A stretch of DNA of 64,000 nucleotides from Vibrio tubiashii (GTDB lineage: Bacteria; Pseudomonadota; Gammaproteobacteria; Enterobacterales; Vibrionaceae). Position 1 is the stretch's first letter. The number at the start of each line of letters is the position of its first letter. The stretch is taken from contig NZ_CP117031.1 of assembly GCF_028551255.1 (NCBI RefSeq), positions 186,001 to 250,000 on the forward strand, given 5' to 3'. The notes beneath the pieces are model-generated. The model saw nothing but the letters and a program-made list of their open reading frames with translations. It had not been told where the DNA came from and made no database searches. Positions 1 to 64,000 of this stretch are shown piece by piece. The translations under genes and the position numbers were made by a program.

Positions 1-1652
1 CGATGCTCGCCCTCAAGCCGTGTTTTATGATGAGTCCAATGGCGGTGGCAAAATACCTTCCGCCAGGTCAACTGGATTTCGATCTGGTGATCATGGATGA
101 GGCGTCTCAAGTGAAGCCGCAAGACGCGTTGAGCTGCTTCGCACGTGGCAAGCAGATTGTGGTGGTGGGTGACTCGAAGCAGCTGCCGCCCACCGCGTTT
201 TTTGAAAAGTCGCTGTCCAATGACGTAAACGCTCACGGGGACGAGACGGGGGTGATTGATGAAGCGGAGAGTATCCTCGATGCGGTGAGTGCCTATTTTG
301 ATAAACGGCAACTGCGTTGGCACTATCGTTCGCGCCATGGCAGCTTGATCGAATTTTCAAACCACAAGTTCTATCACGGCAATCTGGTGGTGTTTCCTTC
401 GCCTTATGATCAGTGTGAGGACTACGGCATCAAGTTCCACCTCATTGGAGAAGGGCGCTTCATTAACAACGTCAACCAAGGTGAAGCGCACGAAGTGGTC
501 GCGGCGATCAAAACGCACCTGATGCAACGTCCTCATGAAAGCTTAGGCATCGTGGCAATGAACTCTAAGCAGCGCGATCTGATTGAAGCCAATCTGGAGT
601 CCGCCATTCATCAAGATCCGAGCTTGCGAGCGGCGTACCTAGCAAACCTGAAGAGCGACGATCCCTTGTTCATTAAAAACCTGGAAAATGTCCAAGGGGA
701 TGAGCGAGATGTGATTTTTATTTCTTTTACCTACGGCCCACAAGAAATAGGTGCGACCGACATTCCACAGCGCTTTGGCCCAATCAATGGGGCCAGTGGA
801 TGGCGCCGCTTGAACGTGCTATTTACGCGCGCCAAGCAGCGCATTCATGTGTTCAGCTCCATGACGGCCGATCAGATTGTGCTGACGGATTCGAGCAGCC
901 TTGGCGTGCAGTCACTCAAAGGGTACCTTCAGTACGCCCAAACCGGTCAACTGATTGGTCAAGATGGCATCCAGCAAGGCCAGCCCGACAGTGATTTTGA
1001 AATTGCTGTGATGGACGCACTGGCCCAGCACGGTTTTGAGTGTGTCCCTCAAGTCGGCGTGGCGGGATTTTATATTGATATCGCGGTGCGCGATCCGGGT
1101 ATGCCTGGGCGTTATCTGATGGGGATTGAATGTGATGGGGCGACGTATCACAGCAGCCGTTCGACCCGAGACCGAGATCGAGTTCGACAAGGCGTACTTG
1201 AGGGGTTGGGGTGGACCATTCGCCGCATCTGGTCTACCGACTGGTTTAAGCATCCTCATGCGGAGCTCAAACCGATCATCGAGGAACTAAAAGCTAAGGC
1301 GACAGCATCTAACTCTCGAGAAGAGTATGTTGGGGAAATGCAAGAGCCCTACTTTGCTGAGGCAGTGCCTGAGGAGAGGTCTGAGCCAGTTGCCGAAACT
1401 TTGAAAGAGGCGTTGGTGCGATACCGAGATCAAGTGATTGCGAGGAAGTATCCGAAGACGGATCCCAACCAACGCTTATTGCGACCGGATATGATAGAGC
1501 ACCTAGTGTTGGACAGGCCTATGACACGTGAGGAGTTTTCTCTCGATATCCCAGGGTATTTGAGAGAGCACACTTGCTCGAAAGAGGCGGGGGACTACTT
1601 GGATGATGTACTGGAAATTATTATGGATTACGAAAGCATTGAAGCGTTTTAG
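1..1652 (+). CDS. SF1 helicase with Vsr-like nuclease domain (5' truncated by window)
   Basis: The reading frame is open from the window edge, so the N-terminus, including Walker A, lies outside; only about 550 residues are visible. Helicase motifs II/III read DEASQ ... VVVGDSKQLPP (about residues 31-63), motif V is VQGDERDVIFISF and motif VI is LNVLFTRAKQRIHVF. A Vsr/DUF559-like endonuclease fold follows (about residues 325-415), with the hallmark GIECDGATYHSS and IRRIWSTDWF. A C-terminal helical tail has a DUF3320-like look. This is the layout of DUF4011-helicase-Vsr proteins, reported as single-gene phage-defence proteins (Hhe type). The family call rests on motifs; the defence role is inferred from family and island context. 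Confidence 0.85.
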   Translation, partial: MLALKPCFMMSPMAVAKYLPPGQLDFDLVIMDEASQVKPQDALSCFARGKQIVVVGDSKQLPPTAFFEKSLSNDVNAHGDETGVIDEAESILDAVSAYFDKRQLRWHYRSRHGSLIEFSNHKFYHGNLVVFPSPYDQCEDYGIKFHLIGEGRFINNVNQGEAHEVVAAIKTHLMQRPHESLGIVAMNSKQRDLIEANLESAIHQDPSLRAAYLANLKSDDPLFIKNLENVQGDERDVIFISFTYGPQEIGATDIPQRFGPINGASGWRRLNVLFTRAKQRIHVFSSMTADQIVLTDSSSLGVQSLKGYLQYAQTGQLIGQDGIQQGQPDSDFEIAVMDALAQHGFECVPQVGVAGFYIDIAVRDPGMPGRYLMGIECDGATYHSSRSTRDRDRVRQGVLEGLGWTIRRIWSTDWFKHPHAELKPIIEELKAKATASNSREEYVGEMQEPYFAEAVPEERSEPVAETLKEALVRYRDQVIARKYPKTDPNQRLLRPDMIEHLVLDRPMTREEFSLDIPGYLREHTCSKEAGDYLDDVLEIIMDYESIEAF

Positions 1653-1848
1653 TGGCCTGTTGTAGTTAGGAAGAAAGCATCGATTTTTGATTTTGCAATT
1701 AGCTTAATTTTAACCGTAACCTTTGACCCTAACTAATTGGAAAAATTAGGTATGTTGAAAATGCAGAATGTTTCGGTGTTTAAAAGCAGAATAATCCTAT
1801 CTAATAATTGTTAACTGTTTTTTTATCAATATAGTCAATTGAGGTTGT

Positions 1849-2754
1849 ATGACTGGATTATCTGAGCTAACTAAAAAGTCTATGGGAGAACCAGTAGCTC
1901 CAACATTTACGGATAATGAGTTAAAAGTTAAGCGAAACATTCTAGTGTTAAGTGCGATTACACTCTTGATCATTTTTGGATTGAAATCTGCACCAGATAA
2001 CGAGGAAAGCGTAACCTTTACATTGTTTTTTGTTAGATCATCGCATATCGATTTTAACTTCATTTTTATGATGCTTTTGGTGAGCTTAGTATATTTACTT
2101 TCTAATTATTGTTGGCTTTGTACCGAGTACATTGCAAAGTGGAAAATACGAGTGACTGGCACTAAAAATCCGCCAAGCAAACCAAGTCAAGACGAGCAGT
2201 TTCTCCGTAAAGTCACAAACCAACACCCTTACAAAGATCACAATGACAGTGCCGAGCAGTCAAATCTCTATTCATATTTGATGATTCATCAACTGTACTC
2301 TGACTCATTTATAGACATTCAAATAAGTGAAGATGAAATGAAAAAGTACCAAGAAAAGGCTCGTTTAATGCTTGCTATCAGCGAGGAAGAATCAAATAAA
2401 GTTTCTGGTTACACGGTGACAAATACGGATAGGGACTACTGGTATTCTTTGCTTATAGAGATGAGGTCGACAAGAGAGCTTATTCAGCATTATAAGAAAG
2501 TAATGGAAACTCCTTATCTAATCGAGTCAATAAAACGGTTTGATGAAAACTTTCTCTTTTTCCAAAACAGTCAGTATCGTAGGCACTTTATTATGGAGTT
2601 ATTGCCAACGTATTGGGTTGGCTTCATGGCAATTCTAAGTATTGTAATGAAAATTTGGTTTGTGCCGAGTTTCTTATTAAGCGTTGGTACTGGTCTGTTA
2701 TTGAGTTTTGGGGTGCTGTATCTTCTTAACATGCATCACAAAAAAAACAGTTAA
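1849..2754 (+). CDS. Cassette gene: four-TM membrane protein, unknown function
   Basis: This 301-residue protein has hydrophobic segments near residues 30-48, 66-88, 245-264 and 268-290. Between the two membrane pairs lies a long charged, probably cytoplasmic segment. The start is preceded by a GAGG-type ribosome site. I do not recognise the family. Its stop codon sits inside the left end of an attC site, so it is an integron cassette gene. No attC or attI is visible on its left side (1653-1848), making it the first visible member of the array. The DNA is AT-rich compared with the helicase before it. Confidence 0.8.
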   Translation: MTGLSELTKKSMGEPVAPTFTDNELKVKRNILVLSAITLLIIFGLKSAPDNEESVTFTLFFVRSSHIDFNFIFMMLLVSLVYLLSNYCWLCTEYIAKWKIRVTGTKNPPSKPSQDEQFLRKVTNQHPYKDHNDSAEQSNLYSYLMIHQLYSDSFIDIQISEDEMKKYQEKARLMLAISEEESNKVSGYTVTNTDRDYWYSLLIEMRSTRELIQHYKKVMETPYLIESIKRFDENFLFFQNSQYRRHFIMELLPTYWVGFMAILSIVMKIWFVPSFLLSVGTGLLLSFGVLYLLNMHHKKNS

Positions 2755-2874
2755 CAAACTGTTTAAGAGTGATTCGCAACGCGTGGCATTTTTACTATGC
2801 GTTGCGTTTGGTGTTTAAAGTGGCTTGCGGGAGCTTTGGTATTGCGTTGCTCACACCTTAACAGGGCGTTAGGC
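2749..2874 (+). repeat. attC site 1 (VCR-like)
   Basis: The left core is GTTAAC and the right core GTTAGGC, with about 126 bp between the ends. The arms hold the shared blocks gattcgcaacgcgtggca and attgcgttgctcacacctta. It is nearly identical to sites 3, 5 and 10. Confidence 0.93.
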
Positions 2875-2890
2875 ATCAAGAGGAGTAAGA

Positions 2891-3733
2891 ATGAAATCCC
2901 AGGTACTTAGAAAGTTTGAAGCAAAGCTTGAAGAGATGAATGATCAGCTTTGCTACTTTTTGTTTTCAGATGTTGAGGTCGAGAACGTTTTTTCCAAGTT
3001 ATCTCATGAGCTTGCCAGCACATATACAACGGAAGTATTCTCAGAAAATGAATTTTCTGAACGACTCCATATAAAAATTGAAGCTTTACCTGCTTTTCGT
3101 ACCAAAGCGTTTCACACTCTGGTTAGCATGAGTGTAATTGCTTCAGTAGAGTACTTGTTGAGTTATATTGAAGAAATTGAAGAGTTTCGTGCTAGCGTAG
3201 AAACATCTATTCATGATGCTATAACTGATAAAAAACCAGAGGAGCAACTTAAACAGAAGTTAAGCCACTGGCTTGGTGAAGTTCCTGAAAGTGCAATCAT
3301 AAAAACAATCGCATACTTGCGGTTGCGAAGAAACCACATTGCTCATGTTCGTGAAGATATGAGTGAAGGTTACCGTTCATTGATAAAGAATGACTCTAAC
3401 CATCTAAATAATTACTGGGCAAAGCAAGCAACAGAGTTAAATGGCTTTGACTTTTCTCTGCAATCCTACGCTGAATTTGAAGTCAATGAAGTGTTTGCAT
3501 TGATAAACCTTTCGCGAGTTTGTATGCGAAAAATTGATTCAATGATGTTGTCTACTATTTCGGATGAGTCTATTGCTATCTATGAACTTCCTAACTTTCT
3601 TGCTAACAAAAGACTAAATGGCTTAACCGTTGATGTTAAATCTCGAAAGTTTACCGCATATCTGCAGCATCAATATGGAAAGAGAATGTCTTGCGCAGAT
3701 GCTTTGCTGCGATCGCACCTAAAAGATGCCTAA
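2891..3733 (+). CDS. Cassette gene: HEPN-like protein
   Basis: This 280-residue, mostly helical soluble protein starts 5 nt after a strong AGGAG. At residues 146-152 it reads RRNHIAH, which fits the R-x(4-6)-H signature of HEPN domains, many of which are RNases in toxin-antitoxin or abortive-infection systems. An acidic helical stretch precedes this motif, as in many HEPN folds. No partner gene is in the same cassette. The HEPN assignment rests on one motif and predicted helicity, so it is tentative. The other reading is an unassigned cassette protein. Confidence 0.75.
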   Translation: MKSQVLRKFEAKLEEMNDQLCYFLFSDVEVENVFSKLSHELASTYTTEVFSENEFSERLHIKIEALPAFRTKAFHTLVSMSVIASVEYLLSYIEEIEEFRASVETSIHDAITDKKPEEQLKQKLSHWLGEVPESAIIKTIAYLRLRRNHIAHVREDMSEGYRSLIKNDSNHLNNYWAKQATELNGFDFSLQSYAEFEVNEVFALINLSRVCMRKIDSMMLSTISDESIAIYELPNFLANKRLNGLTVDVKSRKFTAYLQHQYGKRMSCADALLRSHLKDA

Positions 3734-3852
3734 CAAACGCTTTAAGGCGGATTCGCAACGCGTGGCATTTTTACTATGCGTTGATTTTAGTGATTATGGT
3801 GGTGTGCAGAAACATCGTATTGCGTTGCTCACCACTTAAGCGGGCGTTATAC
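3728..3852 (+). repeat. attC site 2 (VCR-like)
   Basis: The left core is GCCTAAC and the right core GTTATAC, spanning 125 bp. It keeps the arm blocks attcgcaacgcgtggcattt and tattgcgttgctcacca, with a variant central region. Confidence 0.92.
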
Positions 3853-3879
3853 CTATTGGCACAAGGGGAGCGAGTAAAT

Positions 3880-5070
3880 ATGGGTAGAGCTAAAGAGTTC
3901 ATGCTGGAACAAGAAGAAAGAGGGTTCTACTCTGTAGGTGACAAATTCTTATGTTCTCGATGCATTGGTGAAGAAGACTTAGGAAGATATGTGCGTGATC
4001 AAGGGGAACGAGGGGAATGTACATATTGTGGAAATAAAAGACTAAGAATCATTCATTTTGACATGCTTATGGAATTCTTAGTGGATTGTATCAGTGAGGA
4101 ATATGGTGAGCCTAACAACGTTGGTGTTGCATGGGATAAGGGATGGTGTGGAGATGTAATGGATTCATACGATCTGTTAGGGAAGCTAAGTATCCCAATA
4201 GAAAATATGGATCTTCAAGATGACATTATATCTTCTTTAAATGTCCAACAATGGTGCAAGAGAGATTTTTACAATTTATCTCCCTCGGAGGCATATTTGC
4301 ATGGATGGAAATCGTTTGTACATCTAGTGAAGCACAAATCTCGATACTCATTTTACCGTGCTGAAGATGATAGAGAGTTTAATAGTTTCGACGAAATTCC
4401 TCCTAAATATTTCATGGATTCTTTGAGCAATGTCGTAGACAGCCTAAACTTATATAAGAATATTAAGGTCGGCGAAAAAGTACTTCGTGTAAGAATTCAT
4501 GATAAAAAAACAAAACTTAATTCAGCTAATGACATTGGTTCCCCCCCAGTAGAGTTTGCAGTATATCCAAATAGAATGAGTCCATCCGGAATATCAATGT
4601 TCTATGGGGCTTTCGACCGACGCACTGCAATCGCTGAAACCTTTGAGGGACCAAATCAAGCTAAGGTTGCGAGTGTTGGGACTTTTGAAGTGACTCGAGA
4701 GCTTGTCGTGATTGACTTTAGTAAACTACCTCCATACGAAGGGTTGCTGTCAGGATGTGAACGTGATTATCGTCATCAACTATCTTTTGTGTACGATTTT
4801 CTATCGGACTTTACAGCTCCAGTGAGAAAAGATGGTCTTGAGCATATTGATTATGTCCCAACACAAGTAGTCAGCGAACATTTTCGATTTATCCATAAGA
4901 CCAAAGAAGGTAAGAAAGTTGACGGTATTATTTATCCGAGTTCAAAGCTTTATAAAAGAAATGCAATAGTATTATTTTGTGACGACAAAGAATGCGTGGA
5001 GCATGATGCAAAGGATGGTCTTTTGAGACTTATTAGCCTAAAAAGAATTAATCCCAATAAATACATATAG
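3880..5070 (+). CDS. Cassette gene: RES-domain protein with zinc-ribbon/HEPN-RES N-terminus
   Basis: The 396-residue reading frame also runs upstream through the attC into the previous gene. The ATG at 3880, just past the attC and preceded by GGGGAG, is the natural start. An N-terminal zinc ribbon has C25, C28, C47 and C50. A helical segment like the HEPN/RES N-terminal domain follows. The C-terminal half (about residues 195-375) looks like a RES domain: VLRVRIHD, then FYGAFDRRTAIAETF with the Glu, and a late PSSKLY. RES toxins are NAD+-degrading phosphorylases that halt growth. The usual Xre-type antitoxin is absent from the cassette, so the N-terminal part may have the control role. Confidence 0.85.
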   Translation: MGRAKEFMLEQEERGFYSVGDKFLCSRCIGEEDLGRYVRDQGERGECTYCGNKRLRIIHFDMLMEFLVDCISEEYGEPNNVGVAWDKGWCGDVMDSYDLLGKLSIPIENMDLQDDIISSLNVQQWCKRDFYNLSPSEAYLHGWKSFVHLVKHKSRYSFYRAEDDREFNSFDEIPPKYFMDSLSNVVDSLNLYKNIKVGEKVLRVRIHDKKTKLNSANDIGSPPVEFAVYPNRMSPSGISMFYGAFDRRTAIAETFEGPNQAKVASVGTFEVTRELVVIDFSKLPPYEGLLSGCERDYRHQLSFVYDFLSDFTAPVRKDGLEHIDYVPTQVVSEHFRFIHKTKEGKKVDGIIYPSSKLYKRNAIVLFCDDKECVEHDAKDGLLRLISLKRINPNKYI

Positions 5071-5196
5071 GTATAACAAACTGTTTAAGAGTGATTCGCA
5101 ACGCGTGGCATTTTCACTATGCGTTGGTTTTAGTGGTTAAGGTGGTATGCGGAAGCTTAGGTATTGCGTTGCTCACACCTTAACAGAGCGTTAGTT
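5071..5196 (+). repeat. attC site 3 (VCR-like)
   Basis: The left core GTATAAC begins immediately after the preceding stop codon. The right core is GTTAGTT. It spans 126 bp and keeps the full set of conserved arm blocks. Confidence 0.93.
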
Positions 5197-5237
5197 GCGT
5201 CATAGAAAAATTTTAATACGTCAGAAAGGAAGGGATT

Positions 5238-6248
5238 ATGCCAATAGATTTAACAGAAACTTTGGTTGTTGGGATTTCAGCTACTGCACTATTTGATTTA
5301 TCTGAAGCTGATGAGATCTTTAGAGAAAAAAACAAAACAGATCCAAACACAGCGATAGACGAATATCGAACATATATGCTTGAGCACGAAGATGAACCGC
5401 TAAATGATGGTACAGCTATGCCGTTAGTAAGGTCACTGCTAAATCTCAATACGCACAAAAGTCCGGAAGACAATGCGCCGATAGTCGAGGTAGTTGTTAT
5501 TTCGAGGAATAGCCCGGAAACTGGCTTTAGAGTATTGAATGAAATTCGTAGGAGAAAACTCCCTATTACGCGTTCAGCATTTACAGCTGGTGAAGCGAGT
5601 TCGATCTATTTAGATGCTTTTTATGTCGACTTGTTTCTAACTACCAATGAGCAAGATGCTCAAGAGGTCATCGATAGTGGGGTATGTGCCTCGGCATTAG
5701 TTAAAAGGCCCCCTCAGTCAGAGGCGAGTTTGAACGAAGAGCAAGTTCGCTTTGCTTTTGATGCGGATGCCGTGCTTTTTAGCGAGGACAGTGAAATTGT
5801 TAACCAAACGGATGGGTTAGAAGAGTTCTGGCGTAGTGAAAATGAAAAACAGGATATCCCTTTACAAGAAGGGCCATATGCTAACCTTCTGAAAAAACTA
5901 TCAAAAGTACAAGAAAGGTTGCCAGGGCGTATTGAATATTCTCCTGTAAAATTGGCTATTATGACTGCGCGAAATAGCCCGGCGGAAATGAGAGTTATAA
6001 AAACCCTTCGTAGTTGGAATGTCTATATTGACCAAGCATTTTTTCTTGGAGGTTTAGAGAAAAGTCGCTTTCTAAAGGCTTTTAAGCCACATATCTTTTT
6101 TGATGATCAAGATTCACACTTGGACCCAGCGTCAACAGAGGTTCCGAGCGCAAAAGTTCTTTATCCATCAAACTCAATTCTGAATAAAATAATGCAGGAA
6201 AAAGCCAAGAAAAAAGTTGATACAGTGCCAGATGAAGCATGCAACTAA
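5238..6248 (+). CDS. Cassette gene: cytosolic 5'-nucleotidase family protein
   Basis: This 336-residue protein has the hallmarks of the cytosolic 5'-nucleotidase family related to NT5C1 (HAD-like). They are an N-terminal GISATALFDL...ADEIFRE, then VISRNSPETGFRVLNEI, TRSAFTAGE, the HAD-type motif FDADAVLFSE near residues 173-182, and a C-terminal FDDQDSHL. The family dephosphorylates nucleoside monophosphates in the cytoplasm. The length matches bacterial members. An AAGGAAGGG ribosome site precedes the ATG. Nucleotide-pool enzymes are seen in phage-defence settings, but nothing here shows that role directly. Confidence 0.85.
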   Translation: MPIDLTETLVVGISATALFDLSEADEIFREKNKTDPNTAIDEYRTYMLEHEDEPLNDGTAMPLVRSLLNLNTHKSPEDNAPIVEVVVISRNSPETGFRVLNEIRRRKLPITRSAFTAGEASSIYLDAFYVDLFLTTNEQDAQEVIDSGVCASALVKRPPQSEASLNEEQVRFAFDADAVLFSEDSEIVNQTDGLEEFWRSENEKQDIPLQEGPYANLLKKLSKVQERLPGRIEYSPVKLAIMTARNSPAEMRVIKTLRSWNVYIDQAFFLGGLEKSRFLKAFKPHIFFDDQDSHLDPASTEVPSAKVLYPSNSILNKIMQEKAKKKVDTVPDEACN

Positions 6249-6358
6249 CAATCTGTTTCAGAGTGATTCGCAACGCGTGACATTTTTACTATGCGTTGCG
6301 TTTGTGGTATGCGGAAACATCGGTATTGCGCTGCTCATACCTTAACAGGGCGTTAGGC
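6243..6358 (+). repeat. attC site 4 (VCR-like, shorter centre)
   Basis: The left core is ACTAAC (overlapping the preceding stop) and the right core GTTAGGC. It is about 116 bp, because part of the central region common to sites 1, 3 and 5 is missing. Confidence 0.92.
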
Positions 6359-6372
6359 TTCAAGGAGGAATC

Positions 6373-6798
6373 ATGAGTACAGATACAACATCAATATGGA
6401 CAATTATTTCTTCTCTATCCTCGCTAGGATCATTTGGTGTAGCGGCTTTAGTTGGTTGGCATGGTTACCAAAAGTATCTAGCGGAGGAGCATATTGAGCC
6501 ATCTGATGATAGATTGGAGCTCTTTTCTACAAGGAAACAAACAACCGAGTTACGAGTAGAAAACAATCAACTTCGTTGCTACCTACATGATATAAGAGAT
6601 AATCGTGGAGGCTTGCAGTGGTCTCTTTCAAAACAACAAATTGATAAAGTCAAAGTAACTAAGGAAGCTACTAGCAGTGTTTCTGGTCGGATAAAAATAG
6701 GTCCGCGGTCAGGCTGGCTCTATTCTTACAAGTTGTGGTCAAACCCAAGAGAGTTGGAAAAGGCAATACAGAAGCTTGTGGATACAATTGAAGCCTAA
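6373..6798 (+). CDS. Cassette gene: single-TM small protein, unknown function
   Basis: This 141-residue protein has one N-terminal hydrophobic stretch (about residues 8-29) followed by a charged domain, so it is probably anchored in the inner membrane. AAGGAGG sits 5 nt before the ATG. The stop lies within the next attC core. I recognise no family. The soluble part is short and beta-rich in appearance, ending in an amphipathic helix. Confidence 0.75.
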   Translation: MSTDTTSIWTIISSLSSLGSFGVAALVGWHGYQKYLAEEHIEPSDDRLELFSTRKQTTELRVENNQLRCYLHDIRDNRGGLQWSLSKQQIDKVKVTKEATSSVSGRIKIGPRSGWLYSYKLWSNPRELEKAIQKLVDTIEA

Positions 6799-6918
6799 CA
6801 AACTGTTCAAGAGGGATTCGCTACGCGTGGCATATTTGCTATGCGTTGCGTTTAGTGTTTAAGGTGGTATGCGGTGGCTTTGGTATTGCGTTGCTCACAC
6901 CTTAACAGGGCGTTATGA
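6793..6918 (+). repeat. attC site 5 (VCR-like)
   Basis: The left core is GCCTAAC and the right core GTTATGA, spanning 126 bp with conserved arms. Confidence 0.93.
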
Positions 6919-6937
6919 AAATGGAGGTCAGAAGTAA

Positions 6938-7237
6938 ATGTTTGGCACAGATGGTGAAAGTAGTGGGTTAGTTTCAGGTTGTTATACCTTAGATTATGTA
7001 CCTGGTCGGAAAGTTATAGCTTCACTAGGTCTCGTTGAATATACCGTTAAGAATATCGCTGGAAATGCTCCAGAGAAAATGCAATCAGTTTTTTCTAGTT
7101 TACTAGAAGCGGCACTAGATCAGGGGGCTCACGCCGTAATTAATGTGCGAATGGTGACCGGTTCTTATCAGAAGCAAGGGTCGCAGTGGATGGTCTCGTA
7201 TATTGTGGCTTATGGTGAGGCAGTTTTACTCGAGTAA
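6938..7237 (+). CDS. Cassette gene: YbjQ/UPF0145-like small protein
   Basis: This 99-residue protein has the C-terminal pattern of the YbjQ family: ALDQGAHAVINVRMVT, then WMVSYIVAYGEAVLL, matching the usual ALGANAVVGVR ... VVAYGTAV layout. The family has a compact beta-alpha fold sometimes described as heavy-metal-binding; its role is not established. The N-terminal half is shorter and less typical. GGAGG lies 10 nt before the ATG. It is a complete cassette gene between attC sites 5 and 6. Confidence 0.8.
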   Translation: MFGTDGESSGLVSGCYTLDYVPGRKVIASLGLVEYTVKNIAGNAPEKMQSVFSSLLEAALDQGAHAVINVRMVTGSYQKQGSQWMVSYIVAYGEAVLLE

Positions 7238-7240
7238 TTT

Positions 7241-7321
7241 ACATAACAAGCATTATGAGTGACTCGCAACGCTTGGCGTTTTATAGCCAAGCGTACCTTA
7301 CACCTTGGCGCGGCGTTAATT
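7241..7321 (+). repeat. attC site 6 (short type)
   Basis: The left core is ACATAAC and the right core GTTAATT, only about 81 bp. The arms are cgcaacgcttggcg and gccaagcg around a short loop. This differs from the long VCR type and suggests a cassette acquired from another array. Confidence 0.85.
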
Positions 7322-7353
7322 TTTATAGTGTCACCATTAATTAAGAGGTAATA

Positions 7354-8370
7354 ATGAGCATATTGGAAGAAGCAAGAGAATCCTTCGAACGGATTCAAAG
7401 TTTTGATGCGCAAACACTTGCAAGATCTAGTGAGCTAGGCCAGCACTTTGATTTTTCGAAAGCTGTTGAGCCTGCAGCTAAAGTAATTCGGTTATATCGG
7501 CAGTTGTCGTTATCAGCTTTGGATGATTTCCCTGATTCAATGCTTAGTCAATTAAAAAGTCAATCTGATGCTGATTATAGCCGCTTTGAACAAGCATTAG
7601 ATTTTCAACCGAACAATATCGATAATCCTAGTGGTAATAGGGATTCGATCATTTCTCAGATTGAAGATGCTTATGATGGTGCTTTTAATCGCTTATATCC
7701 TTTTATTTCCTATGGTGTAAGTAAGTCTGTAGATTTCCAGCGAATGGAAAATGATGCGCGCGCAATGCTACAGTCGGTAAAAGATAACGCAGGTAAAATC
7801 ACAGAAGATTTAGCCCTTCATCAGGAGCAAGCTCAGGATGTACTGGCAGATGTTCGCAAAGTTGCTGCTGAACAGGGGGTATCTCAACAGGCAATATACT
7901 TTAAAGATGAAGCTGAAGTTCATGAGAAAGCAGCAGAATATTGGAAAACAAAAACAATTCATGCAGCTATAGCTTTGGGAATATACGCTTTTTGCACGCT
8001 ATTTATTCATAAAATTGCTTGGTTTAAGCCCGAAGACAGCTTGCAAGCAGTGCAGTTAATTACTAGTAAAGTCTTAATATTCGGTGTTATTGCGTATTTG
8101 TTGTTTCTAGCTGCAAAAAATTTTCTGTCACATAAACATAATGCGATTGTGAATAAGCGCAGACAGAATGCTCTTATGACTTATAAGGCACTTACTGATG
8201 CTGCTGCATCGGAAGAAACTAAAGACATTGTGTTGAATCATGCGGCTTCCTGTATATTCTCACCTCAAGATACAGGTTATATCAAAAATGAAAGTAGTTT
8301 ATCGCAGCAACCGGCAGGCCGTTCGATTATTGAGTTACTACCCAAAACATCGATGAAACTCGATGGATAA
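7354..8370 (+). CDS. Cassette gene: two-TM protein with long helical domain
   Basis: This 338-residue protein starts with ATG after AGAGGT. The first 200 residues are acidic and helical, probably partly coiled coil. Two hydrophobic segments follow at about residues 200-218 and 230-254, then a cytoplasmic-looking tail. I do not recognise a family. A long helical domain next to a TM hairpin occurs in some membrane-perturbing defence effectors, but no motif supports that here. It is complete, and its downstream attC is degenerate. Confidence 0.75.
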   Translation: MSILEEARESFERIQSFDAQTLARSSELGQHFDFSKAVEPAAKVIRLYRQLSLSALDDFPDSMLSQLKSQSDADYSRFEQALDFQPNNIDNPSGNRDSIISQIEDAYDGAFNRLYPFISYGVSKSVDFQRMENDARAMLQSVKDNAGKITEDLALHQEQAQDVLADVRKVAAEQGVSQQAIYFKDEAEVHEKAAEYWKTKTIHAAIALGIYAFCTLFIHKIAWFKPEDSLQAVQLITSKVLIFGVIAYLLFLAAKNFLSHKHNAIVNKRRQNALMTYKALTDAAASEETKDIVLNHAASCIFSPQDTGYIKNESSLSQQPAGRSIIELLPKTSMKLDG

Positions 8371-8476
8371 AATTTAAAAAAGCAATCAAGGTGAACTGTT
8401 ACACTCGGCGGTTTTGGTATGGAGTTCGGTACACTTGGTGAGTTTACCATGGTGCACCTTATGTTAGGCGTTAGGC
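8371..8476 (+). repeat. attC site 7 (divergent, left core degraded)
   Basis: The right core GTTAGGC (8470-8476) is intact. The arms are ggtgaactgttacactcggcg and the complementary-looking accatggtgcacctta. The expected RYYYAAC left core is not present, so recombination at this site may be impaired. Confidence 0.7.
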
Positions 8477-8492
8477 GAGATAGGAGAAACTT

Positions 8493-9149
8493 GTGAATCC
8501 AGGATACGTATATATATTGATAAATGAATCTATGCCCGGCTTATTAAAAATCGGTAAAACTCGTAGAGATAGTAGGTCGAGGGCTAGAGAGCTATATAAA
8601 ACAGGAGTCCCAACACCTTATCACGTGGCATTTGAATTGTTTTGTGATGATTACAGTCATGCCGAAAAAGCTATTCACGAAGAGCTTTCTGATTTTAGAG
8701 TCAATAATAATCGAGAGTTTTTTAGGTATCCGTTAGACAAAGCCATAAAATTGGTGCAAACCTTAGCTGGGAACACATCTGAGGAAGACGCATTCTCTGC
8801 TATAGATATAACTGAAGGATTAATGTCAAAGTACTCTCAATGGATTAAACTTGATATCGTTTCGGTTCGAATCGTTCAACCAAAAGAGCGTGTATGGCTA
8901 GAAATTACCCAAGAAAAAGAAGTTGGCGGTTATCTAGTAGATCAGGTTATTACTCGCTCTGATTTAGGGTTCATCACTGGTGGTAAAGGTGAAAGTGAGT
9001 TGTACTTTTCACCTGATTCGTCGATATCTTTTAATGCACAGTTGTTCATAAATGATTTTGACCCCTTCTCTATTATTAACACTACAGACTTATTTCATGA
9101 GGATGGCGCAAATGAGGTGAATGAAAAATACAACCCACATCGCGCTTGA
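8493..9149 (+). CDS. Cassette gene: GIY-YIG (T5orf172/MUG113 type) protein
   Basis: This 218-residue protein uses a GTG start at 8493 after AGGAGA. The first 95 residues read GYVYIL ... LLKIGKT, then ARELYKTGVPTP and a conserved NREFFRY. This fits the T5orf172/MUG113 branch of GIY-YIG nuclease-fold proteins, common in phages and mobile DNA. The C-terminal 120 residues are acidic, beta-rich and unrecognised. The next attC starts 10 nt after the stop. Nuclease activity is inferred from the family only. Confidence 0.85.
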   Translation: MNPGYVYILINESMPGLLKIGKTRRDSRSRARELYKTGVPTPYHVAFELFCDDYSHAEKAIHEELSDFRVNNNREFFRYPLDKAIKLVQTLAGNTSEEDAFSAIDITEGLMSKYSQWIKLDIVSVRIVQPKERVWLEITQEKEVGGYLVDQVITRSDLGFITGGKGESELYFSPDSSISFNAQLFINDFDPFSIINTTDLFHEDGANEVNEKYNPHRA

Positions 9150-9158
9150 ATCCAAGAC

Positions 9159-9281
9159 AGTTAACAAACTGTTTAAGAGTGATTCGCAACGCGTGGCATT
9201 TTCACCATGCGTTGGTTCAAGTGATTAAGGTGGTATGCGGCTTTTGTATTGCGTTGCTCACACCTTAGCAGGGTATTCGGC
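9159..9281 (+). repeat. attC site 8 (VCR-like, right core degraded)
   Basis: The left core GTTAAC and the arms are normal. The right end reads gggtattcggc instead of gggcgttaggc, so the cleavage core GTT is lost and the site is probably inactive. Confidence 0.85.
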
Positions 9282-9366
9282 AAAAAGCGCAACCTTATGT
9301 TACCTAGGCAATTAATTATGTTCTTCGCTTTAATATATGCTCCGACGAAACTACGCGGAGGATGCT

Positions 9367-9693
9367 ATGAACGAAAAACTAATCTTATTACTAACAAGTC
9401 TTGTAGTAGCAGGGTGCAGTAGCAAAATGACTGATTCATATGTTGGCATTTTCACAAAAATGAATGGTCAGGAAAAAGAGTGGTCCGTTCCAGGCTATGC
9501 ATATCAACGGGAGTCAGGTCAATTTGTGATTAAGTATAAAACCCCGGAAGGTGATGGGGCATCTACACCTATTATGGAAGAATTAGGAGATGAGTGTCGT
9601 TTTGACCTCAAGGTTGGCGTTAAGTTGTTGTGCTCAAACAAAAGTTATGATCATAGACAGAATTTTTTGTTCGTAGGTGAATATAGGTCTTAA
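9367..9693 (+). CDS. Cassette gene: small lipoprotein
   Basis: The ATG at 9367 follows CGGAGG and gives a 108-residue protein. It has a classic lipoprotein signal: a short basic N-terminus, LILLLTSLVV, then the lipobox VAGC with Cys17, followed by SS. The mature part is about 92 residues with two further cysteines (in DECRFD and LLCSNK). I recognise no family. An in-frame start 30 nt upstream would add an implausible basic extension before the signal. Confidence 0.82.
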   Translation: MNEKLILLLTSLVVAGCSSKMTDSYVGIFTKMNGQEKEWSVPGYAYQRESGQFVIKYKTPEGDGASTPIMEELGDECRFDLKVGVKLLCSNKSYDHRQNFLFVGEYRS

Positions 9694-9704
9694 AGTCACA
9701 ATTT

Positions 9705-9816
9705 GCCTAACAAATTGCTTAAGGAGGATTTTTTACTTTGCGATGGCTTATGGTGATTAAGGCGCTGTGCGGTAGCTTTTGTATTGCGCTACTCACACCT
9801 TAGCAAGGCGTTAAGT
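9705..9816 (+). repeat. attC site 9 (VCR-like, shortened left arm)
   Basis: The left core is GCCTAAC and the right core GTTAAGT, spanning 112 bp. The usual gcaacgcgtggca block is missing from the left arm. Confidence 0.88.
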
Positions 9817-9830
9817 TCCTCGGAGTTAAT

Positions 9831-10833
9831 ATGAAGAAAATCGCTAGAATTTGCTGGAACAGCAATGATTGGATAACCCCATCTGGTCGTCCAGGTAAAA
9901 GTAGCAACAAAGGCTCTTATGAGTATCAGAATGGATATGGCCACGAGGAATGGTTGCTAGATACTAGATACGACCAAAATCATTGATGGTTATCAATATG
10001 GGTATATCCAAGCAATTGGAAAGCACAGAGATACATATTTAGACCAAATCTTCGATGTTTCTTTATACTCAATAAATAGCGATACGAAACAGCGTTGGTG
10101 GCTGGGCGAAATAAAAAATCTAGAAGTGGTATCCGCTGAAGAGTCAGAAAGAGTATACAAACAGTACAAGAAAAATGGTTGGTACAAAGAGATGCTTTCT
10201 CAACTAAATTCAGTTGGGGCTAACATTGAAGAATTCAAAAATTTTGTAACCGCTGACATCTTTTCTGTCGTGAGATATAAACCCGAAGACCTAGATTTAC
10301 TCGACGAACCTCAGGAGTTTAGTGCTGACGATCCTGCAGTAACTTCTAATTATTACAACTTGAAGAACAGAAAAGTAGAGCCGAATTTGGAAAGCCCAAA
10401 AGGGTTTAAGTTTGTTGCTGGTCATACTGAGGGAAAAAGCAAAACCAAGCGGTCATATAGTGACTACAAAAAAGAAATCTCTCTGTTGCACAACCAATTA
10501 CAAACAGCATTGTATGAACAACTATCTCAATGTTATGGGGCTGACTTTGTAGGCACTGAACAAAGTTGCGGCTCTGGAAACCGTATAGACCTTGTGGTTA
10601 AGAAAGATAGTCGCTATTCACTGTATGAAATTAAGACGTCGAGTAGTGCAAAAAATTGTATCCGAGAAGCCTTAGGTCAGTTATTGGAGTATGGATTTTA
10701 TAACGACGATATTCGTATCGATAAGTTAGTTATTGTATCTCCCCATGAACTAAAAAATTCGGATGTCGAATACATAGCTCGAATAAAAGAGAAGTTTTCA
10801 CTCCCTATTGAGTACATGGCATATAGCTTGTAG
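9831..10833 (+). pseudogene. Cassette gene: PD-(D/E)XK nuclease-like protein, frameshifted by 7-bp duplication
   Basis: The ATG at 9831 opens a frame that stops at 9986 after 51 residues ending ...EEWLLDTRYDQNH. The rest of the protein continues in another frame (TTKIIDGYQYGYIQ...) to 10833. The junction holds a perfect tandem copy of ctagata (9957-9963 and 9964-9970). Removing one copy restores LLDTTKIIDGY and a single frame of about 332 residues. The C-terminus carries a PD-(D/E)XK pattern: RIDLVVKK, then YEIKTSSSAKNCIREALGQLLEY. Restriction-endonuclease-like folds of this kind often sit in defence proteins. A downstream start such as GTG 10126 could still express the nuclease-like part. 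Confidence 0.8.
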
Positions 10834-10839
10834 AACGGA

Positions 10840-10965
10840 ACTTAACAATCTGTTTAAGAGTGATTCGCAACACTTGGCATTTTTGCTATGCGTTGCGTCG
10901 GGTGTTTAAGGTGTTATGCGGTAGCATCGGTGTTGCGTTGCTCACACCTTAATGCGGCGTTAGGT
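10840..10965 (+). repeat. attC site 10 (VCR-like)
   Basis: The left core is ACTTAAC and the right core GTTAGGT, spanning 126 bp with conserved arms. Confidence 0.93.
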
Positions 10966-10982
10966 GCTAGGAGGTATAAACG

Positions 10983-11846
10983 TTGACTAATTTATACATT
11001 ATCGGTAATGGATTTGACTTGTGGCATAGCTTGCCAACGAGTTATCGCGAGTTTTATGAGTTTGCTCAGGATACACTTGATGAATTGGGAAACTATTACC
11101 TCTTTGATTTAAGTGTTCACGAGCCTTGGCATGATTTTGAAAATGCTCTAGGTGCTTTTGATGCGGACGGTTTTTTCGATCTTCACAACGAAGTTGATAT
11201 TACTTCAGATGATTTCAGACCTAGTTTCATATATGGTTTGGAAGATGAAATTAAGGAGCAAACAGACATTCACGTTTCATCAGTAAGAGAAACTTTTACT
11301 GGTTGGGTTAACCAACTTGATGTGAGTGTTGCTGAACAGCAAATGACTTTTCCTGAAGATTCTCAGTTCATAACCTTTAACTATACATCAACTCTCCAAG
11401 CTGTGTACGGTATTGAAGATAATCATGTATTCCATATTCATGGTCGTGCTGAAACACATGATGAACTAATTTTCGGACATGGTGAAACTATAGTTGAGCC
11501 TGCTGAGTTTGACGAAGACGGTGAAAGCACCAGAGATATGTTCTCAGACGCTCAAAGCGGTGCTCGTTATCCTTTATATGCATTAAAAAAACCAGTAGCT
11601 GACGTCATTGAGCAACATGAATGGTATTTTGAACAACTCAGTAATATCGAAGACGTTGTCATAATAGGGCATTCTTTGAATACTATTGATCAGCCATATT
11701 TCGCGCGTATTGCTCAAAGTGTTCCAGAGGCGACTTGGAAAGTTTGTTGTTACTCTGAGGACCAAGAAGATATTTTCACACAAAGCCTCATTGAGTGCAG
11801 TGTTAATAGAGACAAAATAGAAACAATTGCATACAGCGACCTATAG
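10983..11846 (+). CDS. Cassette gene: AbiH family protein
   Basis: This 287-residue protein starts at TTG 10983, 7 nt after GGAGGT. The N-terminus LYIIGNGFDLWHSLPTSY is the hallmark of the AbiH family of phage abortive-infection proteins. Later family-like blocks are FITFNYTSTLQ, VFHIHGRA and IIGHSLNTIDQPYF. The size is usual for the shorter members. AbiH was described in Lactococcus as a stand-alone abortive-infection gene. Its biochemical activity is unsettled, though the fold resembles a nucleotide-binding or hydrolase type. It is complete and lies between two attC sites. Confidence 0.88.
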   Translation: MTNLYIIGNGFDLWHSLPTSYREFYEFAQDTLDELGNYYLFDLSVHEPWHDFENALGAFDADGFFDLHNEVDITSDDFRPSFIYGLEDEIKEQTDIHVSSVRETFTGWVNQLDVSVAEQQMTFPEDSQFITFNYTSTLQAVYGIEDNHVFHIHGRAETHDELIFGHGETIVEPAEFDEDGESTRDMFSDAQSGARYPLYALKKPVADVIEQHEWYFEQLSNIEDVVIIGHSLNTIDQPYFARIAQSVPEATWKVCCYSEDQEDIFTQSLIECSVNRDKIETIAYSDL

Positions 11847-11861
11847 CATCGTGGAAAACGC

Positions 11862-12013
11862 ACCTAACAACTGCTTAAGAGTGATTTGCAATTTACTATG
11901 CGCTTGTTTTAGTGCTTAAGGTGGTAATTGGCGGCTTCGGTATTGCGTTGCTCACACCTCAACAAGGTGTGAGCAATCTCGATTTGTTTCGAATATTAAG
12001 GCTAACGTTAGTG
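11862..12013 (+). repeat. attC site 11 (degenerate or hybrid)
   Basis: The left core is ACCTAAC with shortened arms. After the normal ttgcgttgctcacacct block the sequence diverges (aacaaggtgtgagcaatc...) before a possible right core GTTAGTG at 12007-12013. It looks rearranged, with a small inverted repeat cacacctcaacaaggtgtg inside. Confidence 0.65.
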
Positions 12014-12031
12014 ATTCAATCAGGAGGAAGT

Positions 12032-12274
12032 ATGAACATTAGATTTTGTGAGAAGTGTAAGATGAACACTGAGCACAAAGAAGTTATGAAGCAGAAACCA
12101 TCTGAATATGGCACGTCTCGGAAAGAACAGTTCAAAGCGTTTTTAAGTGGGTTCTTTAGTGGTTCTGCTGCGTCATTGCCCGGTGGTGTTTCTTTGGAGT
12201 TAACAGATAGATATGTTGTTTGTTCTGTTTGTGGTGAGACTACTCTAGAAAACTGCGGTGATGAATTTCAATAA
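12032..12274 (+). CDS. Cassette gene: small zinc-ribbon protein
   Basis: The frame opens upstream inside the attC, but the ATG at 12032, 5 nt after AGGAGG, is the likely start and gives 80 residues. Two Cys pairs (FCEKC near the N-terminus, VCSVC near the C-terminus) would bind one zinc. Between them is a small Gly/Ser/Ala-rich segment that could contact a membrane. I recognise no named family. It is a complete cassette gene between attC sites 11 and 12. Confidence 0.72.
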   Translation: MNIRFCEKCKMNTEHKEVMKQKPSEYGTSRKEQFKAFLSGFFSGSAASLPGGVSLELTDRYVVCSVCGETTLENCGDEFQ

Positions 12275-12290
12275 TCCTCTGCCCTGAGAT

Positions 12291-12417
12291 AGCTAACAAA
12301 CCGCTTAACTAGGATTGCTAACACTCGGCAATTTTTATTCCTGTCGGGTACAGTGTTTACGGTGGTCTGGTTAAGTGTCTCGGTATGTGTTGCTAGCCAC
12401 TTAGCAGGGCGTTATGT
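12291..12417 (+). repeat. attC site 12 (divergent type)
   Basis: The left core is GCTAAC and the right core GTTATGT, about 127 bp. The arms (ggattgctaacactcggcaa and tgttgctagccacttagc) differ in sequence from the VCR type, so this cassette probably came from another array. Confidence 0.85.
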
Positions 12418-12432
12418 TTATAGGAGAGTTCT

Positions 12433-13332
12433 GTGAGTGGAGTGAAAATTCCATTTGGTTACGATTCAAATCGAAACCAAGTAACAATTTTGAATTACTT
12501 ACCTTTGGGAAGACCTGATCCAATATATTGTGGTGGAAAAGGCTGTGAAGCAGAACTTGAGTATGTTTCAGCTAGTCAAAGGGTTGGTAAATCAAGGATA
12601 ACTCAAGTCCCTGCTTACTTCAGGCTGGCGAAATATGAAGATCATTCAATTACTTGTTCTTTTGCTACAAAAGGCAAACAAGTGATTGACGCAGCAGGTT
12701 CAACAAATGAAGTCCTTACTGCCCTAGCTAATGGGAGTCGGGTTTTTCGCATTCATTTGATGGATGAGAAAGACCAAATGAAAATGAAAGGTAAGGAAAA
12801 TAACTTTTAAAAATCATAACCATGACACTGTAAAACGAACTTATAGAACACGTGGTAGAAAACTGCCTTATGTAAATAATCTAAATGGTTTACTTGACCT
12901 TTATGAATATGGGAGTAAAACCCCAATGATGCGTCAGTCAATTTTTGTTATGGTGGATAAAGAAAAATTAAGGTGGGATGAATTTTTTTTGATGTGAAGC
13001 ATTATGATGAATTACATCAAAAGGTACTTGCTAATGGTACGGTTAAAGCTGCTGTTATAGGGCAGGTTAATAAAGTCAATTTTAGTACCTCAACTGGGCG
13101 TTTTTCGTTGGCAGAGTTTTCTCCAAAATTTCAAGGTAAAGGGAATAATATTTACCCCATCGCTCGTTTAAAGTTTGGCTTAAACCATAATTTCATCACG
13201 CCGGGTAAGAAAGTATTGTGTTTTGGGTCATTTAAGTTAGAACATGACGTGTCTAAACGTATAGTTCCTTCTAACAGAGGACATGAATTAGTTATGGGGT
13301 TGGCAGCACCATATCAGTGGCTTGAAATATAA
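12433..13332 (+). pseudogene. Cassette gene split by two compensating frameshifts, unknown function
   Basis: A GTG start at 12433 after AGGAGAG opens 125 residues that stop at 12810. A middle stretch (NHNHDTVKRTYRTRGRKLPY...) continues in the next frame. From 12994 the original frame resumes to 13332. The shifts fall in homopolymers: TTTT at 12805-12808, where three T would fit, and eight T at 12983-12990, where nine would fit. Correcting both gives one protein of about 299 residues with CxxxxC near its start (IYCGGKGCEAEL). This is either a read error pair or true decay. I do not recognise the family. Confidence 0.75.
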
Positions 13333-13376
13333 ACATAACAACGGCTCAAGAGTGATTCACAACGCTTGGCGCTTTC
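13333..13376 (+). repeat. Truncated attC (left end only)
   Basis: The left core ACATAAC and the block gagtgattcacaacgcttggcgctttcacct are present, but the rest of the site is missing. The following sequence is unrelated. This marks a break in the cassette array. Confidence 0.75.
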
Positions 13377-13698
13377 ACCTCACTCTAGTTTTGTGCTCAA
13401 ACACTATGCCGTCCCTGCGCGACCGTTTCGTGAGTCCTTGATGGTGCGAATGGGCGAGCCATTTGCGTGCGGTAAGCTGCTGAAAAATAAACGCTCTGTC
13501 ATTTTTGTGTCTTGCTTGGCTTACAAGGCGATACACGTCCTGTCTATCAATAGACGGTACGGAGCGGTAATTTGTCCCACGGCACAAACACTTACACAGA
13601 GGAGGACCATCATGGCAGCAACTACAATTGGGTTAGTATTGGCGATGGTGCTGATATCCAGCCTGGAGTCGTAAACCATTCAGTATTCAACAAAGTGG
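13377..13698. other. Junction region with no convincing gene
   Basis: This stretch follows the truncated attC. It contains a strong ribosome site (GAGGAGG, about 13599) followed by an ATG at 13612 that encodes only 20 hydrophobic residues (MAATTIGLVLAMVLISSLES) before a stop. It could be a leader peptide for the next small gene or a remnant of a signal sequence. Other frames here look random. Confidence 0.4.
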
Positions 13699-14046
13699 TT
13701 GCTGCCCCTATGGCTGAGCGCGTTTTCCGCGTTAGCAGGTCAATCGCTAGATCTAACCGTAGTGGCGTTAACTTACGGCGATTCTGTCATTTCGGCCGAC
13801 ATTGGCCCAGATAGTCGTTTTAAAGTCAGCAACCGCAATGACACTGAGCATATCGAGTTTTCAGGTAGCGTAACGAAAACATCGCACGATTACCTAGTCG
13901 ATGTCAGGGTGGTGGTCGATAAGATCGCGAGTTACGGAAGACGTGAGCTCAACACCACGATGTTGGTCGAGAACGAGCAAGTGGACGCGCCAATAGTGAT
14001 AGGTGGGGTCAATGAGGAAGTGTTTAGCCTGACATTACGGCGCTGA
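13699..14046 (+). CDS. Small exported protein, unknown
   Basis: The ORF is 115 residues from a TTG start. The first 16 residues (LPLWLSAFSALAGQS) look like a short signal peptide, and the rest is beta-rich without cysteines. The frame is the same as that of the 20-residue ORF ending 25 nt upstream, so an earlier start may have been lost to the stop at 13672-13674. I cannot name a family. It lies alone between the broken attC and the helicase gene. Confidence 0.5.
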   Translation: MLPLWLSAFSALAGQSLDLTVVALTYGDSVISADIGPDSRFKVSNRNDTEHIEFSGSVTKTSHDYLVDVRVVVDKIASYGRRELNTTMLVENEQVDAPIVIGGVNEEVFSLTLRR

Positions 14047-14207
14047 GCGCGTCCCAGCAGTGCTGCAATTCGCTAAACGTGTCTTGCAGCACTGCGAAAT
14101 ACTTGATGTCACGAATGGTTGTTGTCACGAGGATTTGATAAGGTGATGAAAAATAAGTCTATGAATAGTAGGCGTAAAAATAACAACGTAACCAAGGCTA
14201 GTGGCGA

Positions 14208-17200
14208 ATGACTAATCAGCAACGGGCAATCGATGTCTTGATGGCATGGCATCGTATTGAATTTTTCCAAGTGTACGCTTTGCCCAGCAAAGACGATGAA
14301 GAATTAACCCCACGCGACATCAACTTCCAAGAGCTTCAGCATCAGGGGGATCAAGTACTGCCTTGGTTTACTCCCCATAATTTACGCCAGTTTGGGTTAG
14401 ATCCGGAAAAAGCGACGCGTTATACACTGAATTTAGGCTTGTTTGATAAATCCGCCCTGATCAAGATCGTCGATCAAACGCAGGGCGCGTCGCCGTCCTC
14501 ACTATCGGCGCAACAGGCCATTGAGATTGAACAACGGCTGGATAGTGAAGGAGAGAGCTGTTTTGCTCAGTTGACGGTCGATGAACATGGGATTATCGAT
14601 CGTGATTCCTTGATGGTCAGCACGCTACCTTGGGCGCTCGGTTGTCTCCTCAATCAGGAGTTAGCCAGCCTAACTTACGGTCACTTTAGGCGCAGTATCA
14701 AGGGTCTTGAGGAGCACATGGATCGCGTGTTTGCCGAGCATGGGGCGATCGCCAATGCGCAACTGATAAGTGGACTGGTCGCGCTGTTCTATCAATGGGC
14801 GAACCTGGATTATCGCACGCTGTTACCAGTACCAGATAGTCCAGTGCCTTGCATTCGATTGTCGTACTTGCAATTTGAGCGTAAACCAGCGTCTGACCAA
14901 CGCGCCACGAACTCCGCCAAGCCGAGAGAAGCCGATCCGAATGACGTGGAAGACGAAGACGACACCGACGTCAATGACACGACCATCCCGATCCTGAACA
15001 GTTTCTATATCGAGGACATTGAAAGAGCGATCAATAGCATCCGGCAGGGCACGGCAGGCCAAGGTCTGATGCGTTATTTAAGTCAATCGGCTCACCGTCA
15101 CGTCGATCTATACACTGACCAAGCGTTGCCTTTGATCGCGCAGCACTTAAGCCCAGAGCGCACGCCAGCCGGTCGTTGGCCATCTTCCCCCCAATACAAT
15201 ATGTCGTTGATGCAACAGTTCGCGGTGAACACCACGTTTAAAGAGCTGGGTCAGGAAGGCCTGATGTCGGTCAATGGTCCACCTGGGACAGGGAAAACCA
15301 CCCTATTGCGCGATATCATTGCTGAAAACTTAGTTGAGCGCGCTAAGCGCCTAGCTGCACTGAGTTATCCGGCGCAAGGTCTCGATCACAATGGCTACTT
15401 AATCGCCTCGTTAACCGGTTTCGAAATGGTGGTGGCGTCTTCCAACAATGCTGCAGTGGAAAACATCTCGCGTGAGCTGCCGCAAAATGATTCGATTGAT
15501 GACGACTATCGACCACAGATGACGTTCTTCAAGTCGGTGGCCAATCAGTTGGCAGCGCGTAAGCGAAAAGGCAAACTCCAGCCCATTTTGGCGCCGGAGC
15601 AGCAATGCTGGGGCCTGATTTCTGCGGCGATGGGGGCAAAAGCCAAAAGAGACGACTTCAGTCAACGCTTTTTCTTTGACAAGTACTACGGTGATAACGT
15701 CCCAGCCTCGCGGCCAGACAGCAGCGATTTTCTCAATTTGTGGCAGCACTTTAAACATGTCACGTGCGTGTCATTTGCGCAGGCAAAGCGCGACTTTGAG
15801 CAAGCCTTAGCCGCGTTTGAGCAAGCCCGCGCCCGTCAGGTCCGCTTTGTCACTCTCAAACAAGACCTGAATGCAAAGCAACAGCAAGTGCTGGCGCTCC
15901 AGCAGGCATCAAGAGGATTTGTTGAGCTTCGAGATCGCGCTGAGCACCAACTGCGTCAGCAAGAGTCACAGGTGGCCTCTTTATCCGAGCAAATAGACGC
16001 CACGCAGGACAGTATCTCCGCACTGACGTTGCAGCGTCCCGGTTGGTTTGCACGCTGGTTTAATACCGCAAAGAGCCGCCAGTATAACCAGCAATGGGCC
16101 GCTCTGTACCAGCAATCTTCACTGTTGAAAGCCAAGCGCAATAACCACAGTGGTCAACTCGCGACTCTTCGCTCTGAGCTGTCCGAGGTCGCGATGCAGC
16201 AACAGGCGCATGAAAGGCAGATAGAGAGTGAACAACACGCGCAACGCGCATTACAAGCTGAGTGGGTGGCGCTTAGCCAACACATCCATCCGGATAGTGT
16301 ACCCAAGCCCAGTGCCGCGATTGATCAGGCGTCACTGCAGCAAAATGCGTATTGGCAAGAGCGAGCGATTAATGATCTGCGCTCGACCGTTTTCATCACT
16401 GCGATGACCTTGCATCAAGCGTGGCTGTATGAAGTGAAACGGCATAACGCTTTTAAGGACAAGGTGTTTCAACTTTCCGATTGTTTGAAAGCCAAGCCTC
16501 ATGAATTGAACAGCCACAAGTTATGGCAAATTCTGTTTATGTTTGTTCCGGTGATCTCGACCACGTTTGCGTCGCTGGGGCGCATGTTTGCTAACCTCGA
16601 AGAGCAATCGATCGGCTGGTTGATGATCGATGAGGCTGGGCAAGCGGTACCGCAAGCCGCCATTGGTGGTTTATGGCGGGCCAAACGCACGGTTGTGGTT
16701 GGCGATCCCTTGCAGATTGAACCGGTATTTACCGCGCCACCGGTGTTGGTCGACCACCTGATGGAGCTGTCCCTTGGCGACGAGAAGCATCAATGGAGCC
16801 CGGAAAATTGGTCGGTGCAAGAGCTTGCCGACCGCGTCAACCCCTACGGTTGTAGCCTCACGGTACAAGGGCGGGCGAAGTGGATTGGGATCCCACTGTG
16901 GGTGCATCGCCGCTGCATCAATCCGATGTTTGCCATTGCCAATAAAGCGGCGTATCAAGAGCGCATGATTCACGGCAATCACGTCGATAACCGTCATGTG
17001 CCCAGTGTGGTTCATGATCAACTGGGCCCCAATCGCTGGGTGCAAGCCGACGGCCAATGTGTCCGCAAGCAGTTTTATCCTGAATTGGGTCTCGAGACGC
17101 TCAAGATCTTGCATCGTCTGGTGAGCCAAGGCGGCGCATTAAAGGATGTGTATGTGATCTCGCCGTTTAAAGCCGTGAAGCATGAACTCAAGCAATACTT

Positions 17201-17546
17201 GAGACAGCACGGTCAAGCGCTGCAACAAGACAAAGGCTTGGCGACGTTCATCAAACACAACATTGGCACCGTGCACACGTTCCAGGGAAAGGAAAGCCAC
17301 ACGGTGATTTTAGTTCTCGGCTGTGATCGCAACAAACCTGGTGGAGCGGTTTGGGCGTCGTCCAAACCCAACTTGCTGAACGTCGCGGTCACGCGTGCCA
17401 AGAAAAATCTGTTTGTGGTTGGTGATTCACGCGTTTGGGCCGACAAACTCTATTTTTCAGATTGTTTTGTTCAACTGAATGAGCGTCCTGAATGTCCAGA
17501 CTGCCCGGCAGTGGATCCGGCGTCCTCCACCGAGGACACGATGTAG
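14208..17546 (+). CDS. Large SF1 helicase with coiled-coil insert
   Basis: This 1112-residue protein has a complete SF1 (Upf1-like) motor: Walker A GPPGTGKTT (about residues 357-365), motif II/III DEAGQAVPQA ... VVVGDPLQIEPVF (about 808-845), motif V TVHTFQGKESHTVIL, and motif VI LNVAVTRAKKNLFVVGD near residue 1060. A long Gln/Ala-rich coiled coil (about residues 525-690) splits the two RecA cores. The N-terminal 330 residues are unassigned. Such large helicases occur as lone genes in defence islands, and this one lies between two truncated attC sites. It has no nuclease domain, unlike the helicase at the window start. Confidence 0.85.
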   Translation: MTNQQRAIDVLMAWHRIEFFQVYALPSKDDEELTPRDINFQELQHQGDQVLPWFTPHNLRQFGLDPEKATRYTLNLGLFDKSALIKIVDQTQGASPSSLSAQQAIEIEQRLDSEGESCFAQLTVDEHGIIDRDSLMVSTLPWALGCLLNQELASLTYGHFRRSIKGLEEHMDRVFAEHGAIANAQLISGLVALFYQWANLDYRTLLPVPDSPVPCIRLSYLQFERKPASDQRATNSAKPREADPNDVEDEDDTDVNDTTIPILNSFYIEDIERAINSIRQGTAGQGLMRYLSQSAHRHVDLYTDQALPLIAQHLSPERTPAGRWPSSPQYNMSLMQQFAVNTTFKELGQEGLMSVNGPPGTGKTTLLRDIIAENLVERAKRLAALSYPAQGLDHNGYLIASLTGFEMVVASSNNAAVENISRELPQNDSIDDDYRPQMTFFKSVANQLAARKRKGKLQPILAPEQQCWGLISAAMGAKAKRDDFSQRFFFDKYYGDNVPASRPDSSDFLNLWQHFKHVTCVSFAQAKRDFEQALAAFEQARARQVRFVTLKQDLNAKQQQVLALQQASRGFVELRDRAEHQLRQQESQVASLSEQIDATQDSISALTLQRPGWFARWFNTAKSRQYNQQWAALYQQSSLLKAKRNNHSGQLATLRSELSEVAMQQQAHERQIESEQHAQRALQAEWVALSQHIHPDSVPKPSAAIDQASLQQNAYWQERAINDLRSTVFITAMTLHQAWLYEVKRHNAFKDKVFQLSDCLKAKPHELNSHKLWQILFMFVPVISTTFASLGRMFANLEEQSIGWLMIDEAGQAVPQAAIGGLWRAKRTVVVGDPLQIEPVFTAPPVLVDHLMELSLGDEKHQWSPENWSVQELADRVNPYGCSLTVQGRAKWIGIPLWVHRRCINPMFAIANKAAYQERMIHGNHVDNRHVPSVVHDQLGPNRWVQADGQCVRKQFYPELGLETLKILHRLVSQGGALKDVYVISPFKAVKHELKQYLRQHGQALQQDKGLATFIKHNIGTVHTFQGKESHTVILVLGCDRNKPGGAVWASSKPNLLNVAVTRAKKNLFVVGDSRVWADKLYFSDCFVQLNERPECPDCPAVDPASSTEDTM

Positions 17547-18001
17547 TGGCCAGCGTTACACTGACTTGTTTAGCTAATTTGATGTGGTAGTCAACTTTGC
17601 TCAGCCCTATTGGTCACAATTTTCAGCTGAGCCGGTCGCGGTCGTTGAGTCGAAACTGTTGAGGCAATTCGTGCGACTGACCGCTCTCGACGTGTTTAAA
17701 ATCCAAAGCTCCGGGATCTAGCTATCATTGCCAGCTTATTTATGCCCCAAAATCACTTAGGTTAAATACTCTACACAATTCAGAGGGCGCGCGTTTACCC
17801 TACTAAAACTTATTCGATTGAGTTTATAACTCATCATTCCCGTTACTAGGCGACATATTGCTGTCTAACTTCTCTTTATGCGTATAACAGTCTGTTTAAG
17901 AGTGATTCTCAACGTGTGGCACTTTTACCATGCGTTGGTTTAAGCGATTAAGGTGGTATGCGGCGGCATAGGTATTGCGTCTCAATTAGTACAATTTAAT
18001 G
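17547..18001. other. Non-coding region holding an attC remnant
   Basis: There is no open frame of note. An attC remnant occupies 17882-17980, and the rest shows no recognisable element. Confidence 0.6.
17882..17980 (+). repeat. Truncated attC (right end missing)
   Basis: The left core GTATAAC and VCR-like arms (gattctcaacgtgtggca, ggtggtatgcgg, ggtattgcgt) are present. The site stops before the usual tgctcacaccttaacagggcg and GTTRRRY core. It marks the right edge of the cassette-derived DNA. Confidence 0.85.
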
Positions 18002-18036
18002 GTAAAAAGAGACTGATATGCTCAGTCTCTTTTTAC
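18002..18036. terminator. Bidirectional terminator hairpin
   Basis: A perfect 15-bp inverted repeat (gtaaaaagagactga / tcagtctctttttac) surrounds a 5-nt loop. It has an A-run on one side and a T-run on the other, so it can stop transcription from both directions. It lies between the helicase/attC side and the convergent NTPase gene. Confidence 0.88.
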
Positions 18037-18101
18037 GTAGTGCATTGAAATATCCACGCCTTGTATAGTACAAAGACAACTATTGTTGCTTGACCTAAGA
18101 A

Positions 18102-21100
18102 CTACGCAGTCTCCTCATTTGGTAAAGAAATGTCATCTTCCTCTTCAATGATTAGCTGCGTTAGGCTACCTACTTCAAATTGCTCAGTGAGGTTTTTGAC
18201 TGCTTGACTCAGATTAATACGTTTTGCCTCGCTCCATGAGATTTGACTAAGTTCATCAATTTGTTCAGAAAACCAGTTTACAGTACTTTGTGAAGTAGTG
18301 TTTTCTATCAAGCTTATAATTGTTGACATGGAAGCTTCACTTTCAAAGTCGGGAAGACTAATGTGTTTTCCAAGTTGCTCAATAATATAATATTTTTCTG
18401 ATGCATCTACTTGCTCTTCTTTTATCAATGATGATAGGGCACGCTTGAGTCTACCTAGAGAGCTAGTTGGCAGCAGCGGTAGGAGGGCATCAAACATTTT
18501 AGAGCTAGAGCTGTTTGCATCAAATGAGCGATATTCTTCAATTAGCGCACTAGTTAGGCTGGAACTGTACTTGATTGTTTTATTGTTTAGGCGATACCAC
18601 TCGGATATTGCCTTCAAAGCAGCAGGGCAACTTAAGAACTGATTTTTCCAAAATTTAATGTCGTTCTCTTCGGAATCAAACCAAGATATAACAATGTCAT
18701 TCCAAGTCTCATTATATGTTAGACAGTCAAGTATGGATTCGTGTGCCCAAGTTGAAATATCACTATCTGAATGGTACTTTTTCCAGCCTAGTAATTTATC
18801 TAGAGTTTGTTCAATATCACTTTCATTAAAGTATGCTCTAAGGATAGGGTAATATTTTTCAAACATATCAGAGATGTTCAGAGCATTAACTCGCCCATTA
18901 GTAATTAGTAATGCTATGCGTTGTTTTACTTTTTCTGGTAGTTTGTCGTTCTGTAGTGCAGTAATTAACTGCTGGTAGCGCGGGACAAACACAAGGATAT
19001 CGTCTAAAAGGTCACCTTGCCCCTCTTCATCGTAGTAGTTATCAAGTAAGTTCTCTATAATTGTAGAGTTTTCATATTGTTGCTCTAAGCTATCTGATGC
19101 AATAGCTGATACTAATGTGATGGCAGACCAATAATTAAAAAACTCTGATTCCTTTCGTTCAGGTATCATTTTTAAGAGTTCAATAGTTGTGTTTGTGTGT
19201 GCGAAGTCTGATGTATGCAATACTTGGGGGTAGTCGGCATCTGAATACGAATAATCTAAGAATTGTCTTGAGCTGAATTTAACCAAACCTACACTGAAGT
19301 GCTTCGCCGCATGCATAATTAGGTCATTCGAATCAGAAAACTCTAGCTCTGATATTGACTTAAAAAGACTTTTTAGACTAAGACTGCCTAAAATGCTCCC
19401 AGCTATATCCCAGTGAGGAAAGTTATGTTTGTTAGGCCAAAGGTATTCCAGAAAAAACGTTATAGAAGGATTTGACACTTTTCTAAGCGTTAGTTTTTTG
19501 TCGGAGACAGTTTCTATACTGTGGAGTTTGGATAGAATATCTTCATTTTCTGATTTCTTAGAAACATCTTTATAAAGCTCTTGAGATAGTGCTGTATGCT
19601 CAGTTGCCAATCTTGCTGTTGAGAGCTTAATACCTCTGCTAATTAAGTGTGAGTATGCCTCTATCAACTGAAGGTCATATGTAGAAGTAACATCTTTGTA
19701 TTGTTCTAAATAAGAATTGATACTTGGAAGCCATTTACTTAACCAACCTTCATGCTTAGGTTCATTTTCATCTGATTCAGATGCAAGTTTTACCAATTCA
19801 TATGGGTCACTTATACTGATCAAACGTTGGAATGCCACATCAAAGCCATATATCTCTGATAGTTCAACAACTTCATGTGCATCGTATGTTGCGACAGCTC
19901 TGCGCAAAGGATCTTCTAGAAGCTCACTTCTAGCTATATCTGTGCTGGTTTGGAAATGAATGCTCATTATTTGTTCCGACCACTTTTGATCGGTGAGTAT
20001 TTTTCTAAGAACTTTGCGAGTTAAAACTATACTTTGTTCTTCATTTTGATCTCCAATATCTGCATTGGTTGCAATTAGATCAATAAAGCTAACAGTCTCG
20101 GATTTTTGGACTAGAAGGTAAGCAGAGCAGGCTACTGCCGATATTTTTTCTGGGTTTGAAGCCAAAGCTACGGCAATTTCATTGATGTGTGTTTTTAAGA
20201 AACGTGGAGTAATTTGTTTTATTGGAGAAACCCAAATATCAATAAGCTCAGAACAAAGCTCAATGCCAGCCTCATCTTGTAATGTTTCATTCCAATAATG
20301 TTCAAATGGTCCTCGCCAGCCCGCAGAGACTACTGGAGGAGTTCTAAATTTTACTGGTAGTCTCTTTAGGATGAACTCGGAGCCATCGCTGTTTTTGTCA
20401 TCAGATAGTGCAGTAGCAACATGTTTTTCAGAGAACGGAACAATAACCCTCAAATTACTGTTTTCACACGAAGTGAATATCTCTAGATCACTCCATACTT
20501 CTCGAACCTTTTCCTTGTCTACTCTATCAAGATTGTCGATTACTAGGACTACATTTTGTTCATCAGGAATTGAAGAAACCATTGTCTGGAAAGCTTCTTT
20601 TAGTTCACTTGGTCCGACTTCACGAGTGACGTGAAACTTCTCGGTGATTTTATCTACGGAATTACGTTTGAATATATCGCCAATGTTTGGAACTAATCTT
20701 TCATTGTCTGGCTTATCTTTTTCCTGTCTGCGTTTAAATAGCATCAGTAGTATGACTAAGATAGGGGAAATCCCTAGGCTTGTAGTGATTGTCTCATCTA
20801 AACCAAATGAATATTGGGATGTATCTGTAAAGAAGATTGATAGGGTGAAAAAAATGTACTCTAGAGAGTCTTTGGCGTATCTAACGGACAACAGTAAAGA
20901 GATAGCAAATGCAACGGTATACCAGCTAATGTTGCTATTAACCCGTTTAGTATAAGTAAGGTCATGCCCCAGCGCTCTATCAGCAGCTCTGATAACCTGC
21001 CTTTTGATTCGTTTAGATTTTGAAGAACCATCTGAGCCAAATAACTCTACTAACTTATCTCGAAGGTGCTTTACAAATGAGGCTTTGGTTGATGCACAGT

Positions 21101-21326
21101 GAAATTGCTCGACGTCAAAGGTGATAAATTTGTATATGTCATTAGGCAATTGTTGTTCTAAAAAGCGAAGCACAGTGCTTTTACCTGACCCCAACTCTCC
21201 CTCTAGCCCAATAGCATGAACATCAGGTTGATTTAATATGACTTGCTCCATCGCGTTAGCAGTATGGCTATGCCCGCCACTGCTAAATAGGTCTTCGTCT
21301 GCTGGCTTTTCTATCTGATACTTCAT
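18102..21326 (-). CDS. KAP-type P-loop NTPase with membrane segments
   Basis: This 1074-residue protein starts MKYQIEKPADEDLF. Walker A is GELGSGKST (residues 43-51) and Walker B is VVLVIDNLDRVDKEK (about residue 270). Two hydrophobic hairpin segments lie between them (about residues 132-170 and 185-205), the layout of KAP NTPases, where TM helices are inserted in the P-loop domain. The remaining 700 residues are helical, repeat-like and acidic. KAP proteins occur sporadically in bacteria and are suspected in phage defence. It stands alone, faces the helicase across a strong terminator, and is AT-rich. Confidence 0.85.
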   Translation of the reverse strand: MKYQIEKPADEDLFSSGGHSHTANAMEQVILNQPDVHAIGLEGELGSGKSTVLRFLEQQLPNDIYKFITFDVEQFHCASTKASFVKHLRDKLVELFGSDGSSKSKRIKRQVIRAADRALGHDLTYTKRVNSNISWYTVAFAISLLLSVRYAKDSLEYIFFTLSIFFTDTSQYSFGLDETITTSLGISPILVILLMLFKRRQEKDKPDNERLVPNIGDIFKRNSVDKITEKFHVTREVGPSELKEAFQTMVSSIPDEQNVVLVIDNLDRVDKEKVREVWSDLEIFTSCENSNLRVIVPFSEKHVATALSDDKNSDGSEFILKRLPVKFRTPPVVSAGWRGPFEHYWNETLQDEAGIELCSELIDIWVSPIKQITPRFLKTHINEIAVALASNPEKISAVACSAYLLVQKSETVSFIDLIATNADIGDQNEEQSIVLTRKVLRKILTDQKWSEQIMSIHFQTSTDIARSELLEDPLRRAVATYDAHEVVELSEIYGFDVAFQRLISISDPYELVKLASESDENEPKHEGWLSKWLPSINSYLEQYKDVTSTYDLQLIEAYSHLISRGIKLSTARLATEHTALSQELYKDVSKKSENEDILSKLHSIETVSDKKLTLRKVSNPSITFFLEYLWPNKHNFPHWDIAGSILGSLSLKSLFKSISELEFSDSNDLIMHAAKHFSVGLVKFSSRQFLDYSYSDADYPQVLHTSDFAHTNTTIELLKMIPERKESEFFNYWSAITLVSAIASDSLEQQYENSTIIENLLDNYYDEEGQGDLLDDILVFVPRYQQLITALQNDKLPEKVKQRIALLITNGRVNALNISDMFEKYYPILRAYFNESDIEQTLDKLLGWKKYHSDSDISTWAHESILDCLTYNETWNDIVISWFDSEENDIKFWKNQFLSCPAALKAISEWYRLNNKTIKYSSSLTSALIEEYRSFDANSSSSKMFDALLPLLPTSSLGRLKRALSSLIKEEQVDASEKYYIIEQLGKHISLPDFESEASMSTIISLIENTTSQSTVNWFSEQIDELSQISWSEAKRINLSQAVKNLTEQFEVGSLTQLIIEEEDDISLPNEETA

Positions 21327-21480
21327 AAGTCACCTGTTCATTTATCTATGAACATAATATCACCTTAATCAGCACATTGTTGTGAGTTTAACTTCAAACT
21401 TTTGCGTACATTTTCATGGTCAAATAGAGATAAATGATAAAGATACTAGATATTGGTGATAGTTGATGCCTGGGGGGGCC

Positions 21481-21748
21481 ATGTCAACGAATTATGAAGA
21501 TGTACGTAATTTGAGTTTTGAAGAAGGTAAAAGATATCGTATTGACTTTTTCGGTGGTATCAAAGCTGCAAATGTAAAGACAACAAAACTTCGGGTATTC
21601 CCATGTTTGTTTCCTCGTAACAGAGCAGGAGAACGGTAGAAGTGAAGTTGTTGAGTGGGGCTGGGTACATGTAACTCCGTTTCTATTCGAGACGAATATG
21701 TCGGTAAAAAATTGGTTTATGAAGATAGCTAACCGACACACTGTTTGA
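21481..21748 (+). pseudogene. Frameshifted small gene remnant
   Basis: From ATG 21481 the frame reads MSTNYEDVRNLSFEEGKRYR... for 52 residues and stops. A second frame (+1) then reads natural-looking protein, VTEQENGRSEVVEWGWVHVT..., to a TGA at 21748. Joining the two near 21605-21620 would give one small beta-rich protein of about 88 residues. I do not know the family. It could also be two unrelated short frames. Confidence 0.4.
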
Positions 21749-21942
21749 CCATTGATACTGGAGTTGCGAACTCAAATAGGGTTGTGCTTGATGATTTGGT
21801 CAACATGGCGGCATTTGGAAACATCGATGTATTTACGCTATTTGACAGGCGTGATATTCGTTTTGGTCTCCGTGGGCGATATGAGTCAGTTTTGGTGTGC
21901 GAATTTAATGTAAGAGCAAAGAAGAGACATTCAATTCTGTAG
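21745..21942 (+). pseudogene. Possible gene fragment, unknown
   Basis: A 65-codon frame contains natural-looking sequence (NRVVLDDLVNMAAFGNIDVFTLFDRR). It has no ribosome site and abuts the preceding remnant. It may be the tail of a decayed gene. Confidence is low. Confidence 0.25.
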
Positions 21943-22255
21943 TGAATCAGGGAGTTTGGCCTGCCACATGTAGGCTGGTCGCTTGGTTACAATACTAGAA
22001 GTAATCCGAAAAATCAGGGCTCTGTATGGTTCACAACTCAGAAATGTCCAAATATGAGTATAAAAATTAGTTGGTAACAACTTGAGCGCCATGACGGTTT
22101 CTAAGTTGTGCGTGTTGTCCTTTGTCTCAAGTCTGCTTTGATGTCGTCGTTTTCTTACAACGAGTCAAGTGTTAGTCTTTTATGGCTATTTTATTGACAT
22201 TAGTTGGTTAAGATAATCAATCTATATGTTTTCTATAGTGTAGTAAGGAGCGGGA

Positions 22256-22975
22256 ATGGAACGAGTTTCCAATAAGTCGTCACTGTGGTTAGGAGTATGT
22301 CTGATCGTGGGGCTGGGAGTATTAGGGTTCTTCATCCAGCAGACGGCTATAAAGTATAAAGCGTACGAGCGAGTGGTTACTGTAAAAGGTTTGTCGGAGC
22401 GTGAGTATCAAGCCGATACCGTGATTTGGCCGATCCAGTTTACGGTGGCGAAAAACGATATGTCAGCGATGTTTGAGGACATCGACCAGCAAACCCAGTT
22501 GGTACTGGATTTCCTGAGTGCGAAGGGGTTAGAAGAGTCGAGCGTATCATTGTCGTCGCCTTCGGTGATTGACCGTAAAGCGCAGCAGTATGGCAATGAG
22601 CAGGATATTGAGTATCGCTATCTAGGCAGCCGTACAATCACGGTCTACAGCCAGAAGGTTGATGTGGTCAGAGCGGCCATCAATGAAATTGGGGAGTTGG
22701 GCAAGCAAGGGATATTGCTCAATCAAGATCCCTATTCAAACCGGGCCAACTACAGCTTCACGCAGTTGAATGACATCAAACCAGATATGATTGAAGAAGC
22801 GACCAAAAACGCCCGTGAAGTTGCGGAGAAATTTGCCAAAGATTCTCAGAGCTCATTGGGGAAAATTAAGCGCGCTACACAAGGGCAGTTTTCGATCTAT
22901 GATCGTGACAGCAACACGCCTTACATTAAGAAGGTTCGTGTGGTCTCTACCGTGCAGTACTACCTCTCGGACTAA
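22256..22975 (+). CDS. SIMPL domain protein
   Basis: This 239-residue protein starts at ATG after AAGGAG. An N-terminal membrane anchor or uncleaved signal (about residues 10-31) is followed by a SIMPL/DUF541 domain: VTVKGLSEREYQADTVIWPI, an IEYRYLGSRTITVYS stretch, and a C-terminal IKKVRVVSTVQYYL. Family members are periplasmic or cell-surface and poorly defined; the name comes from an interaction with a mouse signalling protein. It is monocistronic, with a terminator right behind it. Confidence 0.88.
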   Translation: MERVSNKSSLWLGVCLIVGLGVLGFFIQQTAIKYKAYERVVTVKGLSEREYQADTVIWPIQFTVAKNDMSAMFEDIDQQTQLVLDFLSAKGLEESSVSLSSPSVIDRKAQQYGNEQDIEYRYLGSRTITVYSQKVDVVRAAINEIGELGKQGILLNQDPYSNRANYSFTQLNDIKPDMIEEATKNAREVAEKFAKDSQSSLGKIKRATQGQFSIYDRDSNTPYIKKVRVVSTVQYYLSD

Positions 22976-22996
22976 CGTTTTTCGTTTAAACAGACT

Positions 22997-23028
22997 TCAA
23001 AGCCAGCGAGACAACGCTGGCTTTTTTT
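22997..23028 (+). terminator. Rho-independent terminator of the SIMPL gene
   Basis: A stem of aaagccagcg / cgctggcttt with a 6-nt loop is followed by a run of seven T. Confidence 0.9.
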
Positions 23029-23578
23029 GATCTGAGCCTCAGCACGTTTCATCATCGCCACCATAGTTCATGCGCCGAGTTCGTGACTTTGGTCGAGCGA
23101 ATGCGTGTGTCAGGAAGCGAAGAAGGCTTATATCTATTGATTGTTGCATCCATAATGGGCTTGGGTATTGGGAGCTAGATCGACTTATCAAAGCCGCCTT
23201 TTTGCGATGAGTTCGCTGTATATCGCAGTAAAACGCGAATGTTTTCTCTACGAAAGTGAAGAATAATGAAATATTAATTTTATCATTAAGGTGTCCATTC
23301 TCTATCAAATCCACTGCGATTCCGCACAATGCCCATCCGATTGCCGACATCTCGCGCGTTTCATATTGAGCAATAAATAGTCAATGAGTAGCATCTCGAT
23401 TGCACAAATAATAACCAAAACTGTGTTCGGGTATTTAACCCCTATTGTTCCTAATAAGTCTAAATAATAATGATTATTGTCAACAAGTTGGTTGGGTTAT
23501 TAAAGGTTCGCACATCGTTATTCATGCTCTAACAAGGAATAACTACACCTAACATAGAAAGAAGTCTGGAGTGAAATT
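23029..23578. other. Long upstream region of the FG-GAP gene
   Basis: About 550 bp without a convincing gene. The right 150 bp are AT-rich and carry a Fur-box-like palindrome (listed separately). The left part shows no recognised element. Confidence 0.5.
23463..23481. promoter_or_regulatory. Candidate Fur box
   Basis: The perfect palindrome aataatgattatt (23466-23478) with flanking A/T fits the GATAATGATAATCATTATC consensus loosely. It lies about 100 bp upstream of the FG-GAP gene start. This suggests iron repression, but the site was only compared by eye. Confidence 0.5.
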
Positions 23579-25576
23579 ATGAATGTTTTAAGATCCATGA
23601 TTTACCTATCGCTGGTTGGCTATATGTCGGCCCCGTTTGCGACGGAGGCAAGCTTCGCGCCTATTGTGGTCGGGGCGCCATATGAAGATAGCTTAGCCGC
23701 ACAACCAGGATCCGATTCTGCGCCTAACTCTGGTGCGGTGTACCTCAAATGGAAAACTCTACAAGGGCAACTGGGTACGGCGCTCATTAAAGCGCCTAAC
23801 GCGGAAAGCTCGGATAAATTTGGTGAAGCCGCCATTCTATCTGGGAACAATCAAGTCTTGCTGGTCGGTGCGCCAGGTGAGTCGGGCTGTGGGGCCAATG
23901 TTGGGGCGACCAAACACGCCAACCTCATTGGCACCAACAGCCGAGTTACTTGCTTTTCGTATGGAATGGAGAGTAACGCAGATTCTGGCAATCCATTAGA
24001 TTCCGTCTCCATTGGCGCGGCCTATGTATTCGAAGGGCAGGGGCAGTTTGCAAGCAACAATCAGTTTGAAACAAGTGCAGGACATAAGTTGCTTGATTTT
24101 ACTACTTACATCAAAGCGCCTAACCCCAGCCTTTGGGATAACTTTGGTGGGGTGGTCCACATCAGTGGTGATGGAAAGACCATCGCGATTGCCGCAACAG
24201 GCGAAGACAACTGCGGCATCGGTGTCGGCGGCACGGGCGTTAATCCAAATCAGCGCCTTGGTGGGCACTCAGTCTGCGGCCAGTACGTACACCCAGGTAT
24301 GGATGACAACAGTGCCCGAGATTCTGGGGCGGTGTATATCTATAAAAAAAGCAACAACACTTGGGTGTTGGACGCGTACCTAAAAGCGCCAAACACGGAT
24401 CCTGGCGATATGTTTGGTTCTGCCTTGGCGCTGGACTCGGATGGGGATCAACTGCTAGTAGGGACCCCAGGGGAAGATAACTGCGGTACCGGTGTGGGTG
24501 GCCAAGGGGCGAACGCAAATCAACGCCTTGGTTATGGCTTCGTGTGTGGGACAAACCCTAATCCAAGCCTGTGGGATAACTCGGCCAGAGATTCTGGGGC
24601 GGTGTACCATTATGCGCGCGAGAATGGTCAGTGGGTGCTGAAAGAGTACATTAAAGCCTCAAACACCGACGCGGGAGATTTGTTTGGTAGTGCCCTGTCG
24701 TTTGATCATCAAGACAACAAAATCGTGATTGGTGCGCCGGGGGAGTCTGGCTGCTCAGCTGGGATTGATGGGGCGCTACCGAATCCTAATAAGAAGATCA
24801 ATGGTGAAAGTGTTTGTGGTAACTCGCCGCTTAACAGTAACGTCAAATTGGACAACCGGATTGGCAAGTCAGGCGCGGTTTATGTGTTTGCTTACGATGA
24901 CAACAATGCCAATTTGAAGGAAGTGGCTTACATCAAAGCGCCAAACCCTGACGCGAACGATCAGTTCGGCGCCAACTTATTTATCGACAGTGTGGGCGGC
25001 CTGATGATTGGGGCTCCTGGTGAAGATAACTGCGGTACGCATGTGGATGGTACAAACAACAAAGCCCCATGCCAAAACCCCGGTTTGACCAACAACCAGG
25101 CTCTGGATGCGGGGGCGGCTTACGTCTACAACGACAACAATTATGCCAACACCAAAGTGGCGTACAGCTTCTTTAAATATGTGAAAGCGCCAAGTGTCCA
25201 TGCCGGCGATGTGTTCGGAACTAACCTAGCGGCAGTAACTGCGTTGGATGCTCAAGATCCAACGATTCAGATGGTCTTTTCTGCGCCGGGTTATGACAAA
25301 CCGGGGATGACGGACACGGGCAAGGTCTTTGTGTACACCAAAGAGTCGGCCAACAAGTTGCGCAAGAGCTTTGGCTTTAATGGCAAGCTACCAAACGGTG
25401 AAAACTCAGTGAGTAACTTTGATTACTTTGGCGGCTCAGCGCTTGGAGGCAGTGACACCTCGGTAACCAGTTCGGTCGGCAATCAATGTACGATCGTGAC
25501 CGATTATCTAACCGGTAATGAAGTCAGCCTGAAAGACTTTATTGACTGTATTGCAGGGTTTGGACCCGGAAACTAA
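23579..25576 (+). CDS. Secreted FG-GAP repeat (integrin-type beta-propeller) protein
   Basis: This 665-residue protein begins with a signal peptide (about residues 1-22, ending near PFATEA). About seven repeats of 60-80 residues follow, each with a core like VVGAPGE(D/S)NCG and a strand KAPN.D.GD.FG, as in integrin-alpha FG-GAP propellers. Most repeats add a Cys-containing loop GEDNCGxGVGGxGxNxNQRLG...VCG, which may form one disulfide per blade. Some loops (DSDGD) could bind calcium. The C-terminus has a two-Cys tail. It is probably an extracellular propeller for binding, substrate unknown. GGAG precedes the ATG, and a terminator follows. Confidence 0.85.
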   Translation: MNVLRSMIYLSLVGYMSAPFATEASFAPIVVGAPYEDSLAAQPGSDSAPNSGAVYLKWKTLQGQLGTALIKAPNAESSDKFGEAAILSGNNQVLLVGAPGESGCGANVGATKHANLIGTNSRVTCFSYGMESNADSGNPLDSVSIGAAYVFEGQGQFASNNQFETSAGHKLLDFTTYIKAPNPSLWDNFGGVVHISGDGKTIAIAATGEDNCGIGVGGTGVNPNQRLGGHSVCGQYVHPGMDDNSARDSGAVYIYKKSNNTWVLDAYLKAPNTDPGDMFGSALALDSDGDQLLVGTPGEDNCGTGVGGQGANANQRLGYGFVCGTNPNPSLWDNSARDSGAVYHYARENGQWVLKEYIKASNTDAGDLFGSALSFDHQDNKIVIGAPGESGCSAGIDGALPNPNKKINGESVCGNSPLNSNVKLDNRIGKSGAVYVFAYDDNNANLKEVAYIKAPNPDANDQFGANLFIDSVGGLMIGAPGEDNCGTHVDGTNNKAPCQNPGLTNNQALDAGAAYVYNDNNYANTKVAYSFFKYVKAPSVHAGDVFGTNLAAVTALDAQDPTIQMVFSAPGYDKPGMTDTGKVFVYTKESANKLRKSFGFNGKLPNGENSVSNFDYFGGSALGGSDTSVTSSVGNQCTIVTDYLTGNEVSLKDFIDCIAGFGPGN

Positions 25577-25606
25577 ATTCCATTTAAGGATTCTCAAGTA
25601 GAGTTG

Positions 25607-25643
25607 AAGGATGAGTTCACCAGATGAGGGCTCATCCTTTTTT
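25607..25643 (+). terminator. Rho-independent terminator of the FG-GAP gene
   Basis: A stem of aaggatgag / ctcatcctt with a 15-nt loop is followed by a T-run. Confidence 0.85.
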
Positions 25644-26069
25644 AGTTATCAAGGAGGAAGGTATTTCTTCTTTAAGGGGACGGTTTATCAGCCCAGAGGC
25701 GTGGTCTAATCGGATCGTTGGGCTATCTTTCTTCAATCCGGCGCTCAAGAACTGGTAATCATTGACACGCTTATTCCTCACCGATATTCTGCTCTCGCAC
25801 TGGCAAAATCCAGTGTCAGGATTGGAACCCTGTTTTCACTCACTAGGCGCATGTTACGTCCGTTTTTGAAACGAATGTTATGTGCGGTCTCAGCACATCT
25901 GTAAGAAATGGAACGGATAAATCGTTCACTTGGCATTACGGTGGGCTGGGCAGGGCAGCTTCGGCTGGCCGTGTCCTAGTGTGCGGTAGTTCCAACCTTG
26001 TTCAGTTCACCACCCTTTGTTTTGGGGTCTCTGAGTGGTGAAGGGAAACTTCATTTCTTGGAGGTTGCG
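25644..26069. other. Non-coding region, nothing recognised
   Basis: About 425 bp before the next small gene. I see no RNA gene, repeat or mobile element in it. Confidence 0.5.
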
Positions 26070-26522
26070 ATGCCGATAAACCCTCAAATCTTACGATCCC
26101 TCGATGAGGCGTGCGCCCGCGCGCTGTGTGACCGAACTCAATTACCCCTACAAACCGAACGGATCTCAGGGCTGCTCGACCAACTTTGGGACGATTTGGG
26201 CGAAGAGTTTTTCTGGTTAGAGGCGACGTTGTGGAAAGCATTAACGGAGTCGGAAGGCTCGTTTTCGTTGTGTCTACTTAAAGCGCCGCATCGTAACCGC
26301 TATCGCCTGTGCCTTGCCCAAGATGTCGACCAGCATATTTACCAGTTGAACCAGCAAAGCGGTGAGCCTGTCGAGCTGGTGGCGGTGATGAACTGGGACA
26401 CGCTCAATGACGCCAGCATGTCACCACTGATTCTCGATGGGTCACTGGATTCGCGCTGGTTTGCGCTGAGTTCGCGTCAATTACATCACATAATGGATGT
26501 CTTCGAGCGTCATCGCGAATGA
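26070..26522 (+). CDS. Hypothetical cytoplasmic protein
   Basis: The ATG at 26070, 6 nt after TTGGAGG, gives 150 residues; the frame is open 72 nt further upstream but without a better site. The protein is acidic and helical at its N-terminus (RSLDEACARALCDRT) with a beta-rich second half. It has no signal peptide, membrane segment or motif I recognise. It is on the opposite strand to the YnfA gene that follows. Confidence 0.7.
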   Translation: MPINPQILRSLDEACARALCDRTQLPLQTERISGLLDQLWDDLGEEFFWLEATLWKALTESEGSFSLCLLKAPHRNRYRLCLAQDVDQHIYQLNQQSGEPVELVAVMNWDTLNDASMSPLILDGSLDSRWFALSSRQLHHIMDVFERHRE

Positions 26523-26614
26523 TGCATCTTGTGAGCTCTGTTCTCCGCACGCCTTTTTGTGCTGGGGAGACCGGCTTGCTGGAAAGTCGCTTGCGTACCT
26601 CATAGTGTCATCGG

Positions 26615-26947
26615 TTACGGGGTTCTGGGCGCGAACATGATGATGGCCATACCAAGCATCGCCACAGAGACTCCCACGATATCCCACAGAGTTGGGCGAA
26701 GACCGTCCACGAGCCACAACCATAAGATTGCGACAAAGATATACACGCCGCCGTAAGCGGCATAAACCCGACCAGCGGCGGTTGGATGCAAGGATAACAG
26801 CCATGCGAAAAGCGCAAGACAGAGCGCTGCGGGCACTAAAAGCCAGGCAGATTTGTCTTCTTTGAGCCAAAGGTAAGGCAAGTAGCAACCCAGAATTTCT
26901 GCAACGGCGGTGAGAAAGAAAAGCCCCATTGTTTTCACTTCAAGCAC
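26615..26947 (-). CDS. YnfA/UPF0060 family small membrane protein
   Basis: This small protein has four hydrophobic segments and the family hallmarks [34 protein letters not shown] and a D-hx-G stretch near the end. YnfA proteins belong to the drug/metabolite (SMR-like) superfamily and have been linked to efflux. The frame starts at GTG 26947 (110 residues, GGAAA before it) or at ATG 26929 (104 residues). The family N-terminus fits either. It is monocistronic. Confidence 0.9.
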
Positions 26948-27139
26948 GTTATTTTCCTATAGAGATTATTCGTTGGCGGTACCCATCGTGCCTGAGTCTT
27001 TCAGGTTAAGGCAAGTTAAACAGGGTCAGCGGCTCCAACGACCCCTTTCGCGTACGTCGAGTGGGCGTTGTTGTGCTCTGGGTTAATCTTTTTGCGTCCA
27101 AACGACGTAACTAGACAGAGCACCCAACGGAGATAAACA

Positions 27140-27313
27140 ATGTTTTCACTATTTAAACGTGACTCGACCAAGAAACTGAAGAAGCAATATGCTGCAAAAC
27201 TCGAGCAGGCGATGCTCGCGCAAAGAAGAGGGGACATTCGAACCTATTCGCTTTTAACCGCGCAAGCGGAAGAATTAGGTCAGCAAATCGAAGCCGTCCA
27301 GAGTCAACGCTGA
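27140..27313 (+). CDS. Small DUF6435/Lacal_2735-like protein
   Basis: This 57-residue highly charged helical protein starts MFSLFKRD, then KKLKKQYAAKLEQAMLAQRRGDI. The pattern is known in small conserved gammaproteobacterial proteins of the Lacal_2735/DUF6435 type. A ribosome site GGAG precedes it. No function is known. It is below the usual ORF-caller length but the composition and start are convincing. Confidence 0.75.
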   Translation: MFSLFKRDSTKKLKKQYAAKLEQAMLAQRRGDIRTYSLLTAQAEELGQQIEAVQSQR

Positions 27314-27352
27314 GCGCCTGTGCAAGAAACGTTGAGAAAGGGGCAACGTTGC

Positions 27353-27571
27353 TTACTTCCAGCCATACGCCCACTTATCGGTATTTTTGAGCTCTTTCCA
27401 GTCAATGGAATACTCGCCGTGAGTCATCACCGCTTCCAAGGTGCACGATCTTACGGAGCCATCTTCTGCGTAATCAACATCGGACACTAAGAAGTGCTTC
27501 TCACGCTTTTGCGGCTGCAGGGCTGTCCATTTACTGTTGAGTAACTTGGCAGGGTTAATTCGATTCATCAT
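27353..27571 (-). CDS. TIGR02450 family Trp-rich protein
   Basis: This 72-residue protein reads MNRINPAKLLNSKWTAL, then EKHFLVSDVDY, with conserved Trp residues near the N-terminus and in DWKELKNTDKWAYGW at the end. This matches the small Trp-rich family TIGR02450 of marine gammaproteobacteria, whose function is unknown. The start is one of two adjacent ATG codons. It converges with the 57-residue gene. Confidence 0.88.
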   Translation of the reverse strand: MMNRINPAKLLNSKWTALQPQKREKHFLVSDVDYAEDGSVRSCTLEAVMTHGEYSIDWKELKNTDKWAYGWK

Positions 27572-27674
27572 AGGCTCGTCATGTTGTCGCTGTATCCCAT
27601 GTCTTACGGGGCAGCGCTGCCAAAGTTCAGCGGCGAGCCACTCTTTATCAGTTAAGACGCGACGAAGGAGAGGG

Positions 27675-28136
27675 TCATTCAGGCACTATCTGGACGGCGA
27701 GCCAAACGGCGACTAACGCGGGCTTCTTTTCCCCTTCGATTTCAACCACCACTTCGCTTTTAAAGGTATAGTGACCGGGGCGCTTTTCGTCGACGGTCAG
27801 CAATTTTGCACGCGCGCGAATGCGGCTATTCACGGTGACCGGGTGGATAAAACGCACTTTATCAAACCCATAGTTGATCCCCATGCTTGCCCCTTCCAAT
27901 TGGTACCCAAAGCGCTCAGCAAAATGGGGCAGCATGGACAGGGACAGCAAGCCATGGGCAATGGTCGAACCAAACATGGTGTCTTGCGCTTTGATGGGAT
28001 CCGTATGGATAAACTGATGATCTAAGGTGCAGTCAGCAAATTGGTTAATCTGCGCTTGGCTGACGACAAACCATTCGGTTGGCTCTGTCTCAACACCAAT
28101 GTAGTGAGCGATGTCATCCTTCGAGATAACGTTCAT
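27675..28136 (-). CDS. MaoC-type (R)-enoyl-CoA hydratase
   Basis: This 153-residue protein has a single hotdog domain. The hydratase motif FADCTLDHQFIHTDP (about residues 33-47, Asp and His catalytic in the family) is followed by FGSTIAHGLLSLSML and a NYGFDKVRFIHPV stretch. MaoC/PhaJ-like enzymes hydrate trans-2-enoyl-CoA in fatty-acid breakdown or PHA precursor supply, in the cytoplasm. The length is that of single-domain members. It has no neighbouring fatty-acid genes. Confidence 0.9.
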   Translation of the reverse strand: MNVISKDDIAHYIGVETEPTEWFVVSQAQINQFADCTLDHQFIHTDPIKAQDTMFGSTIAHGLLSLSMLPHFAERFGYQLEGASMGINYGFDKVRFIHPVTVNSRIRARAKLLTVDEKRPGHYTFKSEVVVEIEGEKKPALVAVWLAVQIVPE

Positions 28137-28257
28137 AGCGTCCTTTTAGCAGTGAATTCGAGGTTAAACAGCCACCGAGTGTATCAGACAAGCCGAGCGC
28201 AACTGGAATGACTTCAAAGAGAGGCACGCTGAGTGAGCACGCCATTTAAGCGGCGAG

Positions 28258-28968
28258 TTAGGCGTATGTTCCAATGAGATCATAGAGCTCGTCAACCGAG
28301 CGTGCCGTGTAGTCAGGCTGACACGACCACGATTCCGGCGCCGCGCCACTGTACGCTGCGGCCACAGCAATGACGCGAGCGTTGCCCCCCAGCGCAGCTT
28401 GAAGGTTACGAGCAAATTGGACATCAGCCTCATGATCACCGATGTACATCAAGCATTGGCTGGTGCGATGGCCGAACATGGCGTCAAGACATTGAAGGCC
28501 ACCCAGAGCCTCCGGTTTTTGATGGCCATGAGACACGTCGTCATACCCGACAATGGCCTTGAAAAAAGCCGCTAGCGCATGGTTTTCCAACACACGACGA
28601 ATGTTGCTCTGTGAATTTTGCGAGCATATGCCGTGAGGCAGGAAGGAGAACTCGGTGACCACGTCTTTGATCCCTTCAAACAACAAGACCTGCGTGGTAT
28701 TTTTCTCTTGGTGCTCGGCCCACATGCCCCCCGCCAGGCGCATTTCCTGTTGGGTTAATCCATAGTAATCAACGTAAAGCTCTTGCCAGTTTTTTGCGCT
28801 GTGGTTGGCGACATGGTAGGCCTCTTCGTTGCGTAAACACTCTGGCAAACCGTCCCCAGTCAAACGGGGAGCAACAATGGATAAAATGGTCTTGGTTATC
28901 TCAATATTTTTAGGCACAGAGTTTACCAGTGTCCCATCATAATCCCACAGCACCGCCTCCAATTTCAT
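28258..28968 (-). CDS. HAD-like phosphatase (phosphoglycolate-phosphatase type)
   Basis: The ATG at 28968 directly follows GGAGAGGG; a TTG 18 nt upstream lies before that ribosome site and is less likely. The product is about 236 residues. HAD motif I is DYDGTLVNS near residue 9, and motif IV is YIGDHEADVQFA near residue 185, with a Lys region at GHQKPEALGG. The cap region is helical, as in Gph/YcjU-like enzymes. It probably dephosphorylates a small phosphorylated metabolite; the substrate is unknown. Confidence 0.87.
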   Translation of the reverse strand: MKLEAVLWDYDGTLVNSVPKNIEITKTILSIVAPRLTGDGLPECLRNEEAYHVANHSAKNWQELYVDYYGLTQQEMRLAGGMWAEHQEKNTTQVLLFEGIKDVVTEFSFLPHGICSQNSQSNIRRVLENHALAAFFKAIVGYDDVSHGHQKPEALGGLQCLDAMFGHRTSQCLMYIGDHEADVQFARNLQAALGGNARVIAVAAAYSGAAPESWSCQPDYTARSVDELYDLIGTYA

Positions 28969-29067
28969 GGTTCCCTCTCCATTCAAACACGAGATCTAAA
29001 CGTACTATTTATCACAAAATCAATGAGTTGGACAATATTGCCGAGTCGGCTGGGAGCAGGCACACCG

Positions 29068-29625
29068 TTACCATTGCGCAACCAGTTTCTTCAAATGGTG
29101 CTTTGCCAACTCATGATCACCACGACTCATCCATTTGATACAATCAAACAATTCCCACGTTATTCCTTCGTCGCCGTTCGTGTAGGCCGGAAAATCTGCG
29201 TGCTTTGGTGCCGGTTCGTCCGTTACCCGTTGCTCGATGAGGCCATTTTTATCAAACAGCACCTTAAATGGCTTAGACAGACTCAAGGGTTCACTCACAT
29301 CTAAACAGTGAATCTCTGCGCTCGTTAAGTCATTGAAAATGTATTTTTTAAAGTAAGCGTTCTCATTATGGAAGCCCTCGAGCAGGTAGAAGATGTCTTT
29401 ATCACGCTCAAACGCGGAGAAGCAGGCCTCGCAAGATTGATGAAAGTTATTCTTGGTAAACACAAGAATATCGGCATCCGAGACACGGTCACCTTTTCCC
29501 GCGGCCAGTGAACCCAACAGGACCGCCGCGACCGCGTCATTTTCAGAATGAAACGCCGAGTACGCGGATTGAACCAAGGCATTTTGAAGAGGAAGATGGG
29601 CCAAGTTTAGCTTTTCTGAAATCAC
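29068..29625 (-). CDS. Nucleotidyltransferase domain protein
   Basis: The start is uncertain. GTG 29625, 6 nt after GGAG, gives about 185 residues, while a TTG at 29730 would give 220 with a less natural N-terminus. The core motif LLGSLAAGKGDRVSDADILVF is the G-S-x(n)-D-x-D signature of the pol-beta/aminoglycoside nucleotidyltransferase fold. Such proteins transfer nucleotides to small molecules or proteins; the target here is not evident. It could be a stand-alone minimal-type enzyme. Confidence 0.82.
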   Translation of the reverse strand: MISEKLNLAHLPLQNALVQSAYSAFHSENDAVAAVLLGSLAAGKGDRVSDADILVFTKNNFHQSCEACFSAFERDKDIFYLLEGFHNENAYFKKYIFNDLTSAEIHCLDVSEPLSLSKPFKVLFDKNGLIEQRVTDEPAPKHADFPAYTNGDEGITWELFDCIKWMSRGDHELAKHHLKKLVAQW

Positions 29626-29799
29626 AATTTGCTCCGTTTGTTTCGCGTTAGAGCCGCGTAGGGGCGCTTGAATGAGGGACCTGCCTTCACGCTCAACATA
29701 ACGTCCGCGACCAAGCTGTGAGTAAACCAAAGTCAGGGTGAAGTGGCAATAGCAACGTACTCATTGGCGCTGGCATTGAGAGCGTGGGCCGTTTCGAGG

Positions 29800-30336
29800 C
29801 TAAGGCGCATACCGCGCGAGCCATTCTGACCGCAACACACCGTATTTGACCGAGTCATAGTATTCGCCATTGTAATAGCGGACTTTTCGAAGCCGCGCTT
29901 CTTGCTGGAAACCCAGCTTCAGGGCCAATGACATCATTCGAGGGTTTCCCGACCAAGTGGTTAACCCCACCCGTTCGATGATCTGACTATTGAACAGATA
30001 CGACACCCACAAGGGAAGCGCTAAGGCTGCAATGCCTTGCCCCCAATACGCAGGATCGTAAATGACCACGCCGGCTTCAAGCCAACGCGTTTCTTCGCAT
30101 TCCCAGTAACAGCTCACCGTGCCGACGGGGAGGTCATCGACGGTGATCAACTGTAAGCTTGCGCCGGTTAACAGGCGCTGAAACGTTGTCTTTTCGAACT
30201 GCTCCAACGAGGGAGGTGAGTATGAAAAGTACGGACCGTTAAATTGCGTCCATTCGTCATTTGAAATGACCAAAGCGTGGAGACGCTCAAGTTCACTTTC
30301 CCTTGCGGGTCTGATAGTGACTGTCTGTTGTGCCAC
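29800..30336 (-). CDS. GNAT N-acetyltransferase
   Basis: This 178-residue protein has the RimJ/RimL-like GNAT layout: VTIRPARESELERLHAL at the start, VGTVSCYWE, then GVVIYDPAYWGQGIAALALPLW (acetyl-CoA-binding motif A, with an altered Q/RxxGxG/A), TWSGNPRMMSLALKLGFQQEARLR (motif B), and a tyrosine-rich end. It acetylates an amino group on an unknown substrate. Some homologues are near self-immunity or stress genes, but nothing here tells the target. Confidence 0.88.
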   Translation of the reverse strand: MAQQTVTIRPARESELERLHALVISNDEWTQFNGPYFSYSPPSLEQFEKTTFQRLLTGASLQLITVDDLPVGTVSCYWECEETRWLEAGVVIYDPAYWGQGIAALALPLWVSYLFNSQIIERVGLTTWSGNPRMMSLALKLGFQQEARLRKVRYYNGEYYDSVKYGVLRSEWLARYAP

Positions 30337-30380
30337 GGTGCTTCCTTCTATTCATTGCATCTTATGGGTGGGTATCCCGT

Positions 30381-30851
30381 TTATTGGCCGCACCACTGCT
30401 GCTCACAAGGTACGCCATCGCGATCACCATCAATCTTCACGTTGGGGCAATGTGCCAAGTAAAATTTCGCCTCATGACACGATGTCATATGGCTACAGCG
30501 CGTTTTCCCCTCACACTCGAAACCGAGTTTGTCATCTTCAGGGGCGCGTTCTGGGGCTTGATAAGTGAGGAAGCTGACTACGCCAAGGGCGATACCGACT
30601 AAGACCAGTACCGGTAAGATAGACAAGGCGAAATTTCCTCTTGCGGGCTCCACGCCAACAAACGAGACGAGATGAGCCCGGGTTTTCCCCTTATTTAACT
30701 CAATGCGAAAATCGACTTCATCGCCAACTTGAGGACGCCTGAACCCCGGTTCAAATTCTGAGATATGGACAAAAATATCCCCTTGATAGTCGTCCGAATG
30801 AATGAAGCCAAACCCGCGATCATCTCTCCACCGGACAATGGTACCTTTCAT
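30381..30851 (-). CDS. Cold-shock domain - TM - excalibur domain protein
   Basis: The ATG at 30851 gives 156 residues; the longer frame adds an unlikely basic stretch. Residues 1-70 form a CSP/OB fold (GTIVRWRDDRGFGFIHSD with RNP1-like FGFI, and DIFVHISEF). A hydrophobic helix (about residues 75-97) follows. The C-terminus has an excalibur-type motif with CSHMTSCHEAKFYL and DGDRDGVPCEQQWC, which binds calcium in the family. It would place an OB fold on one face of the membrane and a Ca-binding disulfide-rich domain on the other. This fusion recurs in gammaproteobacteria. Confidence 0.88.
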   Translation of the reverse strand: MKGTIVRWRDDRGFGFIHSDDYQGDIFVHISEFEPGFRRPQVGDEVDFRIELNKGKTRAHLVSFVGVEPARGNFALSILPVLVLVGIALGVVSFLTYQAPERAPEDDKLGFECEGKTRCSHMTSCHEAKFYLAHCPNVKIDGDRDGVPCEQQWCGQ

Positions 30852-31281
30852 GGTTAACGTATTCCTCTTGGTGATGAACAGCCTAGCCCTCTGTGAGAGG
30901 ATTGTTGGGCGACCCAACCTTCAGGCTCTGCTATCCGTAAAGTTCGTTTTTCCTTTTCTGAACAATACTTTACCCAATAATTTTACTTGGTGAAAGCGTT
31001 TGCCTCGAAGAGCCGTGTATGACGGCTTGAGTGGCGTAATGACGTCAGGGCATCCTTAGCGAGGCCCAAAGGTGTCATCGCCTTTGACGCTGTGAGTCGG
31101 TGACAAGGGCAGGGATCTCACTGTGGGGCTCCGTCGTCTTTGCGCTTGCCTGTGACCTATCCCCCCTCAGAGCCTTCAGCACAAGGGTAAAGTGCACGCA
31201 GGCGCCCTTGTACTGGCGAACCGTGAGTGGGGCATGGACAGGCCAGCAACGACGACATACCCCCAACACAGGAGAGAGCCC
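30852..31281. other. Non-coding region at left edge of mobile-element remnant
   Basis: About 430 bp. The first 150 bp are the AT-rich promoter side of the cold-shock/excalibur gene. The rest is GC-rich with imperfect small inverted repeats (aaaggtgtcatcgccttt near 31069-31086) and no convincing gene. Confidence 0.45.
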
Positions 31282-31374
31282 ATGAACCATCTACCCCTCA
31301 CACACACAGTGCATGGCGACGCTGACCACGTTAGGTCGCTGTTCGCTCAGGAGGACAAACGCAATGCCAGCTAA
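31282..31374 (+). CDS. Short leader-like ORF upstream of plasmid-type gene
   Basis: The ATG at 31282 lies 3 nt after GGAGAGAGCC and encodes 30 residues (MNHLPLTHTVHGDADHV...). The frame overlaps the start of the next gene at 31364 by 11 nt, so translation may be coupled. It may be a real small protein or a leader peptide. Confidence is modest. Confidence 0.4.
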   Translation: MNHLPLTHTVHGDADHVRSLFAQEDKRNAS

Positions 31375-31660
31375 CTACTACTCAACCGCCGTCTCTTTCA
31401 CGCTCGGAGAGGTCGTGATGACCCAAGGGATACAAGCGTTGCTCGACGGACGTCCCGAAGCCCTGCTGAGGCCACTCTTACTCCGCCATGAGAGTGGTGA
31501 TTGGGGTGAGTGCGACATAGAAGACAAGAAAGCCAACGACGTGGCCACTCGTCGAGGTGGGCGGATCGTATCGGTATACCGATTTTCCGGTCAGCGCGTC
31601 TGGCTGATCACCGAAGCGGGTCATCAATTGACCACGGTGTTGCTGCCCAGTGAATACTAA
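31364..31660 (+). CDS. Small plasmid/island-type protein
   Basis: The ATG at 31364 follows AGGAGGAC and gives 98 residues: MPANYYSTAVSFTLGEVVMTQG..., with a compact C-terminal half (GGRIVSVYRFSGQRVWLITEAG). Proteins of this look recur beside radC-type genes in plasmids and integrative islands of gammaproteobacteria; I know of no assigned function. Its GC-rich codon use differs from the AT-rich gene that follows. It is the left-most recognisable gene of the element remnant. Confidence 0.7.
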   Translation: MPANYYSTAVSFTLGEVVMTQGIQALLDGRPEALLRPLLLRHESGDWGECDIEDKKANDVATRRGGRIVSVYRFSGQRVWLITEAGHQLTTVLLPSEY

Positions 31661-31662
31661 CT

Positions 31663-31680
31663 AAGGGGCCTAGGCCCCTT
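31663..31680. terminator. Perfect 18-bp palindrome after the island gene
   Basis: The sequence aaggggcctaggcccctt starts 2 nt after the stop. It may fold into a hairpin, but no T-run follows. It might be a weak terminator or a protein-binding site. Confidence 0.55.
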
Positions 31681-32090
31681 GAATGGATTGTAGCTTTCAA
31701 TCGTTGGCGTATGGATCGTTGTGTATGCCTTTCTTACCGGTACGCTATCTAATTTGATGAGTACGGCCGTATCTCTTTCACACCACTGGCGTCATCTAGC
31801 GCAATTGATTCGCGAGAGGACGAGCCATTCATCACGGCTAATCCTCGATTGCTTGCGGATAATCTACTGTTAAGGCGAGTTGATGATCAAGAGAAATGAG
31901 AGACTCGATTAGAGATTCAAGTGCATAAAGGTTGATTCTGATCGGGAGAGAAGGCAAATTACTTTAGGTAGATCTATGTGCAGTCTGGTTAGATGAGAAC
32001 TGATCCCTTTTTAGCCCAGAGAAAAAGGTGCTCAATCGTTGTATGAATAACCTGACAATATCAAAAATGAATTGAGCCAAGGAGAGATCA
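31681..32090. other. Non-coding region, nothing recognised
   Basis: About 410 bp with AT-rich stretches near the right end, likely the promoter of the binding-protein gene. I see no repeats or RNA gene. Confidence 0.5.
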
Positions 32091-32870
32091 ATGCGGTACC
32101 TAGTTCTCGCTTTACTGTTGCTCCCCATTGTTTCATTTGCCTCCTCAAGCAAGACAATAAAACTCGCTTACTCAGATATCGAATCCTTCCCGTTTCAAAT
32201 GGGCAATGGGAATGATGTTGCGACGCCTCCAGGCATATCTGTCGAAATCATAGAACAACTCGCCCATATGCTGCAGTTCAAAGTTGAATATGTGAGGGTA
32301 CCAGGGAAACGAGTGCTTCAACATATCAAATCCAATGAAGTGGATGGCGGCTTTATTTTTTCCTACAACCATGAGAGGGCCCAATACGCACACTATCCCA
32401 TTATCAATGGGCAAGTTGATAGTGCGTTGCGTATCGCCACGCTAGACTATTTTCTCTATAGGCTTAAGATTCAAAAGTTAGAATGGGATGGGGTAAAGCT
32501 ATACTCTACTGGCCATCAGCCCGTTCTTGTTCATACGGGTTTTTCAATTATAGACACCTTAAAAGAAAATGAAATTAGCACACTTGAAGTGTCAAGCACG
32601 CAACACTTGTTTAAAATGTTGAGAAAAAGGCGAGTAATCGCTGTCGCCGTCCAGAGTAACATCGCTGACAGTTATATCGATGAAAATAAGCTAGCCAGTA
32701 TCGAAAAAGTATACCCGCCCATATTAAGCAAATATTATTACTTGATTTTTAGCCATAGGTTTACTGAAAACAACCCTGAGTTAGTTAGGCAAATATGGAG
32801 AACTATCGGTGACATACGCGATCAGGTGACGGTGAATAGTATTAAAAAATACACCGCAAGGCATCACTAG
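32091..32870 (+). CDS. Periplasmic solute-binding-type protein (SBP family 3)
   Basis: This 259-residue protein has a signal peptide (MRYLVLALLLLPIVSFASS). The mature part reads IKLAYSDIESFPFQMGNG, then PPGISVEIIEQLAHMLQFKVEYVRVPGKRVLQHIKSNEVDGGFIFS, typical of family 3 amino-acid-binding folds. No permease or ATPase gene is adjacent. Vibrio genomes hold many such orphan proteins, often acting as sensory partners. AAGGAGAG precedes the ATG. AT-rich codons set it apart from the GC-rich element around it. Confidence 0.85.
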   Translation: MRYLVLALLLLPIVSFASSSKTIKLAYSDIESFPFQMGNGNDVATPPGISVEIIEQLAHMLQFKVEYVRVPGKRVLQHIKSNEVDGGFIFSYNHERAQYAHYPIINGQVDSALRIATLDYFLYRLKIQKLEWDGVKLYSTGHQPVLVHTGFSIIDTLKENEISTLEVSSTQHLFKMLRKRRVIAVAVQSNIADSYIDENKLASIEKVYPPILSKYYYLIFSHRFTENNPELVRQIWRTIGDIRDQVTVNSIKKYTARHH

Positions 32871-33226
32871 GGGTTGTTCGTTAAAGGGTAATGTCAATCA
32901 CCGCCAGAAGTGGTCGTGAGGTTACATGCCTAATATAACTTTTCATGTCTAGCCTAAGAGGCATCTCCTACTTCGGAACATACTCTGGCTGAGAAAATGG
33001 ATTCAGTGACACCGCAACCAATATAAGTACACTTGCCCTGATATCGTCATGTGTCTGGTGTATTGAGCAATAGAATCTTATGCCCCCAAATACCAGACCA
33101 CTATTCAGAATCCTGATCTTGGGTTGTGCCAGTACTCGTTCCCGTCAATTCGGCTTCAAAAAAGGCGTCCTTGTTGAATGTTGTCGTTAACGTCGCCTAA
33201 AGTCCGCGATCAGGCATGTATTTATC

Positions 33227-33268
33227 TGGCGCTCTCGAAAGGATTCGAGCCCTGTGACCTCTCCCTTG
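33227..33268 (-). other. tRNA 3'-end-like fragment
   Basis: On the minus strand it reads caagggagaggtcacagg then gctcgaatcctttcgagagc and gcca. This looks like a variable loop, a T-arm (GCTCGAATCC in place of GGTTCGAATCC) and an acceptor end closing in GCCA. No matching 5' half is seen in the neighbouring sequence. It may be a degraded attachment-site copy of a tRNA end. Confidence 0.35.
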
Positions 33269-33300
33269 CTCGTGCGATGCGAATGCGCGCCTTAGCGCTT

Positions 33301-33352
33301 CGTGGGTCTCGCCATTTTATTATCCATTATTAAATTCAAAGTGAGACCCACG
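33301..33352. repeat. 10-bp inverted repeat around AT-rich spacer
   Basis: cgtgggtctc (33301-33310) and gagacccacg (33343-33352) flank a 32-bp AT-rich spacer. It could be a binding site or the end of a mobile element. Confidence 0.5.
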
Positions 33353-33537
33353 TCAAGGTCAAACGGCGATTGGTGCTATCCGGTTGTTTTCTCGATTGAA
33401 TTGTCAGCCTGCCGCGTTGGCGCATTGGTTTATCGTATCGTCTTACCCTTGATGAGCCGCGACTGGCCAGAAGTTGGGCTTTTCTGTCTGGTCGCGCTTT
33501 GTTAGCGTGAGCACGCACACCCACTAGAGGAGGACTT

Positions 33538-33975
33538 ATGGCAGAACGTCTCAACGTGAGGCAGCGGCAATTTGAACAGGCTTGCCGGCTTTTTTCACGT
33601 CAACACAACATGTTCCGTCTGGCGCCAAAATTGGGACTGACTCCGGTGACACTGCGCAATAAGCTCAATCCCGAGCAACCGCATGTGCTCAAGTGCGCCG
33701 AACTCGTTGCGCTGACCGAACTCAGTGACGATCCCTTGATTTTAAATAGTGTACTGAACGGGCTCAAGGTGGTGACGACGCCACCGCCGTCTGGAGCGCC
33801 GCCACCGCCGTTAACCTCGCTGATCTTAGCGCATGCCCTCGACACCGGCGAGCTGTCACGTGTTTTGTTGAGCGCCAGCAATGACACGCTTCGACGTGCC
33901 CAACGCGATGACATGCTGTACACCGCCCATATGGGGATCCGTCGCTTAGCGGATCTTATTCATCGGCTTCAGTAA
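33538..33975 (+). CDS. Phage CII-like regulatory protein (CP76 family)
   Basis: This 145-residue protein starts after AGAGGAGG. It has a helix-turn-helix-like N-terminus (FSRQHNMFRLAPKLGLTPVTLRNKLNPEQPHVL), a signature of the phage regulatory CII/CP76 family, then a Pro-rich linker (TTPPPSGAPPPPL) and a helical C-terminus. Such proteins control lysogeny-type decisions in P2-like phages and related islands. No other phage genes are nearby, so it is probably part of an element remnant with the RadC gene. Confidence 0.85.
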   Translation: MAERLNVRQRQFEQACRLFSRQHNMFRLAPKLGLTPVTLRNKLNPEQPHVLKCAELVALTELSDDPLILNSVLNGLKVVTTPPPSGAPPPPLTSLILAHALDTGELSRVLLSASNDTLRRAQRDDMLYTAHMGIRRLADLIHRLQ

Positions 33976-34071
33976 CCTTCATGTGCCGTTAACGTCATAG
34001 GGCAGACAGCCCGACTCTCTGGATCGGCCAGTGAGGCGTCAATGCCTCAGAACCCTTGCCCAAGCGGTCGT

Positions 34072-34114
34072 CGATCGCAAGGGAGGGCCAAGCCGCTACG
34101 CGCCCTTGCGATCG
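34072..34114. promoter_or_regulatory. Long inverted repeat in the radC leader
   Basis: cgatcgcaaggg (34072-34083) and cccttgcgatcg (34103-34114) form a perfect 12-bp stem with a 19-nt loop. Its right end lies 58 bp upstream of the RadC start codon. Nearby further self-complementary blocks (agcggtcg, agccgct) suggest a structured leader RNA or an operator. No T-run follows. Confidence 0.6.
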
Positions 34115-34172
34115 CCCCCCGCTCGGTCTGGCGGGTCGTCAGACGCCCGATAGCCGACCCAGGAGATACGTG

Positions 34173-34661
34173 ATGAACGCGCCACTTTACCAAACGACCC
34201 TAACTCCGGTGTTCTCAGACGAAGAACAACACCTCTTGCAGCAAGCCGCGGCGGTGCTGAAATCCAAGCTGGTGCTCCTTGAGCAACCCGTGATGAATGC
34301 GCCGCCCATCGCCCAAGCGTTCTGCCAAACTCAATTGGCCGCTTGCGACGTGGAGATCTTTGGGGCGCTGTTTCTGGACAATCAACATCGGGTGCGCGCC
34401 TGTGAAGAATTGTTTCGCGGGACCCTTGATCAAGCCGCGGTTTACCCACGTGAAGTGGTGAAGCGTGCCATCGCCACCAGTGCGGCCGCCGTGATCTTGT
34501 TTCATAATCATCCGTCAGGCTGCGCGGAGCCGAGTCAGGCTGACCGCCGGATCACCCGCCGTTTACACGACGCCCTTGCGCTGGTGGATGTTCGGCTACT
34601 CGACCACTTTGTGGTTTCATTTGCTGACGTCGTGTCGTTTGCAGAGCGGGGCTGGCTCTGA
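34173..34661 (+). CDS. RadC-like JAB domain protein
   Basis: The ATG at 34173, after AGGAGAT, gives 162 residues; the longer frame reads through the structured leader. The JAB/MPN metal-binding motif is HNHPSG...[11 protein letters not shown] (about residues 110-128), with an upstream conserved Glu region [42 protein letters not shown]. The N-terminal HhH part of chromosomal RadC is missing, as in plasmid and island versions. The role is unclear; it is common in integrative elements. Confidence 0.9.
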
Positions 34662-34760
34662 CGGCGCCCTTTGCAAAGGCCACGCCAGTCCGAGGGCGGT
34701 TGTAAATCTTCGCAGGACACGCGATAGTAGTGAGCAGAGCCTTGCCTAAGGAGCGCCATT

Positions 34761-35306
34761 ATGAAACCGCTGGTGTATGAAATGGATGCGTGGTCGATGG
34801 CGACGCTCCCGCAATTGCTGGGGGCGTCACTGAGCCTACAGCCGTTGCTGGCCATGACTCAATCGGAGGTACCCGTCCTACAGGTGCCTTTTGTGGTCGG
34901 TGACGCGGTATTCGAGCTGAGCAATGAGTGGTATACCACCCCGCAAGGTCATGATTTCCATCTGCCAATACTGCGGCCGATGGAGGGCTTACCGACATGC
35001 TACCGCGCTCAACAGGATGGCGCAGCCTCGTCCCTCGCTGTGATTGAAGCGATCGAGATCCTCCGCCGGCGCAGTCGTGATGCCGAATGGCAGCACGGCG
35101 ATCAAGGCGGCTGGGCAGCGAGCGACGAAACGCTGATCTACGACTGGGGGCTCAACCTATTGTTCACGGACGGGAGCGCGCTGTCGTTGGTGACCGAGGA
35201 TGATAGGATAGACGGTGGATGGGTGGTGACACCTGACCGGGTGCGACCATCTTACCAAGAAGAGATTTGGCTGATTGAGGTCGATATTCGCGAGCGCATC
35301 GCATGA
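34761..35306 (+). CDS. Island-type hypothetical protein
   Basis: This 181-residue acidic, Trp-rich soluble protein starts after AAGGAG. It has no signal, membrane segment or motif I recognise. It follows the RadC gene by 99 bp and precedes a small gene by 30 bp in the same direction, so the three may be co-expressed. It is GC-rich like its neighbours. Similar gene sets are common in gammaproteobacterial plasmids and islands. Confidence 0.65.
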   Translation: MKPLVYEMDAWSMATLPQLLGASLSLQPLLAMTQSEVPVLQVPFVVGDAVFELSNEWYTTPQGHDFHLPILRPMEGLPTCYRAQQDGAASSLAVIEAIEILRRRSRDAEWQHGDQGGWAASDETLIYDWGLNLLFTDGSALSLVTEDDRIDGGWVVTPDRVRPSYQEEIWLIEVDIRERIA

Positions 35307-35336
35307 CAGACTGGCGACGACAGAGGAGAGGTGACC

Positions 35337-35600
35337 ATGACACACGGCACACCCCGTGATTACAGTCAGGTGGTATATCAGGTGTATTTTGAAGTGGGGG
35401 AATGGCAAGAGACGGCGTTCAAGGTATTGGCGTCTTTCGTCGGACCGGAGGCCTCGGGATCGATCCAGCGGTTGGAATTTGGCTATGTATTGGCCTTGCC
35501 GATCCAAAGCGTTCCTGAGGTGGTCAGGCAGCTTTGCCAACACAATATCGCTGTCTACCAAATCGTTCGTGGTGAGCAGATCACCTTGACCGAAGCTTAA
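35337..35600 (+). CDS. Small island-type hypothetical protein
   Basis: The ATG at 35337 follows GAGGAGAGGTG and gives 87 residues; a GTG two codons earlier lies within the ribosome site. The protein has an alpha-beta look (VVYQVYFEVGEWQETAFKVLASFVG) and no known motif. It is the last + strand gene of the element remnant, facing the GlxA-type regulator. Confidence 0.65.
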   Translation: MTHGTPRDYSQVVYQVYFEVGEWQETAFKVLASFVGPEASGSIQRLEFGYVLALPIQSVPEVVRQLCQHNIAVYQIVRGEQITLTEA

Positions 35601-35624
35601 TCGAGAGGGGCGGGGCCCCCATCC

Positions 35625-36650
35625 TTAGTGGGCAGGCTCATGTTCACAATAAGATTGCGTCACTTTACGGTATTGAGTGGGCGTCATGTCATAAAACTTC
35701 TTGAACAGTAACCGGAAATGATTGATGTTGCTGTAGCCCACTTGACGGCTGATGGTTTCAATGTTCAGCCGGGTGGTACTGAGCTTGTCTCGTGCAGACG
35801 AGAGGCGCAGGCGCTGAATATAGTTAACCGGCACGTCGCCGGTTGCCGCTTTGAACCGTCGCGTCATCTGTTTTTCGCTTAAAAAACTCTTGCTTGCGCA
35901 GCGTGCCACGGTCAGATTGCCTGGGTGTTCATGATGCATCCAGTCTTGCAGTTCATGGATCAGCGTGTCGTTGTGCTGCCGATATTGGCCAAAACTGGTC
36001 AGGCAAATCCGCGCAACATTGGAAATGTCCCCCCCAATGTAGCGCTCACAATGCGCGCGATGCCCACTGCCGAACAACTCATCGATCATCAATAAGGTGG
36101 CGTCATAATAATCCCGCACGCTCGACGAGCAGATAAACGGCCCTTCGTGAGTGATTTTTAGGTGAGGCATCAGCTTGACACTGGGGTAGCGTTCCCGAAA
36201 GCCCGCCACATGTGCCCAATGGGTGGTGGCACTGCGATGATTGAGTAACCCCAACTCGGCCAGTAAAAACGTCCCCGTGCACAGGGAGACAACAAACTGG
36301 CTGCCGACGAGCTGCTGCGTCAACCACGTTTTGAGCTTGTCTGGCAGCAAATACGCTTCGTCACTTGGATCGCCACAGCAACCGAGCAAGAAAATGTCTG
36401 TTTTTTCAACTTGCTGCCACGGTGTGGGACAGGCAATCGTCAGTCCAGAAAAGGTGTGTATGTGCGCATCGTAAGGAGAGATATAACGCACATCGGGATC
36501 GGGAAGCCCGGCCAACTTGGCGGCAATGATTAACATCTCTACAGGACCGGTGATCGCGGTCGTCGGGACGTTATTGAGTAGTAAGGCGGTGATGCGTAAA
36601 GGTTTGCTAGGTTCTACCATCCGTTCGAACTCCCTTGTTGAGCCAGTCAT
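35625..36650 (-). CDS. GlxA-type AraC family transcriptional regulator
   Basis: This 341-residue protein has an N-terminal DJ-1/PfpI-like domain (LRITALLLNNVPTTAITGPVEMLIIAAKL; LLGCCGDPS; FVVSLCTGTFLLAELGLLN with the nucleophile-elbow-like Cys) and a C-terminal AraC HTH pair ending VGYSNINHFRLLFKKFYDMTPTQYRK. GlxA-type regulators respond to amine or choline-type metabolites in known cases; the ligand here is not evident. It has its own AT-rich promoter region (36651-36935) and lies downstream of the exporter operon in the same direction, but separated from it. Confidence 0.9.
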   Translation of the reverse strand: MTGSTREFERMVEPSKPLRITALLLNNVPTTAITGPVEMLIIAAKLAGLPDPDVRYISPYDAHIHTFSGLTIACPTPWQQVEKTDIFLLGCCGDPSDEAYLLPDKLKTWLTQQLVGSQFVVSLCTGTFLLAELGLLNHRSATTHWAHVAGFRERYPSVKLMPHLKITHEGPFICSSSVRDYYDATLLMIDELFGSGHRAHCERYIGGDISNVARICLTSFGQYRQHNDTLIHELQDWMHHEHPGNLTVARCASKSFLSEKQMTRRFKAATGDVPVNYIQRLRLSSARDKLSTTRLNIETISRQVGYSNINHFRLLFKKFYDMTPTQYRKVTQSYCEHEPAH

Positions 36651-36935
36651 AACATCACTATGCGCTGTAAATAGATCTGGTCGTTAATCAAAAAAGATGA
36701 ATTATCAGTCATTCATGACGTGATAGAGTTTTTTGGTGTGGTTTTTAATTAACTGATAAATAAGAATTAATTATCTTCATGTCGCATTAATAACCAATTA
36801 TGTTGATTGAAATAGTGTAATTACTCTATTTTTGTTCTGTGCAATAAGCGATTTGGCCGTGAGCGTATCGGCGCGAAGCTAGAAAATCCACCCGTTCACG
36901 TCTGGGTGTCTTGGCGCTCGGCCCCATTTTACGCG

Positions 36936-39065
36936 CTAGGACTGAGCGCTGACCCCGTTGAGCGCGGCAATATCAATCACGCGATCAGCAGAATCAATGG
37001 TGCTAGGTCGGTGAGCCACAATCACGCGGGTGATTGCGGCTTGGTCACGGATCATGGTGTTGATGTGTTGCTCCGATTGGGCATCCAAGTGACTGGTCGC
37101 TTCATCGAAGATCAGAATGTCTGGTTGTCGATATAGGGCTCTGGCAAGGAGCACACGTTGTTTTTGTCCACCGGACAAGGTGTTGCCCAGTTCACCTACA
37201 AAGGTCTCATACCCCATCGGTAACTGCTCAATGTGCTGGCGAATGTCGGCCATGGCCGCCACGTCGCGTACACGCTGCGCATCAACCTGGAGGTCGAAAA
37301 ACGAAATGTTTTCTTCTAATGAGCCAGATAACAAGGTGTCATCTTGCATGACGCTGCCTATCATCTGGCGATATTCGCTTAGATTCAGCGAACTGAGTGG
37401 CGTGCCGTCGATGAGAATTTGACCTTGGGTGGGCGTTAGCATGCCGAGCATCAACTTAATCACGGTGGTTTTGCCACACCCAGAGGCGCCAATCAGGGCG
37501 ACCGCTTCACCCGCGTGGATCTCAAAGCTGAGATTGTCGATCACGCGAGGCTCATGGTCAGAATACTGATAACTGACCTGTTCAAAACGAATGCTAGGTG
37601 ACAAGTGTGCCACATCGACGTAAGAACGCTGAGGTTCGGGCTCTTCTCGTTCAGTCAACACCACATCGCCCACGCGTTCTAAGTGTAAACTCAGCATCTT
37701 GAGCTGAAACAGAGTATCAATAAAGCCGGAGACTCGGGTAGAGAACTGATCTTTAAACGACAAGGCCGCGATGAGCATCCCTACCGTCAGATCCCCGGTG
37801 AGTGCGGCTGCGGTACCGACCCAAACGATCATCAGACCTTCAAGACCAAAAATCAGAGTACTCATCGACTCGAACATAATGCCGAGTTTCTGCTGTCGAA
37901 TGTCGGCATTGCGCTCATCGACCAAAAGATTTTGCCAACGAACCGCGCGATTGTCAGTGCGGCCAAACAATCGAATGCTCTGGATGCTGCGAACCGTTTC
38001 TAGAAAATACGTTTTTTCCTTAGCACTGGATAAAATGAACTCGAGATTGAGTTCGCGAAATCGCGCGAAGAATCCTTGTCGCAGCAGAAAATAGACGCTC
38101 ATGGCCCCCAAGGCAATGGCGGCTATCTTGGGATCGTAACTCAATAGCATGGCCAGCGCACCCATTGCCAACATCCCGTCCAACAGCGCTTCGACAACCT
38201 GTTTAGTAATGGCACTTTCGATAACGTCCAAAGAATCAAATCGTGACGCGATGTCACCCAGATTACGTTTTTCAAAAAAGGGGATCGGTAAGTGCATCAT
38301 GTGCTGAAAGACGCGTGCACGCCACTGCAGGTTAAAGCTGGCGCTGACTGCCATGACGGTCCAAGCGCGCAATGCACTGGCCCCTACGCGGATCAGGAGC
38401 AGTAAACCAAAGCCTATGATGACCAAAGACAATAAGCTCTGATCTTGGCTGGGGACAACGTGGTCAATCACCACTTGAGGCAGAAAGCTGGCCCCTAAGA
38501 CACAAATCTCATAGACCAGGGCTAACGCAACGATTTTCGCCAGCGAGCCGATCAGACCGTTAGGGCGGCCGAACACATCACGCAAGGTCGGTTGATGGAT
38601 GTCATGACGCATGGGGGCCATGCTGTCGAGTGGGGTCAGCTCTAAGATCACTCCCGTGAAATGCTGTGAAAACGCCGCGCGCGACAGACGGCGGCGGCCA
38701 ATATAGGGATCGTGAATGTAAAAATAATGCCGGCTGACCTTCACTAAGACGACAAAGTGATTGAGATCCCAGTGCAAGATACACGGGTTGGCGATGCTCG
38801 CCAAATCGTCCACTTCGACACGCAGCGGACGACCGCTTAGGTCGAGCTTTTTGGCCATGGTCATCAGATCGCTCAGGGTGCTGCCATTGAGCGACACCGA
38901 CATCTCGCTGCGTAATCGGGTTAGGTTTAATTTATGCCCCCAGTACTCGGCAATCATGCCGACACACGCGAGCCCGCATTCAGCGGCTTCGGATTGATAG
39001 AAGAGGGGGATCTTGCGCGAAAAACCGATCTGCAGGCGTTCCGCTAAATCATTCAATACTGTCAC
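36936..39065 (-). CDS. Peptidase-containing ABC exporter (C39 PCAT, CvaB-like)
   Basis: This 709-residue fusion has three parts. The N-terminal C39 peptidase has QSEAAECGLAC with catalytic C30, then H103 in HWDLNHFVV and D119 in HDPYIGR. Six TM helices follow (about residues 170-450). The nucleotide-binding domain has Walker A GASGCGKTT (about 521), LSGGQKQR and ILIFDEATSHLD. This class cleaves double-glycine leaders and exports the core peptide, in bacteriocin systems such as colicin V. All catalytic residues are present. It is the last gene of the peptide operon, 9 bp after the HlyD-type adaptor gene. Confidence 0.93.
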   Translation of the reverse strand: MTVLNDLAERLQIGFSRKIPLFYQSEAAECGLACVGMIAEYWGHKLNLTRLRSEMSVSLNGSTLSDLMTMAKKLDLSGRPLRVEVDDLASIANPCILHWDLNHFVVLVKVSRHYFYIHDPYIGRRRLSRAAFSQHFTGVILELTPLDSMAPMRHDIHQPTLRDVFGRPNGLIGSLAKIVALALVYEICVLGASFLPQVVIDHVVPSQDQSLLSLVIIGFGLLLLIRVGASALRAWTVMAVSASFNLQWRARVFQHMMHLPIPFFEKRNLGDIASRFDSLDVIESAITKQVVEALLDGMLAMGALAMLLSYDPKIAAIALGAMSVYFLLRQGFFARFRELNLEFILSSAKEKTYFLETVRSIQSIRLFGRTDNRAVRWQNLLVDERNADIRQQKLGIMFESMSTLIFGLEGLMIVWVGTAAALTGDLTVGMLIAALSFKDQFSTRVSGFIDTLFQLKMLSLHLERVGDVVLTEREEPEPQRSYVDVAHLSPSIRFEQVSYQYSDHEPRVIDNLSFEIHAGEAVALIGASGCGKTTVIKLMLGMLTPTQGQILIDGTPLSSLNLSEYRQMIGSVMQDDTLLSGSLEENISFFDLQVDAQRVRDVAAMADIRQHIEQLPMGYETFVGELGNTLSGGQKQRVLLARALYRQPDILIFDEATSHLDAQSEQHINTMIRDQAAITRVIVAHRPSTIDSADRVIDIAALNGVSAQS

Positions 39066-39074
39066 TGTATTACC

Positions 39075-40328
39075 TTACATGTATTCTTGGACTTTTTTGA
39101 AAGGATCGAGGAGCCACTGATAGATTTTTCGTCGTTCGACTTCTAGGCTCGCTTCAAGGTTCATTCCGGCACGAAGTGGGGTGTCGACCCCATACACATC
39201 CACCGATTGCGAGCGCAGCGTCACTTTGACTAAGTAGACAAACGGTGGCAACGGGGTTTTGGCTTGGGAAGGCGGTTGGTATTTGAGATCGTCCACCGCA
39301 ACCGTGGTGGATGAGATAGCGTCAATCACCCCCTCGTACTGGCCGAATTTTTGGTAGGGAAACGCTTCATATTGCAAACGGACGGATTGACCCACGGATA
39401 AAAATCCCACCGCCCGGCTTGGGACGAACAACACCGCCTGCAAAGCTTGACCCTCGGGAATGATGCTGAGTAACACACTGTTTTGCGACACGGGCCCTTG
39501 CGAGACATTGAGTGCCGAGACGGTGCCGTCAAAAGGCGAGGGGACGACCGTCTCTTTAAGCGCATTGTTGGTGGCTAATTGCTGTTGGACGTCGCCAACG
39601 CGGCGCTGCAATTGGGCGCGTTCTAAGGTCAATTGGCTACCAAGTTGCTTGATTTCTGCCTGCTTTTGCGTTTGCTGGTAACGAAAGTCGTCCAATTGCA
39701 ATTGCAATTGCTGCAAATCGGCCTCAATGGCGAGCATGTCACTGCGCCGTTGGCGCAGCTCTATTTTACTGATGGCTTGCTGCTGCTGCTTGGTGACGAA
39801 GGACGCCAGTGTCTCCTGAGCCAGTTTGAGCTGTTGTTTCTTGAGCGCGATGACCTGTCGGTGACCTTCGGCATTGACCGCCAATTGACGGATCTCCCGC
39901 TCCAACGCTTGTTGCTTTTGATGGGTTAAGGTCTCGTTGGCCGCGACCTGCTGTTTAACCAGTTCGACATTCTTGTTCATCAATGCCCCCAAGTGCTGGC
40001 GTAGATCGCCATCGGTGGGGTTGGTGGATTCGGTGTTGATGACATACAGCGCTTGTCCGCGTGTGACCCGCTGTCCTTCCTCGACCAGTCGCTGGCTGAT
40101 GAGGCCGGACTCTGGGGCGAACACATCAGCAATGCCCCCTTTTGGCAGTAACAGCCCTTGCACTTTTTCTTTTTGGCTAAATTCTCCCCAAAGAGTGAAA
40201 GCCACAACCACGATCCCCACGAGGCTAGTCAGGGCAATCAAGCGCGTAAAAGTGGGCGGCAGCGCGATCAAAATGTCACCGTAGTAGCCGTGTTGGCGCT
40301 CGGTCACTTCATTGCGAAATAGGCTCAT
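39075..40328 (-). CDS. HlyD-family secretion adaptor (CvaA-like)
   Basis: This 417-residue protein has an N-terminal cytoplasmic stretch (MSLFRNEVTERQ), one TM helix (about residues 27-47), a biotinyl-lipoyl-like half-motif (GGIADVFAPESGLISQRLVEEGQRVTRGQALYVI), a long coiled coil rich in Gln and Lys (about residues 90-235), the second half VPSPFDGTVSALNVSQGPVSQ, and a C-terminal barrel region. It bridges the ABC exporter and a TolC-type outer-membrane channel. Its start codon overlaps the stop of the preceding gene (ATGA), showing operon coupling. The TolC partner is not in this window. Confidence 0.92.
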   Translation of the reverse strand: MSLFRNEVTERQHGYYGDILIALPPTFTRLIALTSLVGIVVVAFTLWGEFSQKEKVQGLLLPKGGIADVFAPESGLISQRLVEEGQRVTRGQALYVINTESTNPTDGDLRQHLGALMNKNVELVKQQVAANETLTHQKQQALEREIRQLAVNAEGHRQVIALKKQQLKLAQETLASFVTKQQQQAISKIELRQRRSDMLAIEADLQQLQLQLDDFRYQQTQKQAEIKQLGSQLTLERAQLQRRVGDVQQQLATNNALKETVVPSPFDGTVSALNVSQGPVSQNSVLLSIIPEGQALQAVLFVPSRAVGFLSVGQSVRLQYEAFPYQKFGQYEGVIDAISSTTVAVDDLKYQPPSQAKTPLPPFVYLVKVTLRSQSVDVYGVDTPLRAGMNLEASLEVERRKIYQWLLDPFKKVQEYM

Positions 40329-41704
40329 TGAAGCTCCAAAGCGGGGTGATATTCATGAAAGTAGACCTCGGCGTTACGCCAAAATAACCAACCTTGTGGG
40401 CTGATTTCTATCAGTTGGCACAGGGCGTCGGCCTTGGCTTGCACTATGGCCTCGCGGGATAGGTGCCGTGTCGGAATGGGCGTAACTTCCAGAGTGAAGC
40501 GTTTTCGTTTGACCAGCCCGGCGATGTACAAATTGGCCGCCGTTTTGTCGGCCAGTAAGGCGCCAGTGTGGGTGATAAACGCGCGCTGCTGCCACATCGT
40601 ACACGCCGTGAATGAGCGTGCCATCTGAAGCCCCGACGCCTCGTCCGAAACAAACAACGGATTGCCATCGGCAAACATAATAATGTGTGCCCCTGCCCGC
40701 GCCCGTTTAAGCAGTTTGAAAAACGAGTGCTTACCTGCGGGCGGCAAGATTTCCAAGGTGCGTTCATGACCTTGCTCAGCGAAAGCTTGGTGACACAGAG
40801 TGATCATGGTGTCATCCCAGGGGTTACCGTAGACCACCACATCGCGATCTGAGGGCAGATTTTGCAGCACGCTGTACACCGCGCTAATGGGGTCAAACAG
40901 GTGAAGTAACTCAATGATGCACTGACCGTCAAACGGCGACTGAGGGGAAGACAGCGGAGCCGAGATCACGCGGTGTGCCCATTCAACCGAGCGAGGACGG
41001 CGCAATTTCCGCAACAGATGGGCGGTGTAGCCCATATTGATCGCCAGTTCTGCCAAGTTGGCTCTGGCCAAGTGACGTGCTTGTTCGTTGGGACACGCAA
41101 GCACGCGCTGAATATTGTGTTGCGGCGCGGCCAAAATGTCCGGCTGAACGTAGCAATCCCACCACCGAGTCAGCAGGCGAAGGAGCGCGCGGGTTGGGCG
41201 TTTGCCAAACGACGACATCATCAAAGCCAATGGGGTTAACCGCTTGACCAGCGTGCGTTCTTGGGCTTGCTCTCGTTTGAAAACTTGGGCCAGTGGTGAG
41301 GGGCCTGAGGAGGGCTCGCCCAGCGATAGAACGTAGTTGACGTAACCGGGCTTTTTACACAGATCGAGAAACTCCATGCTGCGATAATGTCGCTCGCCTA
41401 AATACGGATCCCACACCAGCAGTCCCTGAAGGGAGACGTCGAGGACGACAACGCAATGGTGCAAGTTCCAGTGGACCAGACAGGGGGGCGACAATAACTC
41501 CAGATCCGACTCCTCCTGAACGGCGGTAGCGGAAAAGGGGACACCTTGCTCCGTCAAATACACCGCTAAGCGTTCGTGCAGATACATCGAGGAAAAAGAA
41601 GAGAGACGGTCCACATGCGCTTGGGAAAGCGCGAGTCCTAGTTTGGTGAGGCACTGAAACAATGGGTGTGGCGTGTGGGACAAATCGTGAGTGGGTGCGT
41701 TCAT
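40325..41704 (-). CDS. Degenerate C39-like domain fused to LpxL/LPLAT-like domain
   Basis: This 459-residue protein lies between the precursor peptide and adaptor genes. Residues 1-115 align by eye with the C39 domain of the exporter: H83 (in HWNLHHCVVV) and D99 (in VWDPYLGERHY) match its His and Asp, but its catalytic Cys falls on Leu22. Residues 165-450 resemble LpxL/HtrB-type acyltransferases: NIQRVLACPNEQARHLARANLAELAINMGY, IIMFADGNPLFVS, THTGALLADKTAAN and PQGWLFWRN near the end. The catalytic HX4(D/E) motif is replaced by YGNPWDD (about residues 292-298). Both units may thus be pseudoenzymes, perhaps binding the leader and a lipid or membrane. The second-domain assignment is an inference. 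Confidence 0.75.
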   Translation of the reverse strand: MNAPTHDLSHTPHPLFQCLTKLGLALSQAHVDRLSSFSSMYLHERLAVYLTEQGVPFSATAVQEESDLELLSPPCLVHWNLHHCVVVLDVSLQGLLVWDPYLGERHYRSMEFLDLCKKPGYVNYVLSLGEPSSGPSPLAQVFKREQAQERTLVKRLTPLALMMSSFGKRPTRALLRLLTRWWDCYVQPDILAAPQHNIQRVLACPNEQARHLARANLAELAINMGYTAHLLRKLRRPRSVEWAHRVISAPLSSPQSPFDGQCIIELLHLFDPISAVYSVLQNLPSDRDVVVYGNPWDDTMITLCHQAFAEQGHERTLEILPPAGKHSFFKLLKRARAGAHIIMFADGNPLFVSDEASGLQMARSFTACTMWQQRAFITHTGALLADKTAANLYIAGLVKRKRFTLEVTPIPTRHLSREAIVQAKADALCQLIEISPQGWLFWRNAEVYFHEYHPALELQ

Positions 41705-41761
41705 AACAGTGGTCCAATTCGCAGGAGAAGAAGGCGGAGCTCAATACCCCGCCTGCGCCGA

Positions 41762-41968
41762 TTAGATGCGGCGGCTGTTGCTACAACATACGTTGCCGTT
41801 TTTTGGTTTTGGTGATGGACGGGTTAGGCCTTCAACACCCAAACCAGCCGATTCGAGTAGACGAGACAAACCGTCTGCAACCGCACCAGCCCCATCAATT
41901 GCGCCAACCACGCCACCGCCGCTCACTTGTTTTGTTTCTTCTTGAGTTAATAGTTGTGTTTTTTTCAT
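41762..41968 (-). CDS. Double-glycine leader peptide 1 (bacteriocin-like precursor)
   Basis: This 68-residue peptide starts after AAGGAAATT. The leader MKKTQLLTQEETKQVSGG ends in a double Gly (a third Gly follows), the cleavage mark for C39 exporters. The predicted core of about 50 residues starts GVVGAIDGAGAVADGL (Gly/Ala-rich, amphipathic). It ends in a basic, Pro-rich tail with the vicinal pair C61-C62 and a final SNSRRI. It is closely similar to peptide 2. The target and activity are unknown; exported antibacterial or signalling peptide are both possible. Confidence 0.85.
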   Translation of the reverse strand: MKKTQLLTQEETKQVSGGGVVGAIDGAGAVADGLSRLLESAGLGVEGLTRPSPKPKNGNVCCSNSRRI

Positions 41969-41985
41969 AATCGAATTTCCTTAAT

Positions 41986-42216
41986 TTATTTTTGATTACC
42001 AAGTTGAGTTTTAATGGATTGCCAAACTGACTGTTCTATAAAACTCGATTTCAAACTATTCAATTCATTTTTAGAAAACAACGAAATATAGGATGAATGT
42101 CCTTTCTCTGATGTAAATACAATCCAAATAGTATTGTTGTGGGGGGGTATGTATTTCTTTTTTACTTCTATTAACAGAAAAGTAAATAAAAAACCATTAA
42201 AAGATAATAATATCAT
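41986..42216 (-). CDS. Small membrane protein, candidate immunity protein
   Basis: This 76-residue frame lies between the two precursor genes, 17 nt before peptide 1. It has one N-terminal hydrophobic segment (about residues 2-17), then a basic, serine-rich soluble tail (KKKYIPPHNNTIWIVF... FSKNELNSLKSSF). Immunity proteins of colicin-V-like systems are often small membrane proteins placed next to the precursor. No clear ribosome site is visible before the ATG, and I recognise no family. Role inferred from position only. Confidence 0.55.
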   Translation of the reverse strand: MILLSFNGFLFTFLLIEVKKKYIPPHNNTIWIVFTSEKGHSSYISLFSKNELNSLKSSFIEQSVWQSIKTQLGNQK

Positions 42217-42254
42217 TAATGTCTTTTAATGAGGGTCTGGGATGGCGAAGAGAC

Positions 42255-42281
42255 AAAAAAAACGGAGCGTAAGCTCCGTTT
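42255..42281 (-). terminator. Terminator after precursor peptide 2
   Basis: A stem of aaacggagc / gctccgttt with loop gtaa is followed, on the minus strand, by eight T. It lies 5 bp after the peptide 2 stop. It should limit read-through into the rest of the operon, giving peptide 2 its own abundant transcript. Confidence 0.85.
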
Positions 42282-42285
42282 AAGA

Positions 42286-42486
42286 CTAGATGCGGCGGCT
42301 GTTACTGCAGCAGAGGTTACCGTTCTTAGGCCTTGGGGACGGGCGGGTTAACCCATCAACCCCATGACCAGAGGCATTAATGACACGAAAGAGACCATCG
42401 GTTACTTTCGCCGCTCCATTGATCAAGCCAACGCCCCCACCGCTGACGCTTTTCATTTCATGATGAGTTAATTGTTGCTTCTTCAT
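42286..42486 (-). CDS. Double-glycine leader peptide 2 (bacteriocin-like precursor)
   Basis: The ATG at 42486, after AAAAGGT, gives 66 residues; the frame is open further upstream. The leader MKKQQLTHHEMKSVSGG ends at a double Gly. The core of about 49 residues begins GVGLINGAAKVTDGLF and shares with peptide 1 the tail GLTRPSP(R/K)PKNGN(V/L)CC followed by SNSRRI, with C59-C60. A terminator follows directly. It is the first gene of the cluster and may be the main product. Confidence 0.85.
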   Translation of the reverse strand: MKKQQLTHHEMKSVSGGGVGLINGAAKVTDGLFRVINASGHGVDGLTRPSPRPKNGNLCCSNSRRI

Positions 42487-42603
42487 ACATTTACCTTTTA
42501 TTAAAATGACCAGTTGTTCTGGCCAGTGCAAAATAATCAACGTCAATCATTGAATCAATGAAAATAATAAAGGATATCCGAAAAGCCGACAAAGAATGTC
42601 GTT

Positions 42604-42888
42604 TTATTGCCGTTCCACTTTTATATGAACGATATTTCTATTAGATAAATACGTTAAATCATTGGCTGAAGGAATAGAGATCGGAACGCGTCCTGATGTG
42701 TGTGAGTCAGATCGGCACAATGTCTCTTTTCGGGTGTGGATATGAGCCAAATGGTACTTAACGGCGCCCATTTTTTGTATAACGTAAAGACGGCCTGTTG
42801 ATGAACAACGATAAAACCGCTTTGAATTCCGTGGATTAGCGGTGGTCAGAAGGGGGATCAGCACTCTTGGTGGATACCTTGCGTGCAT
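42604..42888 (-). CDS. Possible small basic protein
   Basis: A 94-codon frame from ATG 42888 (open further upstream to 42948) reads MHARYPPRVLIPLL..., then GRLYVIQKMGAVKYHLAHIH and a plausible end. It has no clear ribosome site and its composition is basic. It lies upstream of the peptide cluster in the same direction, ending 118 bp before peptide 2. It could be a small regulator, or non-coding. I recognise no family. Confidence 0.3.
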   Translation of the reverse strand: MHARYPPRVLIPLLTTANPRNSKRFYRCSSTGRLYVIQKMGAVKYHLAHIHTRKETLCRSDSHTSGRVPISIPSANDLTYLSNRNIVHIKVERQ

Positions 42889-43050
42889 TATTGTTCGGTG
42901 TACAATGAAAATGTCCAACAGTCCACGGAGCAAGATTGTCGTGAGCAAAGGGACGTGATGCCATCACTCGTTGTTGCGCAAAGGCGTGAGGCAGGGAGAC
43001 CATCCCCGCAATGGCAAGGCGGCGCCTTTTGACGGAGTGAATATGTTAGA

Positions 43051-43074
43051 AACCGACCCACCGAGCGGTCGGTT
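43051..43074. promoter_or_regulatory. Candidate TetR-family operator
   Basis: The inverted repeat aaccgacc (43051-43058) / ggtcggtt (43067-43074) with an 8-bp spacer lies 95 bp upstream of the TetR-type gene. TetR-family proteins bind such palindromes, often their own promoter; the match is by position and symmetry only. Confidence 0.5.
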
Positions 43075-43168
43075 TAGCAAGCGTCATATCGTCCACGACA
43101 CCGCCACGCTTCGAGAGCCATTAAGGACGCAAACATCGTATGCACAGCAGCACTCTAGGTAACGGGTT

Positions 43169-43888
43169 ATGAAAAGAAAAGCGAACACGCCTTCTTTGTC
43201 CAAGGCGCTCATTTTAGACGAGTCGCTACGATTACTGGCAGAGAAGGGGATCCAGGCGTTCAGTATTCGCGACCTTGCTCGACGTCTGGAGACTTATCCC
43301 ACCGCGATCTATTGGTATTTCCACAACAAAAATGCCTTACTGGGCGAAATTGCCAATAGGGTGATGTCCAATGTCACACCCAGTGATGAGGCATTGACCG
43401 GGCAGGGTTGGCTGAACGCGCTGTTTCAGAACTATCGCGAAGCGATCAAGCAACATCCGCATGTCTCGGATCTGATTGGCGCGCGACTCTTGGCAAATGC
43501 GCATCAAAACCCCAGCCTGCTGGAAGGGGTCCTTACCGCGTTACTTGAAATGAAGTGCCCAGAGCGGCACCTTGTGACTATGTATAACACGACAGTGGCG
43601 GCCATGTGTGGTTTCGCGACGATGGAATTTGGGCACCTGCCTCAAGAAGACTTACAACAATGGCGCGATCAGTTGCAAGCCAAGGCCGATAGGCTCAACG
43701 CGGCTGACTATCCGAACCTAACGCGAAGCTTGCCGCAGATGATGAATCGGGCTTTTGTCTTACGTTGGCAAAATGGGCACGAGCAGCCAATGAACGACAG
43801 TTTTAACCGCTATGTCGACGTGGTATTGGCGGGGTTACAGGGACAAATCGCGGCAATGATTGCTGTCACGGAGGAAGCGCAACGTTGA
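43169..43888 (+). CDS. TetR/AcrR family regulator
   Basis: This 239-residue protein has an N-terminal HTH (ILDESLRLLAEKGIQAFSIRDLARRLETYPTAIYWYFHNKNALLGEI), the typical TetR layout. A helical ligand-binding domain of the TetR C-terminal type follows. The ribosome site is weak. It lies between the divergent peptide operon and the VtrA-like gene, so it may control its own promoter and one of these. The ligand is unknown. Confidence 0.88.
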   Translation: MKRKANTPSLSKALILDESLRLLAEKGIQAFSIRDLARRLETYPTAIYWYFHNKNALLGEIANRVMSNVTPSDEALTGQGWLNALFQNYREAIKQHPHVSDLIGARLLANAHQNPSLLEGVLTALLEMKCPERHLVTMYNTTVAAMCGFATMEFGHLPQEDLQQWRDQLQAKADRLNAADYPNLTRSLPQMMNRAFVLRWQNGHEQPMNDSFNRYVDVVLAGLQGQIAAMIAVTEEAQR

Positions 43889-44072
43889 TCCCTACGGGGT
43901 GGGCAACGGGCAGGAGGACGTGATCACATCGCTGAAGGAAAGGCCAACCATCAGCGTGTCTTGTGAGTGTGGCCAGCGGCCACAAGCGATGCCAGCTCAA
44001 AGAGAGTAGGAGTGACGACAAACAATCAGTACCCAGAAGAGGTACCACGATGCATTAGGGGAAGTGGGTTGA

Positions 44073-44885
44073 ATGACAAAACATATCAATGGCACGTCGG
44101 TGTGGCAGTTTTCGCCACTGGATAAGGATCAACTGATCCATGTGCAAACCAAACAAGTGAAGAAACTTAAGGGCCCGGAATGTCGCGTGCTTGAGGTTTT
44201 GCTCGCTCACCAGGGTCAGGTTGTCGCGAAGCACGATCTGCTTACCATGGCTTGGCCTGGACGCGTGGTCTCTGATGCGAGCCTGACTCAAAGTATTGCT
44301 CAGTTACGCTTGGCACTGGGCGACAATGGTAAAGATCAAGACGTGATTAAAACCGTGCCTTATCAAGGCTACCTGTTGTTTGATAACCTGATTGAACTTG
44401 TAGAATCAGACTCTGAGCGCTCAGAGCTGAGCGCGTCACCAGACTTAGCGTTGGGGCGAGAAGAAGCGCCGCTTGACCCGCCCATTGAGCCTCAAACCCG
44501 GTGGATCTCATGGGGAAAAAAAATCGCGGCTGGGCTGCTGCTGGTGATCGCAGCCATCCAAACTGCGGAAGCGGTCCATCGTTACACCTTTGCCTGGGAC
44601 GTGCAGTTGGATACATGGAAAACGGTCAATCGTGGCAGTACCACTTTTTTCTATCAGGATAGCCACGCCAGTCGCAAGCTCTATCACTATTTGAGTGCCA
44701 ACAGCGCGATTGCCAACGATCACCAGATCAGTCGTGTGCTCGTGTCGACAGGGGTACGCCACTACTACGTCGCCTGTGTGTACACGGATGCCCATACCGA
44801 TATGCAAAATGCCAAAAACCTCACCTTCGCGTTAGGTGAGCGGTTCCAATTCATTGGGGGTACGATCGATGATGTCTGCCGATAA
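44073..44885 (+). CDS. VtrA-like ToxR-family membrane regulator
   Basis: This 270-residue protein has a winged-helix DNA-binding domain (GPECRVLEVLLAHQGQVVAKHDLLTMAWPGRVVSDASLTQSIAQLR, about residues 33-85; KTVPYQGYLLF). A TM helix (about 149-169, AAGLLLVIAAIQTAEA) and a periplasmic domain of about 95 residues follow. This is the ToxR/VtrA architecture. The next gene overlaps it and looks like VtrC, so it is likely a VtrA homologue. In Vibrio parahaemolyticus VtrA/VtrC senses bile salts and turns on the T3SS2 regulator VtrB. No T3SS gene lies in this window. Confidence 0.82.
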   Translation: MTKHINGTSVWQFSPLDKDQLIHVQTKQVKKLKGPECRVLEVLLAHQGQVVAKHDLLTMAWPGRVVSDASLTQSIAQLRLALGDNGKDQDVIKTVPYQGYLLFDNLIELVESDSERSELSASPDLALGREEAPLDPPIEPQTRWISWGKKIAAGLLLVIAAIQTAEAVHRYTFAWDVQLDTWKTVNRGSTTFFYQDSHASRKLYHYLSANSAIANDHQISRVLVSTGVRHYYVACVYTDAHTDMQNAKNLTFALGERFQFIGGTIDDVCR

Positions 44886-45354
44886 CGGGCTCAAATTGTC
44901 CCTGTTGCTGGCGTTGCTCACCACCCTGGCAAACGTGACTCTGAAAGTTCGCGATCGCCCGGCCTTCATGGATGGAGAGAGCAGTCAGCTGTATTACAGC
45001 AACAGTGCCAACTACCGACCTAATGGCGAGGTGTATTACATTGAAGACTTTCATACACTTGATGCTCAGATGTTTTTTCGCAATAAATCCTACACCAGCC
45101 GGATGATCGCGGGTGAAGACAAAGCCATTCATTTCAGCTACCTAGCCGAGTTTTACAGTCACAACCTGGTTCAGTTTTCTCAGTTTTCATTGGACAGTGG
45201 GCTGCCTGGGGTACAAAAAGTGGTCGATGTCGAAGCCCATGCGTTAGGCCGGCTAACCAGTGAGACTTTGCAGATCATCCATCAACAAGGTCCGGTGCTG
45301 TGTTACATGAAGCTATTGGAAGGCAGCGTCAAATGTGTGGTGCGAAGAAAGTAA
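44869..45354 (+). CDS. VtrC-like periplasmic partner
   Basis: The ATG at 44869 overlaps the end of the VtrA-like gene by 17 nt and gives 161 residues, the length of V. parahaemolyticus VtrC. An N-terminal TM helix (LKLSLLLALLTTLANVTL) precedes a beta-rich domain (YYIEDFHTLDAQMFFRNKSYTSRMI; EFYSHNLVQFSQFSLDSG) and ends CYMKLLEGSVKCVV with two Cys. VtrC forms a lipocalin-like barrel with VtrA that binds bile salts. Here the family link is by position, overlap, topology and length rather than sequence identity. Confidence 0.78.
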   Translation: MMSADNGLKLSLLLALLTTLANVTLKVRDRPAFMDGESSQLYYSNSANYRPNGEVYYIEDFHTLDAQMFFRNKSYTSRMIAGEDKAIHFSYLAEFYSHNLVQFSQFSLDSGLPGVQKVVDVEAHALGRLTSETLQIIHQQGPVLCYMKLLEGSVKCVVRRK

Positions 45355-45539
45355 CAATCTGCCTTGTGGCTTCTTCAAATCTCAATTGATAGCCATTCAA
45401 ATTGGAACGGGTGTTTCCTGGTTGTCACGCGTCGTAACATGACCCTCTGATCGCATGGAGAGCGTGGTAAAGGGGAGGCGTTCGACGGCCTCATGCTTTG
45501 CCTTCTTCGCGATAAAACTCGTTGAGTAGAGGGCACAAT

Positions 45540-46337
45540 ATGAGCACAAGTGGGCAAGGGATATGGGGATTCACGCCTCTCGACAAAGTGCAACTGACGC
45601 ACGCGCGCACCCAACACACGAAAAAACTTAACGGTCCGGAGTGTCGCTTGCTGACTGTCTTGCTGGCCAATCAGGGAAAGGTGGTGTCCAAGCAAGAATT
45701 GATGACCAAAGTGTGGCCCAACCGGGTGGTCTCCGAGGGCAGCTTAACCCAGAGTATCGCCCAATTACGGTTAGCGTTTGGCGACAGCGGTAAGGAACAA
45801 AAATACATCAAGACCGTGCCTCAACAGGGGTACCTGCTGTTCGCGAATGTGGTCGAGTTGGTCGAGCGTCCTCATGCGTCCACCCCTGTCACGGCCTATC
45901 TCGGTGCGGCGAAACCCCACCCCGATGTGGGGCAAAGGGAGACGAAACTGCCTCACCGCTTGGGGGGCGTGAAAGGGCTTCTTGTGATGGTGTTGATGTT
46001 GGTGACCGGTATTCAAACGGCCGATGTGGTCCATCGGTACACATTCGCTTGGGGTGTGGCAAAACCAACCTGGCAGCATGCTGACCATCTTGACACCACC
46101 TATTTTTACCAAGACGAGCCCGCCAGTCGTCAGCTCTATCACTACTTACGTGATCCAACCACGGGCTTACAGAACGGGCCTATCCACCAGTTACTGATTG
46201 CGGCGACGCGCCACCATTATAATGTGTCTTGCGTGTACGGGGACGTAAACCAAGCCAAGAATCTGACCTTTGTACTGGGTGAGCGGTTTGACGTCATTGC
46301 GACCCACGTTGACCGTGCCTGCCGCTCAGCTCGTTGA
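45540..46337 (+). CDS. Second VtrA-like ToxR-family membrane regulator
   Basis: The ATG at 45540 after AGAGGG gives 265 residues. It is a paralogue of the protein at 44073: shared blocks include KKLNGPECRLL, LTQSIAQLRLAFGDSGK, IKTVPQQGYLLF, TADVVHRYTFAWGV (in the TM/periplasm junction), FYQDEPASRQLYHYL and AKNLTFVLGERF. The TM helix is near residues 146-166. Unlike its twin, no VtrC-like gene overlaps it; the next gene starts 132 bp later and is unrelated. It may share the upstream VtrC partner, or act alone. Confidence 0.82.
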   Translation: MSTSGQGIWGFTPLDKVQLTHARTQHTKKLNGPECRLLTVLLANQGKVVSKQELMTKVWPNRVVSEGSLTQSIAQLRLAFGDSGKEQKYIKTVPQQGYLLFANVVELVERPHASTPVTAYLGAAKPHPDVGQRETKLPHRLGGVKGLLVMVLMLVTGIQTADVVHRYTFAWGVAKPTWQHADHLDTTYFYQDEPASRQLYHYLRDPTTGLQNGPIHQLLIAATRHHYNVSCVYGDVNQAKNLTFVLGERFDVIATHVDRACRSAR

Positions 46338-46469
46338 AGCTGATATTCAATTAATATTTGAGAAAAATTCAATTATTAGCCTGTTTTTAGTCTCAAACGC
46401 CACACGTATGATCGGCAGACATTCACAAGGAGCCCAAACGATGCGTGCGGGCGTACAGAGAGGTTCAAG

Positions 46470-47552
46470 ATGAACAGGCTGAAAATAGGGATTGCCCTAA
46501 TGGCGGCGATGGGAGCCCATGCGACTCAGGCGAGCGAGTTAGAGGTGGTGGCGGAGTTAAATGGTACACGACCTGGCAACCTGACCGTCACAGAACAAGG
46601 ACGCGTCATCATGTCCATGCACCCACTGGAAAACCCAAAATATCGGGTAATGGAATTGCTCGACGACGGCACAACACGCGCCTTTCCGACCGAAGACTGG
46701 GCCGATGGCCCTGAGCTTGGCGAAGTCGGCCTGTCGTCAGTCATTGGCATTGACAGCACCAAAGACGGGACGGTTTGGATGTTGGACATGGGCAGTGCCA
46801 GCGCGCCTGCTCAGATTGTCGCTTGGGACAGTGTGAATCACGAGCTTGCTCAGCGCATTACGCTCAGTCCTTCCGTGATGGTGGAGAATTCATTCTTCCA
46901 GGATTTCGCCCTCGATACCCAACGCAATCGAATGTACATTGCTGACACCACGTTAGGCAACATCGTTGGGGAGGCGGCACCAGCATTTGTGGTGGTGGAC
47001 CTCAACACGGGTCAGGCGCGGCGTGTGCTTGAATCGCATAAAGCGTTGATGGCACCGCTTCACCAAGTCAGCATTGACGGTTCACCGTTGGCGACCAAGC
47101 GCCAAGATGGACAAGCACAACCTGTGTATCTCGGCCTCAACCCCATCACGATCGATGCGAACAATGAGTGGGTCTACTTTGGGACCGTCAACGGCAGTGC
47201 GATCTACCGCCTACCTGCTGCCGCCTTGGCAGACCCTAAAGTGGCGCCCGATCAGCTTGCCCAAACCATCGAGTTTTATAGCGAAAAACGACCGAGCGAC
47301 GGTATGGTCATGGCGGAAAATGGGCGGATCTATGTGGGGGATCTGGAGAAAAATGCCATCGGAGTGGCCGACGAATCTGGCTATCGCTTGCTCGCCCAAG
47401 ATGATCAGTTGCTCAACTGGGTGGACGGTTTTGCGTTAGGTAAAGGTTATTTGTACCTCACGCAAAATGCGTTGCATCTGCATCCCGTCATGAATGAGGG
47501 CGAGGAAGAAGCAACCAAGCCTTATCGCATTGTGCGCCTCAAACTTGAGTGA
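46470..47552 (+). CDS. Exported MRJP/Yellow-family protein
   Basis: This 360-residue protein has a signal peptide (IGIALMAAMGAHATQA). The mature part has the beta-propeller features of the major royal jelly/Yellow family (PF03022): RPGNLTVTEQGRVIMSMHP, SVIGIDSTKDGTVWMLDMG, DFALDTQRNRMYIADTT, LNPITIDANNEWVYFGTVNG, and NGRIYVGDLEKNAIGV. Bacterial members are periplasmic or secreted and of unknown activity, with a possible link to lactonase-like propellers. The next gene follows by 76 bp on the same strand. Confidence 0.88.
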   Translation: MNRLKIGIALMAAMGAHATQASELEVVAELNGTRPGNLTVTEQGRVIMSMHPLENPKYRVMELLDDGTTRAFPTEDWADGPELGEVGLSSVIGIDSTKDGTVWMLDMGSASAPAQIVAWDSVNHELAQRITLSPSVMVENSFFQDFALDTQRNRMYIADTTLGNIVGEAAPAFVVVDLNTGQARRVLESHKALMAPLHQVSIDGSPLATKRQDGQAQPVYLGLNPITIDANNEWVYFGTVNGSAIYRLPAAALADPKVAPDQLAQTIEFYSEKRPSDGMVMAENGRIYVGDLEKNAIGVADESGYRLLAQDDQLLNWVDGFALGKGYLYLTQNALHLHPVMNEGEEEATKPYRIVRLKLE

Positions 47553-47628
47553 TGTGCATTGTACGTCTTCGCTGTGGCGGTGCGGGCATCGCCACGATCC
47601 AAAAGGGTATCTCTAGAGAGGAAAACGA

Positions 47629-48411
47629 ATGCCACAATCAATCACAATGGGAGTCACGGATCTCTCTTTTCACCGAGTTACGGCTTCACTGGTTCGTCAT
47701 GTGTTGGTCGATATGGGGTTTGAGGTCGATCGCGTGTACGCACCGCATCAGGAAAATTTTGCCCAGTTGGCCTCGGGGGCAATCGACATGTTGAGCTCGG
47801 CGTGGCTGCCATCGAGCCATGGCGTGTACAAAAGTCAAGTTGAAGCCACGGTGCCACTACTGGAGCTTGGCCTTCATTATGAACCGTATGCGCTGTGGGG
47901 GGTGCCCGATTACGTGCCAGTTGATCAGGTTGCCAGTGTCGAGGATTTGCTGAAGCCGGACGTGCGAGCAAAAATGAGCCGAGATATTCAAGGCATCAAT
48001 CCAGGCGCAGGGATCACGCGTTTTTCAATCCATATGATGGTGGCGTACGGTCTTGAAGAAGTGGGTTACCGCTTTCATACCGGCAGTGAGGAAGCGTGCT
48101 TTGAAGCCTTTGAACAGGCGGTAGAACACCAACAATGGGTAGTGGTACCGCTGTGGCAACCTCAATTTTTACACCATAAGTATCGCATCCGTGACTTGGA
48201 CGATCCCAAAGGGTTGCTGGGCGGTGTGGATCGCGCTGTGCTGCTACTGCGTGACGATCGTCGTGTTCGGTTTACACCAGAGCAATTGGCGCGACTCGAT
48301 GCGCTTCGTTTCTCGAACACCATTATCGCCGAGCTCGACCACCAGGTTCAACGAGAGGGGCAATGCTTAGATGCCGTGACACGCGCATGGCTGGATACGC
48401 ACCCATTCTAG
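47629..48411 (+). CDS. OpuAC-type substrate-binding protein without signal peptide
   Basis: This 260-residue protein starts after GAGAGGAAAA and has the glycine-betaine-binding (OpuAC) layout: ITMGVTDLSFHRVTASLVRHVLVDMGFEVDR, FAQLASGAIDMLSSAWLPSSHGVY, and GINPGAGITRFSIHMM. Members usually live in the periplasm or on a membrane anchor, but no signal or TM segment is visible here. No permease or ATPase gene is adjacent. It may act as a cytoplasmic sensor or ligand-binding enzyme relative. The preceding MRJP gene may be co-expressed. Confidence 0.87.
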   Translation: MPQSITMGVTDLSFHRVTASLVRHVLVDMGFEVDRVYAPHQENFAQLASGAIDMLSSAWLPSSHGVYKSQVEATVPLLELGLHYEPYALWGVPDYVPVDQVASVEDLLKPDVRAKMSRDIQGINPGAGITRFSIHMMVAYGLEEVGYRFHTGSEEACFEAFEQAVEHQQWVVVPLWQPQFLHHKYRIRDLDDPKGLLGGVDRAVLLLRDDRRVRFTPEQLARLDALRFSNTIIAELDHQVQREGQCLDAVTRAWLDTHPF

Positions 48412-48430
48412 CCCGGTCGACTTGGCGCGC

Positions 48431-49354
48431 TTAGCTCGGGATAAGCTGGCGCGCGGCGAGCGCGGAAAGTAACGCCTGAGTGCGGGTTTTGAGATAATCG
48501 CGCAGCAGGCGGACGGTCGGCGTGATGGATTGACGGCTGGGGCACACCAACCACAACTCTGTTGGGGTCGGCGTATAGTCGGGCATCACACTGATCACGC
48601 GTTGACTGAGTAAATCGTCTGCCATATCGAGGCACGATTTGATGGCCATACCATACCCCGACACACACCAACGTCGCACCAGATCGCCGTCATTTGAGAT
48701 CCGATCCCCCTGCAGTTTGGCCTTGATGGTGTGCTCGCCATGGACAAACTGCCACTCCTCTTGGACCACATCGTTGAGCTGATAGCACAAGCCGTTGTGC
48801 GCCGCCAACTGGTGAGGGTGTGAAGGGGTGCCATGCGTGTCGAGGTAGGCGGGCGCCGCGCAGAGCAAACGCGGCACATCGCAGATTTTAAAACCATACA
48901 GATGGCTTTCGGTCGGTGAACCGTAGCGCAACGCCATATCGATGGCATCGCGATAGAAATCGATGTTGCTGTCGCTGATATTGCTGCGCAGCGTGAGATT
49001 GGGGTGTTGGCCAAGGAACTCATCGAGCCAAGGGGTGACCACGTTTCGACCCAGATCAGAAGACAACGCAATACGCATTTCTCCCCCCAGCTCAGCCAAA
49101 TCGGCCTGAATATTGAGTCGCGCACTATCGAGTAACTGCAGCGCTTGCTGGCACTGAGGCAGGTAGCGTTCGCCTGCGGGTGACAGGCGCAATTGGCGGG
49201 TCGAACGGATAAACAGCTCTAGGCCAAGGTTTTTCTCTACGCGTTTGAGCGCGGCACTCGCGGTCGCGACTTGCATGTCTAGGCTATTGGCGGCGGCGGT
49301 GATACTGCGAAGCTCGGCGACTTTTATCACGACAAGCAGATCGTTGAGCAACAT
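48431..49354 (-). CDS. LysR family transcriptional regulator
   Basis: This 307-residue protein has an N-terminal winged HTH (LVVIKVAELRSITAAANSLDMQVATASAALKRVEKNLGLELFIRSTRQLRLSPAGE) and a LysR substrate-binding domain (DLAELGGEMRIALSSDLGRNVVTPWL; MALRYGSPTESHLYGFKICDVPRLLCAAPAYL). The start codon lies 4 bp after the stop of the PaaI-type gene, so the two form an operon. Effector and targets are unknown. Confidence 0.93.
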   Translation of the reverse strand: MLLNDLLVVIKVAELRSITAAANSLDMQVATASAALKRVEKNLGLELFIRSTRQLRLSPAGERYLPQCQQALQLLDSARLNIQADLAELGGEMRIALSSDLGRNVVTPWLDEFLGQHPNLTLRSNISDSNIDFYRDAIDMALRYGSPTESHLYGFKICDVPRLLCAAPAYLDTHGTPSHPHQLAAHNGLCYQLNDVVQEEWQFVHGEHTIKAKLQGDRISNDGDLVRRWCVSGYGMAIKSCLDMADDLLSQRVISVMPDYTPTPTELWLVCPSRQSITPTVRLLRDYLKTRTQALLSALAARQLIPS

Positions 49355-49358
49355 AAAT

Positions 49359-49835
49359 TCAATCCATGTTTGATAATGTATTCATTATTATCCTTTTTTT
49401 GTTCGTACCACAAGCGGTCTCACTATGGTGAGAGGAGGGGAGGGTCATAAATTGGCTACTGGCTGTCGAACATACGGTGTTGCCTTGAGTGATCTGACTG
49501 TGTAACCAGTGAACGCTTCGGCGGCTCTTGACCCACCGAGCCTGGATGTCTATCGCTTGTCCCAAATGGATTGGCTGGTGAAAACGGGTCGCTAAGTGGA
49601 CAGTCATGGCATGCACGCGGCGCAGGTAAAGGCAGTGCAACATCGCACTGTCATGCAAGGCACTGATCAGTCCTCCTTGCATGAGACCATCGTAGCCTTC
49701 GACCTGATGGTTTGGGATCAGCGTGGCTTGAACGGCGTCATCATTCACGGCGTGAAACTGGATAGGCCGATCAGAAAAAAAAGCCTGATGACAGACTTGG
49801 CAACGCCGATGGTCGGCTGGACGTAAAGTGTGCAT
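49359..49835 (-). CDS. PaaI-type hotdog thioesterase
   Basis: This 158-residue protein has the hotdog features of PaaI thioesterases: an N-terminal C-x2-C (RRCQVCHQAF), GYDGLMQGGLISALHDSAMLHCLY with the active-site-like Gly-Gly and Asp, and VHLATRFHQPIHLGQAIDIQARWVK. Such enzymes hydrolyse acyl-CoA or aryl-CoA thioesters in the cytoplasm. It starts after AGAGGGA. The Cys pair near the start is uncommon in the family and may bind a metal. It is the first gene of a two-gene unit with the LysR regulator. Confidence 0.85.
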   Translation of the reverse strand: MHTLRPADHRRCQVCHQAFFSDRPIQFHAVNDDAVQATLIPNHQVEGYDGLMQGGLISALHDSAMLHCLYLRRVHAMTVHLATRFHQPIHLGQAIDIQARWVKSRRSVHWLHSQITQGNTVCSTASSQFMTLPSSHHSETACGTNKKRIIMNTLSNMD

Positions 49836-50053
49836 AGTATCCCTCTGGTTAGGTTCCTCATACGCGGGCGCGTGTGCGCCCGCGGCGTTCTTTTATACAA
49901 GGTCACTATAAAAGGGGTAATTGGCATATGCTAAATATTGCGGTGGAAACTAAGGTTTCAACAGTTCGGGGTGGCGCTTCGCCCACGCGGACACCGTTTC
50001 AAGAAAGCGGGGCCGGGTGGGCCTGCGCTTTTTGATCTTATCGGGTCTCATGC

Positions 50054-50455
50054 CTATCTCGCGTCTTGCTGCCATGCGATCACGCCTCCTATGCTGTACG
50101 CCACAATATCAAGCCAATCGAATGTGGTTCCGATGACCCACGACCAGGCCGATCCCAGATTGAGTAATGTGGCCAACTGATACCACTGCCCCAACTCCAC
50201 CAGATAAGCGACCGTTACCGCGATCAGGGCAAGTCTCTTAGGGGAGAGCGCCAAGACGGCAGCCAATGTGGTGTAGAGCCAGATCACCACAAGTGCATCG
50301 CCAACGGTTGGGCGAATCACTGGATCTCGCAGACCCCATGCGATGAGCCACAAAAGCAACAAGCACGCCAGACTTCTGATGGCGTATTGCGGTGACCAGC
50401 GCCAGAGAGGGCGCCAGTCAACCTCCACCGGGGGCGTTGAGTTAGCTTCGCTCAT
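50054..50455 (-). CDS. DUF2809 family membrane protein
   Basis: The ATG at 50455 overlaps the end of the creD-like gene by 14 nt and gives 133 residues; a longer frame to 50503 would overlap more. Three or four hydrophobic segments (SLACLLLLWLIAWGL; VVIWLYTTLAAVLALS; LALIAVTVAYLVELGQWY; IVAYSIGGVIAW) and the patterns GDALVVIW and FDWLDIVAYSIGG fit the DUF2809 family of small inner-membrane proteins. The function is unknown. It is the last gene of the cre unit. Confidence 0.86.
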   Translation of the reverse strand: MSEANSTPPVEVDWRPLWRWSPQYAIRSLACLLLLWLIAWGLRDPVIRPTVGDALVVIWLYTTLAAVLALSPKRLALIAVTVAYLVELGQWYQLATLLNLGSAWSWVIGTTFDWLDIVAYSIGGVIAWQQDAR

Positions 50456-51779
50456 GGTCAACGTCCGAGTGAGGGCGGGCAGGGTGACGACGATACCAGT
50501 CAATATGACGGGTGAGGATCATGACGAAACTCAAGATGGTAAAGCACAGCAGTGTGCCCATCAGCAGCGCGTAACTTTCCGCTTGCAACAGCCCAAACAG
50601 CAGGCCATACAAAAGCAATAACCCCCCACCGAATATCACGCCATGCGCACGGCGCTGCAACATCCCCGTGACATAGACACTCAGTAAGCTTGTGGAGGCC
50701 AACGCCGATAGCCCATAGGCCCAGTTAAAGCCAAGGTGCTCACTCATCGAGATGAGCAGCAAGTAGAACAACGCAAGTGCGAGGCCGACAAAGCCGTATT
50801 GCACCGGATGCACGGGACGAGCTTGAAACAGCTCGAGCAGAAAGAAACTGGCAAAGACTAACGTGATCACCAGTAATGAATAGTTCGTCGCGCGGTGAGA
50901 TTTGAGGTAGTGGTCGACCGGATCGATCAAGTCGACGCCCATCTGTCGTTGCTCCAGTTCGTAACATTGGTGGTCACCGGTAAGGCAGTTGCGCAGCAAT
51001 TGAGCCATGTTGGTTGAGAAATTATTGCTCTGCCACTGAGCCTCAAACCCCGACTCTGCCACTTGGGCGGTGACAGGCAGATAATCGCCAATGAAACTGG
51101 GATGGGGCCAAGATGAACGCAGCTCAACACGGGATTGGTCACCAATCGGTGCGACCTGAAGTTTCCCCATTCCTTGTAACAGAAACTGGAGGTCGAACGT
51201 CAGGGGTTGGTGGGTATCGAGCTGTGCGAGATCCAGAGGCTGATGAAAGCCTTGTGAGATGGCGCTGAGCCCAGTCCCAGGGAAGACCTCTATCGCATGG
51301 TTGGCGACACGCATATCGCCCAGCGTCATCAAGCCTCGACTGTCTTCTATACCGACCACTAATCGAATGTCGTTGATATCATGGCCTCGCAACGCGTCAA
51401 GCTCCGACAGGTCAAAGTGGCCGGTCAAACGGGTCTGAGCATGATACAGACGCGCACGATAGATACCGCGGTATTTCTCAAAACTGTCGAGCTCAGCGCC
51501 GAGATTAAAGGTATCGGGCAATAAAACGTGTTGGCGCTCGGTGACGTGCAGAGTCTCATTGTGAAAACGGCTCTCAGTATAAGTGATGTGGATAAAAGGC
51601 CCAATAATACGCTGCGGGCCGCTGCTGCTACGGGCGATATCACTGCGCACGGTGTCTTGACGTAGGGTACGCTCGGAAATCAGGCCGCTGACCATCGACA
51701 GCGGGATTTGCAGTAGTAGGAACAGCAACAGCACCAATGCGAATTTGAGGCCGAGCGGGTGGTTGAGGATGTGTTTCAT
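50442..51779 (-). CDS. creD: CreD inner membrane protein
   Basis: This 445-residue protein has an N-terminal TM, a large periplasmic domain and at least five C-terminal TM helices. Family blocks visible are LLLFLLLQIPLSMVSGLISERTLRQDTV, SGPQRIIGPFIHI, FGFVGLALALFYLLLISMSEHLGFNWAYGLSA (in the form YGFVGL...), and SLLSVYVTGML. CreD is the main target gene of the CreBC two-component system and affects envelope integrity and beta-lactam response in some bacteria. It follows the kinase gene on the same strand, 75 bp after its stop. Confidence 0.92.
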   Translation of the reverse strand: MKHILNHPLGLKFALVLLLFLLLQIPLSMVSGLISERTLRQDTVRSDIARSSSGPQRIIGPFIHITYTESRFHNETLHVTERQHVLLPDTFNLGAELDSFEKYRGIYRARLYHAQTRLTGHFDLSELDALRGHDINDIRLVVGIEDSRGLMTLGDMRVANHAIEVFPGTGLSAISQGFHQPLDLAQLDTHQPLTFDLQFLLQGMGKLQVAPIGDQSRVELRSSWPHPSFIGDYLPVTAQVAESGFEAQWQSNNFSTNMAQLLRNCLTGDHQCYELEQRQMGVDLIDPVDHYLKSHRATNYSLLVITLVFASFFLLELFQARPVHPVQYGFVGLALALFYLLLISMSEHLGFNWAYGLSALASTSLLSVYVTGMLQRRAHGVIFGGGLLLLYGLLFGLLQAESYALLMGTLLCFTILSFVMILTRHIDWYRRHPARPHSDVDHERS

Positions 51780-51853
51780 CGTATCTTCTCCTTAGCTGAA
51801 GACACCACGTTACCTCAGGGATATGGAGACAGAATGGAGCGAATGTGGAGTTT

Positions 51854-53299
51854 TTATGGAGTTGGCATTGTGAGAGTGACTTTGACCCCGTGCTCTACAT
51901 TGCTGATTGTCAGCGTTCCTTGATGGAGCTTCATCACTTGTTCGACAAAATTCAGGCCCAATCCGGTGCTTTTGACCCCATTGCTGCGCGCGAGTGAATA
52001 AAAGCGTTCGGTGAGGCGAGGCAGGGCGTAAGCCGGGATAGGTGGGCCACTATTGAAAATAGACAGCGCAAGCTGTCCCGGGCTTCGCTGGGCTTGCCAT
52101 ACAATCTCGCCCTGTGGGGCAACAAAGTCGAGGGCGTTGTCCATCAAGTTAAACAGCGCTTGCTGAAGCAAAAACGGATCACCAAGACAGGTGTCGTCGG
52201 GTGAGATGAGGCAGTCGCAACGAACCGCAAGATGACTTAACCGAGCGTCTGCGGAGGCCGTGACGTTAACCACCATGTCTCGCAAAGCGATTGACTCGAC
52301 GCTCTCCAACGCGGGTTGCTTTTCAAGGCGAGCCAGCTCCAATAACTTGTCGATGAGGGACTGCATTCGTTCGCTTTCGCGTTCAATGTTGCGGGCAAAG
52401 CGGGTGACCCTGTCACCGTCAAGCGAGGTCTGTAAGATCTCACTGGCGCCCTTAATGGCCGACAACGGGCTTTTCAGTTCGTGAGTCAGCGTCTGTACAT
52501 AGTCTTCAACGTACTGCTTGCCATCGAGTTGATTGCGCATTGTCTCCAAGGCATCACTCAGCGTGCCGTATTCATAAAAGACTCGAAAGGTGGGTTTCGG
52601 GATCTTGTCCCCCTGGCCCATTTTGGTCGCGTAGTCTTCGAGTTTATGCAAAGCGGTGTGAATACGCCAAGCGAACAACGCACCTGCGACCAAAACAAGG
52701 CCACTCATCCACACTAGCCAAAACCAAACATTGCGCTTGGACAAGTCGATGAAGGGCTGAACCGAACGATTGGACTTAGCCACGGTGACACTGCCAATGA
52801 TCTGGCCATCTGAATAGATTGGCGCGGCAACGTGCATGACCGTGGAAGAGGGGTCATTGGGATCTTCGATGGTACTGCGTGCGCCATACTGGCCGCGCAA
52901 GGTTAGGTAAACGTCGTTCCATTGCGAGTAATCCTGACCAATATCTTGTTGCCACGAGTCAGCGATCACGATGCCATGCTGATCGGTAATGTAGATACGA
53001 TGATTGATGGCTTTCTTACCAATTTCCCAAATGCGAGCTTGAGGTTCACGTTGACCGTAAGCGCGGAGTAGAGCCGCAAATCGACTTTGTGACAATTGGT
53101 GATTGGCGACGTCCTCTTCCGCCAGTACCGCCAACAAGTTGGCCATATCCACCAACGTCTCTTCGGTGGTTTGACGGACGGTGGGTTTGAGTTCTTGGAT
53201 CACCGTTTGGCTGACGGTGTACGCGGTGATCCCGACCAAAATGAAATAGAGCGCAAACAGTCTCAGCCCTAGCGGGATCCTTGGCCAGCGTCGCATCAT
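51854..53299 (-). CDS. creC: CreC-type sensor histidine kinase
   Basis: This 481-residue protein has a first TM (about 12-28), a periplasmic sensor domain (HRIYITDQHGIVIADSW; VAAPIYSDGQIIGSV), a second TM near residues 188-208, HAMP-like linker, H-box THELKSPLSAIKGASEIL, N-box LFNLMDNALDFV and G-box GVKSTGLGLNFVEQVM. It starts with an ATGA overlap with the response regulator gene. CreC responds to growth or envelope conditions and phosphorylates CreB. Confidence 0.93.
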   Translation of the reverse strand: MMRRWPRIPLGLRLFALYFILVGITAYTVSQTVIQELKPTVRQTTEETLVDMANLLAVLAEEDVANHQLSQSRFAALLRAYGQREPQARIWEIGKKAINHRIYITDQHGIVIADSWQQDIGQDYSQWNDVYLTLRGQYGARSTIEDPNDPSSTVMHVAAPIYSDGQIIGSVTVAKSNRSVQPFIDLSKRNVWFWLVWMSGLVLVAGALFAWRIHTALHKLEDYATKMGQGDKIPKPTFRVFYEYGTLSDALETMRNQLDGKQYVEDYVQTLTHELKSPLSAIKGASEILQTSLDGDRVTRFARNIERESERMQSLIDKLLELARLEKQPALESVESIALRDMVVNVTASADARLSHLAVRCDCLISPDDTCLGDPFLLQQALFNLMDNALDFVAPQGEIVWQAQRSPGQLALSIFNSGPPIPAYALPRLTERFYSLARSNGVKSTGLGLNFVEQVMKLHQGTLTISNVEHGVKVTLTMPTP

Positions 53300-53988
53300 T
53301 CACTTTGCCCGTTGTAGAAGTAACCAAACCCCCGTTTGGTCACGATCCGCTCTGCCATCGCATACGGTTTGAGTTTGTGACGAATGGCCTTGATATGCGA
53401 ATCAATGTTGCGCTCATACACCGCGTCCGGCGTCATATCCGCGGCGACCATCAATTGCTCGCGACTGAAAACCTGATCTGAGTGGGAGAGGAGTTGACGC
53501 AAGATCTTAAATTCAACCGCGGTGAGCCCCAATGGTTGTGCATTCACGCAGTAGTCAAAGTGCTGCGCAACGAGGGCCTGATCCGATGAAGATTGCGTTG
53601 ATTCGGACTGAGGAAAGGCCGTTCGTGCTTTGATTCGGAGCTTGATTCTGGCCAGCATCTCTCGTGGGCTGAAGGGTTTGGTTACGTAGTCGTCAGCCCC
53701 GATTTCTAAGCCGACCACGCGATCTATCTCCTCATTGCGCGCGGTTAAGAAAATAATGGGTACCGCAGAAAAGTCTCGGATGGTTTTGCACAGCTCAAAT
53801 CCGTTGCCATCGGGCAACCCAACGTCTAAGACGAGCAACGCCACAGGGTGTTGACGTAAATACGCCAAACCTTGTTCAGCGGTCGCAAACCACTGAACCG
53901 GGTAACCGTCCATTTCTAAGACATGGATTAAGGTGTCTGCAATCGCGGGTTCGTCTTCAATGATGACGACAGTCAATGGGTCACTCAA
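53296..53988 (-). CDS. creB: CreB-type response regulator
   Basis: This 230-residue protein has a receiver domain (VVIIEDEPAIADTL; phospho-acceptor Asp in LLVLDVGLPDGNG near residue 54; Lys in DYVTKPFSPREML) and an OmpR-type winged HTH (LTAVEFKILRQLLSHSDQVFSREQLMVA). The only in-frame start is TTG at 53988; there is no clear AGGAG before it, which may keep expression low. It is the first gene of creB-creC-creD-DUF2809. Confidence 0.93.
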   Translation of the reverse strand: MSDPLTVVIIEDEPAIADTLIHVLEMDGYPVQWFATAEQGLAYLRQHPVALLVLDVGLPDGNGFELCKTIRDFSAVPIIFLTARNEEIDRVVGLEIGADDYVTKPFSPREMLARIKLRIKARTAFPQSESTQSSSDQALVAQHFDYCVNAQPLGLTAVEFKILRQLLSHSDQVFSREQLMVAADMTPDAVYERNIDSHIKAIRHKLKPYAMAERIVTKRGFGYFYNGQSE

Positions 53989-54081
53989 AGGAGGTCTCTT
54001 CGTTTCGGTGAGGAAAGCCCACTATCAGAGGGCACGATGTCACTTATACTACCTTGGGAAATCGGGAACACAAGTGTGACT

Positions 54082-54126
54082 GAGGGGGGGGGGGGTGTCT
54101 TGCCGAGGGGGGGGGTGTCTTGCCGA
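54082..54126. repeat. G-tract tandem repeat
   Basis: Two tandem copies of gaG(n)tgtcttgccga hold runs of 12 G (54084-54095) and 9 G (54107-54115). It lies between the toxin-like gene's terminator and the start of the cre operon. Such runs slip in replication and could alter promoter spacing. Confidence 0.8.
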
Positions 54127-54150
54127 GGCAGGCCCACGAGTGAGCGGCAG

Positions 54151-54176
54151 AAAAAAAGCGCTCGATGACGAGCGCT
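54151..54176 (-). terminator. Terminator of the large toxin-like gene
   Basis: On the minus strand a stem agcgctcg / cgagcgct with loop atga (plus-strand sense) is followed by seven T. It lies about 70 bp after the stop of the large gene. Confidence 0.85.
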
Positions 54177-54248
54177 CAATTGAGGCAGCGAACCGCAGGG
54201 CTGACTGCCTCGTTAAACCCACCAGAATGGTGGCGCGAGATGGCCGCT

Positions 54249-57200
54249 TTAGTTCAACTGTCCATAAGGGATGATCTCACTCGGTGTGGCTGAAAGGCGG
54301 TCCACTTGCGACAGGATTTTATACAAGTATTTCTCACCCAACGACGTACTCAGCTTCATTTTATTGGTCAGTGCAGCCGTATCAACGTGTTGGATCAGAA
54401 TACTGGTTTGAGAGCCTGGATCGTATAGGGCCAGATCGTCCCCTCGTCGTTGCAACAACAATGCATTGGGGTTCTCTAGGGCTAATTTCAGTGTCTCACC
54501 CACTCTGTGGCTTTGAATCAACACCTGCTGGTAGTGAGCAAGGTCGTTCTCGTCCAAGCTATAGTGATAGTCGCGGCTATTGCCACTCCACAACAAAGAA
54601 CGCACCCCTTTGATTTTAGGCAGAGTCTGGATCTTGCTGCCTTCGCTGCCTTGCAAGACTAAATGGGTTCCCCCTTCCGTGAGTGCCATCGAGAAGTGCC
54701 CTAATGGGGAGTGATCCGTGAGATGTTGCTGATACAGCGTCTGTGCATCGACATCAAACACATAGTCGCCGCCGTCAACACTTTGCCCTAAATAAGTCAG
54801 GTTATGATGGACATCCAGCCCCGGCGCCGTGACGGTACGTCCAGATTCATGCAAATACCAGCTCGGTACTGAGCCTAGAAGACGGACCTGCTTAGGCAAT
54901 TGATACTCGCTTTCAAGCGCATCAATGGCTTGGTGGCGATATTGGTGATGAGTTTGCCATTCCATAGTGACCGCTCTGAGTATCGGTTTGTCCATAGGGC
55001 CCGCGTTTGCGCTTAACTCGACCACAAGGCCGTCACGGGTGGACAGTTGCAGAGATTGCCCCTGCCAAGCCGCGTGGGTCAATTCCCCCGCCAGCGTCGA
55101 AAATTGCTCCGCGTCAGCCACTTCACCTTGTAACACGAGCTTGTCGTCCAATATGAGATCATCGTTTACGACGGCCTGACGATACAGGCTGGCATCGTCG
55201 TGATTGTACAACCAAGCCCATTGTTGATCTGACGTTAGCCCCAGAAAATTCAAGTGCTGACCATTGAGGTTGCTGCCCGCTCTGATCAACGTCGCGGACT
55301 GATTGTCGTACCACAGGTTCACCGTTTCGCCTTGGCTATCTGTCATACCGAGCAGCACCAGTTGGGCAAGTTTCGCAGAGGCTTTTTCACTTAAGGCCTT
55401 CAATTGTGGCAGGACCTGTTGACGGTGGTTCTGTAGCCAATGAGACGTCACACCAGCCAGTCTTGGCGTTTGGTCTGCTAGCCATAAGGTTTGATCGTTG
55501 GCGATGGCAAAGAGTTGGTGTTGGTTATTTAAGACGTTACGTAAACCGCCACTGAATTCCGGTAAAGACACCGAGCGAGCCTGGGATCGGTTACTTGCTT
55601 GGTAATACAAACGCTGTTGGCTGTGGGAATAGAAGAAGTAGCGTTGATCGGTTTCCCCCTTGTTTTGCACCAAAGCAAGGATCAGATCGTCAGGCTGAGT
55701 GTTGAGATTGGCGTGGATCACGCCTAGGTCGCCCCTCTGCTCTGCGAGGACCCAGTACCTGTGTTTCTGCCCTTGCTTATTCGCTGACACGGAAATGACG
55801 TCGCTTAGGCTTGCCTCTATCCATCGATCTGCTCTCAGGTCAACTTCCCCCCCGACACCGGCTTGGAATGACTGGAAGAAATAGTTCGTCGTGACTCGAT
55901 TCGGCGCCGTGTCGGCCATGAGGTTATCTAACAACTGAAGGTCGCCGTTCACATCGACCAACTTCATGCTGTTTTCGTCCAGTACATAGGTCCATTTAGC
56001 CGGATGACCAGCGTTGGTTTGCTGCTCGATCGACCAGTAGAGGCGCTGATTTTCCTGCCACACCCGGCTGGTCGCTTTGCCATGAGCGTAGTCCCAACCG
56101 AAGGCGCGATACTGAGCCACAATACGCGACTCGGCGATGTTCACTAGCCACACTTGGTTGTCTTTGTTAAACCACGCAAGATCCCCCGTCTGAGCCACGA
56201 GCTTGGCATCGCTTAGGAAGTCACTGTGAGCGGGCGACGGCGTATAAATAAACCGCTGCTGATCAACTTGATAGTAGGCCAGGCCAACAGAGTGGTCCTG
56301 ATCTTGAGGCACAAAGTTTTCAACAGCCACAAAAGCGCTGTCGAGGTGGTGCTTGGCCACTTCAGACTGGATATGCTGGTGTAATTGTTCAGCATTCTGC
56401 CAAGAAGAGGCATCTTCCGACGTGATTTGGTAGCGGCTGTTTTCTGGGTCAACAACGAGCACTTCGTTATGTTTGTTGATCACCGCAATGCTCCCCCAGG
56501 ACAATCCGGGTAGGTTGACTCTGACGCCACCGATATTGAGGTGATCACGCGTGACTTCAAGGTGATCGGATGACAACTGGCGTGCATCAAGGATCCAGCG
56601 CGTACTTCGGTCTCTACGAGACGTCACTTGCAAAGAAAGGCTGGCCCCCGATTGCAGACTGATATGGTATTCCCCCCCTTTGCCGTTAAAGGCATAGTGC
56701 AATTTACCACTCAGCTCTTTGCCCAATTTACGCATCAGAATTTGGCGATTTTGCGCATCCAGATTCACGTTGATATTGGTATGGACATATTCTTGTGTGA
56801 TCTTACGTATCGTGTATTCCGAAGGAAAAATGTAAAAGTCATAATCGAATCGACGATCCTCTTCGAGACGACGAATCACACTAAAACCGGAATCATGACG
56901 TGTGGTGGACCCAGGTAAGATCTGATATTGATAGCTAATGTACGACTTTGGTGTGGCAGGCAAAATCAAAGCCCTATCACTGGCGTTAATGTTTGTCGTC
57001 TCGTTGTAGCCAATGCCGGCTCTAACATTGATCGCTTGGGATTTGTCTCTGATCATCCTAGGGAAATCACCGGCCCAGAAAAAGTAGTTAATCGCCCCCG
57101 ATCCCGTGCTGCCATGATGGGTACGGTAGATGTATTGACTATCAAAATGCACTTGACCCGTTTGAAGGTCTATTTGGCTGATCACTGCCCCATCTTTGGG

Positions 57201-60200
57201 CTCAAGCGCGTGGTAACGGCTGCCATCATCGAGAGTTTTATCCACCAGCGCATACCCCCCGCTGTGATACGCGGAGTCGACCGCGGCGAAGTAACGACCG
57301 ACGGCTTTGGCATCCTCTGCGACTTCACCAAACGCCTGTGCCAGAGCGGTAAAACCAACCGCGAGTCCGCCCAGGATCACGCCCGCGCCCCCCAGTACGG
57401 CACTGGCGGTGCCCGCACCCGCAAGGCCTGCCCCGATGCCCGCTGAGGTGGTCACAAAAGACGCTGAGTCAAAGGCCAACTGAGTACCAAATACCGCTTT
57501 TTGTACCTCATTTTGTGCATGCGCCAACTCATAGGAGTCCAACACCACGGAAGCAAAGCCTAGTCCAAGACCGATCCCTTCATTTGCAACGTGCCCTACT
57601 GCAGACAACGTCGAGCTTGTCACGCTTTGCCCTTCCTGTAGAGCGGCACGATACAAACCGACAATCTTACTGGCGTCCATCACGGTGCCGTGCGCGATTT
57701 GAGCTAAGTTAATGTAGGTGTGGACCTGCAACGCGGTGTTTAATCCTTGGGGCAGGGGGTCACCCGCTGCGGCCGTGCGGCTGTGGTTATTAAACCAAGA
57801 AAGAATCGCCTGGACCGCAAACGCGGCATTCAAGCCGTCTACATGCTCGACATCCGTAATGCTCGCATGACGGGTGAGCTCTCCGTGGCTAAAGTTGTAG
57901 CTCTTTTTCAATCGACCCAATGCATCTTCGTAATAATGTTTGAATTTCCAAACTCTTTCGTCTGACGTTAACACGCTGATTTCACGGTTGTCTTCGCGAT
58001 GTATTAACGGAATTCGATACTGACCGCTGGGTGTCTTTTCGATGTTCTCAAACACGGGTACCCAAGCGTGATCTAAGCGATGACGGCGGTATACGTCTTG
58101 CGCGGCCGCAAAGAAGTCCTGAGCCAAATTGGCGCCCTGTAAGACACTCAGTGCGGATTTGAGTTGCAAATCCGTGGATAGGCTGTCGCTGGCTTGCGCC
58201 AAACGAGCGGCATGGTCCGCCGTTGCCAGGTTCGCGACTCGGTCACTTGGGCTCGCCAGATCTTGGACGCTCAGTCCGGTGCTTAAACGTACTTCGGCCA
58301 TTTTGGCAGTGTCCAGTGACCGCATGTCGAAGGTTGGCTGGCTTACATTGCCATAGGCATCATAAAAACGCGCAAATTTGTTTTTGATCAGGTGTTCTTT
58401 TAAAGAGGCTTGTAAGGCTTTTGAGCTGTCAAATCGGAATACCGCAAAGTTGGGATCGTAGAAGAAGTAACGGCTCTTGCCCTCGAATTGTCTTTTCCCC
58501 ACTAACATGCTGTGCGCGTGAGTATTCATCAGCATGAATTTGCTGCTGCCATTGGTCAGGGACTCCTTTTCCAAGTTTGAGACAATCCCCTTGATGCTCA
58601 GGCGCCCTGCGTCTGTCTCCGCAAGCCCCGCGTCTGTATTGGAGTGCAATTGGCCGACAGTGGTATACACATTGGTCGCGATTTGGGAGTCTGGGTGGGC
58701 AGCGGCATCGAACAATACAGAGGCAAACTGGTTCGCACCAAGCTCCCCTTTTTGTGCGATCGCGGTGGCCATCACACGGGAGAGTGGCAAACAGCGTCCC
58801 GGCCGACCGAGCAAAACAAAGTCTTGTGGCACAAGCTGGGTAACAAACGCGCCTTGAGCGGTCATGTAGCGACTGACTTCGGCACTTTTGTCCAACGCGA
58901 AACGCATAGTTTCCTGTTGGAACTGCTGCTTGATATGGGCCACCAATGCGCCTTTTTGCTTAAAGGTTAACTGGTGACTGTCATCAAACATCAGTCGAAT
59001 CATATCGAGGGCTTTCATGCCCTGATGATAGCCTGGCACTTCAATATCTTGGCTGTTCGATTTACCGAACAGGTAATCGTCCCCTCGTTGCCCTTTTAGG
59101 CTTTCTAGGGCTTGCTTTTGCGTATTATATTGATCCACCAAACGTTGATTCGGACTGGCCTTGAGATGGGCATCGATCGCAATTACGGACGAGACGCCTT
59201 CACGGTCTTTTTTCTCTAACCATAGCCACAAACGATCCATGTCTATGCTTTTATCAATGCCATCGAGATAGCTCTGTTGATAAAACGCTTTGGTCGCATT
59301 AATGGCATCGATTTGTGCTTGTAGATGTTGCTTTCGTTCACCGGTCGCTTTTCTTAGCTTGGCGAACAGTACGGACTTACGCTCAAGCAAAGGGGCAAGC
59401 TCTTCATCGGTTTTTTGTTTCAGCGCATTTCTGAGATCTTGCCATTGGGCTAAGGCCGGGTTTTCATCGACCTTTAAGGAACTGCCGGTTTGGTAATCCT
59501 GATCTTGAGGTAAGGGTTCAACAGACAGTCCTAAGGCCTTTGCGTCTGTAAGTAAACGTCCCTGAGCCAGGGTTCTTTCCTGACGAAAAGCCTCTACTCT
59601 GGCTTGGTCATCGATGGCGTTAGGGCGCTGAATCCGCACTTCCCCTGTCGCACCTTTACGCTTGACCCAGGTGGTCAGCAAGGGATTGTCAGGGTGGGGT
59701 ATTTGCTCTTGACGTTGGAGCATCAATTGCCATTGGCCGTCTTTGAATATCATGTAGGCACCGGCAACTTCATCTGATACGCCTTGTCCTTGATAGTCAG
59801 CGTAGTCAACGGCCATGACCACATTGTCATACAAAACGGAGCTGCCGACCCGACCATCATGGAAGACGCGATAATGGGTGTCGTTAAGATCCGTGACAAT
59901 CACAGAACAGCCGGTCAGCGAACCGGTCAGCAACAAAGTGCCTTCAGCCACGTGTTTAGGGACATCGACATAAGCAGGGATAGGGTTCGTTCGGCCATTA
60001 AAACCGAGGAAGTACGCTGATGTCGTATCCGCAGCAGGGGCATCCGCATACCGAAGTTTGAATCCTTGTGGGGCGGTTTCTAGCCGGACTTGCCCTTGGG
60101 TCGGTAGGCCGCCATTTTTGATTAACTCAATCACATCCACGGTGTACTGGTTTAAAAATTCGCGTGGTGAATAAGTGAATTGGGCGATCGCCTCTGCCGT

Positions 60201-60299
60201 GCTGATGGTCACAACCGGGGCGGGTGAGGCATGCGCCACGCTTAGGGCTTCTCCACCCATGAGCGATGAAACGAGGACGGCAATCAACTGTTTTTTCAT
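54249..60299 (-). CDS. Large exported toxin-like protein: C58-type protease plus TcdA/TcdB-type pore domain
   Basis: This 2016-residue protein begins with a Sec signal (MKKQLIAVLVSSLMGG...AHA). A YopT-like C58 cysteine-protease pattern follows: C503 in GRPGRCLPLS, H596 in THAHSMLVG and D615 in FYDPNFAVF, with the expected spacing of roughly 95 and 20 residues. Residues about 840-1280 resemble the TcdA/TcdB pore-forming region, with a hydrophobic Gly/Ala-rich stretch (AGIGAGLAGAGTASAVLGG, about 950-1000). The last 700 residues are repetitive, beta-rich and propeller-like. The clostridial glucosyltransferase domain is absent. A terminator follows; no chaperone, immunity or secretion gene is adjacent. 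It may be a toxin or effector; the triad and pore calls are by eye. Confidence 0.8.
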   Translation of the reverse strand: MKKQLIAVLVSSLMGGEALSVAHASPAPVVTISTAEAIAQFTYSPREFLNQYTVDVIELIKNGGLPTQGQVRLETAPQGFKLRYADAPAADTTSAYFLGFNGRTNPIPAYVDVPKHVAEGTLLLTGSLTGCSVIVTDLNDTHYRVFHDGRVGSSVLYDNVVMAVDYADYQGQGVSDEVAGAYMIFKDGQWQLMLQRQEQIPHPDNPLLTTWVKRKGATGEVRIQRPNAIDDQARVEAFRQERTLAQGRLLTDAKALGLSVEPLPQDQDYQTGSSLKVDENPALAQWQDLRNALKQKTDEELAPLLERKSVLFAKLRKATGERKQHLQAQIDAINATKAFYQQSYLDGIDKSIDMDRLWLWLEKKDREGVSSVIAIDAHLKASPNQRLVDQYNTQKQALESLKGQRGDDYLFGKSNSQDIEVPGYHQGMKALDMIRLMFDDSHQLTFKQKGALVAHIKQQFQQETMRFALDKSAEVSRYMTAQGAFVTQLVPQDFVLLGRPGRCLPLSRVMATAIAQKGELGANQFASVLFDAAAHPDSQIATNVYTTVGQLHSNTDAGLAETDAGRLSIKGIVSNLEKESLTNGSSKFMLMNTHAHSMLVGKRQFEGKSRYFFYDPNFAVFRFDSSKALQASLKEHLIKNKFARFYDAYGNVSQPTFDMRSLDTAKMAEVRLSTGLSVQDLASPSDRVANLATADHAARLAQASDSLSTDLQLKSALSVLQGANLAQDFFAAAQDVYRRHRLDHAWVPVFENIEKTPSGQYRIPLIHREDNREISVLTSDERVWKFKHYYEDALGRLKKSYNFSHGELTRHASITDVEHVDGLNAAFAVQAILSWFNNHSRTAAAGDPLPQGLNTALQVHTYINLAQIAHGTVMDASKIVGLYRAALQEGQSVTSSTLSAVGHVANEGIGLGLGFASVVLDSYELAHAQNEVQKAVFGTQLAFDSASFVTTSAGIGAGLAGAGTASAVLGGAGVILGGLAVGFTALAQAFGEVAEDAKAVGRYFAAVDSAYHSGGYALVDKTLDDGSRYHALEPKDGAVISQIDLQTGQVHFDSQYIYRTHHGSTGSGAINYFFWAGDFPRMIRDKSQAINVRAGIGYNETTNINASDRALILPATPKSYISYQYQILPGSTTRHDSGFSVIRRLEEDRRFDYDFYIFPSEYTIRKITQEYVHTNINVNLDAQNRQILMRKLGKELSGKLHYAFNGKGGEYHISLQSGASLSLQVTSRRDRSTRWILDARQLSSDHLEVTRDHLNIGGVRVNLPGLSWGSIAVINKHNEVLVVDPENSRYQITSEDASSWQNAEQLHQHIQSEVAKHHLDSAFVAVENFVPQDQDHSVGLAYYQVDQQRFIYTPSPAHSDFLSDAKLVAQTGDLAWFNKDNQVWLVNIAESRIVAQYRAFGWDYAHGKATSRVWQENQRLYWSIEQQTNAGHPAKWTYVLDENSMKLVDVNGDLQLLDNLMADTAPNRVTTNYFFQSFQAGVGGEVDLRADRWIEASLSDVISVSANKQGQKHRYWVLAEQRGDLGVIHANLNTQPDDLILALVQNKGETDQRYFFYSHSQQRLYYQASNRSQARSVSLPEFSGGLRNVLNNQHQLFAIANDQTLWLADQTPRLAGVTSHWLQNHRQQVLPQLKALSEKASAKLAQLVLLGMTDSQGETVNLWYDNQSATLIRAGSNLNGQHLNFLGLTSDQQWAWLYNHDDASLYRQAVVNDDLILDDKLVLQGEVADAEQFSTLAGELTHAAWQGQSLQLSTRDGLVVELSANAGPMDKPILRAVTMEWQTHHQYRHQAIDALESEYQLPKQVRLLGSVPSWYLHESGRTVTAPGLDVHHNLTYLGQSVDGGDYVFDVDAQTLYQQHLTDHSPLGHFSMALTEGGTHLVLQGSEGSKIQTLPKIKGVRSLLWSGNSRDYHYSLDENDLAHYQQVLIQSHRVGETLKLALENPNALLLQRRGDDLALYDPGSQTSILIQHVDTAALTNKMKLSTSLGEKYLYKILSQVDRLSATPSEIIPYGQLN

Positions 60300-61383
60300 T
60301 GTTTTCCTTTAGCGTATCCGTTTGACTATTACAGACTCATTCTCGACATTAAAACCTAGCCAACTCATGATGAAGCACGGGTGATAATTTCAAAGAATGT
60401 TCATGTGACAATAAATATCAATAGATTTGTTGTTAGTGAGAGACTTGAATGTATATCAAGTGTCATGGTTAAATTGATAAAATTAAATATAATTAGATTA
60501 TTTATAATAAGAAATTAATACCTGCCTTACTGTGTTGTTGAATATAAAATAGTGAGCTTATAACCAAGAGGGTATAAATTGTTACAATCGTGTTTGGTCT
60601 GGGGTTTTTGTTTTAATAATAATGAAACATACCTGCGAGGCATTGTTAAATTAATTCTAAAAGATATTTAATGTAGAACAGATCTCATAAAAAAAAGCCC
60701 ATGTCCTTAATGACCAACAAATAAGTCCTTAATACCAGTCTTGGTGGTTTTTTGGACGAGTTTTAAAGGGAGAGTGAGCGATCTTTCAGAGAGATCCCTG
60801 ATTCTGTTCGCAGGATGGATCATGACTTAGGGCACGGCGGTTTCCGTTGGTCGCAACTGAGAGCCCCATTGGGGGAAGTGCGTGGACGTAACCCTCCAAC
60901 CTGTCATTGCCCTTGTGAGCGTCAAGTTTATCCAACGAGAGAAACCCGCCCGATATCGTCGGTGTCGTCTAGATAGTGGATGGGTGGTCGTGATATTTTA
61001 TTGCTTTCAAAGGAAGGGGCTTGAATTATATGACTCTCGATGTTTGTTGGGTTTTGGGTCATGTGTGTGGGGTGTTTAGGACGGCGTTAATATTCGTTTT
61101 GCCCCATCTTTAATCACGAGTGATTAAAGTTGGGGTCAGATTGTTTAGATTTCTTCATTATTATTTTTCTTTTCCTTTATTTATGTTGTTGATAAACTGA
61201 ACAATGATAATTTATTGATCTGTGATCTTGTGACTAAATTCAGTGGAAATACACATTTTCTGAGTTCAATAATATATCAATAACGATAATTTTTAGTATG
61301 GTGAATACTCGTGTCATTAATTTTACATAGGCATGTAATTAATGCGTTGTACTGTTTTTTATATCTTAACCGAGGGGGAAACA
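60300..61383. other. Long AT-rich divergent region between toxin-like gene and phospholipase gene
   Basis: About 1.08 kb with no convincing gene. The first 380 bp and the last 240 bp are very AT-rich, as expected for H-NS-silenced virulence promoters in Vibrio. The centre holds a palindrome (61102-61135) listed separately. A 65-codon + frame at 60882 is not convincing. Confidence 0.6.
61102..61135. repeat. REP-like palindrome
   Basis: ccccatctttaatca (61102-61116) and tgattaaagttgggg (61121-61135) pair with one mismatch over 15 bp around a 4-nt loop. Sequence of the form ttggggtcaga beside it is common in REP-type elements linked to RAYT transposases. It may instead be a terminator-like hairpin. 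Confidence 0.55.
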
Positions 61384-62943
61384 ATGCAATTAACCAGAAC
61401 GATTTTAAACGGGATTGTCCTGTTGTGGCTGATGGTGACGGCCATGCCGTCGATGGCCGCGGGCAGTGACTGTCCGGATTACCTCAGCGAAGACTGGGAA
61501 GACAAACCTTTTTGTGTGTGGTTGAAAAACGACACGCAACAGACCATTAAGTTGTTGAGCTGGAAACCGTATGCCAATAGCGCCGATATCAATGATGATT
61601 ACTGGCTCAGTCATGATTGGGCACAGGGCGTACTCACGCTTAAACCCGGCGAGTTGAAGATCGTTGCGGGCATTGATGATGATGGATGGGGGGTCTTCAA
61701 TTACGATACCGTCAAATTTCGTGGTGAGATAGACATTGACGGGGCGCGGCAGTATGGCGTTTATATCAGCGCCGACATCCGAGCAGGGGTCGTCAATGAT
61801 TTTGAATACGGTGTGTCAGCGCCCAGCCCTTGGGTCGATGGTCACGATACGGCAACCCTTTATTTTAATGGCACGCCCTATGTCATGGGGGTGGACGACG
61901 AATACGATGCCTCGCGATCCAAATGGGACGCGATGTTCTCGGTTCTCGATGCCTCGTCTGGGCCGGGTGGACTCCGTTTGGCCGACCACCGCGAGGATCC
62001 CAAAAAGATTAATCTTATGACCTGGAACACCTTTCTGCTGATTGGTCCTGGCATCGCTGGTAAGCAAGATTACTGTCAGCGAACACAGGCCATCAGCGAT
62101 AACAAAGCCCGTCTGTTTCAAAATGTCGATGTGGTGGTGCTGTCGGAGTTGGCGTCTCAGGCGAGTTGTACCCCTGATGCAGAGCAGCTAGCCGTGGAAG
62201 AATTCTTATGTTGTGGTCCGGACAAACCTTTTCGAGACCGGACCCACTTGTTGAATGGAACGCCGTTGGTCGACGGTCCGCTTGGGTTGTCGGAAACCGG
62301 CGGAGTGATTGTGATGAGTCGTTACCCAAACAGTTTGTCGGTTGGCACCAAGCGAGAGGCGCGCAAGTCGGACCCTATTGAACGATATCCTGCGAGCGAT
62401 GAAGTGCATTATGAGTTTGGTGCCGATGCCGGAGAGTGTGATGCCAGTGAATGCACCATGGATAAGGGCTACTTAAAAGTGAAGTTTACCAAAACGGTTG
62501 GGGATCAGCAGCAGGACTACTACATCATCGGCAGCCACACTCAGTCTGCGCCTGGTCAAGCCAACGAGAATGCGCGCCATCAGCAGTTTCAAGCAATGCG
62601 CCGCATGGCGGATTCACTCCCATCGGATGCACCGATCCTGTTTGCTGGGGATTTTAATGTCGAAAGCCACGAGATCAGCCGTACGGCGGCGACGCTGAAT
62701 GCAGATTTCGGCTTCACGACGTTTTTAAGTGCGCTTCGGTACAGTGCCGATGGCCACAGCAATTATTATGTGTTTGATGAAGAGGGACGTTCAGTCCAGA
62801 AGCAGTATGATTTTATCGTACCGTTTAAAGGGGCGTTAAACCCGGTCTCTCAGCTCTCCTGGGTCGTGCCGATGACCTCAACGGGGTCTCGTGTGGATCT
62901 GTCGGATCACCACGCCGTTGTCTCGGAGTTGACCTATGAGTAA
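61384..62943 (+). CDS. Sphingomyelinase-C-type secreted phosphodiesterase
   Basis: The ATG at 61384, after GAGGGGGAAA, gives 519 residues; an upstream in-frame ATG lies before this site. A signal peptide (about residues 1-26, ending MPSMAA) is followed by a beta-rich N-terminal domain I cannot name (about 30-190). The C-terminal endonuclease/exonuclease/phosphatase domain has TWNTF (about 210), LSELAS, IIGSHTQS with His (about 384), FAGDFNVES (about 421) and DLSDHHAV (about 508). This is the pattern of bacterial neutral sphingomyelinases, which cleave host sphingomyelin and are haemolytic. It fits a marine pathogen. Activity is inferred. Confidence 0.88.
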   Translation: MQLTRTILNGIVLLWLMVTAMPSMAAGSDCPDYLSEDWEDKPFCVWLKNDTQQTIKLLSWKPYANSADINDDYWLSHDWAQGVLTLKPGELKIVAGIDDDGWGVFNYDTVKFRGEIDIDGARQYGVYISADIRAGVVNDFEYGVSAPSPWVDGHDTATLYFNGTPYVMGVDDEYDASRSKWDAMFSVLDASSGPGGLRLADHREDPKKINLMTWNTFLLIGPGIAGKQDYCQRTQAISDNKARLFQNVDVVVLSELASQASCTPDAEQLAVEEFLCCGPDKPFRDRTHLLNGTPLVDGPLGLSETGGVIVMSRYPNSLSVGTKREARKSDPIERYPASDEVHYEFGADAGECDASECTMDKGYLKVKFTKTVGDQQQDYYIIGSHTQSAPGQANENARHQQFQAMRRMADSLPSDAPILFAGDFNVESHEISRTAATLNADFGFTTFLSALRYSADGHSNYYVFDEEGRSVQKQYDFIVPFKGALNPVSQLSWVVPMTSTGSRVDLSDHHAVVSELTYE

Positions 62944-62973
62944 GAAGCGCCTCCTTTGGTCAGGCCAATCTGA

Positions 62974-63465
62974 TTAACCGCGAAGAGGGGTGAGATGTTC
63001 CCTAAACGGGCCATCGCGTCGTTGGGTCGGTGCGAATGGGAGGGGATGGCAAGCGATGGTCTCATCGTGAGATGCGCGCTCAGTTCCGCTTGTCAGTACG
63101 CCTTTCCAGCTTGCGGTGGACCAAGCATTCGTTAGGTTGCCCACCCAATGCAGTCCCGCCAAACATCGCTCATGGTCGGTGTGTGTTGGCTCCATCAAGA
63201 CATGCCAAATCAAGACGTGATGGAGCAGGTCCATCACGGTTCGCGCCGCCTGACCGAATTTCAGCCATCGCTGCAGCGCTTGCAACGTCACTGGGCGCGG
63301 CTGGCATCGCGTGAGCTTTGTCGCTTGAACGTGCGCACTCTTTAAGTGGATCGGCAGCGCGCAAGTCGATGCCGAACCAAGGTTGCTCGAGAGTAGAGGC
63401 GTGGCGTGAAGTGACTTGGTCACCAAGCTAGCGAGCAGGACCAATCCGATCATGGCCGATTTCAT
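62974..63465 (-). CDS. Small exported protein, unknown
   Basis: The ATG after AAGGATCCC gives 163 residues. A signal peptide (MKSAMIGLVLLASLVTKSLHA) is followed by a mature part with paired Cys and many His and Trp residues (TCALPIHL; LTRCQPRP; HERCLAGLHW; ETIACH). I recognise no family. It converges with the sphingomyelinase gene, 30 bp away. The frame might be non-coding, but the signal peptide and ribosome site support it. Confidence 0.6.
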   Translation of the reverse strand: MKSAMIGLVLLASLVTKSLHATPLLSSNLGSASTCALPIHLKSAHVQATKLTRCQPRPVTLQALQRWLKFGQAARTVMDLLHHVLIWHVLMEPTHTDHERCLAGLHWVGNLTNAWSTASWKGVLTSGTERASHDETIACHPLPFAPTQRRDGPFREHLTPLRG

Positions 63466-63707
63466 AAGGGATCCTTTTTTGGGCCGCAGTATGCAGGCTG
63501 AGTCATCATAGTCTTTTTATTGACTAAATTGTTAGTAGGTGTGTGGGAGATATTTGCTGGGCTTTTAGGACATTTTTACCCGGCAAAGAGTGCTCAGGTT
63601 TGTTGACTCGGCACAGCTGGGGTAGGCTAGGCCTTTGCATTGCGTGCTTGTGGTCAGAAGAGACAGGGTTAGGGCAGTGCGCCCCTGACAGTAAACAGAG
63701 GATATCC

Positions 63708-64000
63708 ATGCGTAAGACCATAAAAATCATAATGCTGATCGCGTTGCTTATCTTGTCACCTGTGATCGTCCTATTGGTTCAAGGTATGGCGAACGGGCCG
63801 ATGTCTGAGGCCGAATTTGAAACGAGATTGCCAGTCATCGTAAACGGCTTACAAGCTCAAGTGGAGGGGGATGGTGACGACACGTTGGTCTTTATCCATG
63901 GCTATCCTGACAGCTTAGAAATGTGGGACAAACAAGTGGCGTTTTTTAAACGTGATCACACGGTTGCCCGGATCACTTTGCCTGGCTTTGAGCTTCAGGA
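63708..64000 (+). CDS. Alpha/beta hydrolase (3' truncated by window)
   Basis: The ATG at 63708 follows AGAGGATATCC. About 97 residues are visible: an N-terminal hydrophobic helix (IKIIMLIALLILSPVIVLLV), which may be a signal anchor, then TLVFIHGYPDSLEMWDKQVAFF, the oxyanion-hole region typical of alpha/beta hydrolases (HG motif), and ARITLPGF. The nucleophile region lies outside the window. It is probably a membrane-anchored esterase or related hydrolase; the substrate cannot be told. Confidence 0.8.
   Translation, partial: MRKTIKIIMLIALLILSPVIVLLVQGMANGPMSEAEFETRLPVIVNGLQAQVEGDGDDTLVFIHGYPDSLEMWDKQVAFFKRDHTVARITLPGFELQ

Follow-up and report, generated by a model that had tools for sequence, protein, structure and literature searches.

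A 459-residue protein encoded on a plasmid of a marine Vibrio joins a C39-like domain to an LPLAT-like domain and adjoins an intact peptide exporter; our analysis supports this assignment of both halves and leaves leader recognition and peptide acylation by the fusion plausible. We consider that the protein may well acylate peptides under guidance of their leader and in concert with their export, a reading that we place a little short of an even chance. The observations behind it are the gene order, the family to which each domain belongs and its predicted fold, the loss of the C39 Cys motif, the conservation of H268, D271 and D346 and of the precursors, and the co-occurrence of precursor and fusion. 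The gene lies in a minus-strand run extending from 42486 to 36936 of the window (the whole 64,000-nucleotide stretch of Vibrio tubiashii DNA analysed); all features given below are on that strand.

The run contains the two double-glycine precursors recognized in the first-pass annotation, precursor 1 (42286..42486, 66 aa) and precursor 2 (41762..41968, 68 aa). Both carry an N-terminal double-glycine leader with L-12, V-4 and GG, that of precursor 1 being MKKQQLTHHEMKSVSGG (L-12, M-7, V-4, G-2, G-1) and that of precursor 2 MKKTQLLTQEETKQVSGG. The cores, of ∼49 and ∼50 aa, end in RPSPRPKNGNLCCSNSRRI and RPSPKPKNGNVCCSNSRRI, respectively. This C-terminal tail is conserved, with an invariant Cys and adjacent Ser/Cys positions; the precursors themselves are conserved among relatives, and precursor and fusion co-occur. 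A disulfide-only role for the Cys tail was considered and set aside. Decay is evident at the V. tapetis locus, where the reading frame of the exporter terminates early; this truncation weakens the single-Cys point.

Downstream lie the fusion gene (40325..41704), the gene for an HlyD-family periplasmic adaptor (39075..40328), whose start overlaps the fusion stop (ATGA), and that for a C39-peptidase ABC exporter (PCAT; 36936..39065), which has a GTG start 9 bp downstream of the HlyD gene. The single-direction run with overlapping or closely spaced genes described earlier is therefore confirmed, as is the presence of adaptor and exporter beside the fusion. The C39 domain of the exporter (Pfam C39, E 3e-34) has intact Cys, His and Asp motifs (QSEAAEC, NHF and DP), and an MFP and a C39 ABC transporter thus stand alongside the precursors, as in class II microcin loci. 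A terminator-like hairpin of nine pairs followed by a T run (42260..42281; −13.4 kcal/mol) lies 3′ of precursor 1. It is possibly an attenuator; it is a consensus match only, of a kind found 12 times in the scanned region against 7.5 expected from shuffles. A second hairpin, rich in G+C, separates precursor 2 from the fusion gene (41733..41753), and hairpins are likewise found 3′ of the V. tapetis precursors and of the precursors in one of the V. coralliilyticus loci (L104). Promoter-like sites showed no excess in the scanned region (5 found, 6.0 expected from shuffles).

The small membrane protein proposed in the first-pass annotation corresponds to a 76-aa ORF (41986..42216) with a single hydrophobic N-terminal stretch, and its standing as a working membrane or immunity gene was not confirmed. 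Outside the window the ORF is intact in one of the six relatives' loci (V. europaeus 07/118, L106); in V. tubiashii p251 and V. europaeus NPI-1 it is split between two frames, in V. tapetis it is broken by stops, and neither V. coralliilyticus plasmid (L104, L105) has a match at the cluster. On this sequence record it is a doubtful gene and a poor immunity candidate, and no conserved immunity gene was found across the six loci. V. coralliilyticus has an extra, unassigned gene downstream of the exporter that could be an immunity candidate.

In the N-terminal half of the fusion (residues 1–130; 41315..41704), which is predicted to have the papain-like C39 fold, a Pfam C39 match is present in all eight family members (best E 4e-11; the score of the window's own protein is below the gathering score). 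H83 and D99, at the positions of the C39 catalytic His and Asp, are invariant in all eight. The canonical Cys motif (QxxxxxCG) is absent, so that the earlier description of a C39-like domain devoid of it holds, with the addition of an invariant C18 that is near the place of the canonical Cys but outside that motif. Local alignment of the fusion to 88 C39 sequences spans residues 44–112 only. The catalytic Cys is likewise missing from the C39-like domain of HlyB, which is regarded as a substrate tether.

The C-terminal half (residues 196–459; 40328..41119) is an LPLAT-like domain of the LpxM/PatA type. In a structure model of moderate confidence (pLDDT 69) these residues adopt the LPLAT fold, and fold comparison places them closest to enzymes acting on lipids. 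The LPLAT-like identity first proposed for this domain is thereby upheld, and no match to a common non-LPLAT family was seen. The assignment is drawn from the fold comparisons and from a bridge provided by locus L022, where a stand-alone LPLAT that shares the HX2D motif lies upstream of an exporter and no precursor was recognized; proof from sequence alone failed. No significant match was obtained by hhalign against 32 LpxL/M sequences, no acyltransferase was found when a profile of the domain was compared with PDB sequences, and no Pfam LPLAT family matched any of the eight members. Matches to NCBIfam NF005919 were below its cut-off and were missing in two of the eight, and unrelated models scored about equal to the weaker of these matches in the same lists.

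The HX4(D/E) motif is missing from all eight members, in agreement with the first-pass annotation: H268 (40901..40903) is followed by D at +3 (Asp271, giving HX2D) and by I or V at +5, where 39 of 44 LPLATs compared have D or E. H268, D271 and D346 are conserved, H268 and D346 being invariant (8/8). We propose H268 as the catalytic His; it directly follows strand 1 (262–267) of the model and aligns with the LPLAT His through the L022 bridge, a comparison whose probability is 0.9%. H268 was placed on PatA H126 in none of eight sequence alignment runs, and sliding-window scores also do not favour this register; it is taken from the predicted structure and the L022 bridge rather than from plain sequence alignment. 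The proposed block-3 acid, D346 (40667..40669), fell on PatA E200 in six of the eight runs. In both PatA (425–439) and LpxL (425–445), the sliding-window scores put the C-terminal block where it was expected; the His block was not so placed. From its spacing, N197 was expected to correspond to the conserved Asn of LpxL/M; the aligners did not find this match and we do not claim it.

The view that the protein consists of two dead catalytic folds is thus only partly sustained. The C39 Cys motif is indeed lost, whereas a missing HX4(D/E) motif is no sound ground for regarding the second domain as dead: according to PMC4792965 the HX4D aspartate of PatA is non-essential, D131A retaining 37% activity, and His126 pairs with the block-3 acid Glu200. 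The invariance of H268 and D346 also speaks against a dead domain. Counting against an active one, the title of PDB entry 5knk (LpxM E127A) terms the HX4E acid a catalytic residue.

The arrangement is more than chance, for three plasmids of V. tubiashii/europaeus and two of V. coralliilyticus show the same architecture. Members of this rare family, often carried on plasmids, are 38–99% identical to the window protein and retain both domains. A whole-protein search of a set of 5.8 billion proteins, in which scoring was limited to the candidates sharing most words, returned six proteins; under the same limit the C-terminal domain returned eight, namely those six, P0008 and a Photobacterium fragment (P0009). 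In a class-wide search this domain matched in 1 of 369 genomes, and it was absent from all of the best 80 of 92 genome_contigs loci, whose matches fall in the C39 region, mostly within long ORFs. These are taken to be C39 ABC exporters, L022 being the one locus checked gene by gene. No relatives of the fusion were found in the viral contigs or phages searched. Selection is purifying (dN/dS 0.13–0.29 by region, window versus V. tapetis), and the LPLAT-like half is more conserved and slower-evolving than the C39-like half. Databases name the protein ‘ATP-binding protein’, ‘hypothetical protein’ or ‘C39 domain-containing protein’, and the V. tapetis protein is ‘Microcin secretion/processing ATP-binding protein’ in UniRef; it is not annotated as a standard maturation enzyme. 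We reject the RefSeq label ‘ATP-binding protein’ because the fusion matches ATP-transporter models solely through their C39 part.

In the mechanism that we propose for a leader-guided acyltransferase, the pseudo-C39 domain would grip the double-glycine leader without cleaving it, while the PatA/LpxL-like domain, using His268 and Asp346 and perhaps Asp271, would take a fatty acyl group from acyl-ACP or acyl-CoA and attach it to a nucleophile in the precursor C-terminal tail, the proposed acceptor region being the invariant Cys and the adjoining Ser/Cys positions. The adjacent exporter would then receive the modified precursor and cleave it after GG with its intact C39 domain, and the peptide would leave through HlyD and a TolC-like channel. 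It is possible, and we put it forward tentatively, that an LPLAT-fold enzyme of the lipid A/PIM acyltransferase kind, enlisted through its fusion with an inactive C39 leader-binder, S- or O-acylates the Cys/Ser tail to yield a GNAT-free lipo-microcin.

A rather unlikely, though serious, alternative is that both domains are pseudoenzymes forming a non-catalytic escort, the C39-like half tethering the leader and the LPLAT-like half docking on the inner membrane or exporter, so as to keep hydrophobic, Gly-rich precursors soluble until export. The invariant H268 and D346 and the slower evolution of the LPLAT-like half are unexpected for a mere membrane tether, and in L022 an HX2D LPLAT stands ahead of the exporter unfused. 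Furthermore, C39 exporters in general need no such partner: an LpxL/M profile detected one LPLAT ORF across the best 80 of 92 genome_contigs loci, 11 of which are shorter than 10 kb. The rarity and frequent plasmid location of the family, together with decay of the V. tapetis locus, would fit a class II microcin export cluster of the ordinary kind, with the fusion protein a non-essential leftover of a horizontal fusion event; purifying selection and the retention of both domains across such divergent members make this improbable.

The lack of a conserved immunity gene, the 76-aa ORF being intact in a single relative's locus, and the lipid substrates of the closest structural relatives would suit a role in self-protection, in which the LPLAT-like domain acylates lipid A or a lipid of the membrane, or immature peptide is bound by the fusion, the protein thereby replacing a separate immunity protein. 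Nevertheless, a lipid-modifying immunity enzyme needs no C39-like leader-binding domain, the extra gene of V. coralliilyticus could itself confer immunity, and a toxic peptide is presupposed; we think this explanation has little chance of being correct. It is very improbable that the tail undergoes other chemistry, or serves only in disulfide formation or metal binding, with the fusion acting as a BtrH-like C39-type thiol acyltransferase through Cys18, since the Cys18 region lies outside the local C39 alignment and the strongly conserved second domain would be left unexplained.

Like the class IIa microcins and colicin V (CvaC–CvaA–CvaB–TolC), the present cluster combines double-glycine precursors of <100 aa, an MFP and a C39 ABC exporter on a plasmid, but it has the additional pseudo-C39/LPLAT-like protein, no conserved immunity gene that we could find and a core bearing the Cys/Ser-RRI tail. 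As in class IIb microcins such as MccE492, where the tail of a GG-leader peptide is modified, the tail may be modified here; unlike them, the cluster has no Gly/Ser-rich siderophore tail, and a siderophore microcin was rejected since no siderophore genes were found in the annotated neighbourhoods examined. The fusion shares with PatA, a phosphatidylinositol mannoside acyltransferase, and with the lipid A acyltransferases LpxL/LpxM the predicted fold and, in the proposed register, the order of post-strand-1 His, block-3 acid and C-terminal Pro; in PatA, too, the HX4D acid is not needed. The fusion differs in having HX2D and a fused C39-like domain, in lacking an evident counterpart of the invariant Phe residues (FFG block) of LpxL/M, and in being tied to peptide export rather than lipid synthesis. 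With the C39 domains of HlyB and PCATs it shares the papain-like fold and the His and Asp positions, although it lies outside any ABC transporter.

Selidamides, lipolanthines, goadvionins and nostolysamides, as described in the passages drawn on, likewise pair a ribosomal peptide with an acyltransferase-like gene, in part with double-glycine processing. Their acyltransferases are of the GNAT family, whereas the candidate here has a predicted LPLAT fold, and no GNAT family appeared among the matches of the six cluster proteins scanned (for the exporter, the best 25 NCBIfam matches). In those passages lipidated ribosomal peptides are acylated by GNAT-type enzymes or bear polyketide or prenyl groups (parts of PMC6363468, PMC9746304, PMC10233263, PMC10318531, PMC9505594 and PMC13060382 were also drawn on). 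Searches of the open-licence PMC literature listed no paper describing a C39–LPLAT fusion or a double-glycine peptide as the substrate of an LPLAT; PMC12824646 describes, from a single V. europaeus strain, a RiPP cluster that may or may not be the present one. If our reading is correct, the action of a lipid-A-type acyltransferase on a peptide would constitute a new lipopeptide route, and a protease fold retained merely for leader reading would be an unusual recognition domain, of use in cluster discovery; if the LPLAT-like domain is non-catalytic, the case would be one of two enzyme folds converted to export accessories. The HX2D motif and the LPLAT–HlyD–C39 gene order provide handles with which to search for further examples.

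The run of genes that the first-pass annotation had described was borne out; it lies on the minus strand. Precursor 1 (42286–42486) is followed by a 76-aa ORF (41986–42216), precursor 2 (41762–41968), the 459-aa two-domain protein, hereafter the fusion (40325–41704), HlyD (39075–40328) and the C39 ABC exporter (36936–39065), the C39 domain of which is intact. The HlyD start overlaps the fusion stop as ATGA, and 9 bp separate HlyD from the exporter start. A hairpin lies 3′ of each precursor gene, as would be expected if the precursors were expressed at higher levels than the export genes; terminator-like sites in the region number 12 as compared with 7.5 by chance, not far above. Megaplasmids of Vibrio europaeus and V. 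tubiashii match the window, and 24 kb around the cluster are 98.2–98.6% identical to three plasmid records. The order precursor(s)–fusion–HlyD–exporter recurs on plasmid p251 of V. tubiashii, on two plasmids each of V. europaeus and V. coralliilyticus, and in V. tapetis (the organism given by the protein record), these four components being common to the loci. In V. tapetis the exporter frame (L102:6461–8410) is cut short, its tail diverging at the ABC signature region, and the locus is flanked by transposase-like ORFs; the cluster is decaying there, yet the precursor and fusion frames remain open.

That the small ORF is a working membrane or immunity gene was not confirmed on comparison of the loci. 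The 76-aa ORF is intact in the window and in V. europaeus 07/118 (1 nt different), but is divided over two frames in V. tubiashii p251 and V. europaeus NPI-1, is broken by stops in V. tapetis, and in V. coralliilyticus (L104, L105) nothing at the cluster matches it. Because it is intact in only one of six relatives' loci, it is a poor immunity candidate. A different, unassigned gene follows the exporter in V. coralliilyticus, without a match in a Pfam scan, and no immunity gene shared by the loci was found.

Alignment of five precursors (two from the window, two from V. coralliilyticus L104, one from V. tapetis) revealed an invariant Glu at −8 and Val at −4 and, in the tail, a single Cys, an Asn, an Arg and a final Ile, with Ser or Cys at +2 and +4 relative to the tail Cys. 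Both window leaders carry L−12 and V−4; in the structure of a leader-bound double-glycine protease, leader residues −4, −7 and −12 sit in hydrophobic pockets (PMC6363468). The second precursor-like ORF of V. coralliilyticus (L104:8302–8490), which is unannotated, has GDG for GG and a short leader with a TTG start, and is degenerate. Of 329 Vibrionaceae genomes (one for each species), only G001 and G004, the two that have the fusion, gave clear matches to the precursors (E < 1e-30); the next-best match had E 0.012.

Protein database searches with the fusion or its C-terminal domain returned P0002–P0008 and a fragment, P0009; those assigned to an organism come from Vibrio (europaeus, tapetis, sp. 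RW, coralliilyticus, splendidus) and Photobacterium. The eight full-length members, including that of the window, are 38–99% identical to the latter. Conservation is higher in the LPLAT-like half, with a mean identity among five divergent members of 50.8% versus 35.5% for the C39-like half, and 71/264 versus 22/130 invariant residues; dN/dS between the window and V. tapetis was 0.16 (C39-like), 0.29 (linker) and 0.13 (LPLAT-like). Four cysteines (C18, C262, C304 and C368) are invariant in all eight members, and the protein is presumably cytoplasmic. The RefSeq name of the relatives, ‘ATP-binding protein’, gained no support, since in the family scans transporter models were matched through their C39 part only.

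The LPLAT-like domain had been held to be apparently dead for want of HX4(D/E). The motif is indeed missing in 8/8 members, which have D271 at +3 from H268 and Ile or Val at +5; this alone does not support calling the domain dead. In PatA (PMC4792965) the partner of His126 is Glu200 in block 3; activity is lost in H126A and in E200A, while D131A of HX4D retains 37%, and use of the block-3 acid by HtrB, MsbB and PatA is the authors' suggestion. In 19 LpxL/M sequences a His (H143), a block-3 Asp (D213, aligned with PatA E200) and a C-terminal Pro (P297) are invariant. Fusion D346 fell on PatA E200 in six of eight alignment runs and P436 on PatA P280 in all eight; H268 fell on H126 in none. Nevertheless, H268 directly follows a strand (262–267) in the predicted models, resembling H126, which lies just after strand-1 residues L122 and L124 (same study). 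The missing acid may still matter, since the LpxM E127A entry of the PDB describes this residue as catalytic in its title. As HX4(D/E) is absent and curated LPLAT cut-offs are not reached, the fusion is not classed here as a strict member of the LPLAT family.

A possible bridge to LpxL/M came from a profile search of ORFs of at least 100 aa from 100 loci (the best 80 of 92 genome-contig loci and 20 others). The single match, in a Pseudomonadales MAG, is a stand-alone 294-aa LPLAT (L022:7655–8539; NF005919, E 2.4e-8) followed by HlyD and a C39 exporter; a pattern search recognised no double-glycine peptide in this locus. Its HMGD (HX2D) His and block-3 acid D194 are placed by the profile on the LpxL/M His and Asp, and in hhalign the same L022 residues pair with H268, D271 and D346 in the fusion, albeit with a low probability of 0.9% (E 0.064). 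Asp at +3 occurs in 0/44 other LPLATs, 39 of which have Asp or Glu at +5. A further search that started from the L022 LPLAT yielded nothing closer than distant LPLATs, present in 11 of 369 genomes (best E 3.3e-9), and a single partial match to a plasmid.

The main rival to a catalytic role is that the fusion escorts the peptide. Because a presumed leader-holding pseudo-protease is joined to an acyltransferase-like domain beside peptides with a conserved Cys/Ser tail, leader-guided acylation before cleavage and export appears the simplest reading. The C39-like part would hold the precursor leader while the acyltransferase-like part acylates the peptide, and we infer that the fusion works like the tailoring enzyme of a microcin-type cluster. 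Lipidated RiPPs in the parts of the cited literature consulted involve GNAT enzymes, or polyketide or prenyl groups, whereas here the candidate is an LPLAT-like domain.

Immediately downstream of the exporter, and co-directional with it, lies an AraC-family regulator with a DJ-1/PfpI domain (35625–36650), which adjoins the cluster in three plasmids. At 44073–46337 a small partner gene lies between two winged-helix regulators that resemble each other, the first assigned to Trans_reg_C by Pfam and the second by eye, in a ToxR/CadC-like layout. The V. coralliilyticus plasmids also carry, ∼3 kb upstream of the cluster, a gene with the annotation of a leukocidin-family pore-forming protein (L104:4849–5757).
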